From assembly GCA_029215795.1 (NCBI GenBank), contig JARDYH010000001.1, positions 230,729,654-230,793,653 of the forward strand: a DNA stretch of 64,000 nt. Direction: 5' to 3'. A model generated the notes under the pieces. It was not told where the DNA came from, did no database searches, and saw only the letters and a program-made list of their open reading frames with translations. This DNA is from Anniella stebbinsi (lineage: Eukaryota > Chordata > Lepidosauria > Squamata > Anniellidae). Every line of letters begins with the position of its first letter. The first letter of the stretch is position 1. A program made the position numbers and the translations under genes. Of the stretch, positions 1 through 64,000 are shown one piece after another.

Positions 1-142
1 AGTGGGTAATTGGCTTGCAGCCTTAAAAGGGCTGTACCACTCAGAGAAATGTATGGGTAACACAAGTGTTTGCATTTCAGGAGCAATGTAGCTCCCAACC
101 TGCCAAATTGTTGTGAAAGGAAGCAAATTGAATTTGGGAGAG

Positions 143-144
<2 letters not shown>

Positions 145-182
<38 letters not shown>
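145..182. repeat. (GT)n microsatellite
   Basis: An uninterrupted GT dinucleotide run of about 19 units. The flanks (1-144 and 183-240) show no gene or recognised repeat. Confidence 0.97.
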
Positions 183-184
<2 letters not shown>

Positions 185-239
185 TTTGAAATGAGCTGAC
201 AGGTGAAGGAAGAATGGATGGAGCTCCAAATAAAAAGGC

Positions 240-722
240 CTGGTAGAGGCTACCAGGGGTACCTATAGACGGGCACTTTCCCCCGCGGTGGCTTCAGAGT
301 GGCGGCAGGTCATTTACATGACGCTGCCGCCACTCCGAAACCATCTAGGGCAAAGCCCCAAAGCTCCGCTGTAAAAAAGTCGGGAATGTACCCCAACTTT
401 TTTAGCTGGAGCGAGGCGACGACAGCATTTACCTTCTATCGCCGCATTTAAAAAAGTTTTTTTTAAAAAACAAAAAACTTACCTTGGAAGAGAGGGGCCC
501 ATGCTTCCAGGTGCTCCTAAAACTGCTGCTAGCACTCCATTGGGCGGGCACAGTTGCGGCAGCAGCAGGATGGGTGGGCGCGGCGGCGGCGGCAGGAAAG
601 CCCACCGTGGTGCTCCTTCAGCTGTAGATGGGCGGAATGAGCATCAAAGCGGGGGCGTACTGCCTGCCGTCGACACCACGCTGCCTCCCTGACGCCATGA
701 AGATGAGGGCCAAGATGCATAA
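240..722. other. CpG-rich block, probably a young non-autonomous transposon
   Basis: This 480-bp block is far richer in GC and CpG than its surroundings. Examples are cccccgcggtggc near 281, the GGC-rich run near 577-595 and gtcgacaccacg near 668. The edges are abrupt: AT-rich DNA resumes at about 720. The short open frames on both strands (about 500-720) are compositional and show no domain. In an otherwise CpG-poor region, abrupt edges suggest a recent insertion whose CpGs have not yet decayed. I could not define terminal repeats or a target duplication. A small CpG island or promoter is the alternative but no gene lies beside it. Confidence 0.45.
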
Positions 723-1133
723 GGAACTAAGCATAAACTTTCAATCCACATAACTATATTATAATAGATTCAAAACCTCATCCTACAAGCTAGAATGTAT
801 TTTGGACTGATTCTGAAATGTTTGCTCATTCCCAATCCTTTTGAAAACAGACTTGTCAATGAAGCCAACTCCACCTAGATTTTCATCACTTTCCACATTG
901 CATCTACTGAACAACATGAAATAGTTGGTACCAGATGTGAATGAATCTATTTATTTGCTATAGTTTCCTTAATCATTCTTAAGTAAAAAATTAGGCTAGG
1001 TGCAAAATACCTTATTCCAAATTAGATTTTTAATTGTTCTGTATGTCCAGCGGTCAAACTGTACATTTAGATAAGAACCCAGTTAACATAAGTATGTACA
1101 AGTTCTGTTGTTTTGTTCATTTGCTTATGACAC

Positions 1134-1275
1134 AGAGCCTATCTACACTACTGCTTTAAAATGGTTTAAAACGGTTTTTAACAGTAGTGACAACTGTTGC
1201 GGCCCAGGACACACTCCATATATAGTTTTCAAAATGTTTTCAAAGTGTTTTATCCTGCTTGTGTAGATAGGCTCT
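1134..1275. mobile_element. Short MITE, family with TIR gagcctatctacac
   Basis: The block begins agagcctatctacac (1134) and ends with the exact reverse complement gtgtagataggctct (1261-1275). The interior has the family hallmark 'ccaggacacactccatata'. Further members lie at 21850-21979 and 34458-34983, both flanked by a 3-bp duplication. This copy has no clean target duplication. It is a non-coding DNA transposon relic. Confidence 0.8.
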
Positions 1276-1411
1276 AAGATGAAGTGCAGCTTTAAAACTT
1301 TTACACCTCTTTGCATCCCCTTGGCTTACATAGGCAAACCAATAACATACCAACTATCTAAATCTAACATAAGTCAAAGATCCATCCTTTACCAACCTGG
1401 TCCCTCCAGGC

Positions 1412-1731
1412 TAGGCTGACCAGATAAAATCCAGGTCAGGGCTCATGTAATTTTAACAGTTGTAGAGAAAAGGGAATTTCAGCCAACATCATTTGTATGC
1501 AATTAGTTCCTGGTGAAATTCCCTCTTCATCACAACAGTTAAAGGTGCAGGCACTATACTAGAGTGACCATAGACAAAAGAATTCAGGGCCCCTGCAACT
1601 TTAACTGTTGTGATGAAGAAGGAATTTCACCAGGAACTAATTGCATACAAATGACATTGGCTGAAATTCCCTTTGCTCTACAACTGTTAAAGTTACATGA
1701 GCCCTGACCTGGATTTTATCTGGTCACCCTA
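1412..1731. mobile_element. Palindromic hAT-like MITE (copy 1, ~320 bp)
   Basis: The element starts taggctgaccagataaa and ends with the inverse (tttatctggtcacccta). Almost the whole 320 bp is one imperfect palindrome of two ~150-bp arms. Each arm carries the pair 'actttaacagttgt' and 'ggaatttcagcca'. Flanks are ctccaggc (1404-1411) and caccaggc (1732-1739), a 7/8 match of hAT length. Other copies are at 2055, 2392, 10710 (degenerate), 34092 and 35629. There is no coding capacity, so it must have moved by a transposase supplied elsewhere. Confidence 0.88.
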
Positions 1732-2290
1732 CACCAGGCGGCTGTCTTCAGAGCTTCAAGTTGGCACCACTCTGCCACCACATCCCGTGGTATCGCTGAT
1801 GCAAGGTGGCAGCAAGTTATACAGTTGAAGGGAGGCAGCACGGGCTTTCCAGCCATCATTAGGTTCGCTGGGCCCACCCCCTCCCACAGCTTCCAGCGAC
1901 CAATGGCAGGTCGCCTTCCACTCAGAAACGCCCCCAGAGCAGCGCCCGAGCAAGAACAGATGGGGGAAAGCTACACTGACCTTGCTTGGACAGGAAAAGT
2001 TGGGGCAAATTCATGACTTTTCTGCTCCGCAACTTCGGCTCTTTGCCCCCGGATTAGGCTGACCATATGAAAAGGAGGACATGGTCACTTTAGTATAGTG
2101 CCTGCAACTTTAACTGTTGTGATGAAGAGGAATTTCACCAGGAACAAATTGCATACAAATGACACTGGCTGAAATTCCCTTTTCTCTACAACTGTTAAAG
2201 ATACAGGAGCCCTGTCTTCCTTTTCATATGGTCAGCCTACCCCGGATGGCTCCAAATTGGCAGCTGCGTCATATAATTGACAGACAATTT
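1732..2290. repeat. Unclassified GC-rich dispersed repeat, interrupted by a MITE
   Basis: The stretch resembles 8920-9260. Both contain 'agcttc..g..accaat' followed by a GCC-rich run (cgcccccagagc here, tgcccctggc there) and end near 'cagctgc.tcatat'. The copy is split by the MITE at 2055-2239. Its class is unknown to me; no coding frame is supported. Confidence 0.5.
2055..2239. mobile_element. Palindromic hAT-like MITE, internally deleted copy (185 bp)
   Basis: It starts taggctgaccatatgaaaa and ends ttttcatatggtcagccta. It belongs to the same family as 1412-1731 but has lost most of the left arm: the sequence jumps from the left terminus straight to 'tagtatagtgcctgcaac', the start of the right arm. 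The flanks are a perfect 8-bp duplication, ccccggat (2047-2054 and 2240-2247). The deletion may have happened before insertion, or by slippage across the hairpin afterwards. Confidence 0.9.
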
Positions 2291-2295
2291 GTAGA

Positions 2296-2391
2296 CAGCC
2301 CCCAGATGTTGTGGTCTACAACTTCCTGACCACTGGCCATACTGGCAGAGGCTGATGGGAGTGAAGTCTAAACATCTGGAAGGCACTAGGT
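2296..2391. repeat. Palindromic 'CCAGATGTTTTGGACTACAA' repeat (copy 1)
   Basis: An old copy of a palindromic family: cccagatgttgtggtctaca on the left, ctgatgggagtgaagtctaaacatctggaagg on the right. Family members also occur at 16728, 23905, 33590, 39160, 41480, 42903 and 49337. The arms pair to a ~90-bp hairpin. The next MITE (2392) is inserted in its right edge. Confidence 0.75.
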
Positions 2392-2710
2392 TAGGCTGAC
2401 CAGATAAAATCCAGGTCAGGGCTCATGTAACTTTAACAGTTGTAGAGCAAAGGGAATTTCAGCCAGTGTCATTTGTATGCAATTTGTTCCTGGTGAAATT
2501 CTTCTTCATCACAACAGTTAAAGGTGCAGGCACTATACTAGAGTGACCATATACAAAAGAAGGCAGGGCCCCTGCAACTTTAACTGTTGTGATGAAGAGG
2601 GAATTTCACCAGGAACTAATTGCATACAAATGACACTGGCTGAAATTCCCTTTTCTCTGCAACTGTTAAAGTTACATGAGCCCTGACCTGGATTTTATCT
2701 GGTCACCCTA
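2392..2710. mobile_element. Palindromic hAT-like MITE (copy 3, ~319 bp)
   Basis: Nearly identical in layout to 1412-1731: taggctgaccagataaa at the left, its inverse at the right, with two long arms. Flanks cactaggt (2384-2391) and cacttggt (2711-2718) match at 7 of 8 positions. The target lies in the edge of the older palindromic repeat at 2296-2391, so this copy is the younger of the two. Confidence 0.88.
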
Positions 2711-2934
2711 CACTTGGTTGCCTAAGAATCACCATGCATTTATTTGGCTTAACAAACCCATTTAACTGAATGCTAATTCACATTGCTACAAGTGCTTGGC
2801 ATGTGCATTGTATATGGTGGGCATTGGTCAAGATTTGGTACAGCACTGCCCAAATCAGGAAGTTTTATCATTGCTTACCAGATTGCAACAATCACAACAT
2901 TAAACAAAACAATTTCAGTATAGAAATCTTTAAG

Positions 2935-3117
2935 GGAAGGGCTCAGTGGTGGAGCACATGCTTTGCATGCAGAAGGTCCCAGGTTCAATCCCTGGCTTCT
3001 TGAGATAGGACTGAGAAAGGCTTCCAACTGAAAACTGGAGAGCTGCTGCCAGTCAGTGTAGGGAATATTGAGCTACATGGACCAATGGTCTGAATCAGTA
3101 TATGGCTACGTTCTATA
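2935..3117 (+). mobile_element. tRNA-Ala-derived SINE (copy 1)
   Basis: The head 'gggctcagtggtggagcac' is a tRNA A-box region, 'ctttgcatgcag' matches the anticodon arm of tRNA-Ala(TGC), and 'ggttcaatccc' is a canonical B box. A tRNA-unrelated body follows ('gagagctgctgccagtcag', 'tggaccaatggtctga'). The head lacks a proper acceptor stem, so it is a SINE and not a functional tRNA gene. Related copies are at 17037 and 28475. Confidence 0.88.
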
Positions 3118-5589
3118 GACCTAAGATCAAACTGTAAATACTTTCCATGAGATACTGGAGTATTTCACATGAACTGATCCCCTGCAATCAATGCACTGTA
3201 ATTAAATTTCAATGTTTCTATTAATATCCTGACAGAATTGACATTCCCAACATGACATTCCCTGTTCAGAGCCTTGGTTTTCAGCTATCAAAACATCTCC
3301 GGAGGGCTCAAATACCTCCCTTATATCCATCTTGTGGTAGGATCATCCAGGCATTGCCACTAATCTTTTGTCAGCGTGGGCACCCTAAATAAGTGAAGTC
3401 ATTTCTCTTCCATCTACTGGGCAGACACACTCATTAATCATTGTTATGTTGGAGGTGAGAACTGTGGGTTCTGATGACCTGAAAAAGAATTATAATTGAT
3501 AGAGCTCCTTTTCTACACAGCTGCAACAAATATAAAAATGTGCTTGAAAGTTATTGAATACTTGCCTTTCAATTTAGTCGTCAGACAATATTATGTAGGG
3601 ATTCTTATAGTGTCTTCATGTTTGTAGTGCATGAAGACACTATAAAAATCCCGACATGATATTTTTGCTACAAAGGACAATATTTCATTTTACCGTGCAA
3701 TATATTGAACTAGTTGTCCATCTCATTTTGTAGTAGAATGGATCACTACTATTACATCTGATCGCCCACCCACTTAGAATCTGCTATGTTGAGCAGGGCT
3801 GAGCCAAAATCACACACTGCTTTTGGTGAACATTTTCAGTAGCAGAAAAATATACTTTCCATTTTGCTGATTTCTGGGTGTTTTCTTTGGATATGACTAT
3901 TGCCTTCACTCTGAATTGGCTTCGTTTCCCCTCAGTGTTGTGAGCATATTAGAAAATCTAATTGGCTACATACTAGCATCTTAATGGTATGCATCCTGTT
4001 CATCATTCGATCCCCAACTGGTGGGAATCAGTTATAGGAATTATTCCTCTCCCTCTTAATTAGGTTTATATGCCCTTAGTGACTGGCTACATAGCATTAT
4101 GACATCATCCTGTTCAATATATGATCCCTAGTTGTCTAGTGTCACCCATATGACTAATTCAGGAAGAAAAAGCTACAGTATTTAGAAGAAAAATTGGTTC
4201 AGAAGCAATAACAGCAGATAAGGGGAAACAATGCAGTGAATAGGATAAAAAAAAAGGTGAACATTCTCATAATTAAGAGGATTTGGGGGGACTAGATTTG
4301 CTCCTATGAAAGTACAATTTTTGACCTAAAAATTGAAACAGGAGAACATTTGATGCAGGCCATGTATTGAGCATTTGGAGAACCAAGGAACAGATCATTA
4401 TATAATTTGAATTGCTTATGTCTAGTTCATAAATCGACAAATTGCTGATTCTATTTCTATGTGCTTTGTTTCTTATTATTATTATTTGGTGGGAAAGAGT
4501 AGAATGTTTGTACACATAAATTGGTGCATTTCCTCTCCCTTCTTCTTTAATTGTCCTACTCCAAACACTTGCGGAGATGTTTCCAGGTAGAGACTTCTGG
4601 GATATTGAGCATGCTCATTCGATTATATCTGACAGCCACAAGCCGTATAAAGAGAATGCGAGTTTCCATGCTTATCCCTCTCTGCTTGACAACATGGAAG
4701 ACAAGGAGCTAGTAATAAGGAGGGCACACCCCTAAAGGTTGGCTATTGTGGGAGGAAACCCACAGTAGTTGGTATTTCCTATTAACGGTACTCCTTCCCT
4801 CTGTTTTGGTTTAGCACTACCAGCCATGGGGGAAATTGCTAATTGCACAGATTCTAATTTCCAACAAAGTTCTTCAGGGTCTAATTTTTTAATGCTTTTA
4901 AAGAGACCTGAAAGCAGGAATCAACATATTTTTGTCTATGACACTCACTTGAATGCAAAGATGACAATGAATGAATATTATATGGAAAGGAAGAATGCTA
5001 TAATTCATGGAGGAACCGCTTAAGCAAATTAATCATCCTCACAAAATTATACACACTACTGGGAGTGGGATTTGACTGTAATTGTTTCCTCGTGTGGCCA
5101 TCTAGGACTTAATTCAAACTGTCACTCCTCTTTTGAAAGCAATTATTATTCAGGCAAAAATGGAAAGTAGATTAGATGATATACTAGCTTTAATTTTAAG
5201 GTCTTGCCCCATGTGACAAGTGGATGAACTTTCTAAAATACTGTCAGACGTGAATGTTTCCAAGGGTTTCTGCAGCAAACATGGCTGGTTCCATCACACG
5301 ATTTCCCTTATATGTATTTCCCATATATGTATCCTACTGCATATTTTGTTTGCTTATATTTGGCCATATCTAGTCCCAACTACTCTGTTCCATTATTTGG
5401 TAACCAATGAAATGCGGGACTTTATTATCAATATCATTATGGGATTGAGGCTTGAACTGGGTGACCTCTCAGAGTCCCTAATAATTCTATTTTTCTGTGA
5501 TTGTAAGAAGAGACCATGTTTAGCCTGGCAGATTCCATACTCTGTTACGGAGATTAGTTGATAGCAATAGCTGCCTTTATCAATGGCTA
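3118..5589. other. No gene recognised; one sharp hairpin
   Basis: CpG-poor, AT-rich DNA. I see no supported exon or recognised transposon. The one structured item is the hairpin at 3598-3652, listed separately. Short open frames here (for example 4769-5023 and 5220-5561) have no recognisable motif. Confidence 0.4.
3598..3652. repeat. Near-perfect short hairpin
   Basis: Two 23-nt arms (3598-3620 and 3630-3652) pair with one mismatch around a 9-nt loop (tttgtagtg). Key arm sequence: tagtgtcttcatg and its inverse catgaagacacta. It could be a tiny foldback transposon relic or a transcribed hairpin; nothing else decides between these. Confidence 0.7.
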
Positions 5590-5599
5590 GCAAAGATCT

Positions 5600-6500
5600 G
5601 AATGGAATGCCTCTTTCCCTGGGTCAGAGATTGTCAATACCCCCCAACCTTGGGCCATTTTGGCCAGAGGTCATGACCCTTCCACCTTTTGCAGACTCTG
5701 AAGATGAGCTTCAGAGTAATATCCCCAACCCTTCTATTCTATAGAAGCCAGTGCTTACAGAATCAGACAAGGACCCTTTAAGACAGCATAGCCAGGTCGC
5801 ACAAGGAGGTGTGGCCAACCACAGTACAGGTCTTATCAGCCTACATAAGGCTTCAGATGAGCTCAGCTCTCTGTTGAGACAACATCTCTCTAGAGTACAG
5901 CCAGTAGATAACCTGTTTAGAAAGATATGCCTTGATTGAAATTTGCCTGAACTGATCTGTCTGAGAAAGCCATTGTTTGAATGGTTCCACTTTCTCTGTG
6001 AGCCTGAGCAAAACAGGACAGAGATGGGGCTGATATTGTAGTGGAAGAATTGCTTTTCCTCTACCTGACCCAAGTAGTTCTTGGCATGGAGAAGCCATCC
6101 CAGGCAGTCGCGAGAGCAGGTTCTACATCTTCTGGCTATGCTATAATGTGTATGCACTGATTATGATCCATGAGTCTGAACTTCCACACACTCTCCTTCT
6201 AAAATGTGCTGATTTCACTTTTTACTGCTATTTTAGATTTTTCAGCTTGTATTTTGAAACCATTCCCACAACTCTGCTAGGTTCTAGGGCTTGGAGATGT
6301 GGTAAATATCCTCTGAGAGGTGATGACGGTTAGCCACCCTGATGCATAATAATACTGCCCTTCCTGTTTCATTTTGGGCCAACTTTGTGGTGGTCTCTGA
6401 TATTGAATTAATCCGTAATTGAGAAAAGACGAAACTGTGTCTCACTTCAGCCTTGGTCTTAAACTATCCTGTCAGATCCTTATCTGCCTTGAGCACTTAT
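5600..6500. other. Possible LTR-retrotransposon-like remnant
   Basis: This block has several overlapping short open frames on both strands (up to 148 codons on the minus strand, 5711-6157). Its texture (gactctgaagatgagctt, then a polar stretch) resembles the coding end of the LTR-like remnants near 51.3 and 52.7 kb. I cannot show paired LTRs, a primer-binding site or a domain. It may equally be unique DNA. Confidence 0.2.
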
Positions 6501-8919
6501 TGGCTTGTCATAGATGTTTCAATCAAATGTATCACCTCCAGTTCACCCTGCTGGAAATGGTTTTCCCAGCCTGCTAGCTGCATTGCTCCCATGGGAGTAG
6601 CCATGGGAGTAGCCATATATTCTTCTCTCTACTATGAGCTAGCTTGAAGTGGCAAGCTATAATCATGATGACTTGTCACTTTCCAGTTTTTTAAAAAAGT
6701 GCCGTCCCGATTCTTAAGCAATAGTTATCATATCATCATTCTAAACCATAGAGGGATACCACTGCCTGGCATATAGAGAACACTCAATTCCGACTGACAG
6801 TTGCCTTGGGTCTGGAGAGTGGAGGGGCAGCACTTAGTGGCCTGGTCCATGGGCCAGGAGACCAAGGGCCATCGGGAGGCCGCACCCTCTGTTTCCCAAG
6901 GATAATATCAAGCCAAGGCGGAGATAAACCTAGCCCCATCCATCAGCCACAGGAGGAGCTGCTGCTCCAAACCTTATTCTCTCCCTCCACATTTCTTTTT
7001 CTTTTTGTATCATGAGCCTGTGGGCAGGTACTGTATTATTTTTCAATATGAACAGTGCTCAGTTAGGTGATTTATAACTTGTTAAGGTGGTGATGATGGT
7101 GGTGATGTTGATGTCTATGTCCTTGTGGTGGTGTCATTTAGTAGTTTCTCCAGATTTAATGGAGAGTTTTCACATGAACACTGCATTTTTTTGAAGGCAT
7201 AGGCCATTGGCGAACCAACTCTCCACACATGACGGGGAGGATCCTGTTGGGGATATTGTAGCCTCACCTGCAAGTTACTGGAAGGGGCAGTGTTGCAGTT
7301 AGTTCGTGGGAATTTTGACCACAGCTAGCCTTAGGATCTCTATAGCTTACAATATGGTTTCCTGTTGTTTCTTCCTTTTACTCCTCCCCCCACCCCTGAC
7401 CTCCTCCATTGCTAAGAGCACACATGTTTTGCTCTCTTGTTCCTGCCAGTGTAATGGGACACAAAATGTACTGAATAAACTCTTTCGAAACTCTGTTATA
7501 CCTCCATTGCATATGCAAGCATATTCATAGGGTGCCCTCTCCCATTTGACAGACAGAAGCCAACTGGAGTGATAGCTGAATCTTGCTTCAACACTGCCAG
7601 CGAGACAGTGTCTTCCACCACATCTGAAGACAGCATGCTAGTTTATGGGGCAGAGAACAGGCTACATAACACCCACCTCTCTGTCCTCCTGCACCTCACT
7701 GCTGCCCCCTGCCCACCTCTGCTGTCTGAGGTGGCCGCTTCACTCTGCCTAATGGAAGGGCTGGCTTTAGTGATCAGTTCTGACAGCTGTGACCATCTGT
7801 TTGGCAAGGATACACAGCCATATATCCAATGATAACTGATTTGAAATCAATAGGCTTAAGGGCACCTAACCTTCTGCTCATGCTGATTACCAGTACTGAT
7901 GACATGTTGAAATTCTCTCTCTTAGACATACATCTCTACATTAAATGACTTCAATTCCTGTGTTAATTTTCTGCCTGACAACAAACAGAAATTATTCTGA
8001 ATTTTATTGTTAGCTCTGATGTCAAAATTGAGATCGCCATTTACTTATCCATTTGGAAAGTGACATCTTGCCTCATAGGGATACTAGGAGGAATACATAT
8101 TGATTAGTTGTAATAATCCATGCTAAAGATGAAGACTTCATGCACAGTTCACTTTGCAGATCATGACATGTCCATTAGGGCTGCAATGAAATGACTTTTA
8201 AATGCATGGGCTTGAAATGTTCAGTTTTAAAGCAATTCCCCCCTCCCCCAAAACCCTGTGTGCCTCTGCCACCAATTTCTATTACTTCAGTGCTTGCAAC
8301 AAAAACCTTACAGCTTGTTGCAAACATTAGATGGTTGAATGAGATTGTTTTGTGAGACTGCAGCCAATTCAATCTGTGGTATAGATTAGAGATGGGCTCG
8401 AAACCCCCCCCCCCCCAATTCCAGTTTGTTCAGAATAATTTCAGAAATCTTCCCCCCTCCCTGCCCCCCATGCAACTCATGGAATACTCAAGCTCCTCTT
8501 TAATGCCATCATCACCGCAGAAAGTCTTATATATACATACAACGTTCTCTATCAGGGATATAAAATGTTAATAAATTATAACTTTCAGGTTTTGAAAAAT
8601 GTGTCCAAAATATGCTAAAGAACTAATTAGCTTCATGCTTATTCAATCATGTTGTTTTAAAGAGGTTTTTATTTCATTTTATTTATTTATGGAGTTGATT
8701 TCTAATATGCCCAATGACTAATGTTCTACAGGCAGATTAGAGCAAACAGTTAAAAAAACAAATAGGCCATTTAAAATTGCAGCAAAAAAGGAAAATCAAT
8801 ATTTTAAAGAATAAAATGCAATATAATGCAAAACAATAAACAGCACAGAAATTGCCATTTTTTAAAATGACGACTCCCTTGAAGAGGCCTGGGCCCTGAC
8901 TTCATGGTACCGTGTTGCT
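6501..8919. other. No gene recognised
   Basis: Unique-looking, CpG-poor DNA with a T-rich patch near 6970-7010 and a homopolymer C run at 8405-8416. The stretch 8385-8510 (agattagagatgggctcgaa onwards) looks like the end of the hAT-like family seen at 20124 and 25748, but without a second end. No supported exon. Confidence 0.35.
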
Positions 8920-9260
8920 GCTGCTTTGCTACTTACACCACATTTTCACTGCTTCAGGGTGGTGGCAAGTAGTTCAAATTGCAGGAGGCAGAGTGGGCGT
9001 TCTGGTGGCCATTTGACTCATTGGGCCTGCTCCCTGCCCTCTGCCTAGCTTCTGGTAACCAATCACTGGTTGCCATCCACCCTGGAATGCCCCTGGCTTG
9101 ACGCTGGGACAAGATCACATGGCAGAAGGGCTGTGGTGACCTCAGTTCGAAGGGAAAAGTCAAGGTAGGTCCCCCTGTCTTTTCTAATGCACAGCTTCAG
9201 GGCAAAACCCTGTGGTGGCTGTGACTCAGCAGCTGCATCATATGACCAACACAACATCTA
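8920..9260. repeat. Second copy of the unclassified GC-rich dispersed repeat
   Basis: Related to 1732-2290: 'gcttctggtaaccaatcac', 'ggaatgcccctggc' and 'cagctgcatcatatgacc' line up with the same blocks there. The many short frames on both strands reflect GC-rich composition. Class unknown. Confidence 0.45.
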
Positions 9261-10169
9261 TTCACAGCCACTGCAGGGCAAAGAAGATGTAAACAACCCT
9301 CCGGATAGCTCCGGGAGCTTACGGCAGGTCCAGGTAAAGGACAGGGGGCTCGCATGGCTTGACACCTACCAAACAGCTGCTCCCACTCACCCCTCTCTGC
9401 GTGAGCCCCCTGCCCCTTACCTGGACTTGCCATGACTGCTCGCAGCCATCCAGGCCTCTTCAAAGGAGTCACCATTTTAAAAATGGCTCAGACGGTTGCG
9501 GGTGCTCATGGTGGGTCCAAGTAAGGAGCAGAGAGGTTGTGTAGCAGGTGGGCTTTCATGGCAGAGGGCACGAGCAGGGGCAGCCACTCAGCATGTGCAC
9601 CCATTGGATGTTGGGGACAATTTGAAATCTCTGATTCAGTCTCCAAAGTGGGTAGGAAGGATCCGTGCACAGCCCTATATGGAATCTTGAACCAATGAAC
9701 CCGCAAGTGAACAACAATTTTTAAAATCAACATCACTTTTTCCAATATGCTTATAGAGTTGTTCAGAGTGCTTTCTACTGCAGTGTGTGTGTATGTGTGT
9801 GTGTGTGCCGATGAAGTCTGGATGTTAAGTAAGTTGCCCTTTTTTCCCATTCTGCTACAGTTTAGGCTGTGAGGCCAACTTCATTTTTGTTTTTCAGATG
9901 GTTTAAGTCCTGCCTGTATATTTATAGAATTAAAGGTTCTTATGGCAACTTTGAAGAAATAATTTTGCGAAATTGCAAAACTGCTCCGAAAAGAGGTTCT
10001 AATTCCAGCTGGCAAAACTGGACTTCCTTAAGCTGAGCTCTGAATAGAAAAGAAATTAGATACATCTGAAGGCAATACAGTGAGTGCACTTCCAGGTCAG
10101 GGGCCGTTGCTTTGAGATATTTCCCCCCACTAGCTGGGGGGGGGGGAGTACCATTTTATACAGATTACC

Positions 10170-10212
<43 letters not shown>

Positions 10213-10708
10213 TCATGGGAACAGGATTTTGTTCTTTTTGTTCCAAACCTTCAGATGAGTTTTCAGTTTCCAATGAGTCATCTCCTTAAAGATTAACTGT
10301 CAGCTGCAAGAAGGCTTGCCTCAAAGACAATAGATGCAAATACAAATAACTGTTGAATGTGCCTAAAAAAAAGCATTGTATCATAGATTCCTCGGTAGAG
10401 ACAAATTATAACAAAAGGAAATGAAGGAATAGTTTGCATAGTATTTATAATTATAACTCTTTGGCACAAAAGGTTTCATTCTTTTGCCGAACCAAAGTGG
10501 GTATATTAGGGAATTTCTGCATTAGCATTGCTATGAACTTTGAATTGGTGGAGGGCTCTGCACTTTTATGGCAAACCAAATTGCTGAGGGCACACTGTGT
10601 ATGTCCCCCAATGGTTCCCACTGCAAAGACATCAAGTGTGAATCACATACTTTAAGGCTGTAAACCCATGCACACTTATATGGGAGTAAGTTCCAATGAA
10701 CACAGTGG
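9261..10708. other. No gene recognised; (CTTT)n tract
   Basis: Contains a short TG-rich run (9783-9808) and a (CTTT)n microsatellite at 10171-10214. The end, 10660-10708, carries the dispersed motif 'ctgtaaacccatgcacactt ... gggagtaagttccaatgaac', also seen at 13.6, 26.7, 30.6 and 56.3 kb. No exon is supported. Confidence 0.35.
10171..10214. repeat. (CTTT)n microsatellite
   Basis: Eleven uninterrupted TTTC units, preceded by a G-rich and C-rich patch. Confidence 0.97.
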
Positions 10709-10709
10709 G

Positions 10710-11281
10710 TAGGGTGACCATATGGAAAGGAGGACAGGGCTCCTGTATCTTTAACAGTTGTATTGAAAAGGGAATTTCAGCAGGTGTCATTTGTATGCAT
10801 GCAGCACTTGGTGAAATCCCCTCTTCATCACAACAGTTAAAGCCGCAGGAGCTATACTACAGTGACCAGATACAGGCAGGGTTCCTGTGGCTTTAACTGT
10901 TACGAAGAAGAGAGGATTTAACCAGTTTTTCCGATGCCTCCGGAAAGTGCATCATTCCCCCGTGCCACCTCAAAGGCCCGATTGGAGGGGAAAGTGTGTC
11001 ATTCCCCACCCCCACCCCCACTGCTCCAATCGGGGCCTTTTCTATAATGTCCGGGAGTGACATGCTTTCCTTTTTATGGCCCTGAATGGAGCAGGGGGGG
11101 GGGGGGGATGATGCATCTCAGAATGACATGTCTCCAGGAATAATGGCCCCTCTAAGGGTGGTCTTAAAGGGGAAAGCATGCCATTCCATGACATTATAGA
11201 AAAATACAGACCCCCCCCAACACCCAGGATATAACAAAAACCAGAAGAAATGCAGGAAAATCCTGACAGTCGGTCACCCTA
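10710..11281. mobile_element. Degenerate, rearranged relative of the palindromic hAT-like MITE
   Basis: The left terminus tagggtgaccatatgg and the 'tctttaacagttgt ... aagggaatttcagc' arm are clear through about 10920. A GC-rich internal segment with no match to the other copies follows (10925-11190), and an inverse terminus 'cggtcaccctag' appears at 11271-11282. Flanks do not match (acagtggg against gaaatgag). It may be a longer family member with extra internal sequence, or two fused fragments. Confidence 0.5.
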
Positions 11282-11479
11282 GAAATGAGGGCAGCTTGGC
11301 CAACATCCCCCCAGAGCCTGAACCCAGGCCTGGAGGCAATCAATGATTCTGTGATGTTAGCAAGCAGTATATAAGTACATCTCAAGAAGCAGAACACCTG
11401 TTCCAAATTCATACACTACTTGATGCTAATCAGTTCCAAAGATCTGAAAAAGTCACATATTCTTGATAGAAGTCTGTGG

Positions 11480-11981
11480 GAGCATTCGGATAACACGATA
11501 ATCAACAGGTGGGGAGGAACAATCATCAGTTGTGTTGCTTATTGTGTTGTGTGGAGGGCACCACACAACACACACACAACTGACAGTATATCATTTGAGG
11601 CACTTAAGCAACAGAGAAAAACAAAGGGCTTGCACATTGTTTATCCCGAACTCCGTTGTTTAAAGTGTTGTGTGGAGGGACCCCCCTCTCTCCGTGTACT
11701 ATTCCATTGGGTCATAGAGTTCACTGGCCAGAGCAGCCGAAGAAACCTCAGCAGCTCCAATACAGCCAGCAGAACTTGCGGTGCATGCTGGGATACGGCC
11801 GGAGGACTGAGGGAGGTGGGAGGGAGGAGACGCAGCAGCCCAGAAGGATGCCAGGACTTTCAGCCATGCAACAGGGGAGGGGAACATGTCGTGTGGCGGG
11901 TGCTGCCACGGCACCATCAAAATTATGTACCATCATTTGCCTCTTCCCCCCTCCGCTGCCTAAAGTGTTGTCCGAATGCTG
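11480..11981. mobile_element. MITE with TIR gcattcggacaacac (copy 1, ~500 bp)
   Basis: Left end gcattcggataacacgata, right end gtgttgtccgaatgctgcc: inverted termini. The inside repeats 'gtgttgtgtggaggg' twice and holds a GC-rich centre. The family recurs at 18078, ~27905, 36516 and, more distantly, 39803. The 202-codon open frame running through it has no recognisable domain. Just beyond, at 11984-12125, lies another degenerate piece related to the 'tctttaacagttg' MITE. Confidence 0.7.
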
Positions 11982-12125
11982 CCTGTATCTTTAACAGTTG
12001 CAAGGTTGTGGGAGTTTGGGCAATTTGACCTGCAGGGGTGAGAAAAGCTGCACCTGCTGAAATGTCAACTTCTGTATGACCGTTAAAGATGCAAACAGCC
12101 TGCTCTGCCTAGCATCTGGTCACTT

Positions 12126-14604
12126 TAAGCTGGGATGAGTGTGTTTGCATGGTTTACATACAGCTAGCAAAGGTCCATCAAGGCAGTGGCCTGCAAGTCA
12201 TTTTTTCAGTTCATGCTGGAAGCCTCATAGCTTGTTCCCCCGGCCTTTTTAGAAGCCTTGAATGTGTTTGTGGGTTTTCTAATTGCTGTTGATCCTGAGT
12301 CTCAGAATTGTAATATGTATGTAAATATGTTTTTAGAATGCAAATTAGATGTATTTTAATTTTTCAGCATTAGACTGGTAGCCTAAGCACACCTACTAGC
12401 AAGTAGGCCCAAATGATCTCTTTGGGGTTTACCTTTGAGTAAACATGCTCAGGCTGTGCTGCAAAGCAGGATAACGGGGATAGTTCAATCTGGGATTTTG
12501 CTGACTCTAATTTTTTGGACAATTGCCATCAAAAATGTTTTGCTTCCATTGAACAGTGTAGAGTTTTATTTACATTTGAAATCAAAGTTGATGTAAGTAA
12601 AGCCAAGGCCTTTGGCTTAATTTGCTTGTGGCTTGGGTTGTTTGTTTCTTTCAGTTGCAATGCAAACATGACCATCCATTTATTTCCACCATTTGGTATA
12701 AAATATTAGATTATTGAATTCCAGTCACAAATAACTCTTGAGTTATCTTTTGTGTAAATATAATTTATAACCAGTTCATATTCTCATTATTACACTATGG
12801 GACAAAATCTGTTGATGTTGAAGCACTTCAACTAGATTTTTATCATGACTTTCCTATGGTCACACAAAAAACCCTGGTATATCAAGTAATCAGACTTTGG
12901 GTGTCATCAGAGGAGCATTTTATATCACACTCGTGACTGGCCACTCACGGATGTTTGCGAGTCCTTTTGATGATGCTGTCTCCCACCCCACATCTCCTGT
13001 TCCTTCTGGTCTTTTTTCCATCAAAACATAAGGCCCGATAAATCTGATTTTTTAAAATTGGAGTGAAACTTGCCACCATTTCCTGCTGTGTGCAGAAGCA
13101 GCACAATAAAAATGTGTTTTTTTTAATGTTCAATGTTTTTAAGTTTTGTAAACCACCCAGAGTGCTTCAGCTATGGGGCGGTATATAAATGCAATAAATA
13201 AATACATAAATAAATAAGTAGCCACATGGTTGCTACTTGCTTCCTCTTTCTTCCCCGCCCCGCATGAAGGAAAAGCAAGCTGCTCATTCCTGCTGTGGGA
13301 CAGAAGCTGGAGGCAAAGCGACAGAAGGGAAACGTGACTTCCCTCCCCCCTCCGTCTGATGGAGCCCTTTGGGTGCTCTGGGCTCATCTTCTTTAACCAC
13401 TAGTCAAAGGGTTCCACACCAGGCCAGAGCAATATCAGACAGCATGCCCACAGAAGAGTGAAAACAAATTCAAAAGATCAAGCCACAGCAAATAAAACTG
13501 AAAATTTGTTTGTGGTTTAGCAAGTCCTCTAACAATTTGCTTCCTCCTTAAAGCATTTTTACTCAAGAACATAGGGTTGTATTAGTCCTACATAGAGTAC
13601 CCATAGAAATGAATGGGACTGTACAGTAACATTGAATCCAGCTCATTTAAATAAATGGGACTTAAGTTAGACTCGCATTAGTTCAACCCATTGAAATGAA
13701 TGGGAATTGGAAGAATAACACTGGATCTAACTGACCAAAATGAATTGTGACTTACGTTAGACTAACAGATGCAATTATGGGCAAATAGTAAACCTATAGT
13801 CTAGCTACTCTTTGTGTGTATGTGTGTGCCTGCTGTAGTACAAGATTACAAATACAAGAACAGCAGTGATTTGGCTTGGGTTTGCTACTTAATTCAAAGC
13901 CAGGATGTTGCATTTGAATACAACACACACCACAAAGGAATCATACGAGCTGGTGTAAAAGATCACTGAAAGATCCCCAGGTGACAAAGCTAGAATATTC
14001 ATACTGGCTTAACAAATGCATTGCTTTAGCCACATTTTTGGTCACACAGCCAGATCTCTCTGATGCTCAGACAACTCCAGTCTTTTATAAAGAGCCCGGC
14101 ATTCTCTCTCTTTACTAGCTTACATTTTCCAGATCCTCTTTATAACTATTACAAAGAGATGAGATCATGTGAAAATATAGCCTCAAATTGGCAGTCCTCT
14201 AATGCAAATGTTTGAATGTGCTCTTATAAAAATACTATCACAAAAATACAATTGTTAAAGCATTATTGGCAGCTGTGTCTGAGATTTTATGAGATTTTTT
14301 TTCACCTGTACATTACAGTATAAGGGTTTCTTTAAATTAATTGCAGATGACCTGGGTATCTTCATGTGACTGACCCATGAAAGGAAGTGGGGAAGTCCTT
14401 AAATCAGTAAAGGACTAGTCATCATTGTGACAGCAATTCTATCTGGTGAGTATTGATGTGGATACAGTCAATTTTTGTAAGTTGACAAAATGGGGGAAAA
14501 GTCATACAATTACTATGTGACAGGAGGGAAATGAATCAGGGGGCATAAGGCTATCAATGGCTACTAGTCATGATGGCTATGTATTATTTCCAGTATCTGT
14601 GGTC
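12126..14604. other. No gene recognised; LINE tail and small dispersed motifs
   Basis: Apart from the LINE tail at 13128-13217, this holds the dispersed motif 'gaatgggact ... cccattgaaatgaatggga' around 13575-13760. That motif is partly palindromic and recurs elsewhere in the window. No exon or RNA gene is visible. Confidence 0.35.
13128..13217 (+). mobile_element. CR1/L2-like LINE 3' tail with (AAAT)n end
   Basis: The block 'gttttgtaaaccacccagag ... gcttcagctatggggcggta tataaatgcaataaataaa' ends in an A-rich tetranucleotide tail. A second, cleaner copy lies at 24050-24182. The form (conserved 3' block plus simple-repeat tail) is typical of severely 5'-truncated LINEs; the exact family is my inference. 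Confidence 0.6.
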
Positions 14605-14940
14605 CCCTCTACAAGGATTTGCTTTTGCGCCCGGTTAGGCAATTATGCGCATAATCGCTGAAGCGCATTTACACCTAATACCTCTGCACGAGAGGCGGCG
14701 AAGCGCATTAACGGATGTCCAAAATGCGTTTTCCAAGTAGTTAATGCGCATAAGCGCTTGTTCACATAGTCAAAATGTGCTTTAACGGCCGGAGCAAAAT
14801 AAAACTCGCGATTTAACGCGCATTCGATAATGTGCATAATTGGAGAGATAAAGCGCCTCTACGCCCGATTTGCGCTCCGTTCTTGTAGAGGTAAATTTTT
14901 TAAAGTGCCTTGAAAGAGATTTAAACCTCTCTTGTAGAGG
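14605..14940. mobile_element. CpG-rich MITE-like insertion with 'cctctacaag' termini
   Basis: The left end reads cctctacaaggatttgc; on the right the inverse cttgtagagg appears at about 14890 and again at about 14935. The interior is packed with aagcgcatt and atgcgcataa motifs on both strands (for example 14646-14665 and 14735-14757), giving a CpG density unlike anything nearby. A young non-autonomous DNA transposon is the best reading. No target duplication could be fixed because either right end is possible. Confidence 0.6.
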
Positions 14941-15115
14941 CAGCCAGAGTCAGTATGCCTCTCAAGGCAAGTTGCTGGGGAAAATGGCCAGCTGAGTGCT
15001 ATTAGATTTATGTTCTTCTTGTGGGATTCCCAGAGACATCTGATTGGCCATTGTGGAAAAGAATGCTGGACTAGATAGGCCTTTGGATCTGATGTTGCAT
15101 GGCTTTTCTTAGGGC
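14941..15115 (+). mobile_element. LINE/SINE-like dispersed 3' fragment
   Basis: Contains 'caagttgctgggga', 'gattcccagagacatctgat' and 'aatgctggactagatagg', in an order I associate with a common squamate dispersed repeat ending in 'ctggactagatgggcc'. It is weathered and incomplete. The family assignment comes from memory of the motif order and is tentative. Confidence 0.45.
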
Positions 15116-16724
15116 TAAACTAAACATTTTGCTAATCACACCTTACTTACTTACCTCTGTGTAAGTATGTGAAGACCAGATTAAGATTAGGACCATGGCA
15201 ATGAAGAGGAGAGATTTAAGCTCCCCCGCTTCCCATTTTCATCCTGAAATTCCACTCCCTATGGGGGTGGGAATTAAAAAAAGAAAAAGGACTCCACTGA
15301 GGTAAGTGAGCCAACATTTAGTTTACCCCTTACATTCTTACAGAGTAAAGATGTGTAAGTGAAAGCATATTCAATGATGTCAACATGAAATGTTCAGCTT
15401 CTCAGAAGTCCCTTTTTTCTGCAATACAATGCCCATCCTCATTTTTAGCAAAATATAATTTCAGATGCCTTTTAGCCAGTGCTTTAGATGTAATTTTATT
15501 AGGCAAATGCACCCTATTTTCACATCACACATATCAGAATTACAGCTATGAGACTGCTCGAATTTAAAAGAACCTCCCTGATTTAAAGAAGATTTCTCTC
15601 CTTCGATAAAGCTTCACTCATGTTAATGGATGTATTATATTTCAGAGCATGACTTATCCACAGGACCTTATTTCCTTAGAACAAAATAACTCAGTGAGAG
15701 GAACAGACAAACCTGAAGATGGGATGGCAGAGCATTGAGTCATGCTCTTCCCCTGCTACTATCTTTCTCAACTATTCTCTTGGTTGCTACCAGAGAAAAA
15801 TAATCAGAGATATTGGAACCACTTTTCACTAGTGAAGTTGCTGGAAGTATTTGTTGGAACAGGGGTGGCAAGGGATCACCCCCCAAAAAATGTATAAGCT
15901 AAGAGTTAATTTGTTCTTAGAGTTTTTAAAATAGTTAATAGGTACAATAGCAAGGGTCACTCAATGTGCAAAGCTCTGGGTACATTAGAGCGCTTTGGAT
16001 GCAAACGGGTCACCAGAGAAGGGGATGTTTCTTTTTACGAGCCAAATGTGTTTCCTTTTAGCCTTGGTTTTGTATGAATAAAAAGGCTAGCATGTTCAGT
16101 ATGTTCTGCAATAGTAGTGGTTTCATTCCATTACAAGCCTGAGCTGATTTGTTCTGCTGTTTATAGTTTTGGCTGCTCAGCCAGGGGACTGTCATCTGTT
16201 TATAACTCTGGCTCCTTCCAGGTGAGACTCTTATCGCACCATCAACCTGACACAGAATTTTATAGCCATCCTATGTTTTCCTACCACTTTGTCCAACCTT
16301 TTCTTACTTGCAAAAAAATCTGTAAAGGAAGAAAAGACCCAATAGTTGCACAATGCCTTTCAATCATCAGAGCTAGGCGCCTTCTGTCTGGAAGACTTCT
16401 CAGGTTTGCCAAGCCCTTAACTTTCTGGATTTAGTCTGCATTATTCAGCCGCTTCTGCTAATGCTATTGACTCCTTGATCTTTATAGCCTTTTCCCACGA
16501 GAAGTACCTGCCATATGTGCAATTGGGGTGTAGTGGAGTCTGACAGAGTGCTTAGCTTAGCTTGTGCCTTCATGCTGTTTACTTTCTCCCGATTGATTAA
16601 TGTGTTTATTGTTTACTTAATACTTACAATAAAGTGCTGTTTAAAAAGAATCACAATCTAACCAAGAATACAGAAATATAACGAAGGGGGGGAAATGCAA
16701 GAGGAAAAGGATCCAGGGGTGGAC
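15116..16724. other. No gene recognised
   Basis: AT-rich, CpG-poor DNA. Open frames at 15385-15567 and 16117-16434 have no recognisable motif and no convincing splice context. Confidence 0.35.
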
Positions 16725-16850
16725 AACTTGTGGCCCTGCAGATGTTTTGGACTACAGTTCTCATCGGCTCTAGCCAGCATAGGCAATGGTAAAGGGATGT
16801 TGGGAGTTGTAGGCCAAAACATCTGGAGGGTCACAAGTTCTCCACCTTAG
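16725..16850. repeat. Palindromic 'CCAGATGTTTTGGACTACAA' repeat (copy 2)
   Basis: Left arm gcagatgttttggactacag, right arm ttgtaggccaaaacatctgg, with a short centre holding 'ggctctagccagcataggca'. The arms are well paired, so it forms a long hairpin. Confidence 0.85.
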
Positions 16851-17036
16851 TCTAGACTCAAGTTGGAAGGGGCTGTCTAGCATGTCAAGTCTGGGGAGAA
16901 AAGGGAATGTTTTAACCTTTTCCTCAATACAGGTAATTGCCTTCTGTGATCCTGCAGTGGCTCTGATATGAGTTGACAAGCAACCACTAGGGCGCAAAGA
17001 GTTGTCTGTATCCAGCCAGAGCCTCCCTTGTAATGT

Positions 17037-17232
17037 AAGGGCCATGGCTCAGTGTGATAGAGGGCGTGCTTTGTGTGCAGAGGGTTCCAGGTTCAATCCC
17101 TGGCATTTCCAGACAGAGCAAGGGAAGAATCCTGCCTGAAACCCTGGAGAGCCATTGCTGCCAGACAGTGTCAACAATGCTGGGCTAGATGGACCCATGG
17201 ATTTACTCAGTACGAGCCAGCTTCCTATGTAA
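17037..17232 (+). mobile_element. tRNA-Ala-derived SINE (copy 2, near full length)
   Basis: The head 'ggccatggctcagtgtgata' with B box 'ggttcaatccc' is followed by the body 'ggagagccattgctgccaga', 'aatgctgggctagatgga' and the 3' end 'gccagcttcctatgt'. The anticodon-like triplet region is changed to ctttgtgtgcag. It is the same family as 2935-3117 but reaches further 3'. Confidence 0.9.
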
Positions 17233-18074
17233 GCACTTCAATGTTAGTTTTATTGGATAGTTGGTTAAACTGAAGACTGCTGTGTCTGGTGCTGATGTCT
17301 GCAAATTTCACAAGTAAACTACATCCAGATATGGTTAACCAGAAAGACACAAAAGGGAAATGATAAACAGAGCTCAATTTAACGAAGAGCAAATTGGGAT
17401 TGTCTGAATACCGAGCAGTATGGCTAAGGAAATAAAAAGGATACTGTTTTGTAGTAGTATCACAAATGGGAGGTAGTTGGGTGACGGATTGCTATGAGTT
17501 TTGAACGACTTAAGCATAGTGCATTGCTACTAACAGTTATTCACAGCCAATGCCTAGTAGCTGGGAGATCTGTCCTCTGTCGCATTGTCAGGAATTAATT
17601 TCGGTGATTTTCAGAAGCAGCCTAAGTCTCCATTAAGAAAGAATTCCATTAAGAAAGTACATACAAGACAAGTTGCTGATAGAATATAACGTGCATCAAT
17701 GGGAAGAGCACTGAACTGAAACGGAATACTACAGAAGAAGGAACCCTTCACAACATTAGCTTTCACAGACCTGGGCGACTAAGGGACAAACTGTATGCAA
17801 TGCCAGGTTTCACACTTGGCCTGCAGCTATGTTTCAGCTTTTTCTTTAGCTAATTAGAGGCATGGGGACAAGATCTCAGTGAAAAGGAAGGGCAAGCTTA
17901 TTTCTTCTCTTCCCAGATGCAATCTGTCCAATTCCCTCTAGGCGATGTCTCCTGTTGGGGGCAGGGCCAGCACCAGGGTTTTTTTGGGTGGGGGGCAAGA
18001 TATTTTCTCAGTGAGTCCCCATCCATTTAGTAAGCCTGCCTTTCCACCATTCACATCACCTGCTATTGCTACTC
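17233..18074. other. No gene recognised
   Basis: Unassigned AT-rich DNA. A G-rich patch at 17983-17994 is the only composition feature. Confidence 0.35.
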
Positions 18075-18077
18075 ATT

Positions 18078-18302
18078 GGCTGAATTCGGATGACACAATA
18101 AGCAACTGGTGGGGGGAAACAATCGTCAGTTGTATTGACTATCGTGTCGTCCGAATGCTGCCATAGTCAACTCTGTGCTTATCCTAATCCACACCAGAGT
18201 TGATTATTTATTACCATGTTGTGTGGGGAGTACCCCCTAGATGAATAACTGCAAAGTTGATTATTACCCCACCATTGACTATTGTGTTGTCCGAATTCAG
18301 CC
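18078..18302. mobile_element. MITE with TIR ggctgaattcgg (family of 11480), 3-bp duplication
   Basis: Left end ggctgaattcggatgacac, right end gtgttgtccgaattcagcc; 12 bp of perfect terminal inverted repeat. A flanking att triplet is duplicated (18075-18077 and 18303-18305). A third terminus-like copy, cgtccgaatgctgcca, lies inside at 18149-18164. This suggests a nested or composite copy. Confidence 0.78.
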
Positions 18303-18305
18303 ATT

Positions 18306-18738
18306 GTCTTTTTTTTCTCATCCTTGCTCCCATTTGCTTGCTTCACCGAAAGAGAACCAGGGAGCAAGTAGGCAGTGACATCTATTGCTCCTCTTTTTCA
18401 CCACCAATGCTGACTGGGCAAGTGACAGGTGAATAAGCAGTCTGCAATGGTGAACAGGGGAAACAACCCCAGGGGTGCTTGTCTGTAGCCCTCTGCTTCA
18501 GGATGGTCCCTCGGCAGGTGCCCAACCACGCCTGCCATTGGTGCTGTCCCTGATTGGGACCAATGAGAGGGATATTTATATGTTCCCCTAACATTACCCA
18601 CCATGCAAGAGAGGGATGAGTTCTTTTGGTGGAGACAGCTGAGGATAAGCTTCCCCTCCCTGTGTAGTGCAAACCTTGATAAGAATTCCCCATTGTACCT
18701 CTAATGAGTTCTTAAAAACTGAAATGTAGCTGCAGGCT
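18306..18738. other. No gene recognised
   Basis: Two overlapping minus-strand frames (60-103 codons) occupy 18382-18693 without any recognisable motif. I do not support a gene here. Confidence 0.35.
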
Positions 18739-18739
18739 A

Positions 18740-18779
<40 letters not shown>

Positions 18780-18783
18780 TATT
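18739..18783. repeat. (ATT)n microsatellite, tail of a minus-strand LINE
   Basis: About 14 ATT units. It abuts the LINE fragment on its right, so it is most likely that element's simple-repeat tail (AAT on the minus strand). Confidence 0.95.
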
Positions 18784-19080
18784 ACCCGCCTCTCCCTCCA
18801 GATCGAGGCAGGGAACAACATCAATAGAGACAATATAAAATACATAAAACTGATTAAAACATATAAAATTACTACATTATTACAATCAACCAAGTCTTAA
18901 AATTCGGCTGGGTAAGGCTGCCGGAAAAGATCTGTCTTTTTTTTTTTTTTTAATAATTTTTTTATTGGAAAAGATCTGTCTTTATAGCTCTCTTGAATTC
19001 TGGAAGACTGGTAAGTTGGCGGATCTCTCCCAGCAGGTTGTTCCACAGTCTGAGAGCGGCAGAAGAGACGGTCCTTAAAT
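18784..19080 (-). mobile_element. CR1/L2-like LINE 3' fragment, split by a tiny insertion
   Basis: Reading the minus strand, 'ctgtggaacaacctgctggg' and 'agatccgccaac' lead to 'ctgcctcgatctggagggag' and then the AAT tail. This is the conserved 3' region of a truncated LINE. It is interrupted at 18940-18966 (see that entry). Family inferred from motif memory. Confidence 0.65.
18923..18983 (-). mobile_element. 27-bp retrotransposition scar with 17-bp target-site duplication
   Basis: The 17-mer ggaaaagatctgtcttt occurs at 18923-18939 and again at 18967-18983. Between them lie only 27 bp of T-rich sequence ending taataatttttttatt, which on the minus strand is an A-tail preceded by an A/T-rich LINE end. 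A poly(A)-bearing insert with a direct duplication is the signature of L1-type target-primed reverse transcription, here almost completely 5'-truncated. The insert resembles the 3' end of the L1 at 57181. Confidence 0.85.
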
Positions 19081-20115
19081 ATGAAGAATAACTTAATTTG
19101 CAGTCCATTCCTTTTGGGCAGTGGATTGTATGAGTGGACTCAACTAAGAGATACTACAGCCACCTCCACCTACACCCACATTGTATTAAATTGAAAAAAT
19201 ATAAAAATAAATAAGTTGAATCAACCAATCAATCAATAGAAAGTCAAACCCACCATGGCTCCATAGCAAGGTGGTCATCCATTCACTATTTGATGACTGG
19301 ATGTTTATGCTGTTGGATCAGAGCTGGTATTAAGGGGAAAATCAGGGTCTTGTGTTGTTGGTGTTTTTTTTAATCAACTGAAAAGCCCCTCTAAGCTACA
19401 TAAAGGATAAGGCTGAGAAGGCTAAAATAGTGGGAAGCTTGGACAGTTTTCCCAACCTGCTCCATTGTTAATCCATCCCTGCATGTAACGCTCTTTTCAA
19501 CCAAGAAGGCCAATCGGCAGTGTTTAAACTTGCTGTTTTATTAATCTTTTTCTTCAATTACAGTCTCGCCCCACATATACAACCAGGCACTAAATCTTCC
19601 CAGCTCTGTAATTAACTAACCATCTGTGTGAAGAATAAACTACTGAACTTGTAAAGAAATGTGGGCAATGTGTAAAATATCTCCAAGGCCTGGAACAAAC
19701 CTAGCCATTCCCTTTAGGTTTCCATGACTGGGCATTTTCTCGAAATGTGAGGAAGCCCAAGGCCAAATTCCCATCTGTCGACCAAGCTCTATTACTATAC
19801 CTCTAAACTCAGCTTGCCAAGTAGTTTCAATAATAAATTGAACAACAATAAATGTAAAACACAAGGACCACAAAATAACTGAAACATTAAAACAAATAAA
19901 AAACTAATACATCATTAAAAACATCTGCTTTTCTTTGGGAGTATGTGATGCAATGCACTCGATGTCTATGTATTCAAGGATGTGTGGCTTTATATGACAC
20001 TTTCCTTATGAACACATATTTTTCTGGGGCCAGTAACATACATTCGGGTACACAGCCATGCAGGCATCACTGGATATCAGCTGTAGATACATCATCAGCA
20101 GTTTCTGTTATGTTA
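19081..20115. other. No gene recognised
   Basis: AT-rich unassigned DNA. The start (to about 19130) may still belong to the LINE fragment before it. Confidence 0.35.
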
Positions 20116-20123
20116 TACTAGAT

Positions 20124-20566
20124 TAGAGATGCATGAAAAATTAATTTCAGTTTGGTTTTTATCGGGATTTACCCAGTTCATACCTTCCAGATCAAACATG
20201 GACTCGGATGCAATCTGTGGTCAAAGTCCATCAATTTCCAAGCTTGCAATTTGATTTGCAGCTCCCCCCCCCAAAAAAAACACGCTTGACAGCATGCACA
20301 CTTTCAAGAAGTGCACACAGATACACCTTTGAGAAGTGCACGCAGGTGCACTTTAATCAGTGGGACAGGAATGTGTACATTTCAACAATGAGCACAATTG
20401 AAGCAAACGTTTGGGAAAATGGACACAAAAATACACATGGTGTTTCATGTGAAAAGGGAAAAAAACCAAATTTCTCAATCAGATATGGACTCGAGTCGGA
20501 ATGAACTTCAGAATGGAGTTTGGAGAACTTTGGGAAGCGCAGGTTTTGCCAATTCTCACATCCCTT
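20124..20566. mobile_element. hAT-like non-autonomous element (443 bp)
   Basis: The left end tagagatgcatg and right end ctcacatcccttt are imperfect inverses, and related to the ends of the large foldback element at 43341 (tagggatgtgca). Flanks tactagat (20116-20123) and tatcagat (20567-20574) match at 6 of 8 positions, both differences being transitions. The interior has a row of related 'aagtgcac..a..cac' words. There is no coding capacity. Confidence 0.75.
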
Positions 20567-20574
20567 TATCAGAT

Positions 20575-20959
20575 GGACAACTATGCCTAAATATGTGAGC
20601 GGCCACAATTGAAGCTTGGTCCACATCTGCATGTATTTCCTTAATGAAATGAAGTCATCAAAGCCCTATTAATGTGTTCCCTCCCTTGCATGCATAAAGT
20701 GAATGTGTGGAAGGTGAAGCAGGGCTGGCTCTCATGGCCTAGACCCTGATTGTCCAGGGGCTATTCCCAGCATGGAAAGGTCCATGATGTACCTGCCTGC
20801 CATATAGCTGTTAAAGATGAGGAGCCCATCAGAAACAAAAGAGGTGGCAACCCCAATAAAGCACTAACACAGTTGAGTATACAACCTCAGACTTTTAAGA
20901 GCAATGCCCTGGGCCTAGATGGACAAATCACCTGTTGGTTTTAGTTTATCGAACATCTG

Positions 20960-20995
<36 letters not shown>

Positions 20996-21299
20996 TTTGA
21001 AACACAGGTTCTTTCCCCCCCGAATATGGAGAACTTTATTGATGTGGGTAAAATTTTATTTTTTTAAAAAACATACAAATTAAATTCTGCCCCCAAATCT
21101 GATATACTTTCCTCAGTGTCTCTTCTTCCACTTAAGTGAAATGCAAACTTTATTTTAAACAAGAAATTAGTTGCTCTTGATTGCTTAATTTTAATAATTA
21201 CCTTATAGTTTTCTAACTGGAAAAGAAAACAGTTCTACAGAGTATTATGCCCATCACAATGAATTCCATGTTACATCACCTTTAGATAATTTGCCAGAT
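20575..21299. other. No gene recognised; (ATTT)n tract
   Basis: Contains the (ATTT)n microsatellite at 20961-20998. Nothing else is assignable. Confidence 0.35.
20961..20998. repeat. (ATTT)n microsatellite
   Basis: Nine to ten uninterrupted TTAT units; it could be a degenerate LINE or SINE tail. Confidence 0.95.
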
Positions 21300-21640
21300 T
21301 GAAGGTCATTATCAATTGCTGTTTAATCAACCAAATCATGCATGTAGGCAAAGGTTAACTGAGCATGAACCCATCTGACTTCCTTTGTCAAGTCAAGACA
21401 ATTTGTAGACTAATAAAACTGCTCTGATTGCACTTAACAACACCTGCTTTGAAACCCAGCCTCATTAATACTGTGCTAATGAGTCAGGAGCCTTATTGCA
21501 AGGGCAGCATCAAAGGCACTGCATTCCCATCATTCAAGCTCTCTGCACACAAATAAATAACCCATCTCAAAATTATAATCATTATTGCATTAAGGAAGAA
21601 AATAAGTGCATAGTTATAGAAGTGTGCAATTTTAAACGAT
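21300..21640. other. Candidate conserved non-coding element
   Basis: Free of recognised repeats and microsatellites. It contains clustered motifs typical of developmental enhancers, for example ctaatgagtcaggagcc (21475), cctcattaatactg (21460), tcaattgctgtttaatc (21312), and a run of homeodomain-like ATTA/TAAT cores to 21590. This is a judgement from sequence character only; no conservation data are available to me. Confidence 0.3.
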
Positions 21641-21849
21641 GTTATGGACAAGATCCACTGGCTGAGTGATGTGAGTGAAGCCAAGGTTTTTCCCCATTGT
21701 TAGGTATGTAATAATCTGTTATTGTATTGTTTCTCGCAATGGGGACATCCAGTTTCCTGTGTTCAGTGGACCGCATTTACAAGTAATGGGCAAAATGTTG
21801 AAATACAACCAACCTCTAAATAAAAGCAGACTGTCATCTCTGAATCCTA

Positions 21850-21979
21850 GAGCCTATCTACACTACTGCTTTAAAACAGTTTATAACAGTTTTGAGAACT
21901 GTTGGGGCCCAGGACACACTCCATATACAGTTTACAAAAGGTTTTCAAAGTGTTTTATCCTGCATGGGTAGATAGGCTC
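21850..21979. mobile_element. Short MITE, TIR gagcctatctacac, 3-bp duplication cta
   Basis: It runs from gagcctatctacac to gggtagataggctc, with flanking cta at 21847-21849 and 21980-21982. The inside shares 'ccaggacacactccatata' with 1134-1275. It is an immobile-looking, non-coding copy. Confidence 0.85.
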
Positions 21980-22264
21980 CTAGTCCTTCCTTAATGGCTT
22001 GATGATAAATATGAAAGGAATGGCATGGCTCACCTGTGGAACAATACCATTATTACAAATGTTATATGAAACCATTCCATTAAAGAACACATTAGGGCTG
22101 AAGACAAACAATTACTGAGGTGAGATGATGTTATAGCATTGTTGTCCAAGGTGTAGGGCTGGTCTAAATCACCTCCCCCCTACATCAAAGCTTTGACCTC
22201 TGTGAAGGTATGGGGCATTTGGAGGCAGATGAATGTCATTTGACTTTGGGACAGAGAGTTACTA

Positions 22265-22487
22265 CCAATGGAGGCTGGTAGCTATGATTTTGGTGGGGCT
22301 GTGAATCCAGCCTAGGTTTCAGTCGTAACCAGCCAAAACTCTAAAGGAGATATCCAAGATGCTGAACCTATTTTGGGGATAGGGTTCAGCACCTCCATTA
22401 GCTCCTTTAGAGTTCTGACTGGTTCTAACTGAAATCCACAATGGATCCATAATGCCCACCGAAACTGGAGCCGCCAGCCACCATTGG
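22265..22487. mobile_element. Palindromic MITE (~220 bp)
   Basis: The outer arms ccaatggaggctggtagc and gccgccagccaccattgg pair. Inner arms tttcagtcgtaaccagcc and tgactggttctaactgaaa also pair, around 'ctctaaaggag ... ctcctttagag'. Flanking gttacta (22258-22264) and gttacca (22487-22493) are a possible 7-bp duplication with one mismatch. No related copy was seen in the window. Confidence 0.75.
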
Positions 22488-22493
22488 TTACCA

Positions 22494-23904
22494 CTTACAG
22501 TTATGAGGTGGTGAGGGATTTCTTTCAATTTTTCCCTTCTGTTTAAAACATTTTTAGAAGTGTCAACTGCTTTGAAATTGGAATCAAGAATTCCCCTTAG
22601 AACAATCTATATCTTCATGTAACTTCATTCCACATGGCATTACTAAGAAACATTATGGCTGCCCCCATGGCCATGTGCTGTAATGTTCCCCTTTTTAAAA
22701 AAAATCTAACATTGCTTCTGGATAAAGAAATTTGGCAGGTTTTGAAAACCCTGTTTACCAGACACAACACCAGGATGAATGCAGACTTGACGTATAGAAA
22801 TTCAACACAGCAAAAAAAAACACCTCCAGTCAAAACTGCAGAATCACTAAAATACTACGTTTTCTCCCTGTACTTTGTGTGTGTTTGGGGGGGGGGCAAA
22901 ATATGAATATGTGTTGATAAATATGTGTTTATCTTTTTTAAAAAAAAAATCCAGACAAGTGTCAATCTTTTATCTGAAACTCATGTATTGGAGCTTCTCT
23001 GGGATTGGGCAGGAGGTACTCCTTCTGGCTCTCTGTCTTTAGCCATTGCTTACAGACCACAGGTGGTAAATGAGAAGTGCGGAATAGGAGAATAAAGAGC
23101 AGGAGGATATTCTCAAGTGTTTGAAGGCTTGGTTGCATGCCACCCCTTTCAATGGGAAATCCTCCTAGGCTCAAGGACTGTCTTAATGAGCCTTTAGTAT
23201 TGAGTGTGACACTTCTTTTCTTCCACCCCCCTTTTTTTTCATTTTTCCTTATTCAACTTCTTTTGACTAAATGCACGAATCCATTTCAAAACCAGAGATT
23301 AAGCCATCATCGGCACAGATGTTTCAGCAGCATTAGCCAGAAGGATATAATGAAGCTACACTGGAGCTTAGACAATGACAAGCACTTGAGCATTTTCCGC
23401 CTATACTGGGGAAGATGACGGGAGACTATGCAGTAGGAGAAAACACAGGATTGCCTCAATTAAATTGAATGGATGATATGAAAGACCCTTTCTGCCTATA
23501 ATTTCAGCATCTGTGAACCCCTCTTTCATGTCCTCTTGTCCTTAAATATGAATAATGCATTCCTGCCACGAAAAAGTTTCAGAATAATTTGCCTATGCAG
23601 TTATAACTATCGATACAAAATGATTTCCAATGGAAAACCCATTTGTTGACATGAGGAATGCATATTCACTCTAGGGCTTGTCTGGGTGAACTCTAAATGT
23701 ATAGACCAGCCTTCCCCAACCAGGTGCCTCCCAGAAGTGTTGGGCTATAACTTCCATCATTCCCATGCAGCCTCAAAACGTTCCAGTGGCACTCACTTGT
23801 CAAGCTGCCCAAATTTGTAATCTCACCACATGGGACTATGATAGGACAAGGCATGAATTATTACACCTCCTTCAAAATAAATGCACCCTGCATCCTAGAT
23901 CTAC
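22494..23904. other. No gene recognised; one half-copy of the palindromic repeat
   Basis: Near 23705-23775 'cttccccaaccaggtgcctc ... gggctataacttccatcatt' is half of the palindromic 'CCAGATGTTTT' family. The remainder, including the 90-codon frame at 22634-22906, shows no recognised feature. Confidence 0.4.
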
Positions 23905-24143
23905 ATCAGTCTTTCCCAACCTGGTGCCCTTTAGGTGTCTTTGAACTACAACTCCCACCATTCTTAATCAATTTAGCAGCATATGTTGAGTTTTTTAACT
24001 GACCCCTGGATAGTTGGAAATGATATGTAGTTTGCTTTTATGCTTTTATGCTTTTAAATTTTGTATATTGGTTTTTAAATGTTCAATGTTTTTAATTTTT
24101 GTAAACCGCCCAGAGAGCTTCAGCTATGGGGCGGTATATAAAT

Positions 24144-24183
<40 letters not shown>

Positions 24184-24215
24184 CTGGCTGGGAATGATGG
24201 GAGTTGGCATTTAAG
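23905..24215. repeat. Palindromic repeat (copy 3) split by a LINE 3' tail
   Basis: The left arm (cctggtgccctttaggtgtc ... tacaactcccaccattctt) is at 23905-23970. The matching right arm 'ctggctgggaatgatgggag' appears only after 24183. Between them is a CR1/L2-like 3' block, 'tgtaaaccgcccagagagct', ending in (TAA)n. The LINE therefore inserted into an existing palindrome. Confidence 0.7.
24030..24182 (+). mobile_element. CR1/L2-like LINE 3' tail with (TAA)n end
   Basis: Shares 'cttcagctatggggcggtat' and 'ataaatg' with 13128-13217 and ends in about 12 TAA units (24147-24182). It is extremely 5'-truncated. Confidence 0.7.
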
Positions 24216-25739
24216 AGAGCAATGCTATGGTCCCTTGGTGAGCATTCCAGAGACCATAAGATAGTTTGGATTCCCCTCCCCCTCCGAGGCCGGAGACATC
24301 ATTTTGATCTCGGAAGGGGTAATCAGAGTTCTGACTTTCTCCCCCTGCCCCCACAAAGCTGGCATGGAGAGAATCACACCAGTTGCCTCTTTAAGGTCAG
24401 AAACGTGGCCTCAGAGAGGAGAAAAGGGGGATGTTCTAGTGGTTGGAGAGAGGAGAAGACAGGATACAATTTATCCTGAGTCTCCTCCAGTCTCTTTTAG
24501 TTCACCTCCAAAGCATCCTCACTAGACAGGCTAAAAAGCCCATTTAGCAAAAAAGCAAAGCACAGAGGATGGGAAATCAAAGATCACCTCTGCCATTCTT
24601 CCTGCCACGTTGGCTTCAGCTCGGCAGGGCATAGAAATCTCGGAAGCCCCTGAGTTTGGAGTTTTGGAGGAGCAAAAGTGCAATCAATAAGATTGCACCC
24701 CCAAACTACTGGAGGGCACCAGGTTTTGGAAGGCTGCCCTACATCATTTGGGTTACAATATCCTGAGCAATAGATGTGTAAATCATAGAACTCTTTCACC
24801 AATTCTTATACTAAAATGAACTCTGTGTGCTCCCAAGACCTGGATAACCTCCTATGGTTAGTGAATGATGAGACGCACCCTAGCTAGGTTGTGACCTGGA
24901 TCAATAGAACTCTTCAACTGGAATCCATGTGCTCCCTTTCAAAAATCAGTGTATCTCCCTTCAGGGTGACTTTGCTTTTCTCTTTCTGAAGAAAAGTGAA
25001 AATAGCAACCACTTACATGTATGCAGCAGAAATATAAGCGGTTCAGATTTGTGTATTCCATGGCCAGATCTGCACCAAGCAGGATATGGCACTTTGAAAA
25101 TGGTTTGAAAACGGTGTATGGAGTGTGTCCTAGGCCCCAACAGTTGTCACTACTGTTATAAACTGGAATGGCAGCTCAGTAAGCATTCCAAGGTGCATTT
25201 ACATTTCATTTCTTCCATGTGTTTTGTTAATCTTTGAGTCTTATAAGATTAATGAACAAAATGTGATATCGTGGAATGTGAAACTCCTCTGCTTAGTACC
25301 GATGCTGATACTATGAGAGCTCTCTGAAATGACAAGACGTGATACACATGCTGTTCATTTTGCATAGAGTAGTGCAAATTAGGAATAACTCTGTGGTGTA
25401 CAGATTGGGGAAGATCAAGTTGCTTGGGAAATCAATAGTCTACTCAGACGTGAGCAATATTCAGGACTACGAGGGAGACATTAAAACAATTGCATTTGTA
25501 CAGCCCTGAACACATTTCTCAAGCATGACAAGCAGCCTATTGAAATAGGATGTAATAATATATCACATTATATTAAAGTGGGAGCAGCTGTGGCATAAGA
25601 CCATTCCCACATTGCTATGCTAAAAGTTGTGAAGGGGTGGTGGAAATCACATGAGCAGGTACAATAAGGGTGATTACTTCCTCCACCAGGGCGACCATAC
25701 CATTCCAGGCAATGTTGGGATAGGAAGTAATTTAATCAC
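24216..25739. other. No gene recognised; two repeat fragments
   Basis: Around 24650-24745 lies a degraded right arm of the palindromic family ('ctactggagggcaccaggtt'). At 25068-25165 is a partial relative of the 'ctatctacac' MITE ('gtgtatggagtgtgtcctag', 'caacagttgtcactactg'). The rest is unassigned. Confidence 0.4.
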
Positions 25740-25747
25740 ATCATGAT

Positions 25748-26192
25748 TAGGAATGGGTAAGAAATTTGCTCCATCAAGTTTTTGTTTTTTGTTTTTTGCT
25801 GTTGGTGTTGTTATTTACTCATTTACCCATTCTGCATCTTCCAGAATGGAATGCAGAAACAGATTCAATCTGCAGTCAGAAATCCATACATTTCTGGGCT
25901 TGCGATGGATTCTGGAAAAGGAAAACATGCCTTCGACAACATACACACATTTGAAAAATGGGCACCAAACACATTTGCATATTTCTAAAAGGCATGCAAA
26001 CATGCTTTAGTCAATGGGGATATGCATCCATTAATGCGTCCATTTGAACCCCCCCCCCCCAAAATACATATTTTTTTCCCTTTTAAAAAATGCACGCACA
26101 CACGCTTCAGATGGAATCAGCATGGAATGGGCTTGGAAGATGGAAAAGGAGGAAGATCACAGAAACAGATGTGAGAGAGCTTCCCATCCCTA
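25748..26192. mobile_element. hAT-like non-autonomous element (445 bp)
   Basis: Ends taggaatgggtaag and cttcccatcccta are inverse. Flanks atcatgat (25740-25747) and attacgat (26193-26200) match at 6 of 8, both differences transitions. The middle carries 'atgggcaccaaacaca'-type words, a C homopolymer and gcacgcacacacgc, the same kind of interior as 20124-20566. The several overlapping short frames are not genes. Confidence 0.75.
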
Positions 26193-26200
26193 ATTACGAT

Positions 26201-27020
26201 GCCCCCCCCTATAGTGCTCCTTGGCAAAAGTTACTGGAGCAGTATGCATCCAAACCATGTCACAATGAATCCCACACCACATATGTGATGCACAAGTCAC
26301 ATCTCCTACCCTGAGAACTATCTTCTATGATGATTTCAGGGAATCAGAATCTATGACAAGTTAAACCTAAAGATCACACCATATATGGAGGCTAGATGGC
26401 CTTCCACAAGAAGCAGGGCGTTCTCTGTTGCAGAACTTTGGAACTCCCTAGCTCAGGAAATTTGGATGGATCCATGTTTTCTCTTCCATGGTAAAGGTAA
26501 AACTTTTCTTTTCTGCCATCAGCAGTTGATTTTAGCTATTGACATTTTAAGTTTTGTCAAGTGCTTTGGTAATTTTTAAGTGAAAAGTACTATGAAATAG
26601 TTAAAGGAAATAAACAGGCAAAGGAAACATATTTACCAGTGAAATGCCTGTTAGTTTGACAAGTCATAGTTCAGTCTACGACATTTCAACACTGTACTCA
26701 GCAGTAAACCTCACAGTCAATGGGACTTAATCGCAGGTAAGTGCATATAGGATTTCTGCCAGAATGTACACTTTTCTCTTTCTAGAAGAGTAAATGCAGT
26801 GAAAGAAAGTCTCATACTCATTTGTGGTAGGAGAGTCACAGTCTGGCTGCATTCTGATCCAGTTACATTTGTAAAGAAACACCACATGGGTGGGCATTAT
26901 AATATGGTTACTTTCCATGCCAACATTCCTTGAGCTGACGGTGTTGTGATTCTGAGATGTGAGACAATAAAGAAGTCTGCGATGCAATCCACAAAAGCTT
27001 TGTTCAGTAAATAGACTAAA
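26201..27020. other. No gene recognised
   Basis: 26690-26755 holds the dispersed 'agtcaatgggacttaa ... taagtgcatataggat' motif. Nothing else is assignable. Confidence 0.35.
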
Positions 27021-27600
27021 GGGAGTATGAATGCTAGGAGCTATCCTCTAAGCTTAATTACCCTAACAAAACAAGGCAGTTGCCTATCAACTAAATGGGC
27101 AGTTTCCTGCCATGTCCAACAGGCTTTTATCAGACTTCTCCTTCTGGGACGGTCCTCATGCCACAACTTCTGCCATGCTACTAGTCTGGTGGACCACTTC
27201 CCACCTCCTCTCAACTCCACCTGCTTGACCCTGTGGCGTAACCTGGGATCTGTCAATTCTGATGCTCCCTCCCCATTTGAAAAGACTGAGTTCTCAGAGG
27301 GGGAAGATAATCTCTGAGCCTGGGCTTCCTATTTGATAAGCTCCTGGGAAGATTCCTCCTTGACTCTTGGAGAGTCTTGAAGAATTTCCTCCCCTGGCTT
27401 CCTGTCTTAACTGGTCTTCCACTTCTAGCTCTGAGTACGATTCAGAATCCACACCAGGGAGACTAGGCCTCATCCTGCCAGATGGCATTGATGTGGGAAG
27501 TAATCAGTTTTACTGGAGCAGCCCATGTTATTTTTCTCCTTACCATTTTTGTCCACAGACATGTACTTCCAGATGATGCTTTTCTGGTACCTTCTATTGC
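27021..27600 (-). other. Possible LTR-retrotransposon-like remnant
   Basis: On the minus strand a 64-codon frame (27294-27488) encodes an acidic, serine-rich stretch (SESYSELEVEDQ) similar in character to the acidic tail at 52597-52893. There is no LTR pair and no domain. Low confidence. Confidence 0.25.
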
Positions 27601-27904
27601 CCTGCCTCATTCATGAAATATTAGGGGGGGAGGGGTACAGATGACATCATCTTCAACTTGAAACCCTAACATGAATTCACACTGCTTCATTCATATTTTC
27701 TCTTACCACAGATAATCTGTTAAGAAAAAAAAGCCAAAATAGCTGCACAATGCACCCTCTAGCACCAGGAGCCCTCTGTCTGGAAGCATCCTTAATGTAA
27801 GGTACCTTATGCAGGCTGTGCAATGTTATGTTGTGTTCATGGGGAAAGTCATCTTCCTCCTACTAGGGTTGCCACCTGTTTGATGCTGTGGCGTCTGCCA
27901 GGGC

Positions 27905-28447
27905 TATTTGTCTGACAAATAGACTGTGGTGGTGGTGGGGGGGGAACAATCGTCAGTTGTGTTGCTTGCTTATTGTGTTGTGTGGAGGGTAACACACCAC
28001 TCACAAACTACTGACGGTATGCTATTCCGCCCAAATAAGCAACTGAGAGAAACAACTGGCTTGCAAGTTGTTTAGCTCAAAGCCAGTTGTTTAAAGTGTT
28101 GTGTGGAGTGGGAGTGGGTTAATGGTGTGTGGTGAGTGGGTTAAAACACAAGCCCATAGAGGCAGGCGGCAAGAGTGACCAAAGTGACGGCTGCTACTCT
28201 GCTACAACTGGTGCAACTTGCAGAAGCTGCTGGGATAGAACTGGGAGGACTGAGGGAGGAGGGAGGGTGGGGAGAGGGGTGGGGGCTGTGTCAGTCAAAT
28301 GCTGGGCTGACTATTAGTCCACTCAACGTCAGCCCCAACCACCCATAGTTGTGTAGGAATATGTTGTGTGGGGAGTACACACAAAATAACGAACTGTGAG
28401 TTGGCTACTCAACCCGCCATTGACTAATGTGTTGTCTGAATGCAGCC
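27905..28447. mobile_element. MITE of the 'ttgtctgaatgcagcc' family (copy 3)
   Basis: The right end aatgtgttgtctgaatgcagcc is clear. The interior matches 11480-11981 ('aacaatcgtcagttgtgttg', 'gtgttgtgtggagg' twice, a GC-rich centre). The left terminus is degraded, so the start is approximate. Confidence 0.65.
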
Positions 28448-28474
28448 ATTCTCTCAAAATGCCATCAGGAAGAG

Positions 28475-28830
28475 ACAGAAGACAGTGGTAGAGCCCCTGC
28501 TTTGCATGCAGAAGGTTCCAGGTTCAGTCCCTGACATTTCCAGTCAAAATGTACCAAGTGATGGAAAAGACCTCCATAGTTAAAAGGCGAAATTTAATTT
28601 GAGAACAAGCTAAATGTGACCTATTTACCATTCCATAGCAGTTTCCCTCTGTTTCAGTAGAAAACCGATGATGATGATGATTCGGTGCTGCGATGGCAGC
28701 AGGTGTGCGGCTGGGGAGGGGGAATGCCTCCCAGACCTCCCCAAGGTTGCTCACCCCTGGAGTAGATAATACAGAGCTGGTTGGACAAATAGTCTGACCT
28801 CATAGAAGGCAGCTTCCTAGGTTCCTAAAT
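28475..28830 (+). mobile_element. tRNA-Ala-derived SINE (copy 3, broken)
   Basis: The head (cagtggtagagcccctgctttgc, B box ggttcagtccc) is at 28480-28535. The 3' end, 'tagtctgacctcatagaagg' and 'cagcttcctagg', is at 28785-28825. Between them are about 220 bp foreign to the family, so the copy was split or rearranged. Confidence 0.65.
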
Positions 28831-29883
28831 TCAAGTGGTCCATTCCTTCCCAGCAAAGAGATGTGTTGCTGAGCAGAGTACTACCTGTTGAATTTCTGCC
28901 CATCATGCTGTGTAAAAAGAGATTTCTTTTTTCTTAACTGTGTTGATTATGTAGAATGAAAAAGAGCTCACAGCTGTCAGTAGAAGGAAGTGCAGAGCAG
29001 ATATGAATGTGGCTGTAGTCCTGAGAGAGAGAGAGGGAGAGGGGAGAGGGAGAGAGACAGAGGGGAGGAGGGAGAGAGAGGGAGAGAGTTCTTCCCCACA
29101 CACACACACAGCTGACAAAATAAAATTTAAAAAATCTTCTGAATCCAGAAATCAAGACTAAAGAGGAGGCTCAATCCAATGGCTGTTCATAAGGTAATGA
29201 AGTCATAACTGGCTGTGGGTGGTGAAAAGATATAAACACATGCAAAGTGGCTGGTATTGATGACAGATGCAGGCAGGAGTCAGCAAAGCTCGTTGAAGGG
29301 CTTAAAACCAACTTAATTTCTGGTTTGGAACACAGATGTTTTTGTGCATGGCAGAAGAATGTTTGCTCAAGGCAGCCAATAATTCATATACATCTGCTGA
29401 CGGTTGCAGTAAGAAAGTTGGGGCCACCTTCCCATCTGCGGAGGTGTTATGTTACGGGCTTCTCTGGCTTTTGTTTTATTGCCACTGTAGCTGAACGTAT
29501 TTACTCCAATCTCTGCCCTAATCCATTTCGTCTCAGTGGCTCTGTTTGCTTGATAATGCTCTCAGATGAAAACCAGCGATTTTCTTTTCTTTCGTTTTCT
29601 TAAAATCCAACATAAAGCATGAAAGCTATAATCCACTGATATAACATTTTATGGGAATAGCTGGGAAAATGCTCCATGTGCTGATGCTGGCCAGGAGCTC
29701 TGTGCATCTGTTGGGCTCTGAGTTGCAGGTTAAGGATACGTGTTTCTCACCCACAGTCTGTTGCTCTAATGCATTCCCCCACCAATTAAAACAAGCGAGC
29801 CTGGCAAATTCATTGCTATATCTGAGAATAGGGATGCTTCAGGGATCCAGTCTTTGTCAAATCCTGTACAAATTGACCCGGGC
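28831..29883. other. No gene recognised; purine-rich tract
   Basis: 29023-29092 is a (GAGAGG)-like purine-only run. The 118-codon frame at 29247-29603 shows no recognised motif. Confidence 0.35.
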
Positions 29884-30095
29884 TAGATCTACACCAGTGC
29901 TTTTTATTGGTATTGAACTGCACTGATAACTATTGGGCACATTACATTTTTTCTAGTATTATTTTCCACTTTTTATTCCGTATTATCACTGCAACAGATG
30001 TCATGGTGTGTGCTATGAGCTTAAATGCATAAGAGGTATATAATGTCACCATGTATTAAAAATATATGTTTTAGTAAGTAAATAAATAGGGTTAA
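29884..30095. mobile_element. Fragment related to the '(t)agatctacacc' MITE group
   Basis: Starts gctagatctacaccagtgct and holds 'ttattccgtattatcactgc', shared with 39412-39645 ('gttttattccacattatcc'). The right terminus is lost. Confidence 0.5.
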
Positions 30096-30914
30096 TAATA
30101 TTTATAGAAAATTAATCATATTAAATAACAGGTACACGCTTCTAATAGCCTTTTATGGGCATTTCCTCTACATGATCATAATCTCATGAAGGGGAAAGCA
30201 GGGCTGCCCCCACCAACTTTCAGTCCACCATCATTTTCCCATTGGCACCTTCCCCCTCCACCATCTATGCATTGGGGAAAACATCCGTGAAAGAGAGAGT
30301 GCTATAAAAGCGTCAACTGTCCTATGTGACTGGAAACCCAGCCATCATGGGGGTGGGGGTGGTTCTAAGCATATAGAGCAGCCTCCCTTTTATAGATGTT
30401 TCCTCCCAACATCTGGATGATGGAGGGATGAGGCCAGCACAGATGCAGTGATGGGTCTGGGGCCAGCAGGTATGGTCCCAGTACTCATCCTCTCTGTGGG
30501 ATTACAGTCATGTGGAGAAAAAATTGCATTAAACTAAAAAACTGTTCTCCAGGCGAAACTAAGGTTGTAATCTTATAGACACTTCCCTAATGTCCCCTAC
30601 TGAATAAAATTGGACTTACTTCTGAGTAAACGTTTATGGGATTGTACTATATGAAACACCAAGGCCTACTTAAGCATTCTATTTCTGAATTTAAGAAATA
30701 CAGCAAAGATAAACATACTAGCTTCAGCCCTTTTCCATGTGTTGAGGGCAAACTTCTACAGCATAGAGCCTGTTCTGTCCATATGAGCTCTCCACATGAT
30801 GTAGAACCCATGGATACAAAAAGCTCCCTGGAGTCCAGCCTCAACATTCAGAGAGCTATGAAAACAGGGACAGAGCTAGCGTGCTCATCCATGTTCTCCC
30901 CCACCCACCCCGTT
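30096..30914. other. No gene recognised
   Basis: 30553-30650 has the dispersed 'tggacttacttctgagtaaa' motif. Other sequence is unassigned; the 94-codon frame at 30636-30920 has no recognisable motif. Confidence 0.35.
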
Positions 30915-31135
30915 CTGTGATTATTATTATTTCATTTATAGCCCACCTTTTTTCCTCCAAGGAATCCAAAACAGCATACATAATCCTCCTCTCCATTTTA
31001 TCCTCACAACAACAAACCTGTGAGGTAGGTTGAGCTGAGAGTCTGTGTCTGGCCCAAAGTTACCCAGTGGGTTTCCATAGCTGAGTGCGGACTAGAACCC
31101 GGATCTCCCAGCTCCCGGTCCAACACTTTAGCCTT
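30915..31135 (-). mobile_element. Sauria/ACA-type SINE, minus strand
   Basis: Read on the minus strand: 'ctaaagtgttggaccgggag', 'gggttctagtccgcac' (B-box region), 'cacagactctcagctcaac', 'ctcacaggtttgttgttg' and the 3' end 'ccttggaggaaaaaaggtgg'. It is the same family as the near-perfect copy at 54212. Confidence 0.9.
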
Positions 31136-33589
31136 AAAACCACAATCCAATGCAAATTTTCTTGGGAATAAGTTCTATTAAGCTTAGAGCACAAGCCTAT
31201 GGACTGCACCCTTGCTCCTTGGAAGCCCTGAACTTGGGGACTTCGAAAATTCCTGTGTCATGGTAGGCTGAAGACAGGTGAAGCGCACCTAATTTCCATG
31301 ATACCCCAACTCAGCTTGTATTTGTGAGCCAACCTATGGGTTTCTGTCTGAAAACTGAGATTTCCCCCCATTTTTTTAAAAAAAATGCCTAAATAGCAAT
31401 TCGCGTAATTCGTGCAAAATTTGCACAAATCATGCAAATTGTTATTTACACAAATAAACAACCCCCTCCAAAAAAAACCCACCAGCTGGCCCGATTCAAT
31501 GGAGATAGAGTCCGGCCAGGTCACGTGAAAACAAGCCTAAGCCTGGGGGTGAGTTCCACCATCCGGATGGATTCCAACGACATCCCTATAGATAGGCTTT
31601 CCAGCCTGTCTAGTGAGGGTGCGTCAGACAGGGAGGGAAGGAGGCTCAGAATAACTTGTGTTCTGGCCTTTCAGGTCTCCTCCTCTCCCTGCCCAGCAGA
31701 ACACTCCTTTACCCCCTTCTCTGAGTTTGAGTTTCTAATCTCGGAGAAGTAGCTGGCGCGGTTCCTTCTGTGCTGGCTGTGAGAGGGAGGGGCAGGATCT
31801 CTGACTCTCCCTTCTGATGTCAGGACACTGTTTCAACCTTGGAGAGATTTCTTGAGCCATCGTATGGACCCTGGGATGCTTATCCAAGGACCACAGGATG
31901 GCTCTCTCCATGGGACAGAATTCTGGGCAATCATGAACAGGATTGGGCTACGTGGTACAAACGATATGTTAGGGGAATACTTCTGGATGCCACTAACACA
32001 CATCTCCCCAGTAATGTGTAGCCCCCCCCAAATATATTGTATTGCCACAGCATTAACATACATACAGGAAGAGAGAGGGGGCACCAACAAGTAAGGGAAT
32101 CAAAGAAAACATATCATCCTTAAGCTAACTCTAAAGAACTTTGCAAATTTCAAAGATCTCCATTTAGAAAGTTTCTTAGAGTCTTGGGTCAAGTGAGAAG
32201 AGTGTATTGCTATATCTTTACAATACACAGCTGTCAGAGCCTCATTCTTTCCTGGCCACTAAGTTTCTGTGCAATATTGCCAGGCCTGCAATTAGGACCC
32301 AGCAGACTAGGGCAGCTGCCAGGGTTCCAACATTCTGGAAAGGTCCCCCAGCAATCTAGGCCGCCATCTGTAAGTTTACCCAGCTGTGGAGCTGGTACCT
32401 GTCTGTTTTGCTGATGGTTTTTATTATATCTTCTTTTATATTTGTGAATTTTAGAATTATGGGTTTAATGGTGTTTATGTGTATGGTATTGCATTTATAA
32501 ATGTTGTGAACTGCTCTGGGCTTTTTGTGAGGAAAAACGTAATATTTAATGAAGGAAAGAAGGAATTCATAAAAGTAGTTCTTCGTGGCAGTGGCAGGTG
32601 ACCATTTTAATTTCTCACATTGCCCCATCGTACTGTTGCTCTGGGGTACAGCAGGGGAAATGCATGGAGGAAAGACCCATCAAGGGATATTTTTGTCAAG
32701 AACCCCCTGAAACCTAGAGCCGGCCCTGAATATTGTGTTTTCTCTACAATAGAAGTGCAGTTCAAAAATCAGTTCAGCATTTAAACTGGGCTTGTTTTTG
32801 TCTGAGAATTCCAGGCTACGGAACATAAGATTCTGTTTACAATGGCCCAGTCAGTTGAGAGGGCAGTGGATTGTGGTACAGTGCACTATAACACACTCCA
32901 GGGCATGAACTTTCTGGGAACTCTGGGGTGAAATAACATGTTAGGCTAGTAACATTTTGTAGCAGTACTTCAGTCTCTGGAGTCTTGGGAATTACCTTTC
33001 CTTTTTTCCCCTTTTTTTTTCTTTTTTAAAGCACATGGCCTCAAAGCCTGACAATTTACCAGATGGACTGCTTTCTCAAAGAGAAGCAGATCTTTCTAAT
33101 ATCACTTTGTTTCCTCCCCAGAGTAGCATAAATATCCTTTTATTTAACGATTGGACAGATGATCCTTCTACATTGGACAAGGGACCGGTGAGATTTCCTT
33201 CTATGTGCAAGAGATTAATGCGTGGCTTTTCTGCATAAAGCCGTATGATCAACCTTAACTCCAGAGAGAGGTGGACAAATAAAGGTTTCCAGTTAAATTC
33301 TGTGAAGGAATCCAGATCCAGAAATGATGAGATTGGGAAAGGAGGGCAAGGAGAGGGCAAAAGGAAGCATAAATCAATAAATATGAACCTTCAGATTTAT
33401 CTTCCAAATACATGCATAGTGAAACTATTGCCACAGGATTATACACAGGGTGGCACATGGTCCACACATCCAGGTGTTCATAATACATTTGGAATGTTTA
33501 TTACCGTATGCAGAATTTGATACCTTTTCATTTTTAGAGAGTAATTACAGTAATTACATTTTTAGAGAGTAATTACAGCTTTCCTCACC
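31136..33589. other. No gene supported; one exon-like frame
   Basis: 31360-31445 is a low-complexity run of 'gcaaattcgtg'-like words like those in the hAT-type elements. A plus-strand frame of 106 codons (31432-31752) runs through it into GC-richer DNA (LSSLSSEGASDREGRR) but matches nothing I recognise. A T-rich tract lies at 32997-33029. Confidence 0.35.
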
Positions 33590-33715
33590 CTGATACTCTC
33601 TAGATGTTTTAGACTTCAGTGCCCATCAACCTCAGCCACCACGGCCAGTGGCCAGGAATTCTGAGAGTTGCAGTCCAAAACATCTGGAGGGCACCAGGTT
33701 GAGAAAGCTGGTGTA
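33590..33715. repeat. Palindromic 'CCAGATGTTTTGGACTACAA' repeat (copy 4)
   Basis: Left arm ctagatgttttagacttcag, right arm ttgcagtccaaaacatctgg followed by gggcaccaggttgagaaag. Both arms are readable. Confidence 0.85.
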
Positions 33716-34091
33716 GCTCTATATCAGTTTTCCGCCATGACTAACTTCTCCCATTGATTTCAATGGATCTACAGTAAAATGATGAAATCTGAATCTAGTT
33801 TACTGTGTTCAATGGGGGGATTTGTTTAGATTAAAACTTTAAGGACTGATTTCATTACTTAGTACATTCATTGTCATTTTTGTATCCCCCACCCCACCCT
33901 TGCTTTAACTTCTTTGGTTTGTGTTGTTCTGCTGCTTTGGACAGAGGATTTTCCTCTATAAAAGAGAAGCCATGGCCACCCTACAACACTCCTGGATGGG
34001 TACAAAGGCAAATAATGAATAATATACCAATTCATTTATTCTGGAACAAATGAAAATTGAATCCAATAGACTTCATTCATTTCAGTGATTC

Positions 34092-34411
34092 TAGGCTGAC
34101 CATATGAAAAGGAGGACAGGGCTCATGTAACTTTAACAGTTGTAGAGAAAAGGGAATTTCAGCCAGTGTCATTTGTATGCAATTAGTTCCTGGTGAAATT
34201 CCCTCTTCATCACAACAGTTAAAGTTGCAGGGGCCCTGCCTTCGTTTGTATATGGTCACTCTAGTATAGTGCCTGCAACTTTAACTGTTGTGATGAAGAG
34301 GGAATTTCACCAGGAACTAATTGCATACAAATGACACTGGCTGAAATTCCCTTTTCTCTACAACTGTTAAAGTTACATGAGCCCTGTCCTCCTTTTCATA
34401 TGGTCAGCCTA
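34092..34411. mobile_element. Palindromic hAT-like MITE (best-preserved copy, 320 bp)
   Basis: taggctgaccatatgaaaag at the left and its exact inverse at the right. Perfect 8-bp flanks agtgattc (34084-34091 and 34412-34419). The arms are nearly perfect inverses over ~140 bp around a short centre (tatatggtcactctagtata). The 100-codon frame across the right edge is an artefact of the element. Confidence 0.94.
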
Positions 34412-34457
34412 AGTGATTCATTCATTCTGAAACATATGCACATGCCTAATAGACTAG

Positions 34458-34983
34458 GAGCCTATCTACACAGTACCTTGGAACGTTTTAAAACATTCCA
34501 AATAGGTCCGTTCCAAAATGTCTTAGGCCACATTAAGGAGTACTCACGTTACAGGAGAAAATTCTTCAGTCTTCAAAGCGGTGTGTGCGGTCTCACACCC
34601 TTCTGTCTGTCTCTTTCTCATTTGTTTTTATAATGAGTGTAGGGCAAGGCATTGTGGGTGCCGTAGTTCACTCATCCACTTCCTCCTTAGTTCCCCTTTC
34701 ATTCACTCATCCACTTCCTTCTTAGCCCCGCTTTCTTCCCCACCAATCAACAGCTAAGCATTGGGTGCTGGTAAACGAAGCACTGCCCCAACAAATCACA
34801 AACGGTAAGGAAGGACACATTATGTTACTTAAAATGATTTATTAACAGTAAAAACCATTGTATATAGCTGAAGTGAGTTTTAAAAAATCTTGGGTATACA
34901 ACGTTCAAGGGAGTGTGTCATGTGGCCCAAAGAGTTTTCATAATCCTTATAAAACATTACAAAGCTAGTGTGTAGATCGGCTC
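34458..34983. mobile_element. Long member of the TIR gagcctatctacac MITE family (526 bp)
   Basis: Ends gagcctatctacac and gtgtagatcggctc; flanking tag at 34455-34457 and 34984-34986. It is about four times as long as the copies at 1134 and 21850 and shares little with them inside. It could be a different deletion derivative of one autonomous parent or a separate subfamily. Confidence 0.8.
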
Positions 34984-34986
34984 TAG

Positions 34987-35618
34987 GGTATGGCTTTTTA
35001 ATCCTCCTTCATTGCTACTATTATGCATCCTGCCATTAATGGCCACATACATCTTCATGCTCTTCTCTTTCCTGACCTCCTGTCATCCCTGACTCTAGCA
35101 ATAAATAAATAAAAATAAGAATTCTTTGAAAATCAGAATCAAGCATATGTGAAGTTTCTTAAACTAGGAGCAAAATACAGAGTTAACTGAGTTGAAAACG
35201 CAATTTCAGAAGGCAGGTTTGAAGGTACAAAGGATGCAAACAGATGAGGTGCTTCCCTCATAACAGTAAATTCTTATGGTGTGCTAGTTAACAGGCATAA
35301 AATAACAGAGATGCTATGGACTACTGCTTTATAACTTTTTCAAAATTACCATCTGCTTGCCAGCAAATGTTGAAAGCTTAACCTGCAACTTATCCATCAC
35401 CAGCTGAAACTCTCATTGAAGATCAAACTAAGTATGTAAATACATAGCAAATCTGCACCAAATCAACAATTAATTGAAGCCTTTCACTAATAGGTTTCTC
35501 TGATAGTGCTCCTCTTTCTAGAATGGCTCTCCATGTTTCACTTGAAGGATGTAATGCACTGGGAATCTTATGAAATGGCTATTCAGGTTTTATATTATAT
35601 GCTGTCAACCCAGTTTTG
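34987..35618. other. No gene recognised
   Basis: AT-rich, repeat-poor DNA with no assignable feature. Confidence 0.35.
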
Positions 35619-35626
35619 GTATAAAC

Positions 35627-35948
35627 TTTAGGGTGACCAGATAAAATCCAGGTCAGGGCTCATGTAACTTTAATAGTTGTAGAGAAAAGGGAATTTCAAC
35701 CAGTGTCATTTGTATGCAATTAGTTCCTGGTGAAATTCCCTCTTCATCACCACAGTTAAAGTTGCAGGCACTATACTAGAGTCACCATATACAAAAGAAG
35801 GCAGGCCCCCTGCAACTTTAACTGTGGTGATGAAGAGGGAATTGCACCAGGAACTAATTTCATACAAATGACACTGGCTGAAATTCCCTTTTCTCTACAA
35901 CTGTTAAAGTTACATGAGCCCTGACCTGGATTTTATCTGGTCAGCCTA
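35627..35948. mobile_element. Palindromic hAT-like MITE (copy 6, ~320 bp)
   Basis: Starts tttagggtgaccagataaa and ends tttatctggtcagccta. Flanking gtataaac occurs at 35619-35626 and 35949-35956, an exact 8-bp duplication if two extra T bases are counted as part of the left end. The interior is the same two-arm layout as the others. Confidence 0.88.
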
Positions 35949-36234
35949 GTATAAACCGAATTCTCATTAACTCCTTTTGGCTTAAGTGTTGTGTTTGCTA
36001 AATAGTTTTTATTGAGAGTCAGGCAAGCAGCATTGAAAGCAGACTGAAATGAAAGAGAAAATGCTGCAAGAAAGATGGATTTTAAATGCTGAAAGAGAAC
36101 CCTGAAATGTTACTTTGATCAATAATCTTTTCCCATTTCAGTATCCCATGCAGTCAAGGTTAAAAATGTATTGTGCTAAATTCTGAACATCTAGAACTAA
36201 AGGATTTCCAGTAACCAACTACATATACTTTTAC
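35949..36234. other. No feature recognised
   Basis: Unassigned AT-rich sequence between two elements. Confidence 0.35.
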
Positions 36235-36435
36235 TTTTAAGTATCCATCCATTTCATTTGTGTCTTGCTTTTATTCCAAGAAGGCCAGTGCAGCTAAGAC
36301 AGGATTATCCTTTTTATCCTCATATCAGTCTTGTAAAGTTGTTTAGGTTAAGAGACTTGCCCAAGGCCACACTTAGTAGCTGAGCAGGGAATTTAAACCC
36401 AGATCTTTCTGTTCCATTATACAGTGACCAGCCTA
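36235..36435 (-). mobile_element. Old tRNA-derived SINE, minus strand
   Basis: Contains 'gagacttgcccaaggccaca', 'gctgagcagggaatttaaac' and 'ccagatctttctgttccat', the layout of a Sauria-type or MIR-like SINE in reverse. It is more decayed than 30915 or 54212; the family is uncertain. Confidence 0.6.
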
Positions 36436-36515
36436 TTAAGCAGAATTGTGTTCTTGGAACTTCTCATCAGAATTTTTTTTAAAAACCTTCATCGTTTGAC
36501 CTCTCGAGACAAGGA

Positions 36516-37231
36516 CTGGTTTCAGACAACATAATAACCAATGGTGGTTTAAATAGTTGGTGGTTGGTTATTTAATCCACTGTGGGTTATCACGTTGTAT
36601 GGCAGGAGTTTTTTAACCAATGGTTAGTTATTTGGCCAAAATAACCAATGCAAATAACCAACACTGTGAAGTGTTGGCTATTTGAACCACCATTAGTTAT
36701 TGTGTTGTGTGGAGGGAACCATTGATTATTTCCTCAGCCACCATTTGTTATTTCAACAGCCACAGAGTCGCAAGGCAAGAGTGTTCAAAGTGGTGGCTTC
36801 CGCTCTAGTCCAGCTGGCTGGATAGATTTTTGGAAGCAATGGCTGATGGGATACTAGCGGGAGGACTGAGGAGGGGAGAGAGGGCACGGGATGAGTGAGT
36901 CAACTTAGCGTAGACTAATAGTCAACTCAACGCTGATCCTAATCCGAGCCACGATTGGCCCCGTTCAGAAGACACCTTAAACCATGGCTTTAACCACAGT
37001 GAATAAGGCTTTTGGCCTTAGTCACCATAGTTAAAGCTGTGGTTTAAGGTGTCTTCTGACCACGGTCCAGCTTTCTGGCTTAACCACCATGGTTAAAGCC
37101 ATGATTTAAGGTGTCCTCTGAATGGGGCCACTGAATATTAACATATTGTGTGAGGGAGTACCCCTAGATAAACTACTGTCAAGTTTATTGTTACCCCACC
37201 GTTGACTAACGTGTTGTCTGAACGCAGCCAG
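36516..37231. mobile_element. MITE of the 'ttcagacaacac' family (copy 4, ~715 bp) with a nested MITE
   Basis: Left end ggtttcagacaacataataa, right end gtgttgtctgaacgcagcc. The first half is a series of 'aaccaatggtggtt'-type inverted words. The element is swollen by a second palindromic MITE at 36957-37132. Confidence 0.7.
36957..37132. mobile_element. Nested palindromic MITE, TIR ggccccgttcag
   Basis: ggccccgttcagaagacacc at the left is matched by ggtgtcctctgaatggggcc at the right. Between them lie alternating 'ttaaccatggtt' words, and a third internal terminus 'aaggtgtcttctgaccacgg'. It interrupts the host MITE between 'gagccacgatt' and 'gaatattaacatattgtgtg'. Confidence 0.75.
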
Positions 37232-38116
37232 GGTCTTCTTGGTGACGGTATCCTGATTGCAGAGTGCTCTATTTTATTCTCCCAAACTTTTAGGAATAAT
37301 AATTTTAATAGTGTTTGTAGCCTTTTATAGCTCTTATGCTGCTGTTTGTGGTTGATCTCTTACAACTGTTTAGTTGCTTTTTTAATGCTGTATAGGTTTC
37401 AAATAGATTGTGTTTAGTTTTGAGAATGGTTTTACTGAAAGGCAGCATAGACACATTTTAAATAAATAACTATACTATACTATACTATACATCAGATGAA
37501 TTCCACCTGCCATGAATGGTTCTTGTAGTATATTCCTGTGCATTGTGATAATTGCTCTGCGAAGGGGTGTATATACATTAGCAGCCCCAGGACAGACAAA
37601 TCTGTGGAATTGGAGATTCCATTCTGAGGACTGTTGATATTTGTTTCACTTGTCATTAGCATCCACACAAAGAGCGGGCTGAAATACTGATGCTAATGAA
37701 ATGGACCAGAATTTTGGCCTATGGATCCAATCTCCTGTTTATGAGGCTTACTCCAAAGTTTTGCTCAATTTCTCCATTTGTTTTGGTGTTGAAAAATGTT
37801 CCATGTGTACATTCCCCTTGCAAGCCGCAAAGCTTTCATCTTTGGAATGAATATAACAATCTCTGGTCATATGGAGCTCCATGTGCATACTAGAGTCAGT
37901 GAAAGGGTATTGAAAGGCTTTGAAACATGTGTTTTCACGTATACTTTATAAAAAATCTTCTCTCTTTCTTTTGTATGTCTATTTAATTTTTGGTGTTGTA
38001 AATCTATCATACCACATCACAGAAATTTCTTACAGTATTATGCAAATATTCTACTGGGATGCTTGCAACTTTCTCTATTTAGCCTGCATGTTTAGGATAC
38101 AAAAGGAGATGAGAAC

Positions 38117-38119
<3 letters not shown>
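37232..38119. other. No gene recognised; (ACTAT)n
   Basis: A short (ACTAT)n tract is at 37468-37490. The rest is repeat-poor; 37560-37720 has the look of constrained non-coding DNA ('cacttgtcattagcatccac'), but I cannot support this. Confidence 0.35.

Positions 38120-38152
<33 letters not shown>
38120..38152. repeat. (GA)n microsatellite
   Basis: Sixteen uninterrupted GA units. Confidence 0.97.
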
Positions 38153-38154
<2 letters not shown>

Positions 38155-39155
38155 TTCCGTAGGCTACCAAATAATCAAGAGATGGAGCTTTGCATAAATT
38201 CAGCGCTGCAATTCCTCTAGGAATACTTTGAGGATTTCACTACATAAAAATTGATTCAGCTAACAGTTGGGCTTTTGGGCTTCATTTAATTGTTCGGCAT
38301 GCTGGTACACCTACTGAATCCAACATTTGCAGGGGCCATTTAAGCACAGTCAGTTTCAGGCCTCCCATGTTAGCCTTATAACATTTTAATATGAAAATTA
38401 AAGTTGTCCGCAGAGAAATGGAGTTAATTCAGACTGCATCTATTAAGGTCCTACTTATTTGAAACTGCTAGGCAAATTAGGAGAGCATGCATGTCTTCGT
38501 TGACGCAACTGTACTGGAGAAACCGAGGTGCAACAATTGCCGCTAACAGAGAGTAGCTGTTACTGAATATTATAGTTACCAGTTGAAGCCATCTGAATCT
38601 AGGTTTATGCATCAGCCAAAGCTTTGTATGCAGAGGCCTAATAGGAAGTATCAATAGCACCATTACGGGTGTATGGATTGCGTAAAATCTGTTCCATCTG
38701 TCTTTCACAGATTGTCAGATGCTTTTCTTTCTGTCTTCCGCCTATTGATGGAATTGTTTTTTTTTCAGTTTTCAAAGTTGTGCAAACGCACACATGCGCG
38801 AATGCGCAAATCCCCCAAAATGCGTAAATTCCCCCAAAATATATATTTTTCACTCTTTAGCCTATGAGAGAAATGCAATTTTTGGCCATTGTTGTTGTTG
38901 TTGTTATTATTATTATTTACTATGAAATTTGCACAAAGTTCTTGAAGGGCTAGGAAAATGGTCTACAAGCCCCAGGACTCTACCCAAAAGGGGAAAAGCC
39001 AGTCTGCTGCCGATTTCTCCAACATCTGTAAGCACCAGTCAGCAGTTCAGCAGAGAGGAGGAGGAAGAACTGGTTCAAGCCATACCTCATCTCCTTTCCT
39101 AATAGCTGGTCACTGCTGCTGCTCATTTGGTTTTGGAAACATTGTGCCAGGTGGG
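38153..39155. other. No gene recognised
   Basis: 38780-38850 carries 'gcgcgaatgcgcaaat', 'aatgcgtaaattccccc' words as in the hAT-type elements, probably a remnant of one. A short TTG/TTA triplet run lies at 38892-38917. Confidence 0.35.
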
Positions 39156-39159
39156 CAAT

Positions 39160-39272
39160 ATGTGGTCATCAAGATGTTTTGGCCTACAACTCCCATAATC
39201 CTTCACCATTGGTTATGCTGGTTAGGGCTGGTGGGAGTGGTAGGTCAAAACATTTGGAGGGCCCATCCCTGC
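39160..39272. repeat. Palindromic 'CCAGATGTTTTGGACTACAA' repeat (copy 5)
   Basis: aagatgttttggcctacaac at the left; gtaggtcaaaacatttggag at the right; centre 'ggttatgctggttagggctg'. Confidence 0.85.
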
Positions 39273-39411
39273 ACTAAATCAAGATGTGCCTATGTGGGCA
39301 GGGGGAGTTGAAAAATACATATGCAGCAACTGGTGGTTTCTTATCACCTAACAGTTTTCCAGCTTTTGCATGGGTTTCCTCTTGCCTAAAAGGTTGAAAT
39401 TCCTCTCCTAA

Positions 39412-39645
39412 GGTCTACACTATTGTTTTATAGCAGTATTGAAGTGCATGATAACTGTTGGGGCACAATCCACATTCCATATACTGCTTTCATAGTGTTT
39501 TTCCTGTGTTTTATTCCACATTATCCCAAATACCGCAACAAATGTCATTATGTGTCCTAAGAGGTATAAACGTGCAAAAGGGATATAGCATCACCATGAT
39601 GGGATCAAAATGATTCGACACAAGGTGTAGATCTGGCCGTATAAG
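39412..39645. mobile_element. MITE of the 'tagatctacacc' group
   Basis: ctaaggtctacactattg at the left and caaggtgtagatctggcc at the right are approximate inverses. The interior shares 'aacgtgcaaaagggatatag' and 'tcaccatgatg' type words with 29884-30095. Confidence 0.6.
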
Positions 39646-39802
39646 GCTTAGTTACTGGCAGTAAGTAGTTTAAGCTAAAATATGCTGGGGTATTTGTATT
39701 TTGGCCCCATCCCTTTTGCTTTTGGTCACACCTGCCTCTGGAATGTGGCCCCCAAGGATGAAAGAGGTTGTCCATGCATGGACCAGAGCAACTGAATAGT
39801 GA

Positions 39803-40152
39803 GCATGTTCAGACAACACTCTAAGCTGCTAACCCTTTTGCAGCAAATGGTTAATCAATGTGTTTAAACTGTGGTTATGTAGCCACCATGGTTAGGAATG
39901 GTTCACACAACACACTAAGCCATAATGTTTAGCTCAAAATGCTAAACCACCATGGCAAAGGGTCTATTATAATGTACATTATGGGCTTGCTAAGCCATGG
40001 TTAGGCTGCTAACTCTTTTCAGAAAATAGTTAGTGAGCATGTTTAAACCATGGTTATGTAGCCACCATGGTTAGGAATGGTTCACATGACATGCTAAGTC
40101 ACGGTGCACATAGCACTCTGAGCACCGTGGCTTAGCATGTCATCTGAACAGA
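39803..40152. mobile_element. MITE with 'catgttcagacaacac' end and internal tandem duplication
   Basis: Left gcatgttcagacaacact, right agcatgtcatctgaacag. Inside, 'gctgctaac ... tatgtagccaccatggttag' plus 'gaatggttcaca' occurs twice (39826-39925 and 40010-40100), about 180 bp apart. It is a distant relative of 36516-37231. Confidence 0.6.
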
Positions 40153-41479
40153 ATCTATGGATTGGATGCAAGATTGTGCGGGCAGAAGGGAGCCTCCTCA
40201 ATGTGATTTTGCCTCACCCTCCTTCTGCTGGTAGTCCCCAGAGCACCCTGAAAAGCCTCTCCTGACAGTTGGGGGGACCCTCCTGAATGGGGTAGTCTGT
40301 GGTGCAGTGAAGTAAGGGGACATCCTCCCTCCCCCAAATTGTGCAGAGGCCTAATTTAAAATGGTCAGGGAATGTGATTTTCTTCTCCCTTTCCCCCCTA
40401 AACGAAACACATACACCATGCATCAGCTCATGGAATCCACACATGAGGAGATTTGTTCCACCACATGGTAGAGAAATGCCAAGCAGGGCCCCTAATGTCA
40501 ATATGAAATGGCCCTTATTGCATTTTGCATTATGTTTCAGCAGCAGTTTGCCCCATGTCAAAAAATCCCTCATGCAATAAGAACCAATTTACTAAACATG
40601 TCGGTCATAATTATTTTTAATTGTACTCATATGTATATGTTCCTGTTTTGTGGAATATTTGATGAGATCGTTTTTCCTCCTAGGAGGCTGGTGTTGATGA
40701 TAATACAAAGTGATTGCAGTTGTTGTGCTATGGAGTGTGGCAACATTTTCCAGGAAGAGAACTGATCGTCACACTTACATTTTGAGCAGCCTTTCGTAGA
40801 ATGCAAAGCAATATAAGAGGAAGACTTCACTCTGCCATTCCTCTGTAGAAACCAGGAATGAAGAAAGAAGCAGCCAAATTTAGGGCTGATTTGGGCAATC
40901 TTGTCATATGCATCTAATTCTTGGTGCATACAGACCAGTGTATTTCATGTGAGCTTCCACGTCCCCAAGAAGCCGTCTTTTCCCCTGTGCCCAACAGTGC
41001 AGCTTGTTGACTATACTGCCCATACACAGAGTATAATATATGATAACGGCATGTGCAGAACCTTGGAACTTCCAGAGCTTTCTTGTAATGTATCCTTTTC
41101 ATTTGGATGGGAAAACCTAGCAAAAGCAACTATCTGTATATCTTTTCTCTCTTTATATCTTACCCATCTCTGCAACTGCCCTAATACTATCTTCATGGAA
41201 AGCAAATTGTTTTTGTCTTGTTATAGACAATAGTTGCAGTTCATTTATTTGCAAAACTGTGATGGTTATTTTACAGTATTACCGAAATTGACCAAATAAT
41301 CTATTATTACGTTATGTTTGCATTTATTACTAAAAAGAAAAGGAGGAGCAAGAGGAGCAGCATTTAGATCTTTGCAGATATGCACTGCGTTCATGCTCCT
41401 GTCCTTTTTTTCTGGGTGGGGGGGATGGAAAAATTGGACAGTTTGGGACTTTGAAAGAATTTCCTTCAGGGCATGGATG
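40153..41479. other. No gene recognised
   Basis: Dense overlapping short frames on both strands between 40155 and 41233, but none has a recognisable motif or splice context. Confidence 0.35.
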
Positions 41480-41575
41480 GGCAACAGGTGGCCTTGCAGG
41501 TGCTCTTGGACTGCAACTCCCATCATCCCTTACCACCAAAATCTGGAAGGCACGTCTTTCCCACCCCAGCTTTAG
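41480..41575. repeat. Palindromic repeat (copy 6, right arm shortened)
   Basis: 'gtgctcttggactgcaactc' and 'ccatcatccctta' form the left arm; the right arm is reduced to 'aaatctggaaggcac'. Confidence 0.6.
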
Positions 41576-42902
41576 AATGATGAATAAAATGTTTAAGAGA
41601 AGGTGTTTAGATACTGCTATCTAGCCTTTACTCCCCCACAGTGATTTCTAAGAACTATGTGTGGCATGTCACCCAGCCATTTATCAATAGATTCCTTAGG
41701 CTGCCCAGCTTCCCTAAATGTTAGTTACTTCATTGATGGCACTTCATGAATAAAACATACGCTTAGATCTTATTTTTGGTGAAGGTTACTGAGAATAGCA
41801 GGCTAGTATATGGCACAGAGGAGGAAATCATCCTCAAATAATAGTTTTGGCAAATGTCTTGATAGAAAACTGCCAAGAGACAGATGTGACTGAACTGACA
41901 AAATACAATGAACATTGTTTATGATCAGAATTATGCTCGACCATTTTGAGTAACTTAAAACTCTGTGATGCTGAAAAAACCAAAATGTTCAGGAGTTACA
42001 AAGGCAACCTTAGGGAGCTTTTCCATGTGGGAAATACCAGACTCAAATCTTCCAGTAAATGCGAAATGTTTGCCAGGATTTTCTACATGGAGACAAATAC
42101 AATGAAAACCAGCATATGGGTGGAATAAATAGAGCATATTAGGGGAATGTGCCAAGCCAATAATAACAATGAAAAAAGTGGAGCTAAAATCCAACTCATG
42201 ACTCAAAACTGATAGAGGCAGCCAAGCAGACTGGGTAATGATGACACATATTGTATATGAGAGGAGTGTAGGCAATTAAAATAAAGATGAGGAAGTAGTT
42301 TGTACTATGGGGAGGAAGAATCAGATTCGGTTAATCAGTCAACACAACTACTCTCTCTCTCTCTCTCTCTCTGTACAATTCCTTCTTTATTTAGAGTTTT
42401 GGTGCCAACTATAAAATTACTATTAGTAGATGGCGGGGGGGGGGGGGGGAATGATCTTTCCTAGATCTGAATAAAGAATTATCTTAGACTCCATAGGTAT
42501 GCCCCAGTAAGGAATTATTGTATTTGGCCACATAAAAAATTGGGTTATTGAATGGGTTTTGCTTCCCCTCCCCCTTGTGTATTTATTTTAGGAACTGTAA
42601 GGCTGGGTTGCTGAGGCAAACAGCTTCCATGGAATCCCTGCATATATTTTATGAAGTTTACTTCAAAGATACACTCCCACTTCAATTGCTGTGGTCACAA
42701 TGGCTCCAAAATGAGCCTCCAATCTTAACAGAAATCAGAACAGTTGTGAATCCATGGCATGCCAGTAGAATCATACCTCCAGTGGCTCATGGAGCACAGC
42801 TTAAGAATCAAGTAACTGCATCTTATTGCATTATTCATATATATTTTTATTTAAGCCTTGGTAAATCCACATGATGAAGTTGAACCCACATATTCTGTTA
42901 TG
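41576..42902. other. No gene recognised; simple repeats
   Basis: (CT)n at 42350-42373 and a G homopolymer at 42435-42450. The 106-codon minus frame (41955-42275) and 108-codon plus frame (42548-42874) have no recognised motif. Confidence 0.35.
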
Positions 42903-43020
42903 TATTACCTGTGGCCCTCCAGACGTTTGGCCCTACAACTCCTATCAGCCCTGGCCAGTGAGGGGTCATGGGAATTGTAGGCCAAAACATCTGGAGGGCC
43001 ACAAATTGCCCACACTAGCT
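42903..43020. repeat. Palindromic 'CCAGATGTTTTGGACTACAA' repeat (copy 7)
   Basis: Left arm tgtggccctccagacgtttg, right arm caaaacatctggagggccac: strong pairing across the full element. Confidence 0.88.
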
Positions 43021-43024
43021 TTAC

Positions 43025-43340
43025 ATCCTACCCTTCCTCCAAGGAGCTCAAAGTGGTATACACTCACATTTGATCCTCACAACATCCCTAGCTCCATTAC
43101 GGGTTCCGGCAAACATGGAGACCATTTGTACATGCATAGGCCTCTTGTTTTCAGATGATTTACACCTTAATTGTGTGATGTTAGGGGGTGGGACTATGCA
43201 GCACAGTCCTGCTCCCTGCTGATGAGTTCAGGTAAGTGAGCTTTTGAATGTCCCAATATGATTCCTATGAGGTAGGCTATTCTCAGAGATAGTGATTGGT
43301 CCAAGGTCACCCAATGGACCATGCTGAGTGGGGATTTAAA
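43025..43340 (-). mobile_element. Sauria-type SINE, minus strand, first part (host of the hAT foldback)
   Basis: 3' half: 'ccttcctccaaggagctcaa' and 'tgatcctcacaac' (43030-43088); middle: 'tatgaggtaggctattctca', 'tccaaggtcacccaatgg', 'gctgagtggggatttaaa' (43266-43340). About 170 bp at 43090-43262 do not belong to the SINE and may be another insertion. The 5' head resumes after the foldback element at 46662. Confidence 0.75.
43333..43340. repeat. Left 8-bp target-site duplication (gatttaaa)
   Basis: gatttaaa here equals 46662-46669. It lies inside the SINE motif 'gtggggatttaaac', so it is SINE sequence copied at insertion. Confidence 0.92.
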
Positions 43341-43362
43341 TAGGGATGTGCACTGACCCCCC

Positions 43363-43472
43363 GGATCGGATCGGATAGCGGATCGGAATCGGACCTGGGG
43401 GGTCGGATCGGATCGGATCGGATCGGAGGCTGGTCGGATCGGATCGGACCAGATGTCCGATCCGGATCGGAC
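43363..43472. repeat. Left (CGGAT)n-rich terminal block
   Basis: Repeated cggatcggatcggatcgg words broken by short spacers (cctggggggtcgg, aggctgg), dense in CpG and GATC. The mirror block is at 46519-46650. Confidence 0.92.
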
Positions 43473-43520
43473 GCCATTTTGAATGCTTTTTCCCATAGCC
43501 AAGTATTGTTTTACAAAAAC

Positions 43521-44578
43521 GCCTATAACTTTTTCATTTTTAAAGATAGAAGGATGAAACTTGGGCACATTGTAGACTGGTTAGGGGTAGTTATCTGTGA
43601 GAAATTTCAGAAAGATTGGTGCATGCATTTTGTGGCAATTAATTTTTTAATAAATACCCAGGAATGCCTATAACTTTGTCATTTTTAAAGTTACACACAT
43701 GAAACTTTGCCACATTGTAGGGGGTACCTTGGGACCTATGTGTGTGAAATTTCAGAAACGTAGGTGCTTGTCTTGTGTGGCAATTAATTTTTAGAAAAAT
43801 GGGTAGTAGTGGGGTAAATACAGTTACGCCTCCCATTTTTTTATTTTTGAAGATACAAACAGGAAACTTGGGCACATTACAGGTACCACGTGCCTTGATA
43901 TGTGTGTGAAATTTCAGAAACATTGGAGCTTTCCTTGTGTGGCAATTAATTTTTGAAACAATGAGGAAAGAAACACCTATAACTTTGTCATTTTTAAAGT
44001 TACACACATGAAACTTTGCCACATTGTAGGTGGTACCTTGGGACCCATGTGTGTGAAATTTCGGAAACGTAGGTGCTTGCCTTGTGTGGCAATTAATTTT
44101 TTAATAAATACCCAGGAATGCCTATAACTTTGTCATTTTTAAAGTTACACACATGAAACTTTGCCACATTGTAGGCGGTACCTTGGGACCTATGTGTGTG
44201 AAATTTCGGAAACGTAGGTGCTTGCCTTGTGTGGCAATTAATTTTAGAAAAATGGGTAGTGGTGGGGTAAATACAGTTACGCCTCCCACTTTTTTATTTT
44301 TGAAGATACAAACAGGAAACATGGGCACATTACAGGTACCACTTGGCTTGATATGTGTGTAAAATTTCAGACAGCTGGGTCCAGGCATGTGGTGGCAAGG
44401 TATTTTTGAAACAATGAGGAAAGAAACGCCTATAACTTTTTTATTTTAAAAGTTAGAAGTCTGAACATTGCTCACTTTGTAGATGGGTTAGGGGTAGATA
44501 TGTGTCAGAAATTTCAGAATGATAGGTCCAGGCATTTGATGGCTATGGAATTTTTAAATTACATGTTTCAAAAAAATT
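43521..44578. repeat. Left-arm higher-order repeat: seven ~150-bp monomers
   Basis: Monomers start at the 'gcctataact' or 'gcctccca' word at 43521, 43666, 43828, 43975, 44120, 44281 and 44428. Spacings are 145, 162, 147, 145, 161, 147, so the pattern repeats every three monomers (454/453 bp). Each monomer carries a 'gtgaaatttcagaaa' block and a 'gtggcaattaattttt' block. Confidence 0.9.
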
Positions 44579-44584
44579 TCTACA

Positions 44585-44950
44585 GAGGCCAGGTCTTCCC
44601 CTCCCGCTTCCCGCGAAGAAAAGGAAACACTCTCTCGTCTCGATCCCTACTAGCAAGGATCCATTACAGGGCTCGTGTTTCCTTTCCTACTTTCACTTTT
44701 CACTTTGTACTCAAGCAGACACGAGCCCTGTAATGGATACTACCAAGGATCAAAGGGATCGAGACCAGAGTGATCCTTCCTTGCACGCATGGCTGCAAAA
44801 CTCAGCTAGGCTCAGCCGTTCTGCTTGAAAAGTGAAAGTAGGAAAGGAAACACGAGCCCTGTAATGGATACTACTAGCAAGGATCAAAGGGATCGAGACG
44901 AGAGAGTGTTTCCTTTTCTTCGCGGGAAGCGGGAGGGGAAGACCTGGCCT
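44585..44950. other. Centre of the foldback: inner arms and spacer
   Basis: The inner arms (44585-44718 and 44821-44950) contain 'cttcccgcgaagaaaagg', 'aaacactctctcgtctcgat' and 'cattacagggctcgtgttt'. A third partial copy of the inner arm sits in the 102-bp spacer (cacgagccctgtaatggata, 44731). Small differences between the arms (an 11-bp insertion near 44707 and an indel near 44650) lie here, while the outer arms are almost identical. Confidence 0.8.
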
Positions 44951-44969
44951 CTGTAGAAATTTTTTTGAA

Positions 44970-46490
44970 ACATGTAATTTAAAAATTCCATAGCCATCAA
45001 ATGCCTGGACCTATAATTCTGAAATTTCTGACACATATCTACCCCTAACCCATCTACAAAGTGAGCAATGTTCAGACTTCTAACTTTTAAAATAAAAAAG
45101 TTATAGGCGTTTCTTTCCTCATTGTTTCAAAAATACCTTGCCACCACATGCCTGGACCCAGCTGTCTGAAATTTTACACACATATCAAGCCAAGTGGTAC
45201 CTGTAATGTGCCCATGTTTCCTGTTTGTATCTTCAAAAATAAAAAAGTGGGAGGCGTAACTGTATTTACCCCACCACTACCCATTTTTCTAAAATTAATT
45301 GCCACACAAGGCAAGCACCTACGTTTCCGAAATTTCACACACATAGGTCCCAAGGTACCGCCTACAATGTGGCAAAGTTTCATGTGTGTAACTTTAAAAA
45401 TGACAAAGTTATAGGCATTCCTGGGTATTTATTAAAAAATTAATTGCCACACAAGGCAAGCACCTACGTTTCCGAAATTTCACACACATGGGTCCCAAGG
45501 TACCACCTACAATGTGGCAAAGTTTCATGTGTGTAACTTTAAAAATGACAAAGTTATAGGTGTTTCTTTCCTCATTGTTTCAAAAATTAATTGCCACACA
45601 AGGAAAGCTCCAATGTTTCTGAAATTTCACACACATATCAAGGCAAGTGGTACCTGTAATGTGCCCAAGTTTCCTGTTTGTATCTTCAAAAATAAAAAAA
45701 TGGGAGGCGTAACTGTATTTACCCCACTACTACCCATTTTTCTAAAAATTAATTGCCACACAAGACAAGCACCTACGTTTCTGAAATTTCACACACATAG
45801 GTCCCAAGGTACCCCCTACAATGTGGCAAAGTTTCATGTGTGTAACTTTAAAAATGACAAAGTTATAGGCATTCCTGGGTATTTATTAAAAAATTAATTG
45901 CCACACAAGGCAAGCACCTACGTTTCCGAAATTTCACACACATGGGTCCCAAGGTACCACCTACAATGTGGCAAAGTTTCATGTGTGTAACTTTAAAAAT
46001 GACAAAGTTATAGGTGTTTCTTTCCTCATTGTTTCAAAAATTAATTGCCACACAAGGAAAGCTCCAATGTTTCTGAAATTTCACACACATATCAAGGCAA
46101 GTGGTACCTGTAATGTGCCCAAGTTTCCTGTTTGTATCTTCAAAAATAAAAAAATGGGAGGCGTAACTGTATTTACCCCACTACTACCCATTTTTCTAAA
46201 AATTAATTGCCACACAAGACAAGCACCTACGTTTCTGAAATTTCACACACATAGGTCCCAAGGTACCCCCTACAATGTGGCAAAGTTTCATGTGTGTAAC
46301 TTTAAAAATGACAAAGTTATAGGCATTCCTGGGTATTTATTAAAAAATTAATTGCCACAAAATGCATGCACCAATCTTTCTGAAATTTCTCACAGATAAC
46401 TACCCCTAACCAGTCTACAATGTGCCCAAGTTTCATCCTTCTATCTTTAAAAATGAAAAAGTTATAGGCGTTTTTGTAAAACAATACTTG
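44970..46490. repeat. Right-arm higher-order repeat: about ten monomers
   Basis: Inverse of the left array plus one extra 454-bp unit. 45421-45874 and 45875-46328 read as identical tandem copies, so the right arm has three periods where the left has two. The mirrored open frames 45148-45414 and 44122-44388 encode the same peptide, showing how little the arms differ. Confidence 0.9.
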
Positions 46491-46518
46491 GCTATGGGAA
46501 AAAGCATTCAAAATGGCG

Positions 46519-46650
46519 TCCGATCCGGATCGGACCTCATCGGATCGGATCGGATCGGATCGGAGGTTGTCCGGATCGGATCGGATCGGATCGGATTTTC
46601 CCGATTTTGGGTCGGATCGGATTCGGATCGTGGATCGGATCCGATCCGAT
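46519..46650. repeat. Right (CGGAT)n-rich terminal block
   Basis: Inverse-equivalent of 43363-43472: tracts of four to five cggat units separated by 'ggttgtc' and 'ttttcccgattttgggtcg', ending in ggatccgatccgatgcacac. The tract lengths differ from the left block, as expected of an unstable pentamer. Confidence 0.92.
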
Positions 46651-46661
46651 GCACACCCCTA

Positions 46662-46715
46662 GATTTAAACTTGGGTCTCCCCAGTTCTAATCCAATTTTC
46701 TAACCATTACACATC
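46662..46715 (-). mobile_element. Sauria-type SINE head, minus strand, resumed after the foldback
   Basis: gatttaaacttgggtctccc ... ctaatccaattttctaaccattacac is the tRNA-derived head in reverse (B-box region near 46662-46680). It completes the SINE begun at 43025; the first 8 bases are the right target duplication. Confidence 0.85.
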
Positions 46716-46849
46716 TTTAGCTTTCTAATATATTTTTAATGCACAGAAGTCTATGGTTTTCATCTACCTGGTGTCTACCAACAAAATACAATTGTTGGTG
46801 CATTGTTTCTTTTTATTGCACTCTTACCATGCAGATCATGACATTCTGA
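46716..46849. other. No feature recognised
   Basis: AT-rich, unassigned. Confidence 0.35.
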
Positions 46850-47130
46850 ATCAAAAAGAATTTATTTCAGTGAATTGCCACAGCCCTCCGTCTGGGACTG
46901 ATTATGAGATCAACTATTTCTCCCATTAGTCTGCCATTAAAGTGATTGCATCAGGAGAAGCACTGAACACACCACGTAAAGTCAATGAAATGTGTCATTA
47001 CTGAATAACATGGCAGATCTTTGAGTCGGTACTCCCGAGAGTAGCTGAACAAACTCAGGATGGAAGGAAGAATTGAGAGTCTTAATATAAGCCCAATTAA
47101 ATACACAGCAGTGATATACACAACCTTAGT
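46850..47130. other. Candidate conserved non-coding element
   Basis: Repeat-free, with words such as ctgccattaaagtgattgca, gtcattactgaataacatgg and agcaattgattaagg, resembling homeodomain-rich regulatory DNA. There is no open frame and no simple repeat. Based on sequence character only. Confidence 0.28.
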
Positions 47131-48834
47131 CTTAGCAATTGATTAAGGGCACTCACCTTCTGAGCAAGCCAGCCATCTCCACTCTTGAGGGGGAAATGGC
47201 TTGGGGTGTGGGTGTGTGCATGCACTGTCAAAGTCCTTGCTAGATAAGATGCCCACCTCAGATCCCCAAATGACTCAAAACGACCCTATTGCAACTTTAT
47301 AACCATACAAGAGGGGCAGGGTTCCCTTTGACATCTCCTAACATTAGATATAAAGGACCACTAACAGCACCACCATTTCTTCATGTACTTCCTGTCCTAA
47401 AAAGTCATCCTGTATGTTGTCACTAAACCACTGAGGTTTCTCTGGAACTCTGGCACATTCACACCAATGACTGCTCATGTTAAAGTGTTTGATGGCAGCA
47501 ACTCTGAAGGTCAAACTAGATGTGACCTTAGTTGTATGGATGCAATTAACATGCTTGGCTTTTGTTATGTCAATAGCAGCTCCGGTGAGGATGAAGTCAC
47601 CTTGGGACCTTTCAATTGGGAAGGGGGAGTTTAACTATTTCCCTTCTTGCCATGACCTCTGGAGCTGCTATTTTGCATTCCAGGTGCCAGTCAGGGACCC
47701 TGCCTCCAGGCAGGCCAGCACAGTGTTAGCAGGATAGGAACATGGCAGCCAACCATGGATCAGATAGAATCCACTTCTTAAATTGTGGCCTGGAAGAAGG
47801 CCAATGTGAACTTTGATATTTATTACTATGGCATCTCAAAATGGCTCAAATCTAGCCCTGTTACATTCATAATAATTCTAAATATTTTACTCATAGTTGC
47901 TTTTTGCTGGGTTTGCTCTTCAGGCTTTAAAAAGTCATTTTCCCATTACACACCACTGAAGTTAGGAGTTACCACATTCTGCTTATTAACTGACAAGTTT
48001 ACATGTCCTTAAATTTTGCACCCCATGAAATGTGCAACACATCCCAGGAGAAACCATAAGCCATATTACCTAGTGAATATGTATATTGCTGTCAATGAAA
48101 GCTTGTTACTGTGATTTCTGAAATGGTTTACAGGGGAAATATAGCTCGATGTTGTAAAATTGACTGCCTGTAGAGAAATGCTGCACCCGTTAATTTTGTC
48201 TTGCAAGCATATTTAAGATTTTATCAGAAACAGCCAGTAATCTTTCACTCTTGTTAATAAAGTCTGTGTCTTGTTCAAGGATCTTGTTGGAACCTTGACC
48301 CTTTTGTAATGAATTAATATTGATTAGTCATTGTTGTTGTTGTTCCTTGTTGTCCTTGTTGTTTCATTTGGACTTCATAGCTGCAATCTCAAGAGACGGC
48401 CAACGGAACATTCTCAACACCATGAGGTTCCATGCCAAAATATATGTGATCCATTCACTTCTATGGGATTGATATCAGTCTCCTTAGACCAACAGGCCAG
48501 TTAATTTGAAGGAATTTATGATGAGTAAAAACCAGACTTAGAATCTGGATCTAACCCATAATATTAGCACCTTAGAGTATATTCATTGAAATAAATTGGA
48601 AAATTTCAATGGATCTATTTGTACCTGTAGCTATTTGTATCCATGGGAGAAAAAGAAAATGGTGAGGTGCTTTGAAGGATGAAACAGGTGAAGGGGAAAT
48701 GCTTAAGTAGGCCAGCCTCACATCATTTCTCCTAATATGGTTGCTTTTGGTAAAACATTGACAGGGGAAAGTAAATTGCAATTGATGTTCCTTAGAGTGC
48801 TATTGCTGCACACTCTAAAGTTTACTCGAGTATT
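47131..48834. other. No gene recognised
   Basis: Frames at 47477-47737 and 47785-48012 have no recognised motif. A TTG-rich tract is at 48330-48363. Confidence 0.35.
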
Positions 48835-49260
48835 GTTTTAGCTCAACACATAGACTTTGTTCAGGCGCTAACTAGGGTTTAGTATTACTTGAACATGCCT
48901 TGGGCTCATATTCTCTCTTGAATGAGCGTACGGAGATCAGAAGTGTTTGCTTTTGTTTTTAGTTCACCACAGTTTAGTGTTATGTTCAAATCCAGACCAA
49001 CTGTGGTTAGTCGTCTTAATGCTGGTTTACTGAAAGAAGCCAACTTCAAATCGTAGTTTACAAAGCTGTCTTGTTTCAACCAACTGTTGTTAAGGTTAGC
49101 TGTAGTTTAAGGTTTGACATAACACTAAACTGTGATTAATTGAAAATGGAAGTGAAATCTTCCTTGCACCTGTGTCTGAGGAGGAGATGAAAAGGAGGAT
49201 AGCACAAGCCTAAGGCTTATTCATGTAATGCAAAACCATAATTTAGTTTGATGCTCAAAT
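48835..49260. mobile_element. Degenerate MITE-like palindromic region
   Basis: Alternating inverse words ('cacagtttagtgttatgttc' near 48968 against 'gacataacactaaactgtga' near 49117) enclose 'caaccaactgttgttaagg'. Outer ends are not definable. It resembles the 39803-40152 element in style. Confidence 0.5.
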
Positions 49261-49334
49261 AACTCCATTGAATCTTTAGAATTAATTCGTATAGAGCTAC
49301 CATTCTATCACCACCATACGAGGCAGGACTTGAG

Positions 49335-49412
49335 GGGGTGCCCTCTGGATGTGTTGAACTGCAATTCCCATCAGCCTCAGCCAGCATGGCCAATGGTCAG
49401 TTGCATGTCCCT
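49335..49412. repeat. Palindromic repeat (copy 8, left half)
   Basis: 'gtgccctctggatgtgttga', 'actgcaattcccatcagcct' and 'cagcatggccaatggtca'. The right arm is missing. Confidence 0.7.
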
Positions 49413-50559
49413 GTTTTCACAACAGGTAGAAATTCAGTAGGTTACATTTTCCCAACCACTGTTTCTGGGAAAACATGCATGACAGCTGTTAGAGGCACAA
49501 GAGCCCAGTAGAGTGGAGGTGGGGCAGCCTAAAATGGGGTGCTCTCTAAATGCACCAGTACTGAACTGTTTGTAGGTCTGAAGCACATGATATTGTGCAA
49601 AGACTGCATCACTGCTGGAAGAAGTAAAGGACCTGTGAATTCCAGTGTACATGTCAGGTAGTTCTCTGTTATACAAAAATCTCAGTTAAATTGGTTTTCT
49701 CCCCCTCCTATGTTGACTGGAGTAAGAACAAGAAAGGATCTTGCTGTGTTTCTCTTTATTTTGCAAACATAGTTAAATGTATTATATCTTTACTACTTCA
49801 GCAGTATTGAATATATTTTATTTTTTATTATTTTTGTTTCTCTTTACCAGCTTTGACTCAGGTCAAATAAACATTTCTTTAAAAATTGCTTTCAAATCTT
49901 ATGAAGTATTCTCTCATATTTATGGGTGTGATTCTTGCCAGCAGGTAGAAATGCATTTTTATTATATTTTTCTACTTGTTTTTTTTTTAGTAGCATTTTG
50001 CAGCTGCTGTTTCACCTCTCTTTCTCCACCCCCACTCATTTCCATCTGCCGAAATAATGACAGCCTAGGGTGCAATGCAATGCAAATAAAATTTCATACA
50101 CATATTGTAGAAATCAATTTGTCACTCTTAGGAACACAGATTTTCTCTGGAGAACCAGCGTACTGCCATTAAGAGGTTAATACTTACTAGAAAAAAGAAA
50201 AAAAGAAAAAAGAAGTAGTAATAATTGGTTTAAGCCTTAAATAAGCAAGCATAGCTAAACAGCTGTCAACAGGCTTAGTACTGAGAGACACCATTTTGCT
50301 TTACTTAATTGTGATTGTTCTCACAGAAAGTGAGTTTGCAGCTCAAGAAAGCGGCTTCCTTGTTCCCCATTTCAGAAAACAAAAGCATTTGGTTTCTCAT
50401 TGGCATTAAATGAACTATAGGAGGGAAAAGTCTGGGGGGAGAACCCCCCCCCCCACTACAAATAATATCCCTGGAACTGAGATTTCTGGACCTGAGAATC
50501 TAATTGAGCACCAGATGAAATGAAAATGGTACAACATTCAAGGAAGATATTTGGAATGC
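49413..50559. other. No gene recognised
   Basis: T-rich tracts at 49815-49850 and 49978-49989, an A-rich run at 50190-50212 and a C run at 50445-50454. The 131-codon frame at 49777-50172 follows T-rich composition (LFLFLFTSF) and is not a credible gene. Confidence 0.35.
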
Positions 50560-51130
50560 ATGAAGGGTGTTGAAAATAAAAAAGGCTGAATTTTATATAA
50601 TGAGCAAACTAGAAAACCAAAAGAGGAGATTAAAGTCCTGTTTGTCACGGACAGAGATTTCCAAAATGCTTATCAGCCATTTGCAGCTGAACGCAGCTCA
50701 GATTAAAAATGATCTGACAGAAAACGGGCTGACTCCAGAAATGGGGCTTTACATCCAAGCTAATTACAAAGTGCATATTAAACACGAGGCCTGTGAGGAG
50801 AGCAGCTGCAAAGGTCTTTATCTATATTAAGAGACTGCCCACCTGCATAATAAGAGTAATTATGAAGGAGATTTTTTAAAAAAGGAAATTATATATAAAG
50901 GGGCACATTACATATTTTGCTAATTTTATGGATGCGGATTTAATGGCTTGTATTAAGGTGCCACTTTCTTTCTTCCTTGGGACAGGTGCTTTTGCAACAC
51001 CACAAAAGCAAATGTGGTTTGCTCAGCAGAACCAACAATTTATTCATTTCCTTTTTAAAAGGAAGCTGACTTTTCTGGGCATGGAAATTCTAATTGAATC
51101 CAGGTGCAGCAATGCTAACAAATCTACATG
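50560..51130. other. Strong candidate for a conserved element (regulatory or cryptic exon)
   Basis: Repeat-free block with retained CpGs and information-rich texture: gtttgtcacggacagagatt (50639), cagctgaacgcagctcagat (50683), gaaaacgggctgactccaga (50719), aattacaaagtgcatattaa (50761). An 87-codon plus frame (50567-50830) covers its first half without interruption and is not low-complexity, but I recognise no protein family and see no clear splice sites. Downstream (50900-51130) the same texture continues without the frame. An ancient enhancer or exapted repeat seems likelier than an exon. Confidence 0.4.
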
Positions 51131-51167
51131 ACCTCGGCCTCCATCACAAAACCATGATTATCCCACC

Positions 51168-51860
51168 ATGCTTCAGTTAAAAAAAAATGAAATTAAGAAA
51201 ACTGATTTAGGGGTCTTCCAGATGGGGTTTTTAAGGTGCTATCGGCTTGAGGATGAGCTAGACCTCCCAGTCACAGACAATGCCAAGGAGCCACCCATAA
51301 CAGGAGATCTGGGGAAGCCTGGGCCCTCAGCGAAGAAGGAAGGGAGAATGGACAACCACGTAGCCCCTGAGAGTGTCACCACCTCAAATAGGGCTCCTCT
51401 GAGAAGGAATGCTTGATTACAAAAGAAGATACCTTGGGAGCAAGGCCCTCCTCCTGAGTTGGACTTTTGCTAGTGGACCTGTAATGGACTGCAGCTGAGC
51501 CCTGGGCGGGGCTCAAAACCTCTTGCTCTATAAGGCCTTTAGTTTTAGCCTACTAGTGCTGGAATAGCATTGTTTATTGGCTTGTGTACCCTGCTTTCTG
51601 GGTTTTGCTTTGTGATTGACATTCTGTGCTCCAGTTTGAGTCTGTTTTGTGATAGCTTACTGCTTAACTATGCTTTAACCTTTGTTTGTATTTGGACCAC
51701 TCCTGGCTTTGCTTTATTTTGTGTATGACCATTTACCTGCGTTGTTCCCTTGCCTTTTGGATTATCCCATAATTGCTATAATGCTGAGTCAGATTGAGCC
51801 ACTGCAAGGCAACTAGTAGAATTTTTGTACTGCCCATAACACTGTTGGTCTCAAACTGAG
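51168..51860 (+). mobile_element. LTR-retrotransposon-like remnant, plus strand
   Basis: An acidic-to-basic peptide tail (plus frame 51168-51416, ending SNRAPLRRNA) is followed 113 bp later by a TATA-like ctctataaggcc (51526) in a GC-richer segment, then a T-rich pyrimidine tract. The order (end of coding region, then promoter-like LTR start) parallels the minus-strand block at 52200-52895. No second LTR or polymerase domain is visible. Confidence 0.4.
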
Positions 51861-52199
51861 GAAAATCCATTAATTATTCTCTGGTGCACCATGATCCACC
51901 AAGAAAAAAAAATGCCTAGTGTGGTTGTCTCTTTTGGGGCGCTTGCAGTGTTTTGTGGAGGTGTAGTTGTGTGAGAGGCAAAGTAATGTTGCTGGGGGCG
52001 TGTTTGATGGCTTCAGGATGACCAGAGAGCCACACTTCTCCCTCACCCAGGAAGCTCACACCTCTTTCTTTCATCCCCGCTCATAACAAACAATTAGCAA
52101 CAAAATATGGGGTGGTGTGTATGAGGGAACCAGAAATGTTGGTACATAGGCTTTCTTTCTTTTTTCTCCAGAAATGTACAATCATATAATGCTAGAAAT

Positions 52200-52895
52200 C
52201 TGAAGATTCATGACTGTGTGTCGTATTTACTACTCTTGGTCTAGGAAGCCTGCCAACTCCCTCATCTACGAATGTCTGGGAAAAATGCCAGGCCTTAATT
52301 GTTTAAAGGGTTTTTATTTGCATTCCGAATGTCCATTTACCAATAGCCAGGGTCACGCCAGTAGTTCCGTCAGTCCAGTTGTCGAAGCCAAAGGTCAAAC
52401 CAGGTTTTCCAGAAGTCCAGGGTCCAAAGCAAAACAGTCAAGCCGGGTGTTCAGTCCACAGGTTCTGATCCGAAATCACGCAGGATGTCAAGAGCCGAAT
52501 ACGTCGGTTGTTCTCAACGAATCTTAGCTTCTGCCTTCTTCCCCTTATATACTTTGCTTGAGCCTGTCCACAGCTGTGTGCAATTTCTTCGTTATGTTAC
52601 TTAAGGCTTGCGTCAGCTGTGCTCTGTTTTTGCAATCTCATGCTACGTCTTGTGGGCCTAGCTTGCTCTGCCCGTTTGAGCTGCCGCCTTTGCTGGGGAG
52701 TTACTGGACAAACCCCTTCAGGCCCCGAATCTTCCTCATTAGAGACAGGGGGTGGGAGAGGGTGGCTTTCCTGGGGCTCTTCTGAGGAATCTCCCTGCTG
52801 TTCCTCCTCCTCCGGTAAGTCCTGCGGAATGGGCAAAGCTGCAGTTTCTGTCCCTTCTTCCTCCTCAGAGGAAGATTCTTCAGACTGCCTCATGA
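52200..52895 (-). mobile_element. LTR-retrotransposon-like remnant, minus strand
   Basis: Reading the minus strand: an open frame (52597-52893) ends, then a TATA-like agtatataagg (about 52544-52553) and an AATAAA signal (52313-52318) about 230 bp further on. Coding end, promoter, then polyadenylation signal is the layout of the 3' end of an LTR element. The terminal TG...CA and target duplication were not found, so limits are approximate. Confidence 0.5.
52597..52893 (-). pseudogene. Acidic ORF tail of an LTR-like element
   Basis: The 98-codon frame begins within the element and ends just before the TATA-like box. It is glutamate/serine-rich in the first half (SEESSSEEEEG, PEEEEQQGDSSEE) and ends with a basic arginine cluster (QQRRQLKR ... 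RPTRRSMRLQ). The basic 'RRSxRL' ending and its position right before the LTR-like promoter resemble the C-terminal end of a retrotransposon polyprotein, but no enzymatic domain is present. The upstream part of the reading frame is missing, so this is a fragment. Confidence 0.4.
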
Positions 52896-54211
52896 CACTG
52901 TGCTTTTATTCCTGTGTAAGGGCATGCAGACCCAGCTCAGGAGCATGGTATTTTGTGAGGAGAGGGTTAAACTGCCCCATGCCAGTTTTTCCTTGGAATT
53001 TTTTCCCCCTTTTTTTAACACCCCCCCAAGAGGGTTTAAAAAGGAAATTGTTACAATGGATAATTTTGTTCTTCTTTTTTTCATCCAGCCCTTGTGTTGT
53101 GTTGTGTTGTGTATGTGTGTGTGCATAAAGTCAGGGAACGGTTTAATCCTCCACTCCCAGACCACCATGGTCATGATTCTAATCAGGGCAAGGTGCACTT
53201 ATGCTGAAGTAAAAGTACAGCATAAGAAGAATCATGCTGGATCAGGATCGTTTCCCACAGGGTGCAGGGCAGGCATCAGTGGGTGGTGCTGGGACCCCAG
53301 CACTGCTGAAGGAAGTTCTATGCTGGTGTTGTCGGTACTGGATGCAGCTCCTCAGTTTGGGAGACCCAAACTGAAGCAGCTGCACAGTTGTAGGACCTCT
53401 GGGATGCACCCTCTCGATCCTTCACCCCACCAGTTTCACTAGTAGGGGAAAAAAGAGAGAGAAAAGGACAGAGTCAGAATGTCAGGATCGCATCACAAAG
53501 CACTCATTAGGCCGACTCTATTTTCTGCTGCTCCGCCATGAAATAAAACACTCATTATTCCATTTCATTTTTTTCTTTCCAGCTTTTAGACACCAGTTGG
53601 TTAACAAGTTTATTTCCAGCAGTGGTAGCAACAGGCTTTAGGCTGTCCAAAAGAAAGGGCTTCGAAATCGCTAGTCAGAAAATCCAAGTGAGGCAATTTT
53701 TTCTGTTCAGCGATACAACTAAATATGGACTTGCATGCAGAATGTTTTCTCCTCAATGGATAAGCGAGCTGGAGCTGAAATCTCAGTGAACTTCGTCCAC
53801 TGGACAGATTCCTCCGACATCCCTAACTCAATGCGGCAGCTATTGCACGATGTGGGTTTGGTTTTTCTTTTTCTTTGCCCTTTCACCAACATGGTTCCCT
53901 TTCATCAATTGGGAAAGTAATTTCGGGGCAGCTTCAGGAGCATGTTGGAGGAAAGAGAAGAATGAAGATCATACAGAGCCTTAGCCTCCGCATCACACCC
54001 CGATCATGCCACTGACAAACCCTCCTCCCATTATTCCAGGCCCTTCTGTTGCTGTACTTGTAGACCTTTCTGTCACTGCAACAAGGAACCCTCTAGTCCT
54101 GGTCTTGCCCACTATGTTCTTTTGTTTGGACCCAGAAAAGCTGATAAGTATTCTCTGAAAAGTTTAAATGCATTAGTGTGTGCTTAACAGAAAGAACCAA
54201 AAAGTTAAGAT
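52896..54211. other. No gene supported
   Basis: Contains (TGTTG)n-like 53096-53116 and a short perfect hairpin at 53354-53376 (cagtttggg / cccaaactg). The 61-codon frame at 53735-53920 is followed by gtgggt, donor-like, but there is no matching acceptor evidence and no recognised family. Confidence 0.35.
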
Positions 54212-54427
54212 CCAGTGTGGTGTAGTGACTAAAGTGTTGGACTGGGAGTTGGAAGATCCGGGTTCTAGTCCCCACTCAGCCATAGAAAATTGGGTGACTT
54301 TGGGCCAGTCACAGACTCTCTGCCCAACCTACCTCACAGGGTTGTTGTGAGGATAAAATGGAGAGGAGGAGGATTATGTATGCCGCCTTGGGTTCCTTGG
54401 AGGAAAAAAGGTGGGATATAAATGCAA
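54212..54427 (+). mobile_element. Sauria/ACA-type SINE, near-intact, plus strand
   Basis: tRNA-derived head: 'gtgtggtgtagtgactaaag' (A-box region) and 'gggttctagtcccc' (B box). Body: 'cacagactctctgcccaacc', 'tacctcacagggttgttgtg', 'aggataaaatggagaggagg', 'ttatgtatgccgccttgg'. 3' end: 'aaaggtgggatataaatgc' leading into a short caat repeat. All parts are in order and little diverged. This copy is the best single indicator of a squamate source. Confidence 0.95.
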
Positions 54428-56249
54428 TCAATCAGTAGTGAAGGGACAGCGATATCTCTGTCACTTATCTCTGTCACTTGACTTCACCCTGATAGCACTT
54501 CTATCTGCTAACTTTCTTTTGGAAAGACGCATTTGTGCATATAATACATGCCATAAAGGTGGGAATAATTTGCGTGGAATCATTGATTGCTTTGTTTGCT
54601 TTATTTTTCTGCAAAGTATTGTGGGAGGAGGAAGGTTATGTTAAATTCTGGCCTGAGGTTATCGGAGTAACAGAGGCCAGGTTGGTTTGTGTGCGAAGTT
54701 CTTCCATCAATGTCTTTTTGCCTTGTGCATATAAAACTTTGAAGATTATACTGTAGCTAGCCATTTCAGTGTTCCTATGAAAAGGCTGCTGCTGATAACA
54801 CTTGCTGCCTGACTTATTCTAGAATAGTTGATGTATGCTGTTATTGATGAGTTTGTTCACACCCTCTTGTATTTTGAGCTTCCCCATGCCTTATTTTGAG
54901 GGTGCCCATTTTTAGAACCAAATACAAGAAGCTTGACTATTGAATGGTGGAGATAAGTAATTTACCTGTACCAGTCAAATGCATGTTTGCACCAGTTCTG
55001 AATTGGCTTCACTTTTAATTACTCCCTACACTTAAAGTGCTCTGCATATGTCAAAACTGCCTTGGGTCTTTAGATACTAGCCATCATATCTGAACAGCCA
55101 TTCCCCAGCTTCTGTCAGATTGTTGTCAATGGGACCATTCACTAGGTAGATCTAGTGTTTCTGCTGGGAATTGAAATGTTCATCTTCTAATGGAGTCCTG
55201 TCTAAACCACCAGGAAGTTGTAATGGGTAGATAAGTGTGTTAAGAGGCCATTCCGTTCCAGTCATAAATATGGCAGTTGTCTTGCAGTACTGAAGAGCCA
55301 CTTGGGAACATCTCCATTTTTTTTCTTTTGAAATTGTTTGAAAAGCTTCTACTTGCCTTTCCTAAAGCCTTCTTTTTTCTCTGTTCCCCCTTTTTTCTTT
55401 GGTTTTCTTTTGTTAAAACTCATAATAAAAATTGATTTTAAAAAGTCTTCTTTTTAAGCATATTTTAAAAACAATTTTAAAGACATTTTAAGATTTTTTA
55501 AAAGATGATGATGATGATGATGATGATTCTGTAAGGCCCTAGTATGATCAGAATACCAGAAGCACATTATACAAGCACCATCTCTCTTTTCTCTAAGTAC
55601 AAATTAGGGTGTTGCTTATATGATCTATTTAGCCCTGAAGAGCTTAACACACCTAGCGACCACCTTCTGCCATGACCAGCACTGAGATCTTTCTGATGAT
55701 GTCAAAAGAGCTTTCTTATGATGTTAGCTATGCATCAGTTTTGGACAGGAAGGGCATGAAGCAGCATTCTTAATGGGAAACTCCAGTTCTCCTTCACCAA
55801 AGCCCAAGACTGAGCTATTCCTGTACAACAGAGATTTAGCGCAAAGTTACAGAGCTCCAATCACATCTGATACAGAGATCAGAATGAAAGCTAATCAGCT
55901 GCTACAACAGGGGCCACATGCATGCCCCTGGCCTTAAGTGTGGCCCCCAGAGCCCCTGCTGCCCCCAAACGTGTGACTATAGTGGTGGCAAAACAATGGA
56001 CGGCTTGTTGCTGAACTTTGGCAGCTGTCGACCAGGGGTCCACAAGCAGGACACAGGTGCAACAGCACCTTCCAAACCATGTTCCCCAGCAGCTGGTGTA
56101 TATAGGCTTATTGCCTTGGATAGTGGAGTTGCTCAGCCCTGCACTACTCTATTCCTGCATAAGTATGATTCAGTATTGAAATGTGTGTTTTGTAATATTA
56201 TGGAAATTGCAGAGATATAAAATCCTTCTGTAACCTGGGTCTAAATCAA
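54428..56249. other. No gene recognised; (GAT)n
   Basis: (GAT)n at 55505-55527. Other sequence is AT-rich and unassigned; frames at 54411-54756 and 55918-56220 show no recognised motif. Confidence 0.35.
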
Positions 56250-56345
56250 TTATGGCTGCAATCCTATACCCACTTACTTGGGCGTAAGCCCCATTGAAGT
56301 CCATAGAACTGACTTCTGAATAACATGCATAGGATAACACTGTAA
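56250..56345. repeat. Short dispersed palindromic motif ('cccacttacttgggcgtaag')
   Basis: tgcaatcctatacccactta, ccccattgaagtccatagaa, cttctgaataacatgcatag and gat: the ends are inverse (atcctatacc / gcataggat). Related pieces are at 10660, 13575, 26690 and 30553. A short old MITE or SINE family, about 95 bp. Confidence 0.7.
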
Positions 56346-56482
56346 ATATTCTTCCCATTTGGGAGTAGGGTTGGGAGAACCAGCCATTTTCAAGCTCACT
56401 GAAATTTCCCCAAGATCACCTTTTTTAAATTTTTTAAATATTTTATTTTGTTTCTGGTTACATAGGTCAAGTGTTACATTTT

Positions 56483-56487
<5 letters not shown>

Positions 56488-56523
<36 letters not shown>

Positions 56524-56567
56524 TTTCATATATAGAGAGAGAGAGAGACACACACACACACACACCG
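56488..56567. repeat. (AC)n and (GA)n microsatellites in the old L1 3' region
   Basis: (AC)n at 56488-56520, (GA)n at 56535-56548, (AC)n at 56549-56566. Confidence 0.95.
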
Positions 56568-57165
56568 TGACAGTCTGGAACAGAGTTACAAATTTCATTG
56601 TACAATTATCTGTTTGGAATGGAAAATAATTTTCAAGCATTGCCAACCTCCTATGTGCTCCAAATATATGTGGTAGAAAGGGCAATCTCCCCCCTTCATG
56701 TTTGTTCGTAAAATTAATAAACTTGCACCATTTCTTCTTGAATTTCTCCTCAGTTGCCCTCACATTTTCCTCACTTTCTCTGTCAGTTTTTCCAGACGAG
56801 CAATTTGCCAAACCCTTTGGTACCGATTTTCGATGTGGAGCCCCTTGCCATCTTTCCAGTGCTTGGCAATCAACCATCTTGCCACCAGTGATAGATGGCT
56901 GATTAAACCCTTATCTGAAAGTTTAATATCCAATCCTTTGTATAAGTTTAATAATGCTAGGTGGGGGGATGGATGTACCCACCTTGTTACAGAAAATATC
57001 CGCCTTTGGGCATGTCCACCACATGTGTAAATACATTCCAACCCCTGAACAACCTCTCCAACAGTCTGGGGATGTCCCTGGGCTTATCAGTGATATTTTT
57101 CTTGGTGTTAGATACCACCTATGAATCAATTTTAACATTAGTTCCCTGTTATTGGATGAAACTGT

Positions 57166-57180
57166 ATCAAATGGACTTCT
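57166..57180. repeat. Left copy of the nested L1 target-site duplication
   Basis: atcaaatggacttct, identical to 60220-60234; directly followed by the poly-T end (A-tail on the minus strand) of the younger L1. Confidence 0.95.
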
Positions 57181-57294
57181 TTTTTTTAATTTTTTTTAAT
57201 TTTTCAACATAATTAAACATAAAACAACATAAAATACAATACATACCGCATACCCCCCGTGCTCCCCTCCCCCCAGGAGACCTTCAATTATACA

Positions 57295-57941
57295 TTATTC
57301 TTCTTTCCAAAAGTGTAAAGACTCTTTTGAAGGTATTTGCCCCTTCCCCGTTCTTAATACATATTCCAAAAATAGGCTCAATATATCTCCAAAATCATTC
57401 TTACTGGACATTCCCCTCTTTATTTTCATTTTACACGTTAGCTTATCATTAAGTGCCATATCCCATATTTCTTTATACCATTCTTCTATAGTATATATCC
57501 CTTGCCCTTTCCAGTTTTTAGCAATCATTATTCTGACGGGAGCCAGGAGGTTGTTTATTAATTCTCTCTTATTTATATTCTCATTTCCTTTATCCCATAT
57601 TGCTAGTAGAGCCAGCTTTGGGCTTAATTCCAGTTTACTTCCAATTATTTCACTTATTTCTTTAAACACCCTTTCCCAAATTTTTTGTACGTGTTCACAG
57701 CTCCACCACATATGGAAATAAGTTCCAACCTCCTGACATCCCCTCCTACAATTCTTGGACACTTTTTTATCTATCTGATGAAATACCATCTGATGAAATA
57801 CCATCTCCATACTGTCTTATAATAATTCTCCTTAATTCTAATCGACAAAAGCTTTAACATTCTTGCATCCCACATCCTCCCCCAGTCATGTTCATTAATT
57901 TGTTCCTTTAAATCATCTTCCAAAATCATTTTAATAGAGTC
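57295..57941 (-). pseudogene. L1 ORF2 C-terminal region (broken)
   Basis: Past the TGA at 57942 the frame continues for about 50 codons (LEDDLKEQINEHDWGRMWD). It is then disturbed by a 15-bp tandem duplication (tggtatttcatcaga twice, about 57773-57803) and a shift. The frame at 57810-57295 carries the Cys/His segment CRRGCQEVGTYFHMWWSC and 'MIAKNWKGQGIYTIEEWY', typical of the L1 C-terminus. It parallels the same region of the older L1 near 57000-57138, showing both are the same clade. Confidence 0.9.
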
Positions 57942-60219
57942 TCAATATTCATCCTCCTCTGTCAGGATTCTATATATTTCGCTAATCAGACCTTTTCTAG
58001 TTTTAATTATTTCCTTCTTTCCTCTTAATTCAATTAAATCTTCAAATCTTGTATTATTTCTACATTTCTTATTTATCTTTTTCCATTCCTGTGTCCATTT
58101 TTCCAATTGTAAGCATTTGAACCAAGCTATCTTTTGTCCTTTTAACAACTCTCTAATTTGCACCTTATCTACCATTCTTTCCATCCAGTTCCTTAACTTA
58201 ATAATTTCCTGATCCTTCAGACTCCCTTCCAACTCTGCTTTTAAATTCCTTGGGAAGTTTCCCACTACTACCACTGGGGTGAGTGGAGAGTCTCCTGGTA
58301 TTAACTTTCCTTTAACTTTCTCCCAGATCTCTATAATATTTTTTAGCAACGGGTTGTCCAGTCTCCTCAGATCTTTCTTTTGAATTTTAATAAAAAAAAT
58401 ATTTTGCAATTTAAAATCTAGTTCCCCTGTTTGCGTTTCTAGCCATTCTAAGTCTTCCTCCCCTATTATACTATTTATAACATATCTTAACTGATTAGCA
58501 ATATAATAATTCTTTATATTTGGAAGTCCCAAACCACCTTTCTTTTGTGTCTTATACCATAACCCTTTGTTAATCCTAGCTCTCTTATCTCCATTGCAAT
58601 AAGCATTAATCATATTTTGCCAGCTCTTTAACTCTACATCCGATATTTTAATCGGCAGCATTCTAAACAAAAAAATAATCTTAGGTAATATCTTCATTTT
58701 AATAACCGCTATTCTACCAAACCAAGGATGTTTTAATTTTCTATATACCTCTAACTTTTCCCCTACCTGTTTTTTCAAACTTGCAAAATTAATTTCCTCT
58801 AACCTATCTAAATCTTTTGCAATATTAACTCCTAAATAACATACTACATTTTTAAGCCTAAGACCTAACTTAACTTTACCTTCCTCCATCTCCTCTTTGT
58901 TATAATTAAATAACATCATTTCTGACTTCCCCCAATTAACTTGTAAACCAGTAATCTCCCAAAATTCTCTCAAATGCTCCTTAATCAACTCCCCAATCTT
59001 CAGGGGATCTTCTAATGTCAGTAATGTGTCATCCGCAAACATATTCATTTTAATCTTCTCCTTCCCTCCTATCCCCTTCAATCTTAAATCCTCTCTTATA
59101 ACATTTGCCAAAATTTCTATCACTATTGCAAATAAGATCGGTGAAAGTGGGCAACCTTGTCTTGTTCCTCGAGCTAGTGTAATCTGTTGCGTTAACCCAT
59201 CATTAACCATTATTTCTGCTTTATTATTTTTATACAGTTGATCCATCACTCCCACAAATTTTACTCCAAGCTCAAATGTTTTCAAAATTGTTTTAAGTGC
59301 TGGCCATTCCACGCAATCAAAGGCTTTGAATATATCCAATGCTAACAAACCTGCTTTTAAATTCCTTTTTTTAATAATATTGATTATATTTAAGACTCTT
59401 CCAATTAAATTAGGCATTTGCCTTCCTGAGATAAATCCACATTGATCTTTTCTAATATATTTATGTATAAACGTACCCATCCTTTTGCTAATATTGCTGT
59501 AAAAAATTTTGAGTCTTGATTTATTAAGGATATTGGTTTATAAGATGCTGGATCCGTCAGATCCTTTCCTGGTTTCGGGATTAATATAATCAAGGAATGA
59601 TCCCATGATGGGGGGGGGGGGGTCTTTCCTCCTTCTATTATACTATTAAATAATTTTTTCAATCTTGGTATTAAAATTCCTCTAAAAATCTTATAATATT
59701 CTGGCCCCAAACCATCCAATCCCGGAAATTTTCCTCCTTTTAATTTAGCAATAATTCCTTCTATTTCTTTCTCAGTAACTAATCCTTCCATATAATCCCT
59801 ATCTTGCTTCTGTAGTCTTATTTTCCAATTCCTCTCTACATATTCCAATACCTTAACCTGTGACCCCGTATCTGATGTATATAATTCTCTATAAAATTCC
59901 TGAAATATATTTAATTTATCCTTCATTAAATTACAACTTTTCCCTGTCTTATCTCTAATTGCCCCTATCATATTCTTAGCCTTTTTTGACTGAGTGGACC
60001 TAGCCAGCATCTTCGAGTTTTTATTACTATATTCAAAAAAATCCCTCCTTAAATATAGCAAATCCCTTTGGACTTGTTCTAACTCTTCTCTCTCTAATTC
60101 CTTTTTCTTAGCTTGGATTTGGGCAAATAGGCGTTTATCTTTTGTCTCTCGTAGCTTCTCCTCTAAGTCCCTTACCTCCTTTTCAATCTTTTTATTTTGT
60201 GCTTCTTGTTGTTTTCTTA
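57942..60219 (-). pseudogene. L1 ORF2 reverse-transcriptase region (frameshifted)
   Basis: This is the linker and reverse transcriptase of an L1 ORF2 protein, which copies L1 RNA at the nicked target. The first frame runs from 60219 to 59405 and holds the fingers (GGKFPGLDGLGPEYYK, LIPKPGKDLTDPASYKPISL). A second frame (59480-57942, 512 codons) holds the palm: LALDIFKAFD (residues 47-55), GTRQGCPLSP (105-114), and FADD (148-151), with the catalytic aspartates present. The two frames are joined by a one-base shift near 59485. The conserved post-RT 'GGLGLPNIKNYYIANQL' motif is present near codon 314. A TGA ends the frame at 57942 before the C-terminal domain. A G run at 59611-59621 lies in the first frame. 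Sequencing error in these spots cannot be excluded, but the 5' truncation is certain. Confidence 0.93.
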
Positions 60220-60234
60220 ATCAAATGGACTTCT
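60220..60234. repeat. Right copy of the nested L1 target-site duplication
   Basis: atcaaatggacttct, identical to 57166-57180; the older L1 coding sequence resumes immediately. Confidence 0.95.
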
Positions 60235-61040
60235 AACCCATAACACATTCCAATCTTTTACCGCAATTTGGATTCCTAAATCAGTTTCCCACACCATTTT
60301 AAGTGGGTCCTCTGTGCTAATATCCTGGGCCAGTATCCACTTATATAAATTTGAACTCAAACCTTTTATAACTCTGTTGTATCCCAGCATCTCTTGTTCA
60401 AACACTGTTAGGTTCCTAGTAGCCGCAGTTTGCAATTCTGGTTGCAGGAGGAGCGCATGACCTTGTGCAATTCTTATCCATTGCCTTTCTCCTATCCTAA
60501 CTTTTCTGCCAGTTGTTCTTGCCTAATCAGATGCCCATTTTGGAAGAAATCCCTAAGGCGACATAGTCCTTTGGATTTCCACTTAAATTTTTCCCTAGCT
60601 GTAAGTCTTTCTGCAAACTCTGGGTGGTAATAAATCGGAGTTGGCGGTGAGCGTCCTGGGAATAATGTTTCCATCCTTTATTACCAAACTTTCAAAGTAG
60701 GTAATGTAAATGGGTTCTGCACCTGCTCAACCAGTCTAAATTTATATTTCTAGAATAATCTTGAGCAGATGGAGGTTCCTGCACTCCTTGAACCTTCTAT
60801 TTTCACCCACTGTTTAGAGATATCTTCCTCCATCAATGGGAAGATGTGTTTAAGTTGATTAGCATCATAGTATCCACTTAAGTTGGGGATGCCCCATCCT
60901 CCTATCTCCTGTTGTTATATAATAATGATTTATGTACCCTTATACGCTTCGTACCAAATATAAACTCATTTAATTGCTTCTGCCATTGTTGTATTTTATC
61001 TATGGGGATCCAGACTGGTAATGTTTGAAATAAAATAAAA
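60235..61040 (-). mobile_element. Older L1, 5' part (upstream of the nested L1)
   Basis: The minus strand carries ORF2 post-RT sequence: 'FGTKRIRVHKSLL' and 'GASPT' (a frame-broken GGxGxP region, about 60880-60990), the 'YYHPEFAERLTAREKFKWKS' stretch (60590-60630) and 'MVWETDLGIQIAVKDWNVLW' (60230-60310). Frames are interrupted by stops. Its coding sequence runs straight into 57165 across the younger insertion. Upstream of about 61040 the L1 signal is lost. Confidence 0.85.
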
Positions 61041-61479
61041 GTTTAGGAAGAGATGTCATTTTTATTTTTTACATGAGTTTTGGCTCATTCATATGGGGAA
61101 AATAAGCATAAGCATTTCTGTGCATATTTTTTTAAAGTGTGTACTTTCCCCTCATCAACTAAAGTGTTGAAATACTTTTTTCTTCTTTTGTTTAAATGTA
61201 CAATTTAAAATGTGCATTCTTAATAATAATAAAAGCATTTAATGTAATTACAAATTTGGGAATTTGCAAACCTTTCTAAAAAAAAAAAAAAAAGCCCTTC
61301 TGTTTGAATTTAGGATTGGGAATGGGGCATATTTGCATGGTTAGTGAACAGAAATGATATGCTTATCGATCCCTCCTTGGGAGCTGTGCTATGGAGAAAA
61401 TGTGGAGGACTGCACTATTGCCAACTCACATTGGGTTTCTATATCTTGGATTTGGGCTTTGTATCTGCATTTTGTCTGC

Positions 61480-61482
<3 letters not shown>
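61041..61482. other. No gene recognised
   Basis: An A homopolymer at 61280-61294. The sequence up to 61320 has the style of the hAT-type interiors ('aatttgggaatttgcaaacc') but no ends. Confidence 0.35.

Positions 61483-61483
<1 letters not shown>

Positions 61484-61518
<35 letters not shown>
61484..61518. repeat. (AT)n microsatellite
   Basis: About 17 AT units, followed by a short (GATA)n-like piece. Confidence 0.97.
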
Positions 61519-61521
<3 letters not shown>

Positions 61522-61797
61522 TTAGATAGATAGATATCAAGCTGTGGTATCACCACAAGGGTTTTGTTTATTGACCGTTTACTCACCCAGACTTCTTCCA
61601 CAAGCAGAGACATTTTCAGTAATTTGTAGTCTACCATACTATGTGTTTTGATCCAATCATGTTAACTGATGAATGGGCTATAAATGAAATAGAATGCTTA
61701 CCAACGTTAGCCCTATAAGAGAGATCTAGACTATTGGATTGGGAAATAGTTATCTTGGTTGGTTGTGTTCTTGGAAGATCTTGCCATCCTAAGGTGG

Positions 61798-61798
<1 letters not shown>

Positions 61799-61852
<54 letters not shown>
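61799..61852. repeat. (AT)n microsatellite
   Basis: About 26 AT units with a single interruption (taaata) near 61830. Confidence 0.97.
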
Positions 61853-64000
61853 ATTCCACAATAGGCTTAGCTGTTCAGCATGTTTCCCACTTGCCACTTT
61901 CTTTAAGCAGATTGGAATGATGTTTTCCTCATTATATATACAATTCACTTAATTGTTCATCATCATGCATACCTATCTTCAACAGTAGTTTCTGTGACGG
62001 GGAAAAAAAGATCAAAGATATTCACAGCATGCCTATCAATATACATTTTGGTTTCCTGCTAACTACAAAAGTGACAATTAAAAATTCAGTTCATTTACCC
62101 GTCTGCTGCTGTTTGTTTTGAAATGTTACTGTGCCATGGATCTGTTTTTCATTTGACACAAAGACATTTTCTAGGCTTGTATTTCATGCAGCTACCTATG
62201 GGAAGAAAATTGCCCTTTTCAAGTTTCCCAACAGTGTACAGTACCCTGAAAAATTGATTCTGCCTCTCCGTCTGACTTCCAGTTATCAAAGTCAAAATAC
62301 ACATGCTGCATCATATTGTAGCAAAGAGAGAAAGGGATGGATTTCATCCCACTGAGGCCTGAGAGGTGGCATTATACCTCTGCCCTTATTCTGACACTGG
62401 GTGTTCAGAATTATGTCTGATTTTTACTGCAGTACAAATAGGCATGTAGCCATTGTATAAAAGTTATTTGGGCCTCCTATGAAACTGGATATAGCTTCTG
62501 GTTAAGATCATGTCTATTGATATTTGTGTTGGGAAAGAGGAGACAGATTCTTCACAATACAGACTGCCAGCTCTCCTGGCAGTGTATGCGCATTATTAGC
62601 ATCGATTAGGCATCAGTAACATTGGATCAAGCCCTGTGAAGAGCAGCACCAATCAATGGGATTTCATAACAACAAACATCCTTTGTTACATGAGTATGAT
62701 CTCAATATTGCTCCTACTTGCTGTCATTCTAAGGAAGTGACAAACTTATTCTTACACATGCACATATACAAACTCCCCAATGCGTGCGCACATGGATACA
62801 GGCATGTTTAGGAAACTTGTTAAACTATCCTGACAAATCTGTGTTGTGCATGCTGTCAACTTATAAAGTTTTACTGAAAAAGATCTAATTCTGTCCCAAA
62901 GATGACAAGCCCCTAGGAGTGCAAGTCCATCAGAACGCCTTGTCATAACATATACTGCTCTGAGGACATGCATGCTGTCTGCTTTCATGTTTCTGATAAA
63001 TCTGTATTTGCCTTTTTGTCTCCAGTCTCTCCCAAGTGATTTCTCATTACATCTCTCCTGGAGGTTGAATAACCAAGAACTCTCCCCTGGCATGTCATGA
63101 AGTGAGGTTTCAATCCTGCATGATTTTGCAAATGTTGAAATGGGTACAAAGGAATGTCAATGCATAGACACAAATTGATCACCCAAGGATTAATTAGTAA
63201 AATGCTTCATACAATGCCTTGAGGAGGGCAAACTGTTCCGTGAACATAGGCACAGATGAGTCTTCTCAAAATGTTACATTTTGTCAACAGTAAGATCTAC
63301 CTAATACTTTATCTGATATGTCAGGAAAATTAATACAGACAGCTAGAGATGGGCAAACTTGCCCTCCTGAGAAATGTTGATAGTCTTTATTTTAAGTGAG
63401 ACTTTATAAGCATCTATTAGAGATCTTCAGTTTTTGTGTCTGCACATAGGAACGTCCAAATTCTAGTTCTGGTGAGATATGTGAATTGAATTTGGGACAC
63501 TAATTGTGAGCTTTTTCCACATATACATAGGAGGGAGAAAGAATCACTATTTTTTAAAAAAAGAAGTTATAAATTGGTTTGTAACATTTTCATGAATATG
63601 CATTCCCTCCGCTTGGGAAGTATAGGACAGGGGAGCAGCACCTTGCATAAGCAACTATGCGACATTCCTGTGTGTTGTGCATCACTATTCCAGATGGCCT
63701 GTCTCCTGATTGGCTGCTACAATGTGGAAGGGGAGTAAGTACCATCACCTTGAGTGGCATTGGCAATGTAAGTCTCACCCACCTGGTGGTGGGCAACTGC
63801 CATCCTAGATAAAGAACCTGTTCCAGCAGTGAACTTCATCTGAACCCCACTCCAGTTCCTTTCCCCAGAACCTGATACTAATAAGGACACTGAGACTTGC
63901 TGGTAGAAATGGGATTCATAGTTACAGACAGCAGAACCTTACTTGTACATTGGGACTGAGAAGTCTTTCCGCTTACCAACATCTACCAGAGAGGCTCTTC
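61853..64000. other. No gene recognised
   Basis: AT-rich, CpG-poor DNA. 63349-63365 (tagagatgggcaaactt) may be one end of a hAT-like element. The 113-codon minus frame at 62752-63093 shows no recognised motif. No exon is supported to the end of the window. Confidence 0.35.

Follow-up and report, generated by a model that had tools for sequence, protein, structure and literature searches.

Foldback transposons whose arms are made of tandem repeats are known chiefly in insects and in sea urchin, either as orphans or as P-type elements; the FB elements of Drosophila and the TU elements of sea urchin are foldbacks of this kind, with arms of short tandem repeats. Tetris, from Drosophila virilis, is described as a non-autonomous foldback with long inverted arms composed of ~220 bp tandem repeats, with a repeat number that is variable between copies and with target duplications of 8-10 bp; in the same account the source of its transposase is given as not found, and its repeats also form satellite-like arrays of kb size (PMC4079207). 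Galileo, also from Drosophila, is described as comprising both autonomous and non-autonomous copies, whose inverted arms are long and variable; one copy in D. willistoni has ~140-bp direct repeats, and for D. mojavensis the same account cites arms that lengthen through direct repeats and by recruiting internal sequence (PMC4168063). It is assigned to the P superfamily, with a THAP transposase (PMC3688188, PMC4079207), and FB4 is also treated in PMC8277862. The family that we describe here from the genome of Anniella stebbinsi functions like these foldback elements, and Tetris and Galileo are the closest to it among those compared by description. It is an array-armed foldback with a hAT partner, a variant on known foldback transposons. 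It shares with Tetris, by the description of the latter, its non-autonomous nature, the inverted arms of tandem repeats, the variable repeat number and the target duplications, but differs from it in that a partner was found and no long arrays were seen. Like Galileo, it includes both autonomous and non-autonomous copies, and its inverted arms are likewise long and variable, whereas its transposase is of the BED/hAT type and monomer arrays are present in every copy examined. The likeness to FB and TU lies in the tandem-repeat arms, and the differences in repeat sequences, host and (for FB) superfamily.

The element under study lies in a window of 64,000 nucleotides (the whole stretch of DNA that was analysed), where positions 43341-46661 form an insertion of 3,321 bp with 12-bp inverted ends, flanked on both sides by GATTTAAA (Table 1). 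The exact 8-bp duplication and inverted ends that the first-pass annotation had reported are thus confirmed. The termini, TAGGGATGTGCA on the left and TAGGGGTGTGCA on the right (read from the other end), differ in 1 of 12 bases, and ~110 bp with many CGGAT repeats follow each of them. The two ends, A and B, nonetheless differ in sequence; both are conserved across 19 aligned copies (with small deletions in some) and are also present on a transposase-bearing partner. Short inverted ends with subterminal repeats are a feature of the hAT superfamily, seen here as 12-bp ends with one mismatch and CGGAT at both ends; the target site duplication of 8 bp, which is present in all elements with both ends, is another. 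Features of foldback elements are found as well: the inverted arms make up most of the length, with little or no middle, and the number of tandem repeats in the arms differs from copy to copy. The open frames of the element reach at most 127 codons among those listed; a Pfam search of two of them gave no family above the cut-off, and Rfam, at gathering thresholds, gave no match inside the element. The one tRNA match that Rfam did give elsewhere in the window is a tRNA-like sequence at 2933-3003 (35.3 bits).

Table 1. Features of the foldback element and of its insertion site (window coordinates).
Feature	Position	Strand	Remarks
Target site duplication, left copy	43333..43340		GATTTAAA, directly outside the element
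Target site duplication, right copy	46662..46669		GATTTAAA, directly outside the element
End A	43341..43454	+	TAGGGATGTGCACTGACCCCCC plus subterminal CGGAT repeats
End B	46539..46661	-	TAGGGGTGTGCATCGGATCGG plus subterminal repeats; distinct from end A
Left inverted arm	43455..44702	+	7 monomers, B-A-C-A-A-D-E from the outside inwards
Central spacer, 123 bp	44703..44825		Delimited by arm alignment
Right inverted arm	44826..46535	-	10 monomers, in the order of the left arm with one additional A-A-C trimer
Extra 454-bp unit	45361..45814	-	One of many equivalent placements; absent from L029, L030 and L031
Interrupted dispersed repeat, left part	43264..43340	+	Joined-flank alignment to three other copies
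Interrupted dispersed repeat, right part	46670..46712	+	Joined-flank alignment

When the two flanks are joined, the resulting sequence aligns through the junction with three further members of a dispersed repeat family, which represent the empty site (identity of 65-69% over 121-137 bp, with E from 5e-13 to 1e-9); the element therefore interrupts an older repeat, which we take to be a tRNA-like SINE. Target duplications identical at 8/8 positions flank all 19 both-ended elements among 21 places examined by similarity to the window copy, as well as all 8 both-ended elements among nine loci chosen by end A, so that, with the partner included, all 28 elements with both ends carry them. The empty site and these 28 of 28 duplications support the earlier reading of the locus as a foldback transposon. 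The target consensus of hAT elements is nTnnnnAn, and among the target duplications of the 19 elements, 16 have A at position 7, and position 2 holds T in 13 cases and A in the other 6: the pattern is followed as a preference and not as an absolute rule. The window also contains repeats of ~300 bp (1404-1736, 2393-2709, 34093-34410 and 35630-35947), which match the flanks of two fetched loci (L027 and L028) in both orientations, and many other fetched loci.

Using the left 560 bp of the element as a query against the genome, we obtained 46 matched stretches from 32 scored candidates, and 20 loci were fetched; together with the window these are the 21 places mentioned above. The 19 elements with both ends range from 1,748 to 5,363 bp. 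The two places left out are L009, in which no end B was found, and L024, which matches neither end exactly; a second, cut-off copy in each of L012, L016, L021 and L032 is likewise excluded. Genome-wide, a 27-base word from end A is found at 6,265 places with at most 1 mismatch (0 for the reversed control), and at ~3 kb per copy the family would thus occupy about 1% of the 1.89-Gb genome. The second sample, of nine loci taken on the plus strand near the top of the end-A listing (from which 2901231, 2906734 and 2930996 were skipped, and in which 3014255 was chosen partly for another end 4 kb further on), yielded eight complete foldback copies of 2,710-3,299 bp and one locus, L037, with no second end within 4.2 kb. 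The copies differ in age, as three near relatives diverge from the window copy by 0.35-0.60%, and other copies by several percent, with L017 and L020 reaching ~9-10%. In the literature, titles and abstract starts among the matches listed held no description of the family, for which repeat-library entries (e.g., in Repbase) may exist; the five matches for the end sequences concern, by their titles and abstract starts, other topics.

Several further observations were made at these loci. The longest copy (L017:2318-7680, 5,363 bp) has a palindrome that continues into a CpG-rich interior of ~2 kb, possibly captured host sequence. At L009:1112-3160, L016:625-2202 and L022:21-1843 there are further elements, which have ends of the TAGGGRTGTGCA type and exact duplications of 8 bp; they consist of CG-rich nested inverted and tandem repeats, and apparently represent related families with the same type of end. 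A different element at L017:9212-9901, with a TAGGGATGTGCA end and subterminal repeats of the ATCGT/ATCAT type, holds a diverged copy of the arm monomer (nhmmer 2.3e-13), which is therefore shared across families. Finally, the end-A places are mildly clustered in the first 27 Mb of contig 1 (7 of 99 gaps shorter than 8 kb versus 2.9 expected, P 0.027), reflecting either local hopping or uneven density.

The arms are near-identical and inverted, as had been noticed at first pass. A gapped alignment pairs them inwards from 43455/46535. Over the outer 1,193 paired bases it contains 2 mismatches, and over the innermost 54 it contains 3; short gaps occur close to the centre, and a single gap of 454 bp corresponds to an extra unit of the right arm. 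A spacer does separate them, but it measures 123 bp and not ~102 as first estimated. With an inverted identity of 99.8% over more than 1 kb, and an architecture that recurs in many copies, we see no room for chance. The description of the arms as ~150-bp monomers in a 454-bp period of three also proved accurate, both from the monomer spacings (145/162/147/145/161/147 in the left arm, 147/161/145/147/162/145/147/162/145 in the right arm) and from TRF (period 454, scores 1531 and 2383). When clustered at a distance of 13%, the monomers mostly sort into five types, A to E. The trimer is A-A-C; over 19 elements, the likeness among A monomers averages 94%, and that of C to A is 74%. The two arms are unequal, with 7 monomers (2 1/3 trimers) on the left versus 10 (3 1/3 trimers) on the right, the latter reading B-A-C-A-A-C-A-A-D-E from the outside inwards. 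Bases at i and i+454 are identical at 545 of 545 positions (45361-45905), and the extra unit is missing in all three near relatives (L029, L030 and L031), the copies at 0.35-0.60% divergence from the one in the window. Arrays thus grow by whole repeat units, here by an exact tandem duplication in the right arm. The idea of a transposon that is itself a higher-order array is supported, with the correction that the third trimer is an exact duplication belonging to this copy and not found in the three near relatives.

A search for a transposase-bearing element with the same ends, which the first-pass annotation had proposed as a check, was successful: such an element lies at C1:6829595-6840170. 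It is 10,576 bp long, carries ends A and B, and has a CTTATCTT target duplication on both sides. Its inverted arms are 98.3% identical over 1.1 kb and comprise 8 and 7 monomers related to those of the window element, the first three resembling types B, A and D at 87-90% and those further in being more divergent; no match to the central sequence of the window element was found in it. This partner contains an unbroken open frame of 866 codons (842 counted from the first ATG), for which zf-BED (3.9e-10) and Dimer_Tnp_hAT (1.8e-15) are the only Pfam matches at E <= 0.01, with no THAP-type P transposase at this threshold. Its similarity to Hermes-type transposases (1.1e-12 to 4e-12) covers residues 788-850 only. 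The acidic residues D380, D461 and E821, presumably the catalytic positions, are all present, and 5 of 8 aligned relatives lack one or more of them, as would be expected if those are decayed copies. A protein search (7,991 candidates scored) gave 12 relatives that are 38-49% identical, one of which covers 20% of the query; they come from crocodile, lizards, caecilian, frog and python, among others, in agreement with the squamate origin that had been supposed. They include ZBED4-like hAT transposases of vertebrates (Crocodylus porosus, Anolis, Hemicordylus, Eublepharis) with a BED and/or a hAT dimerisation domain, and we know of no array-armed elements for transposases of this group. The partner is a hAT element, and since it has the same ends as the window element together with a BED zinc finger and a hAT dimerisation domain, the hAT membership of the latter, at first only an inferred label, is strongly supported.

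In a search with the hAT dimerisation domain, for which 150 of 1,498 candidates were scored, many had unbroken frames of ~866 codons, and a transposase word was found at 735 places with at most 2 mismatches (control 0). On contig 1, 11 exact transposase places are listed in the first 27 Mb, and each of them lies 7.6-10.2 kb from a listed end A in the expected orientation, versus a mean of 0.14 and a maximum of 3 under random placement (20,000 draws), for a range of 5-12 kb that was set after the distances were known. One partner was read to both ends and a second one, L037, over its left 4 kb; the latter is 99.3-99.5% like the first in three long stretches, and the transposase word lies 8.7 kb from its end A. 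As a separate observation, the transposase-bearing element has further internal tandem arrays outside its arms (L038:1889-5730), with spacings of ~162 bp and ~148 bp and units up to 99.8% alike. A match in the partner resembling a tRNA-splicing endonuclease was rejected as a repeat artefact, as it lies in a tandem array and below the curated cut-off.

The two arms of an element are more alike than arms of different elements. For the outermost monomer, compared with no similarity filter in 18 of the 19 elements (L018 has no right-hand monomer), left and right differ by 2.36% within elements versus 4.41-4.57% between them, a value reached in 0 of 20,000 permutations. For the outer 560 bp of the arms (11 of 19 elements), the figures are 1.08% versus 2.84-2.88%, again with 0 of 20,000 permutations, in a set restricted to elements with arms differing by less than 6%; as this filter acts on the tested quantity, the unfiltered test was added, and its effect is weaker but still clear. 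Both tests draw on elements that were identified through their resemblance to the window copy. Fixed differences between left and right amount, in the filtered set, to six gap columns at trimmed edges. Most likely, then, the arms copy each other, and repeated recent births of palindromes could contribute. Some features would fit such births as the sole cause, with one arm duplicated in inverted form in recent, recurrent events and no ongoing exchange between the arms: homogenisation is incomplete, minor states being common to both arms in only 79 of 233 element-columns, many copies have partly asymmetric arms, and some copies are very close to each other (0.35-0.60%). We consider this explanation rather unlikely, though it deserves to be kept in mind, as ends A and B have stayed distinct while the arms are alike, the arms of the partner are 98.3% alike mutually versus only ~90% like the outer arm of the foldback, and the likeness within elements goes beyond permutation in both tests.

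Monomers of ~150 bp, a higher-order period of 454 bp and the exact duplication of a unit all resemble satellite DNA, and Tetris of D. virilis is described as forming satellite-like arrays (PMC4079207). The arrays could accordingly be a pre-existing satellite captured by the transposon or spreading with it, and the element could seed satellites at new sites, as was suggested at first pass. The genome assembly gives no support to this seeding. A word from the C monomer is found at 20,366 places with at most 2 mismatches (control 0), versus 6,265 ends, hence 3.25 array words per end A, which is close to the 64 exact matches of a shorter word in the 19 elements. The first 100 exact places of the C-monomer word form 36 clusters, 30 of which lie within 5 kb of a listed end A; 27 of the 36 contain both orientations, strictly inward-facing in 26 of these, and the longest run on the same strand is 3. 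The six clusters with no listed end nearby may have diverged or lost ends. Since array words track ends and same-strand runs do not exceed three, the arrays stay inside elements in this sample and assembly, and no long arrays independent of the element were found in the assembled sequence with this one word and in the layout of its first 100 exact places. As far as the assembly shows, the family does not appear to be making satellite DNA. Given also that related monomers sit inside the arms of the partner, we find a satellite origin highly improbable.

Palindromes of this size are hard to assemble, and a collapsed or mis-joined inverted repeat might come to mind; yet with intact target duplications at 28 of 28 both-ended places, an empty site, and this form recurring in 8 of the 9 loci that were chosen through a single end, we give very little credit to an assembly artefact. 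Least credible of all is a composite of two oppositely oriented insertions, for which ends A and B could derive from two neighbouring copies (and copies do lie close, with 7 of 99 gaps below 8 kb versus 2.9 expected), as the whole element is bracketed by one target duplication and the usual unit is A...B with inward-facing arms.

We are thus confident in reading the window element as a non-autonomous foldback member of an abundant and recently active hAT family, with arrays and arms evolving as follows. The element would move by cut-and-paste, mobilised in trans by the transposase of the ~10-kb partners that have the same ends and array arms. Its arms most likely began as tandem ~150-bp monomers within the inverted arms of a transposase-bearing element; the 454-bp trimer would have been duplicated in the non-autonomous lineage, and the window copy would then have gained one more exact trimer, in one arm. 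The arms do form a graded series, from the partner (B-A-D first) to the standard foldback (B-A-C-A-A-D-E) and the window copy (one more trimer). The first step would run from partner to standard foldback, and the direction of the last, from standard foldback to window copy, is read from one copy versus three. Copying from arm to arm would most likely proceed by gene conversion or template switching, during repair or replication, and may maintain the palindrome while the arrays change.

It is tempting, if speculative and on balance improbable, to view the arrays as working parts of the transposon, kept in both kinds of elements, with unit-adding copies favoured in transposition or protected by arm-to-arm repair. 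If so, the family would offer a natural setting, open to dating, in which higher-order repeats arise and are homogenised outside centromeres. One vertebrate genome here combines thousands of end sequences, a partner with related monomers and a graded series of arms. The family suggests that transposons can bring array DNA to thousands of sites with no long satellites, as far as the assembly shows, and it opens the steps by which higher-order repeats are born and homogenised to direct counting.
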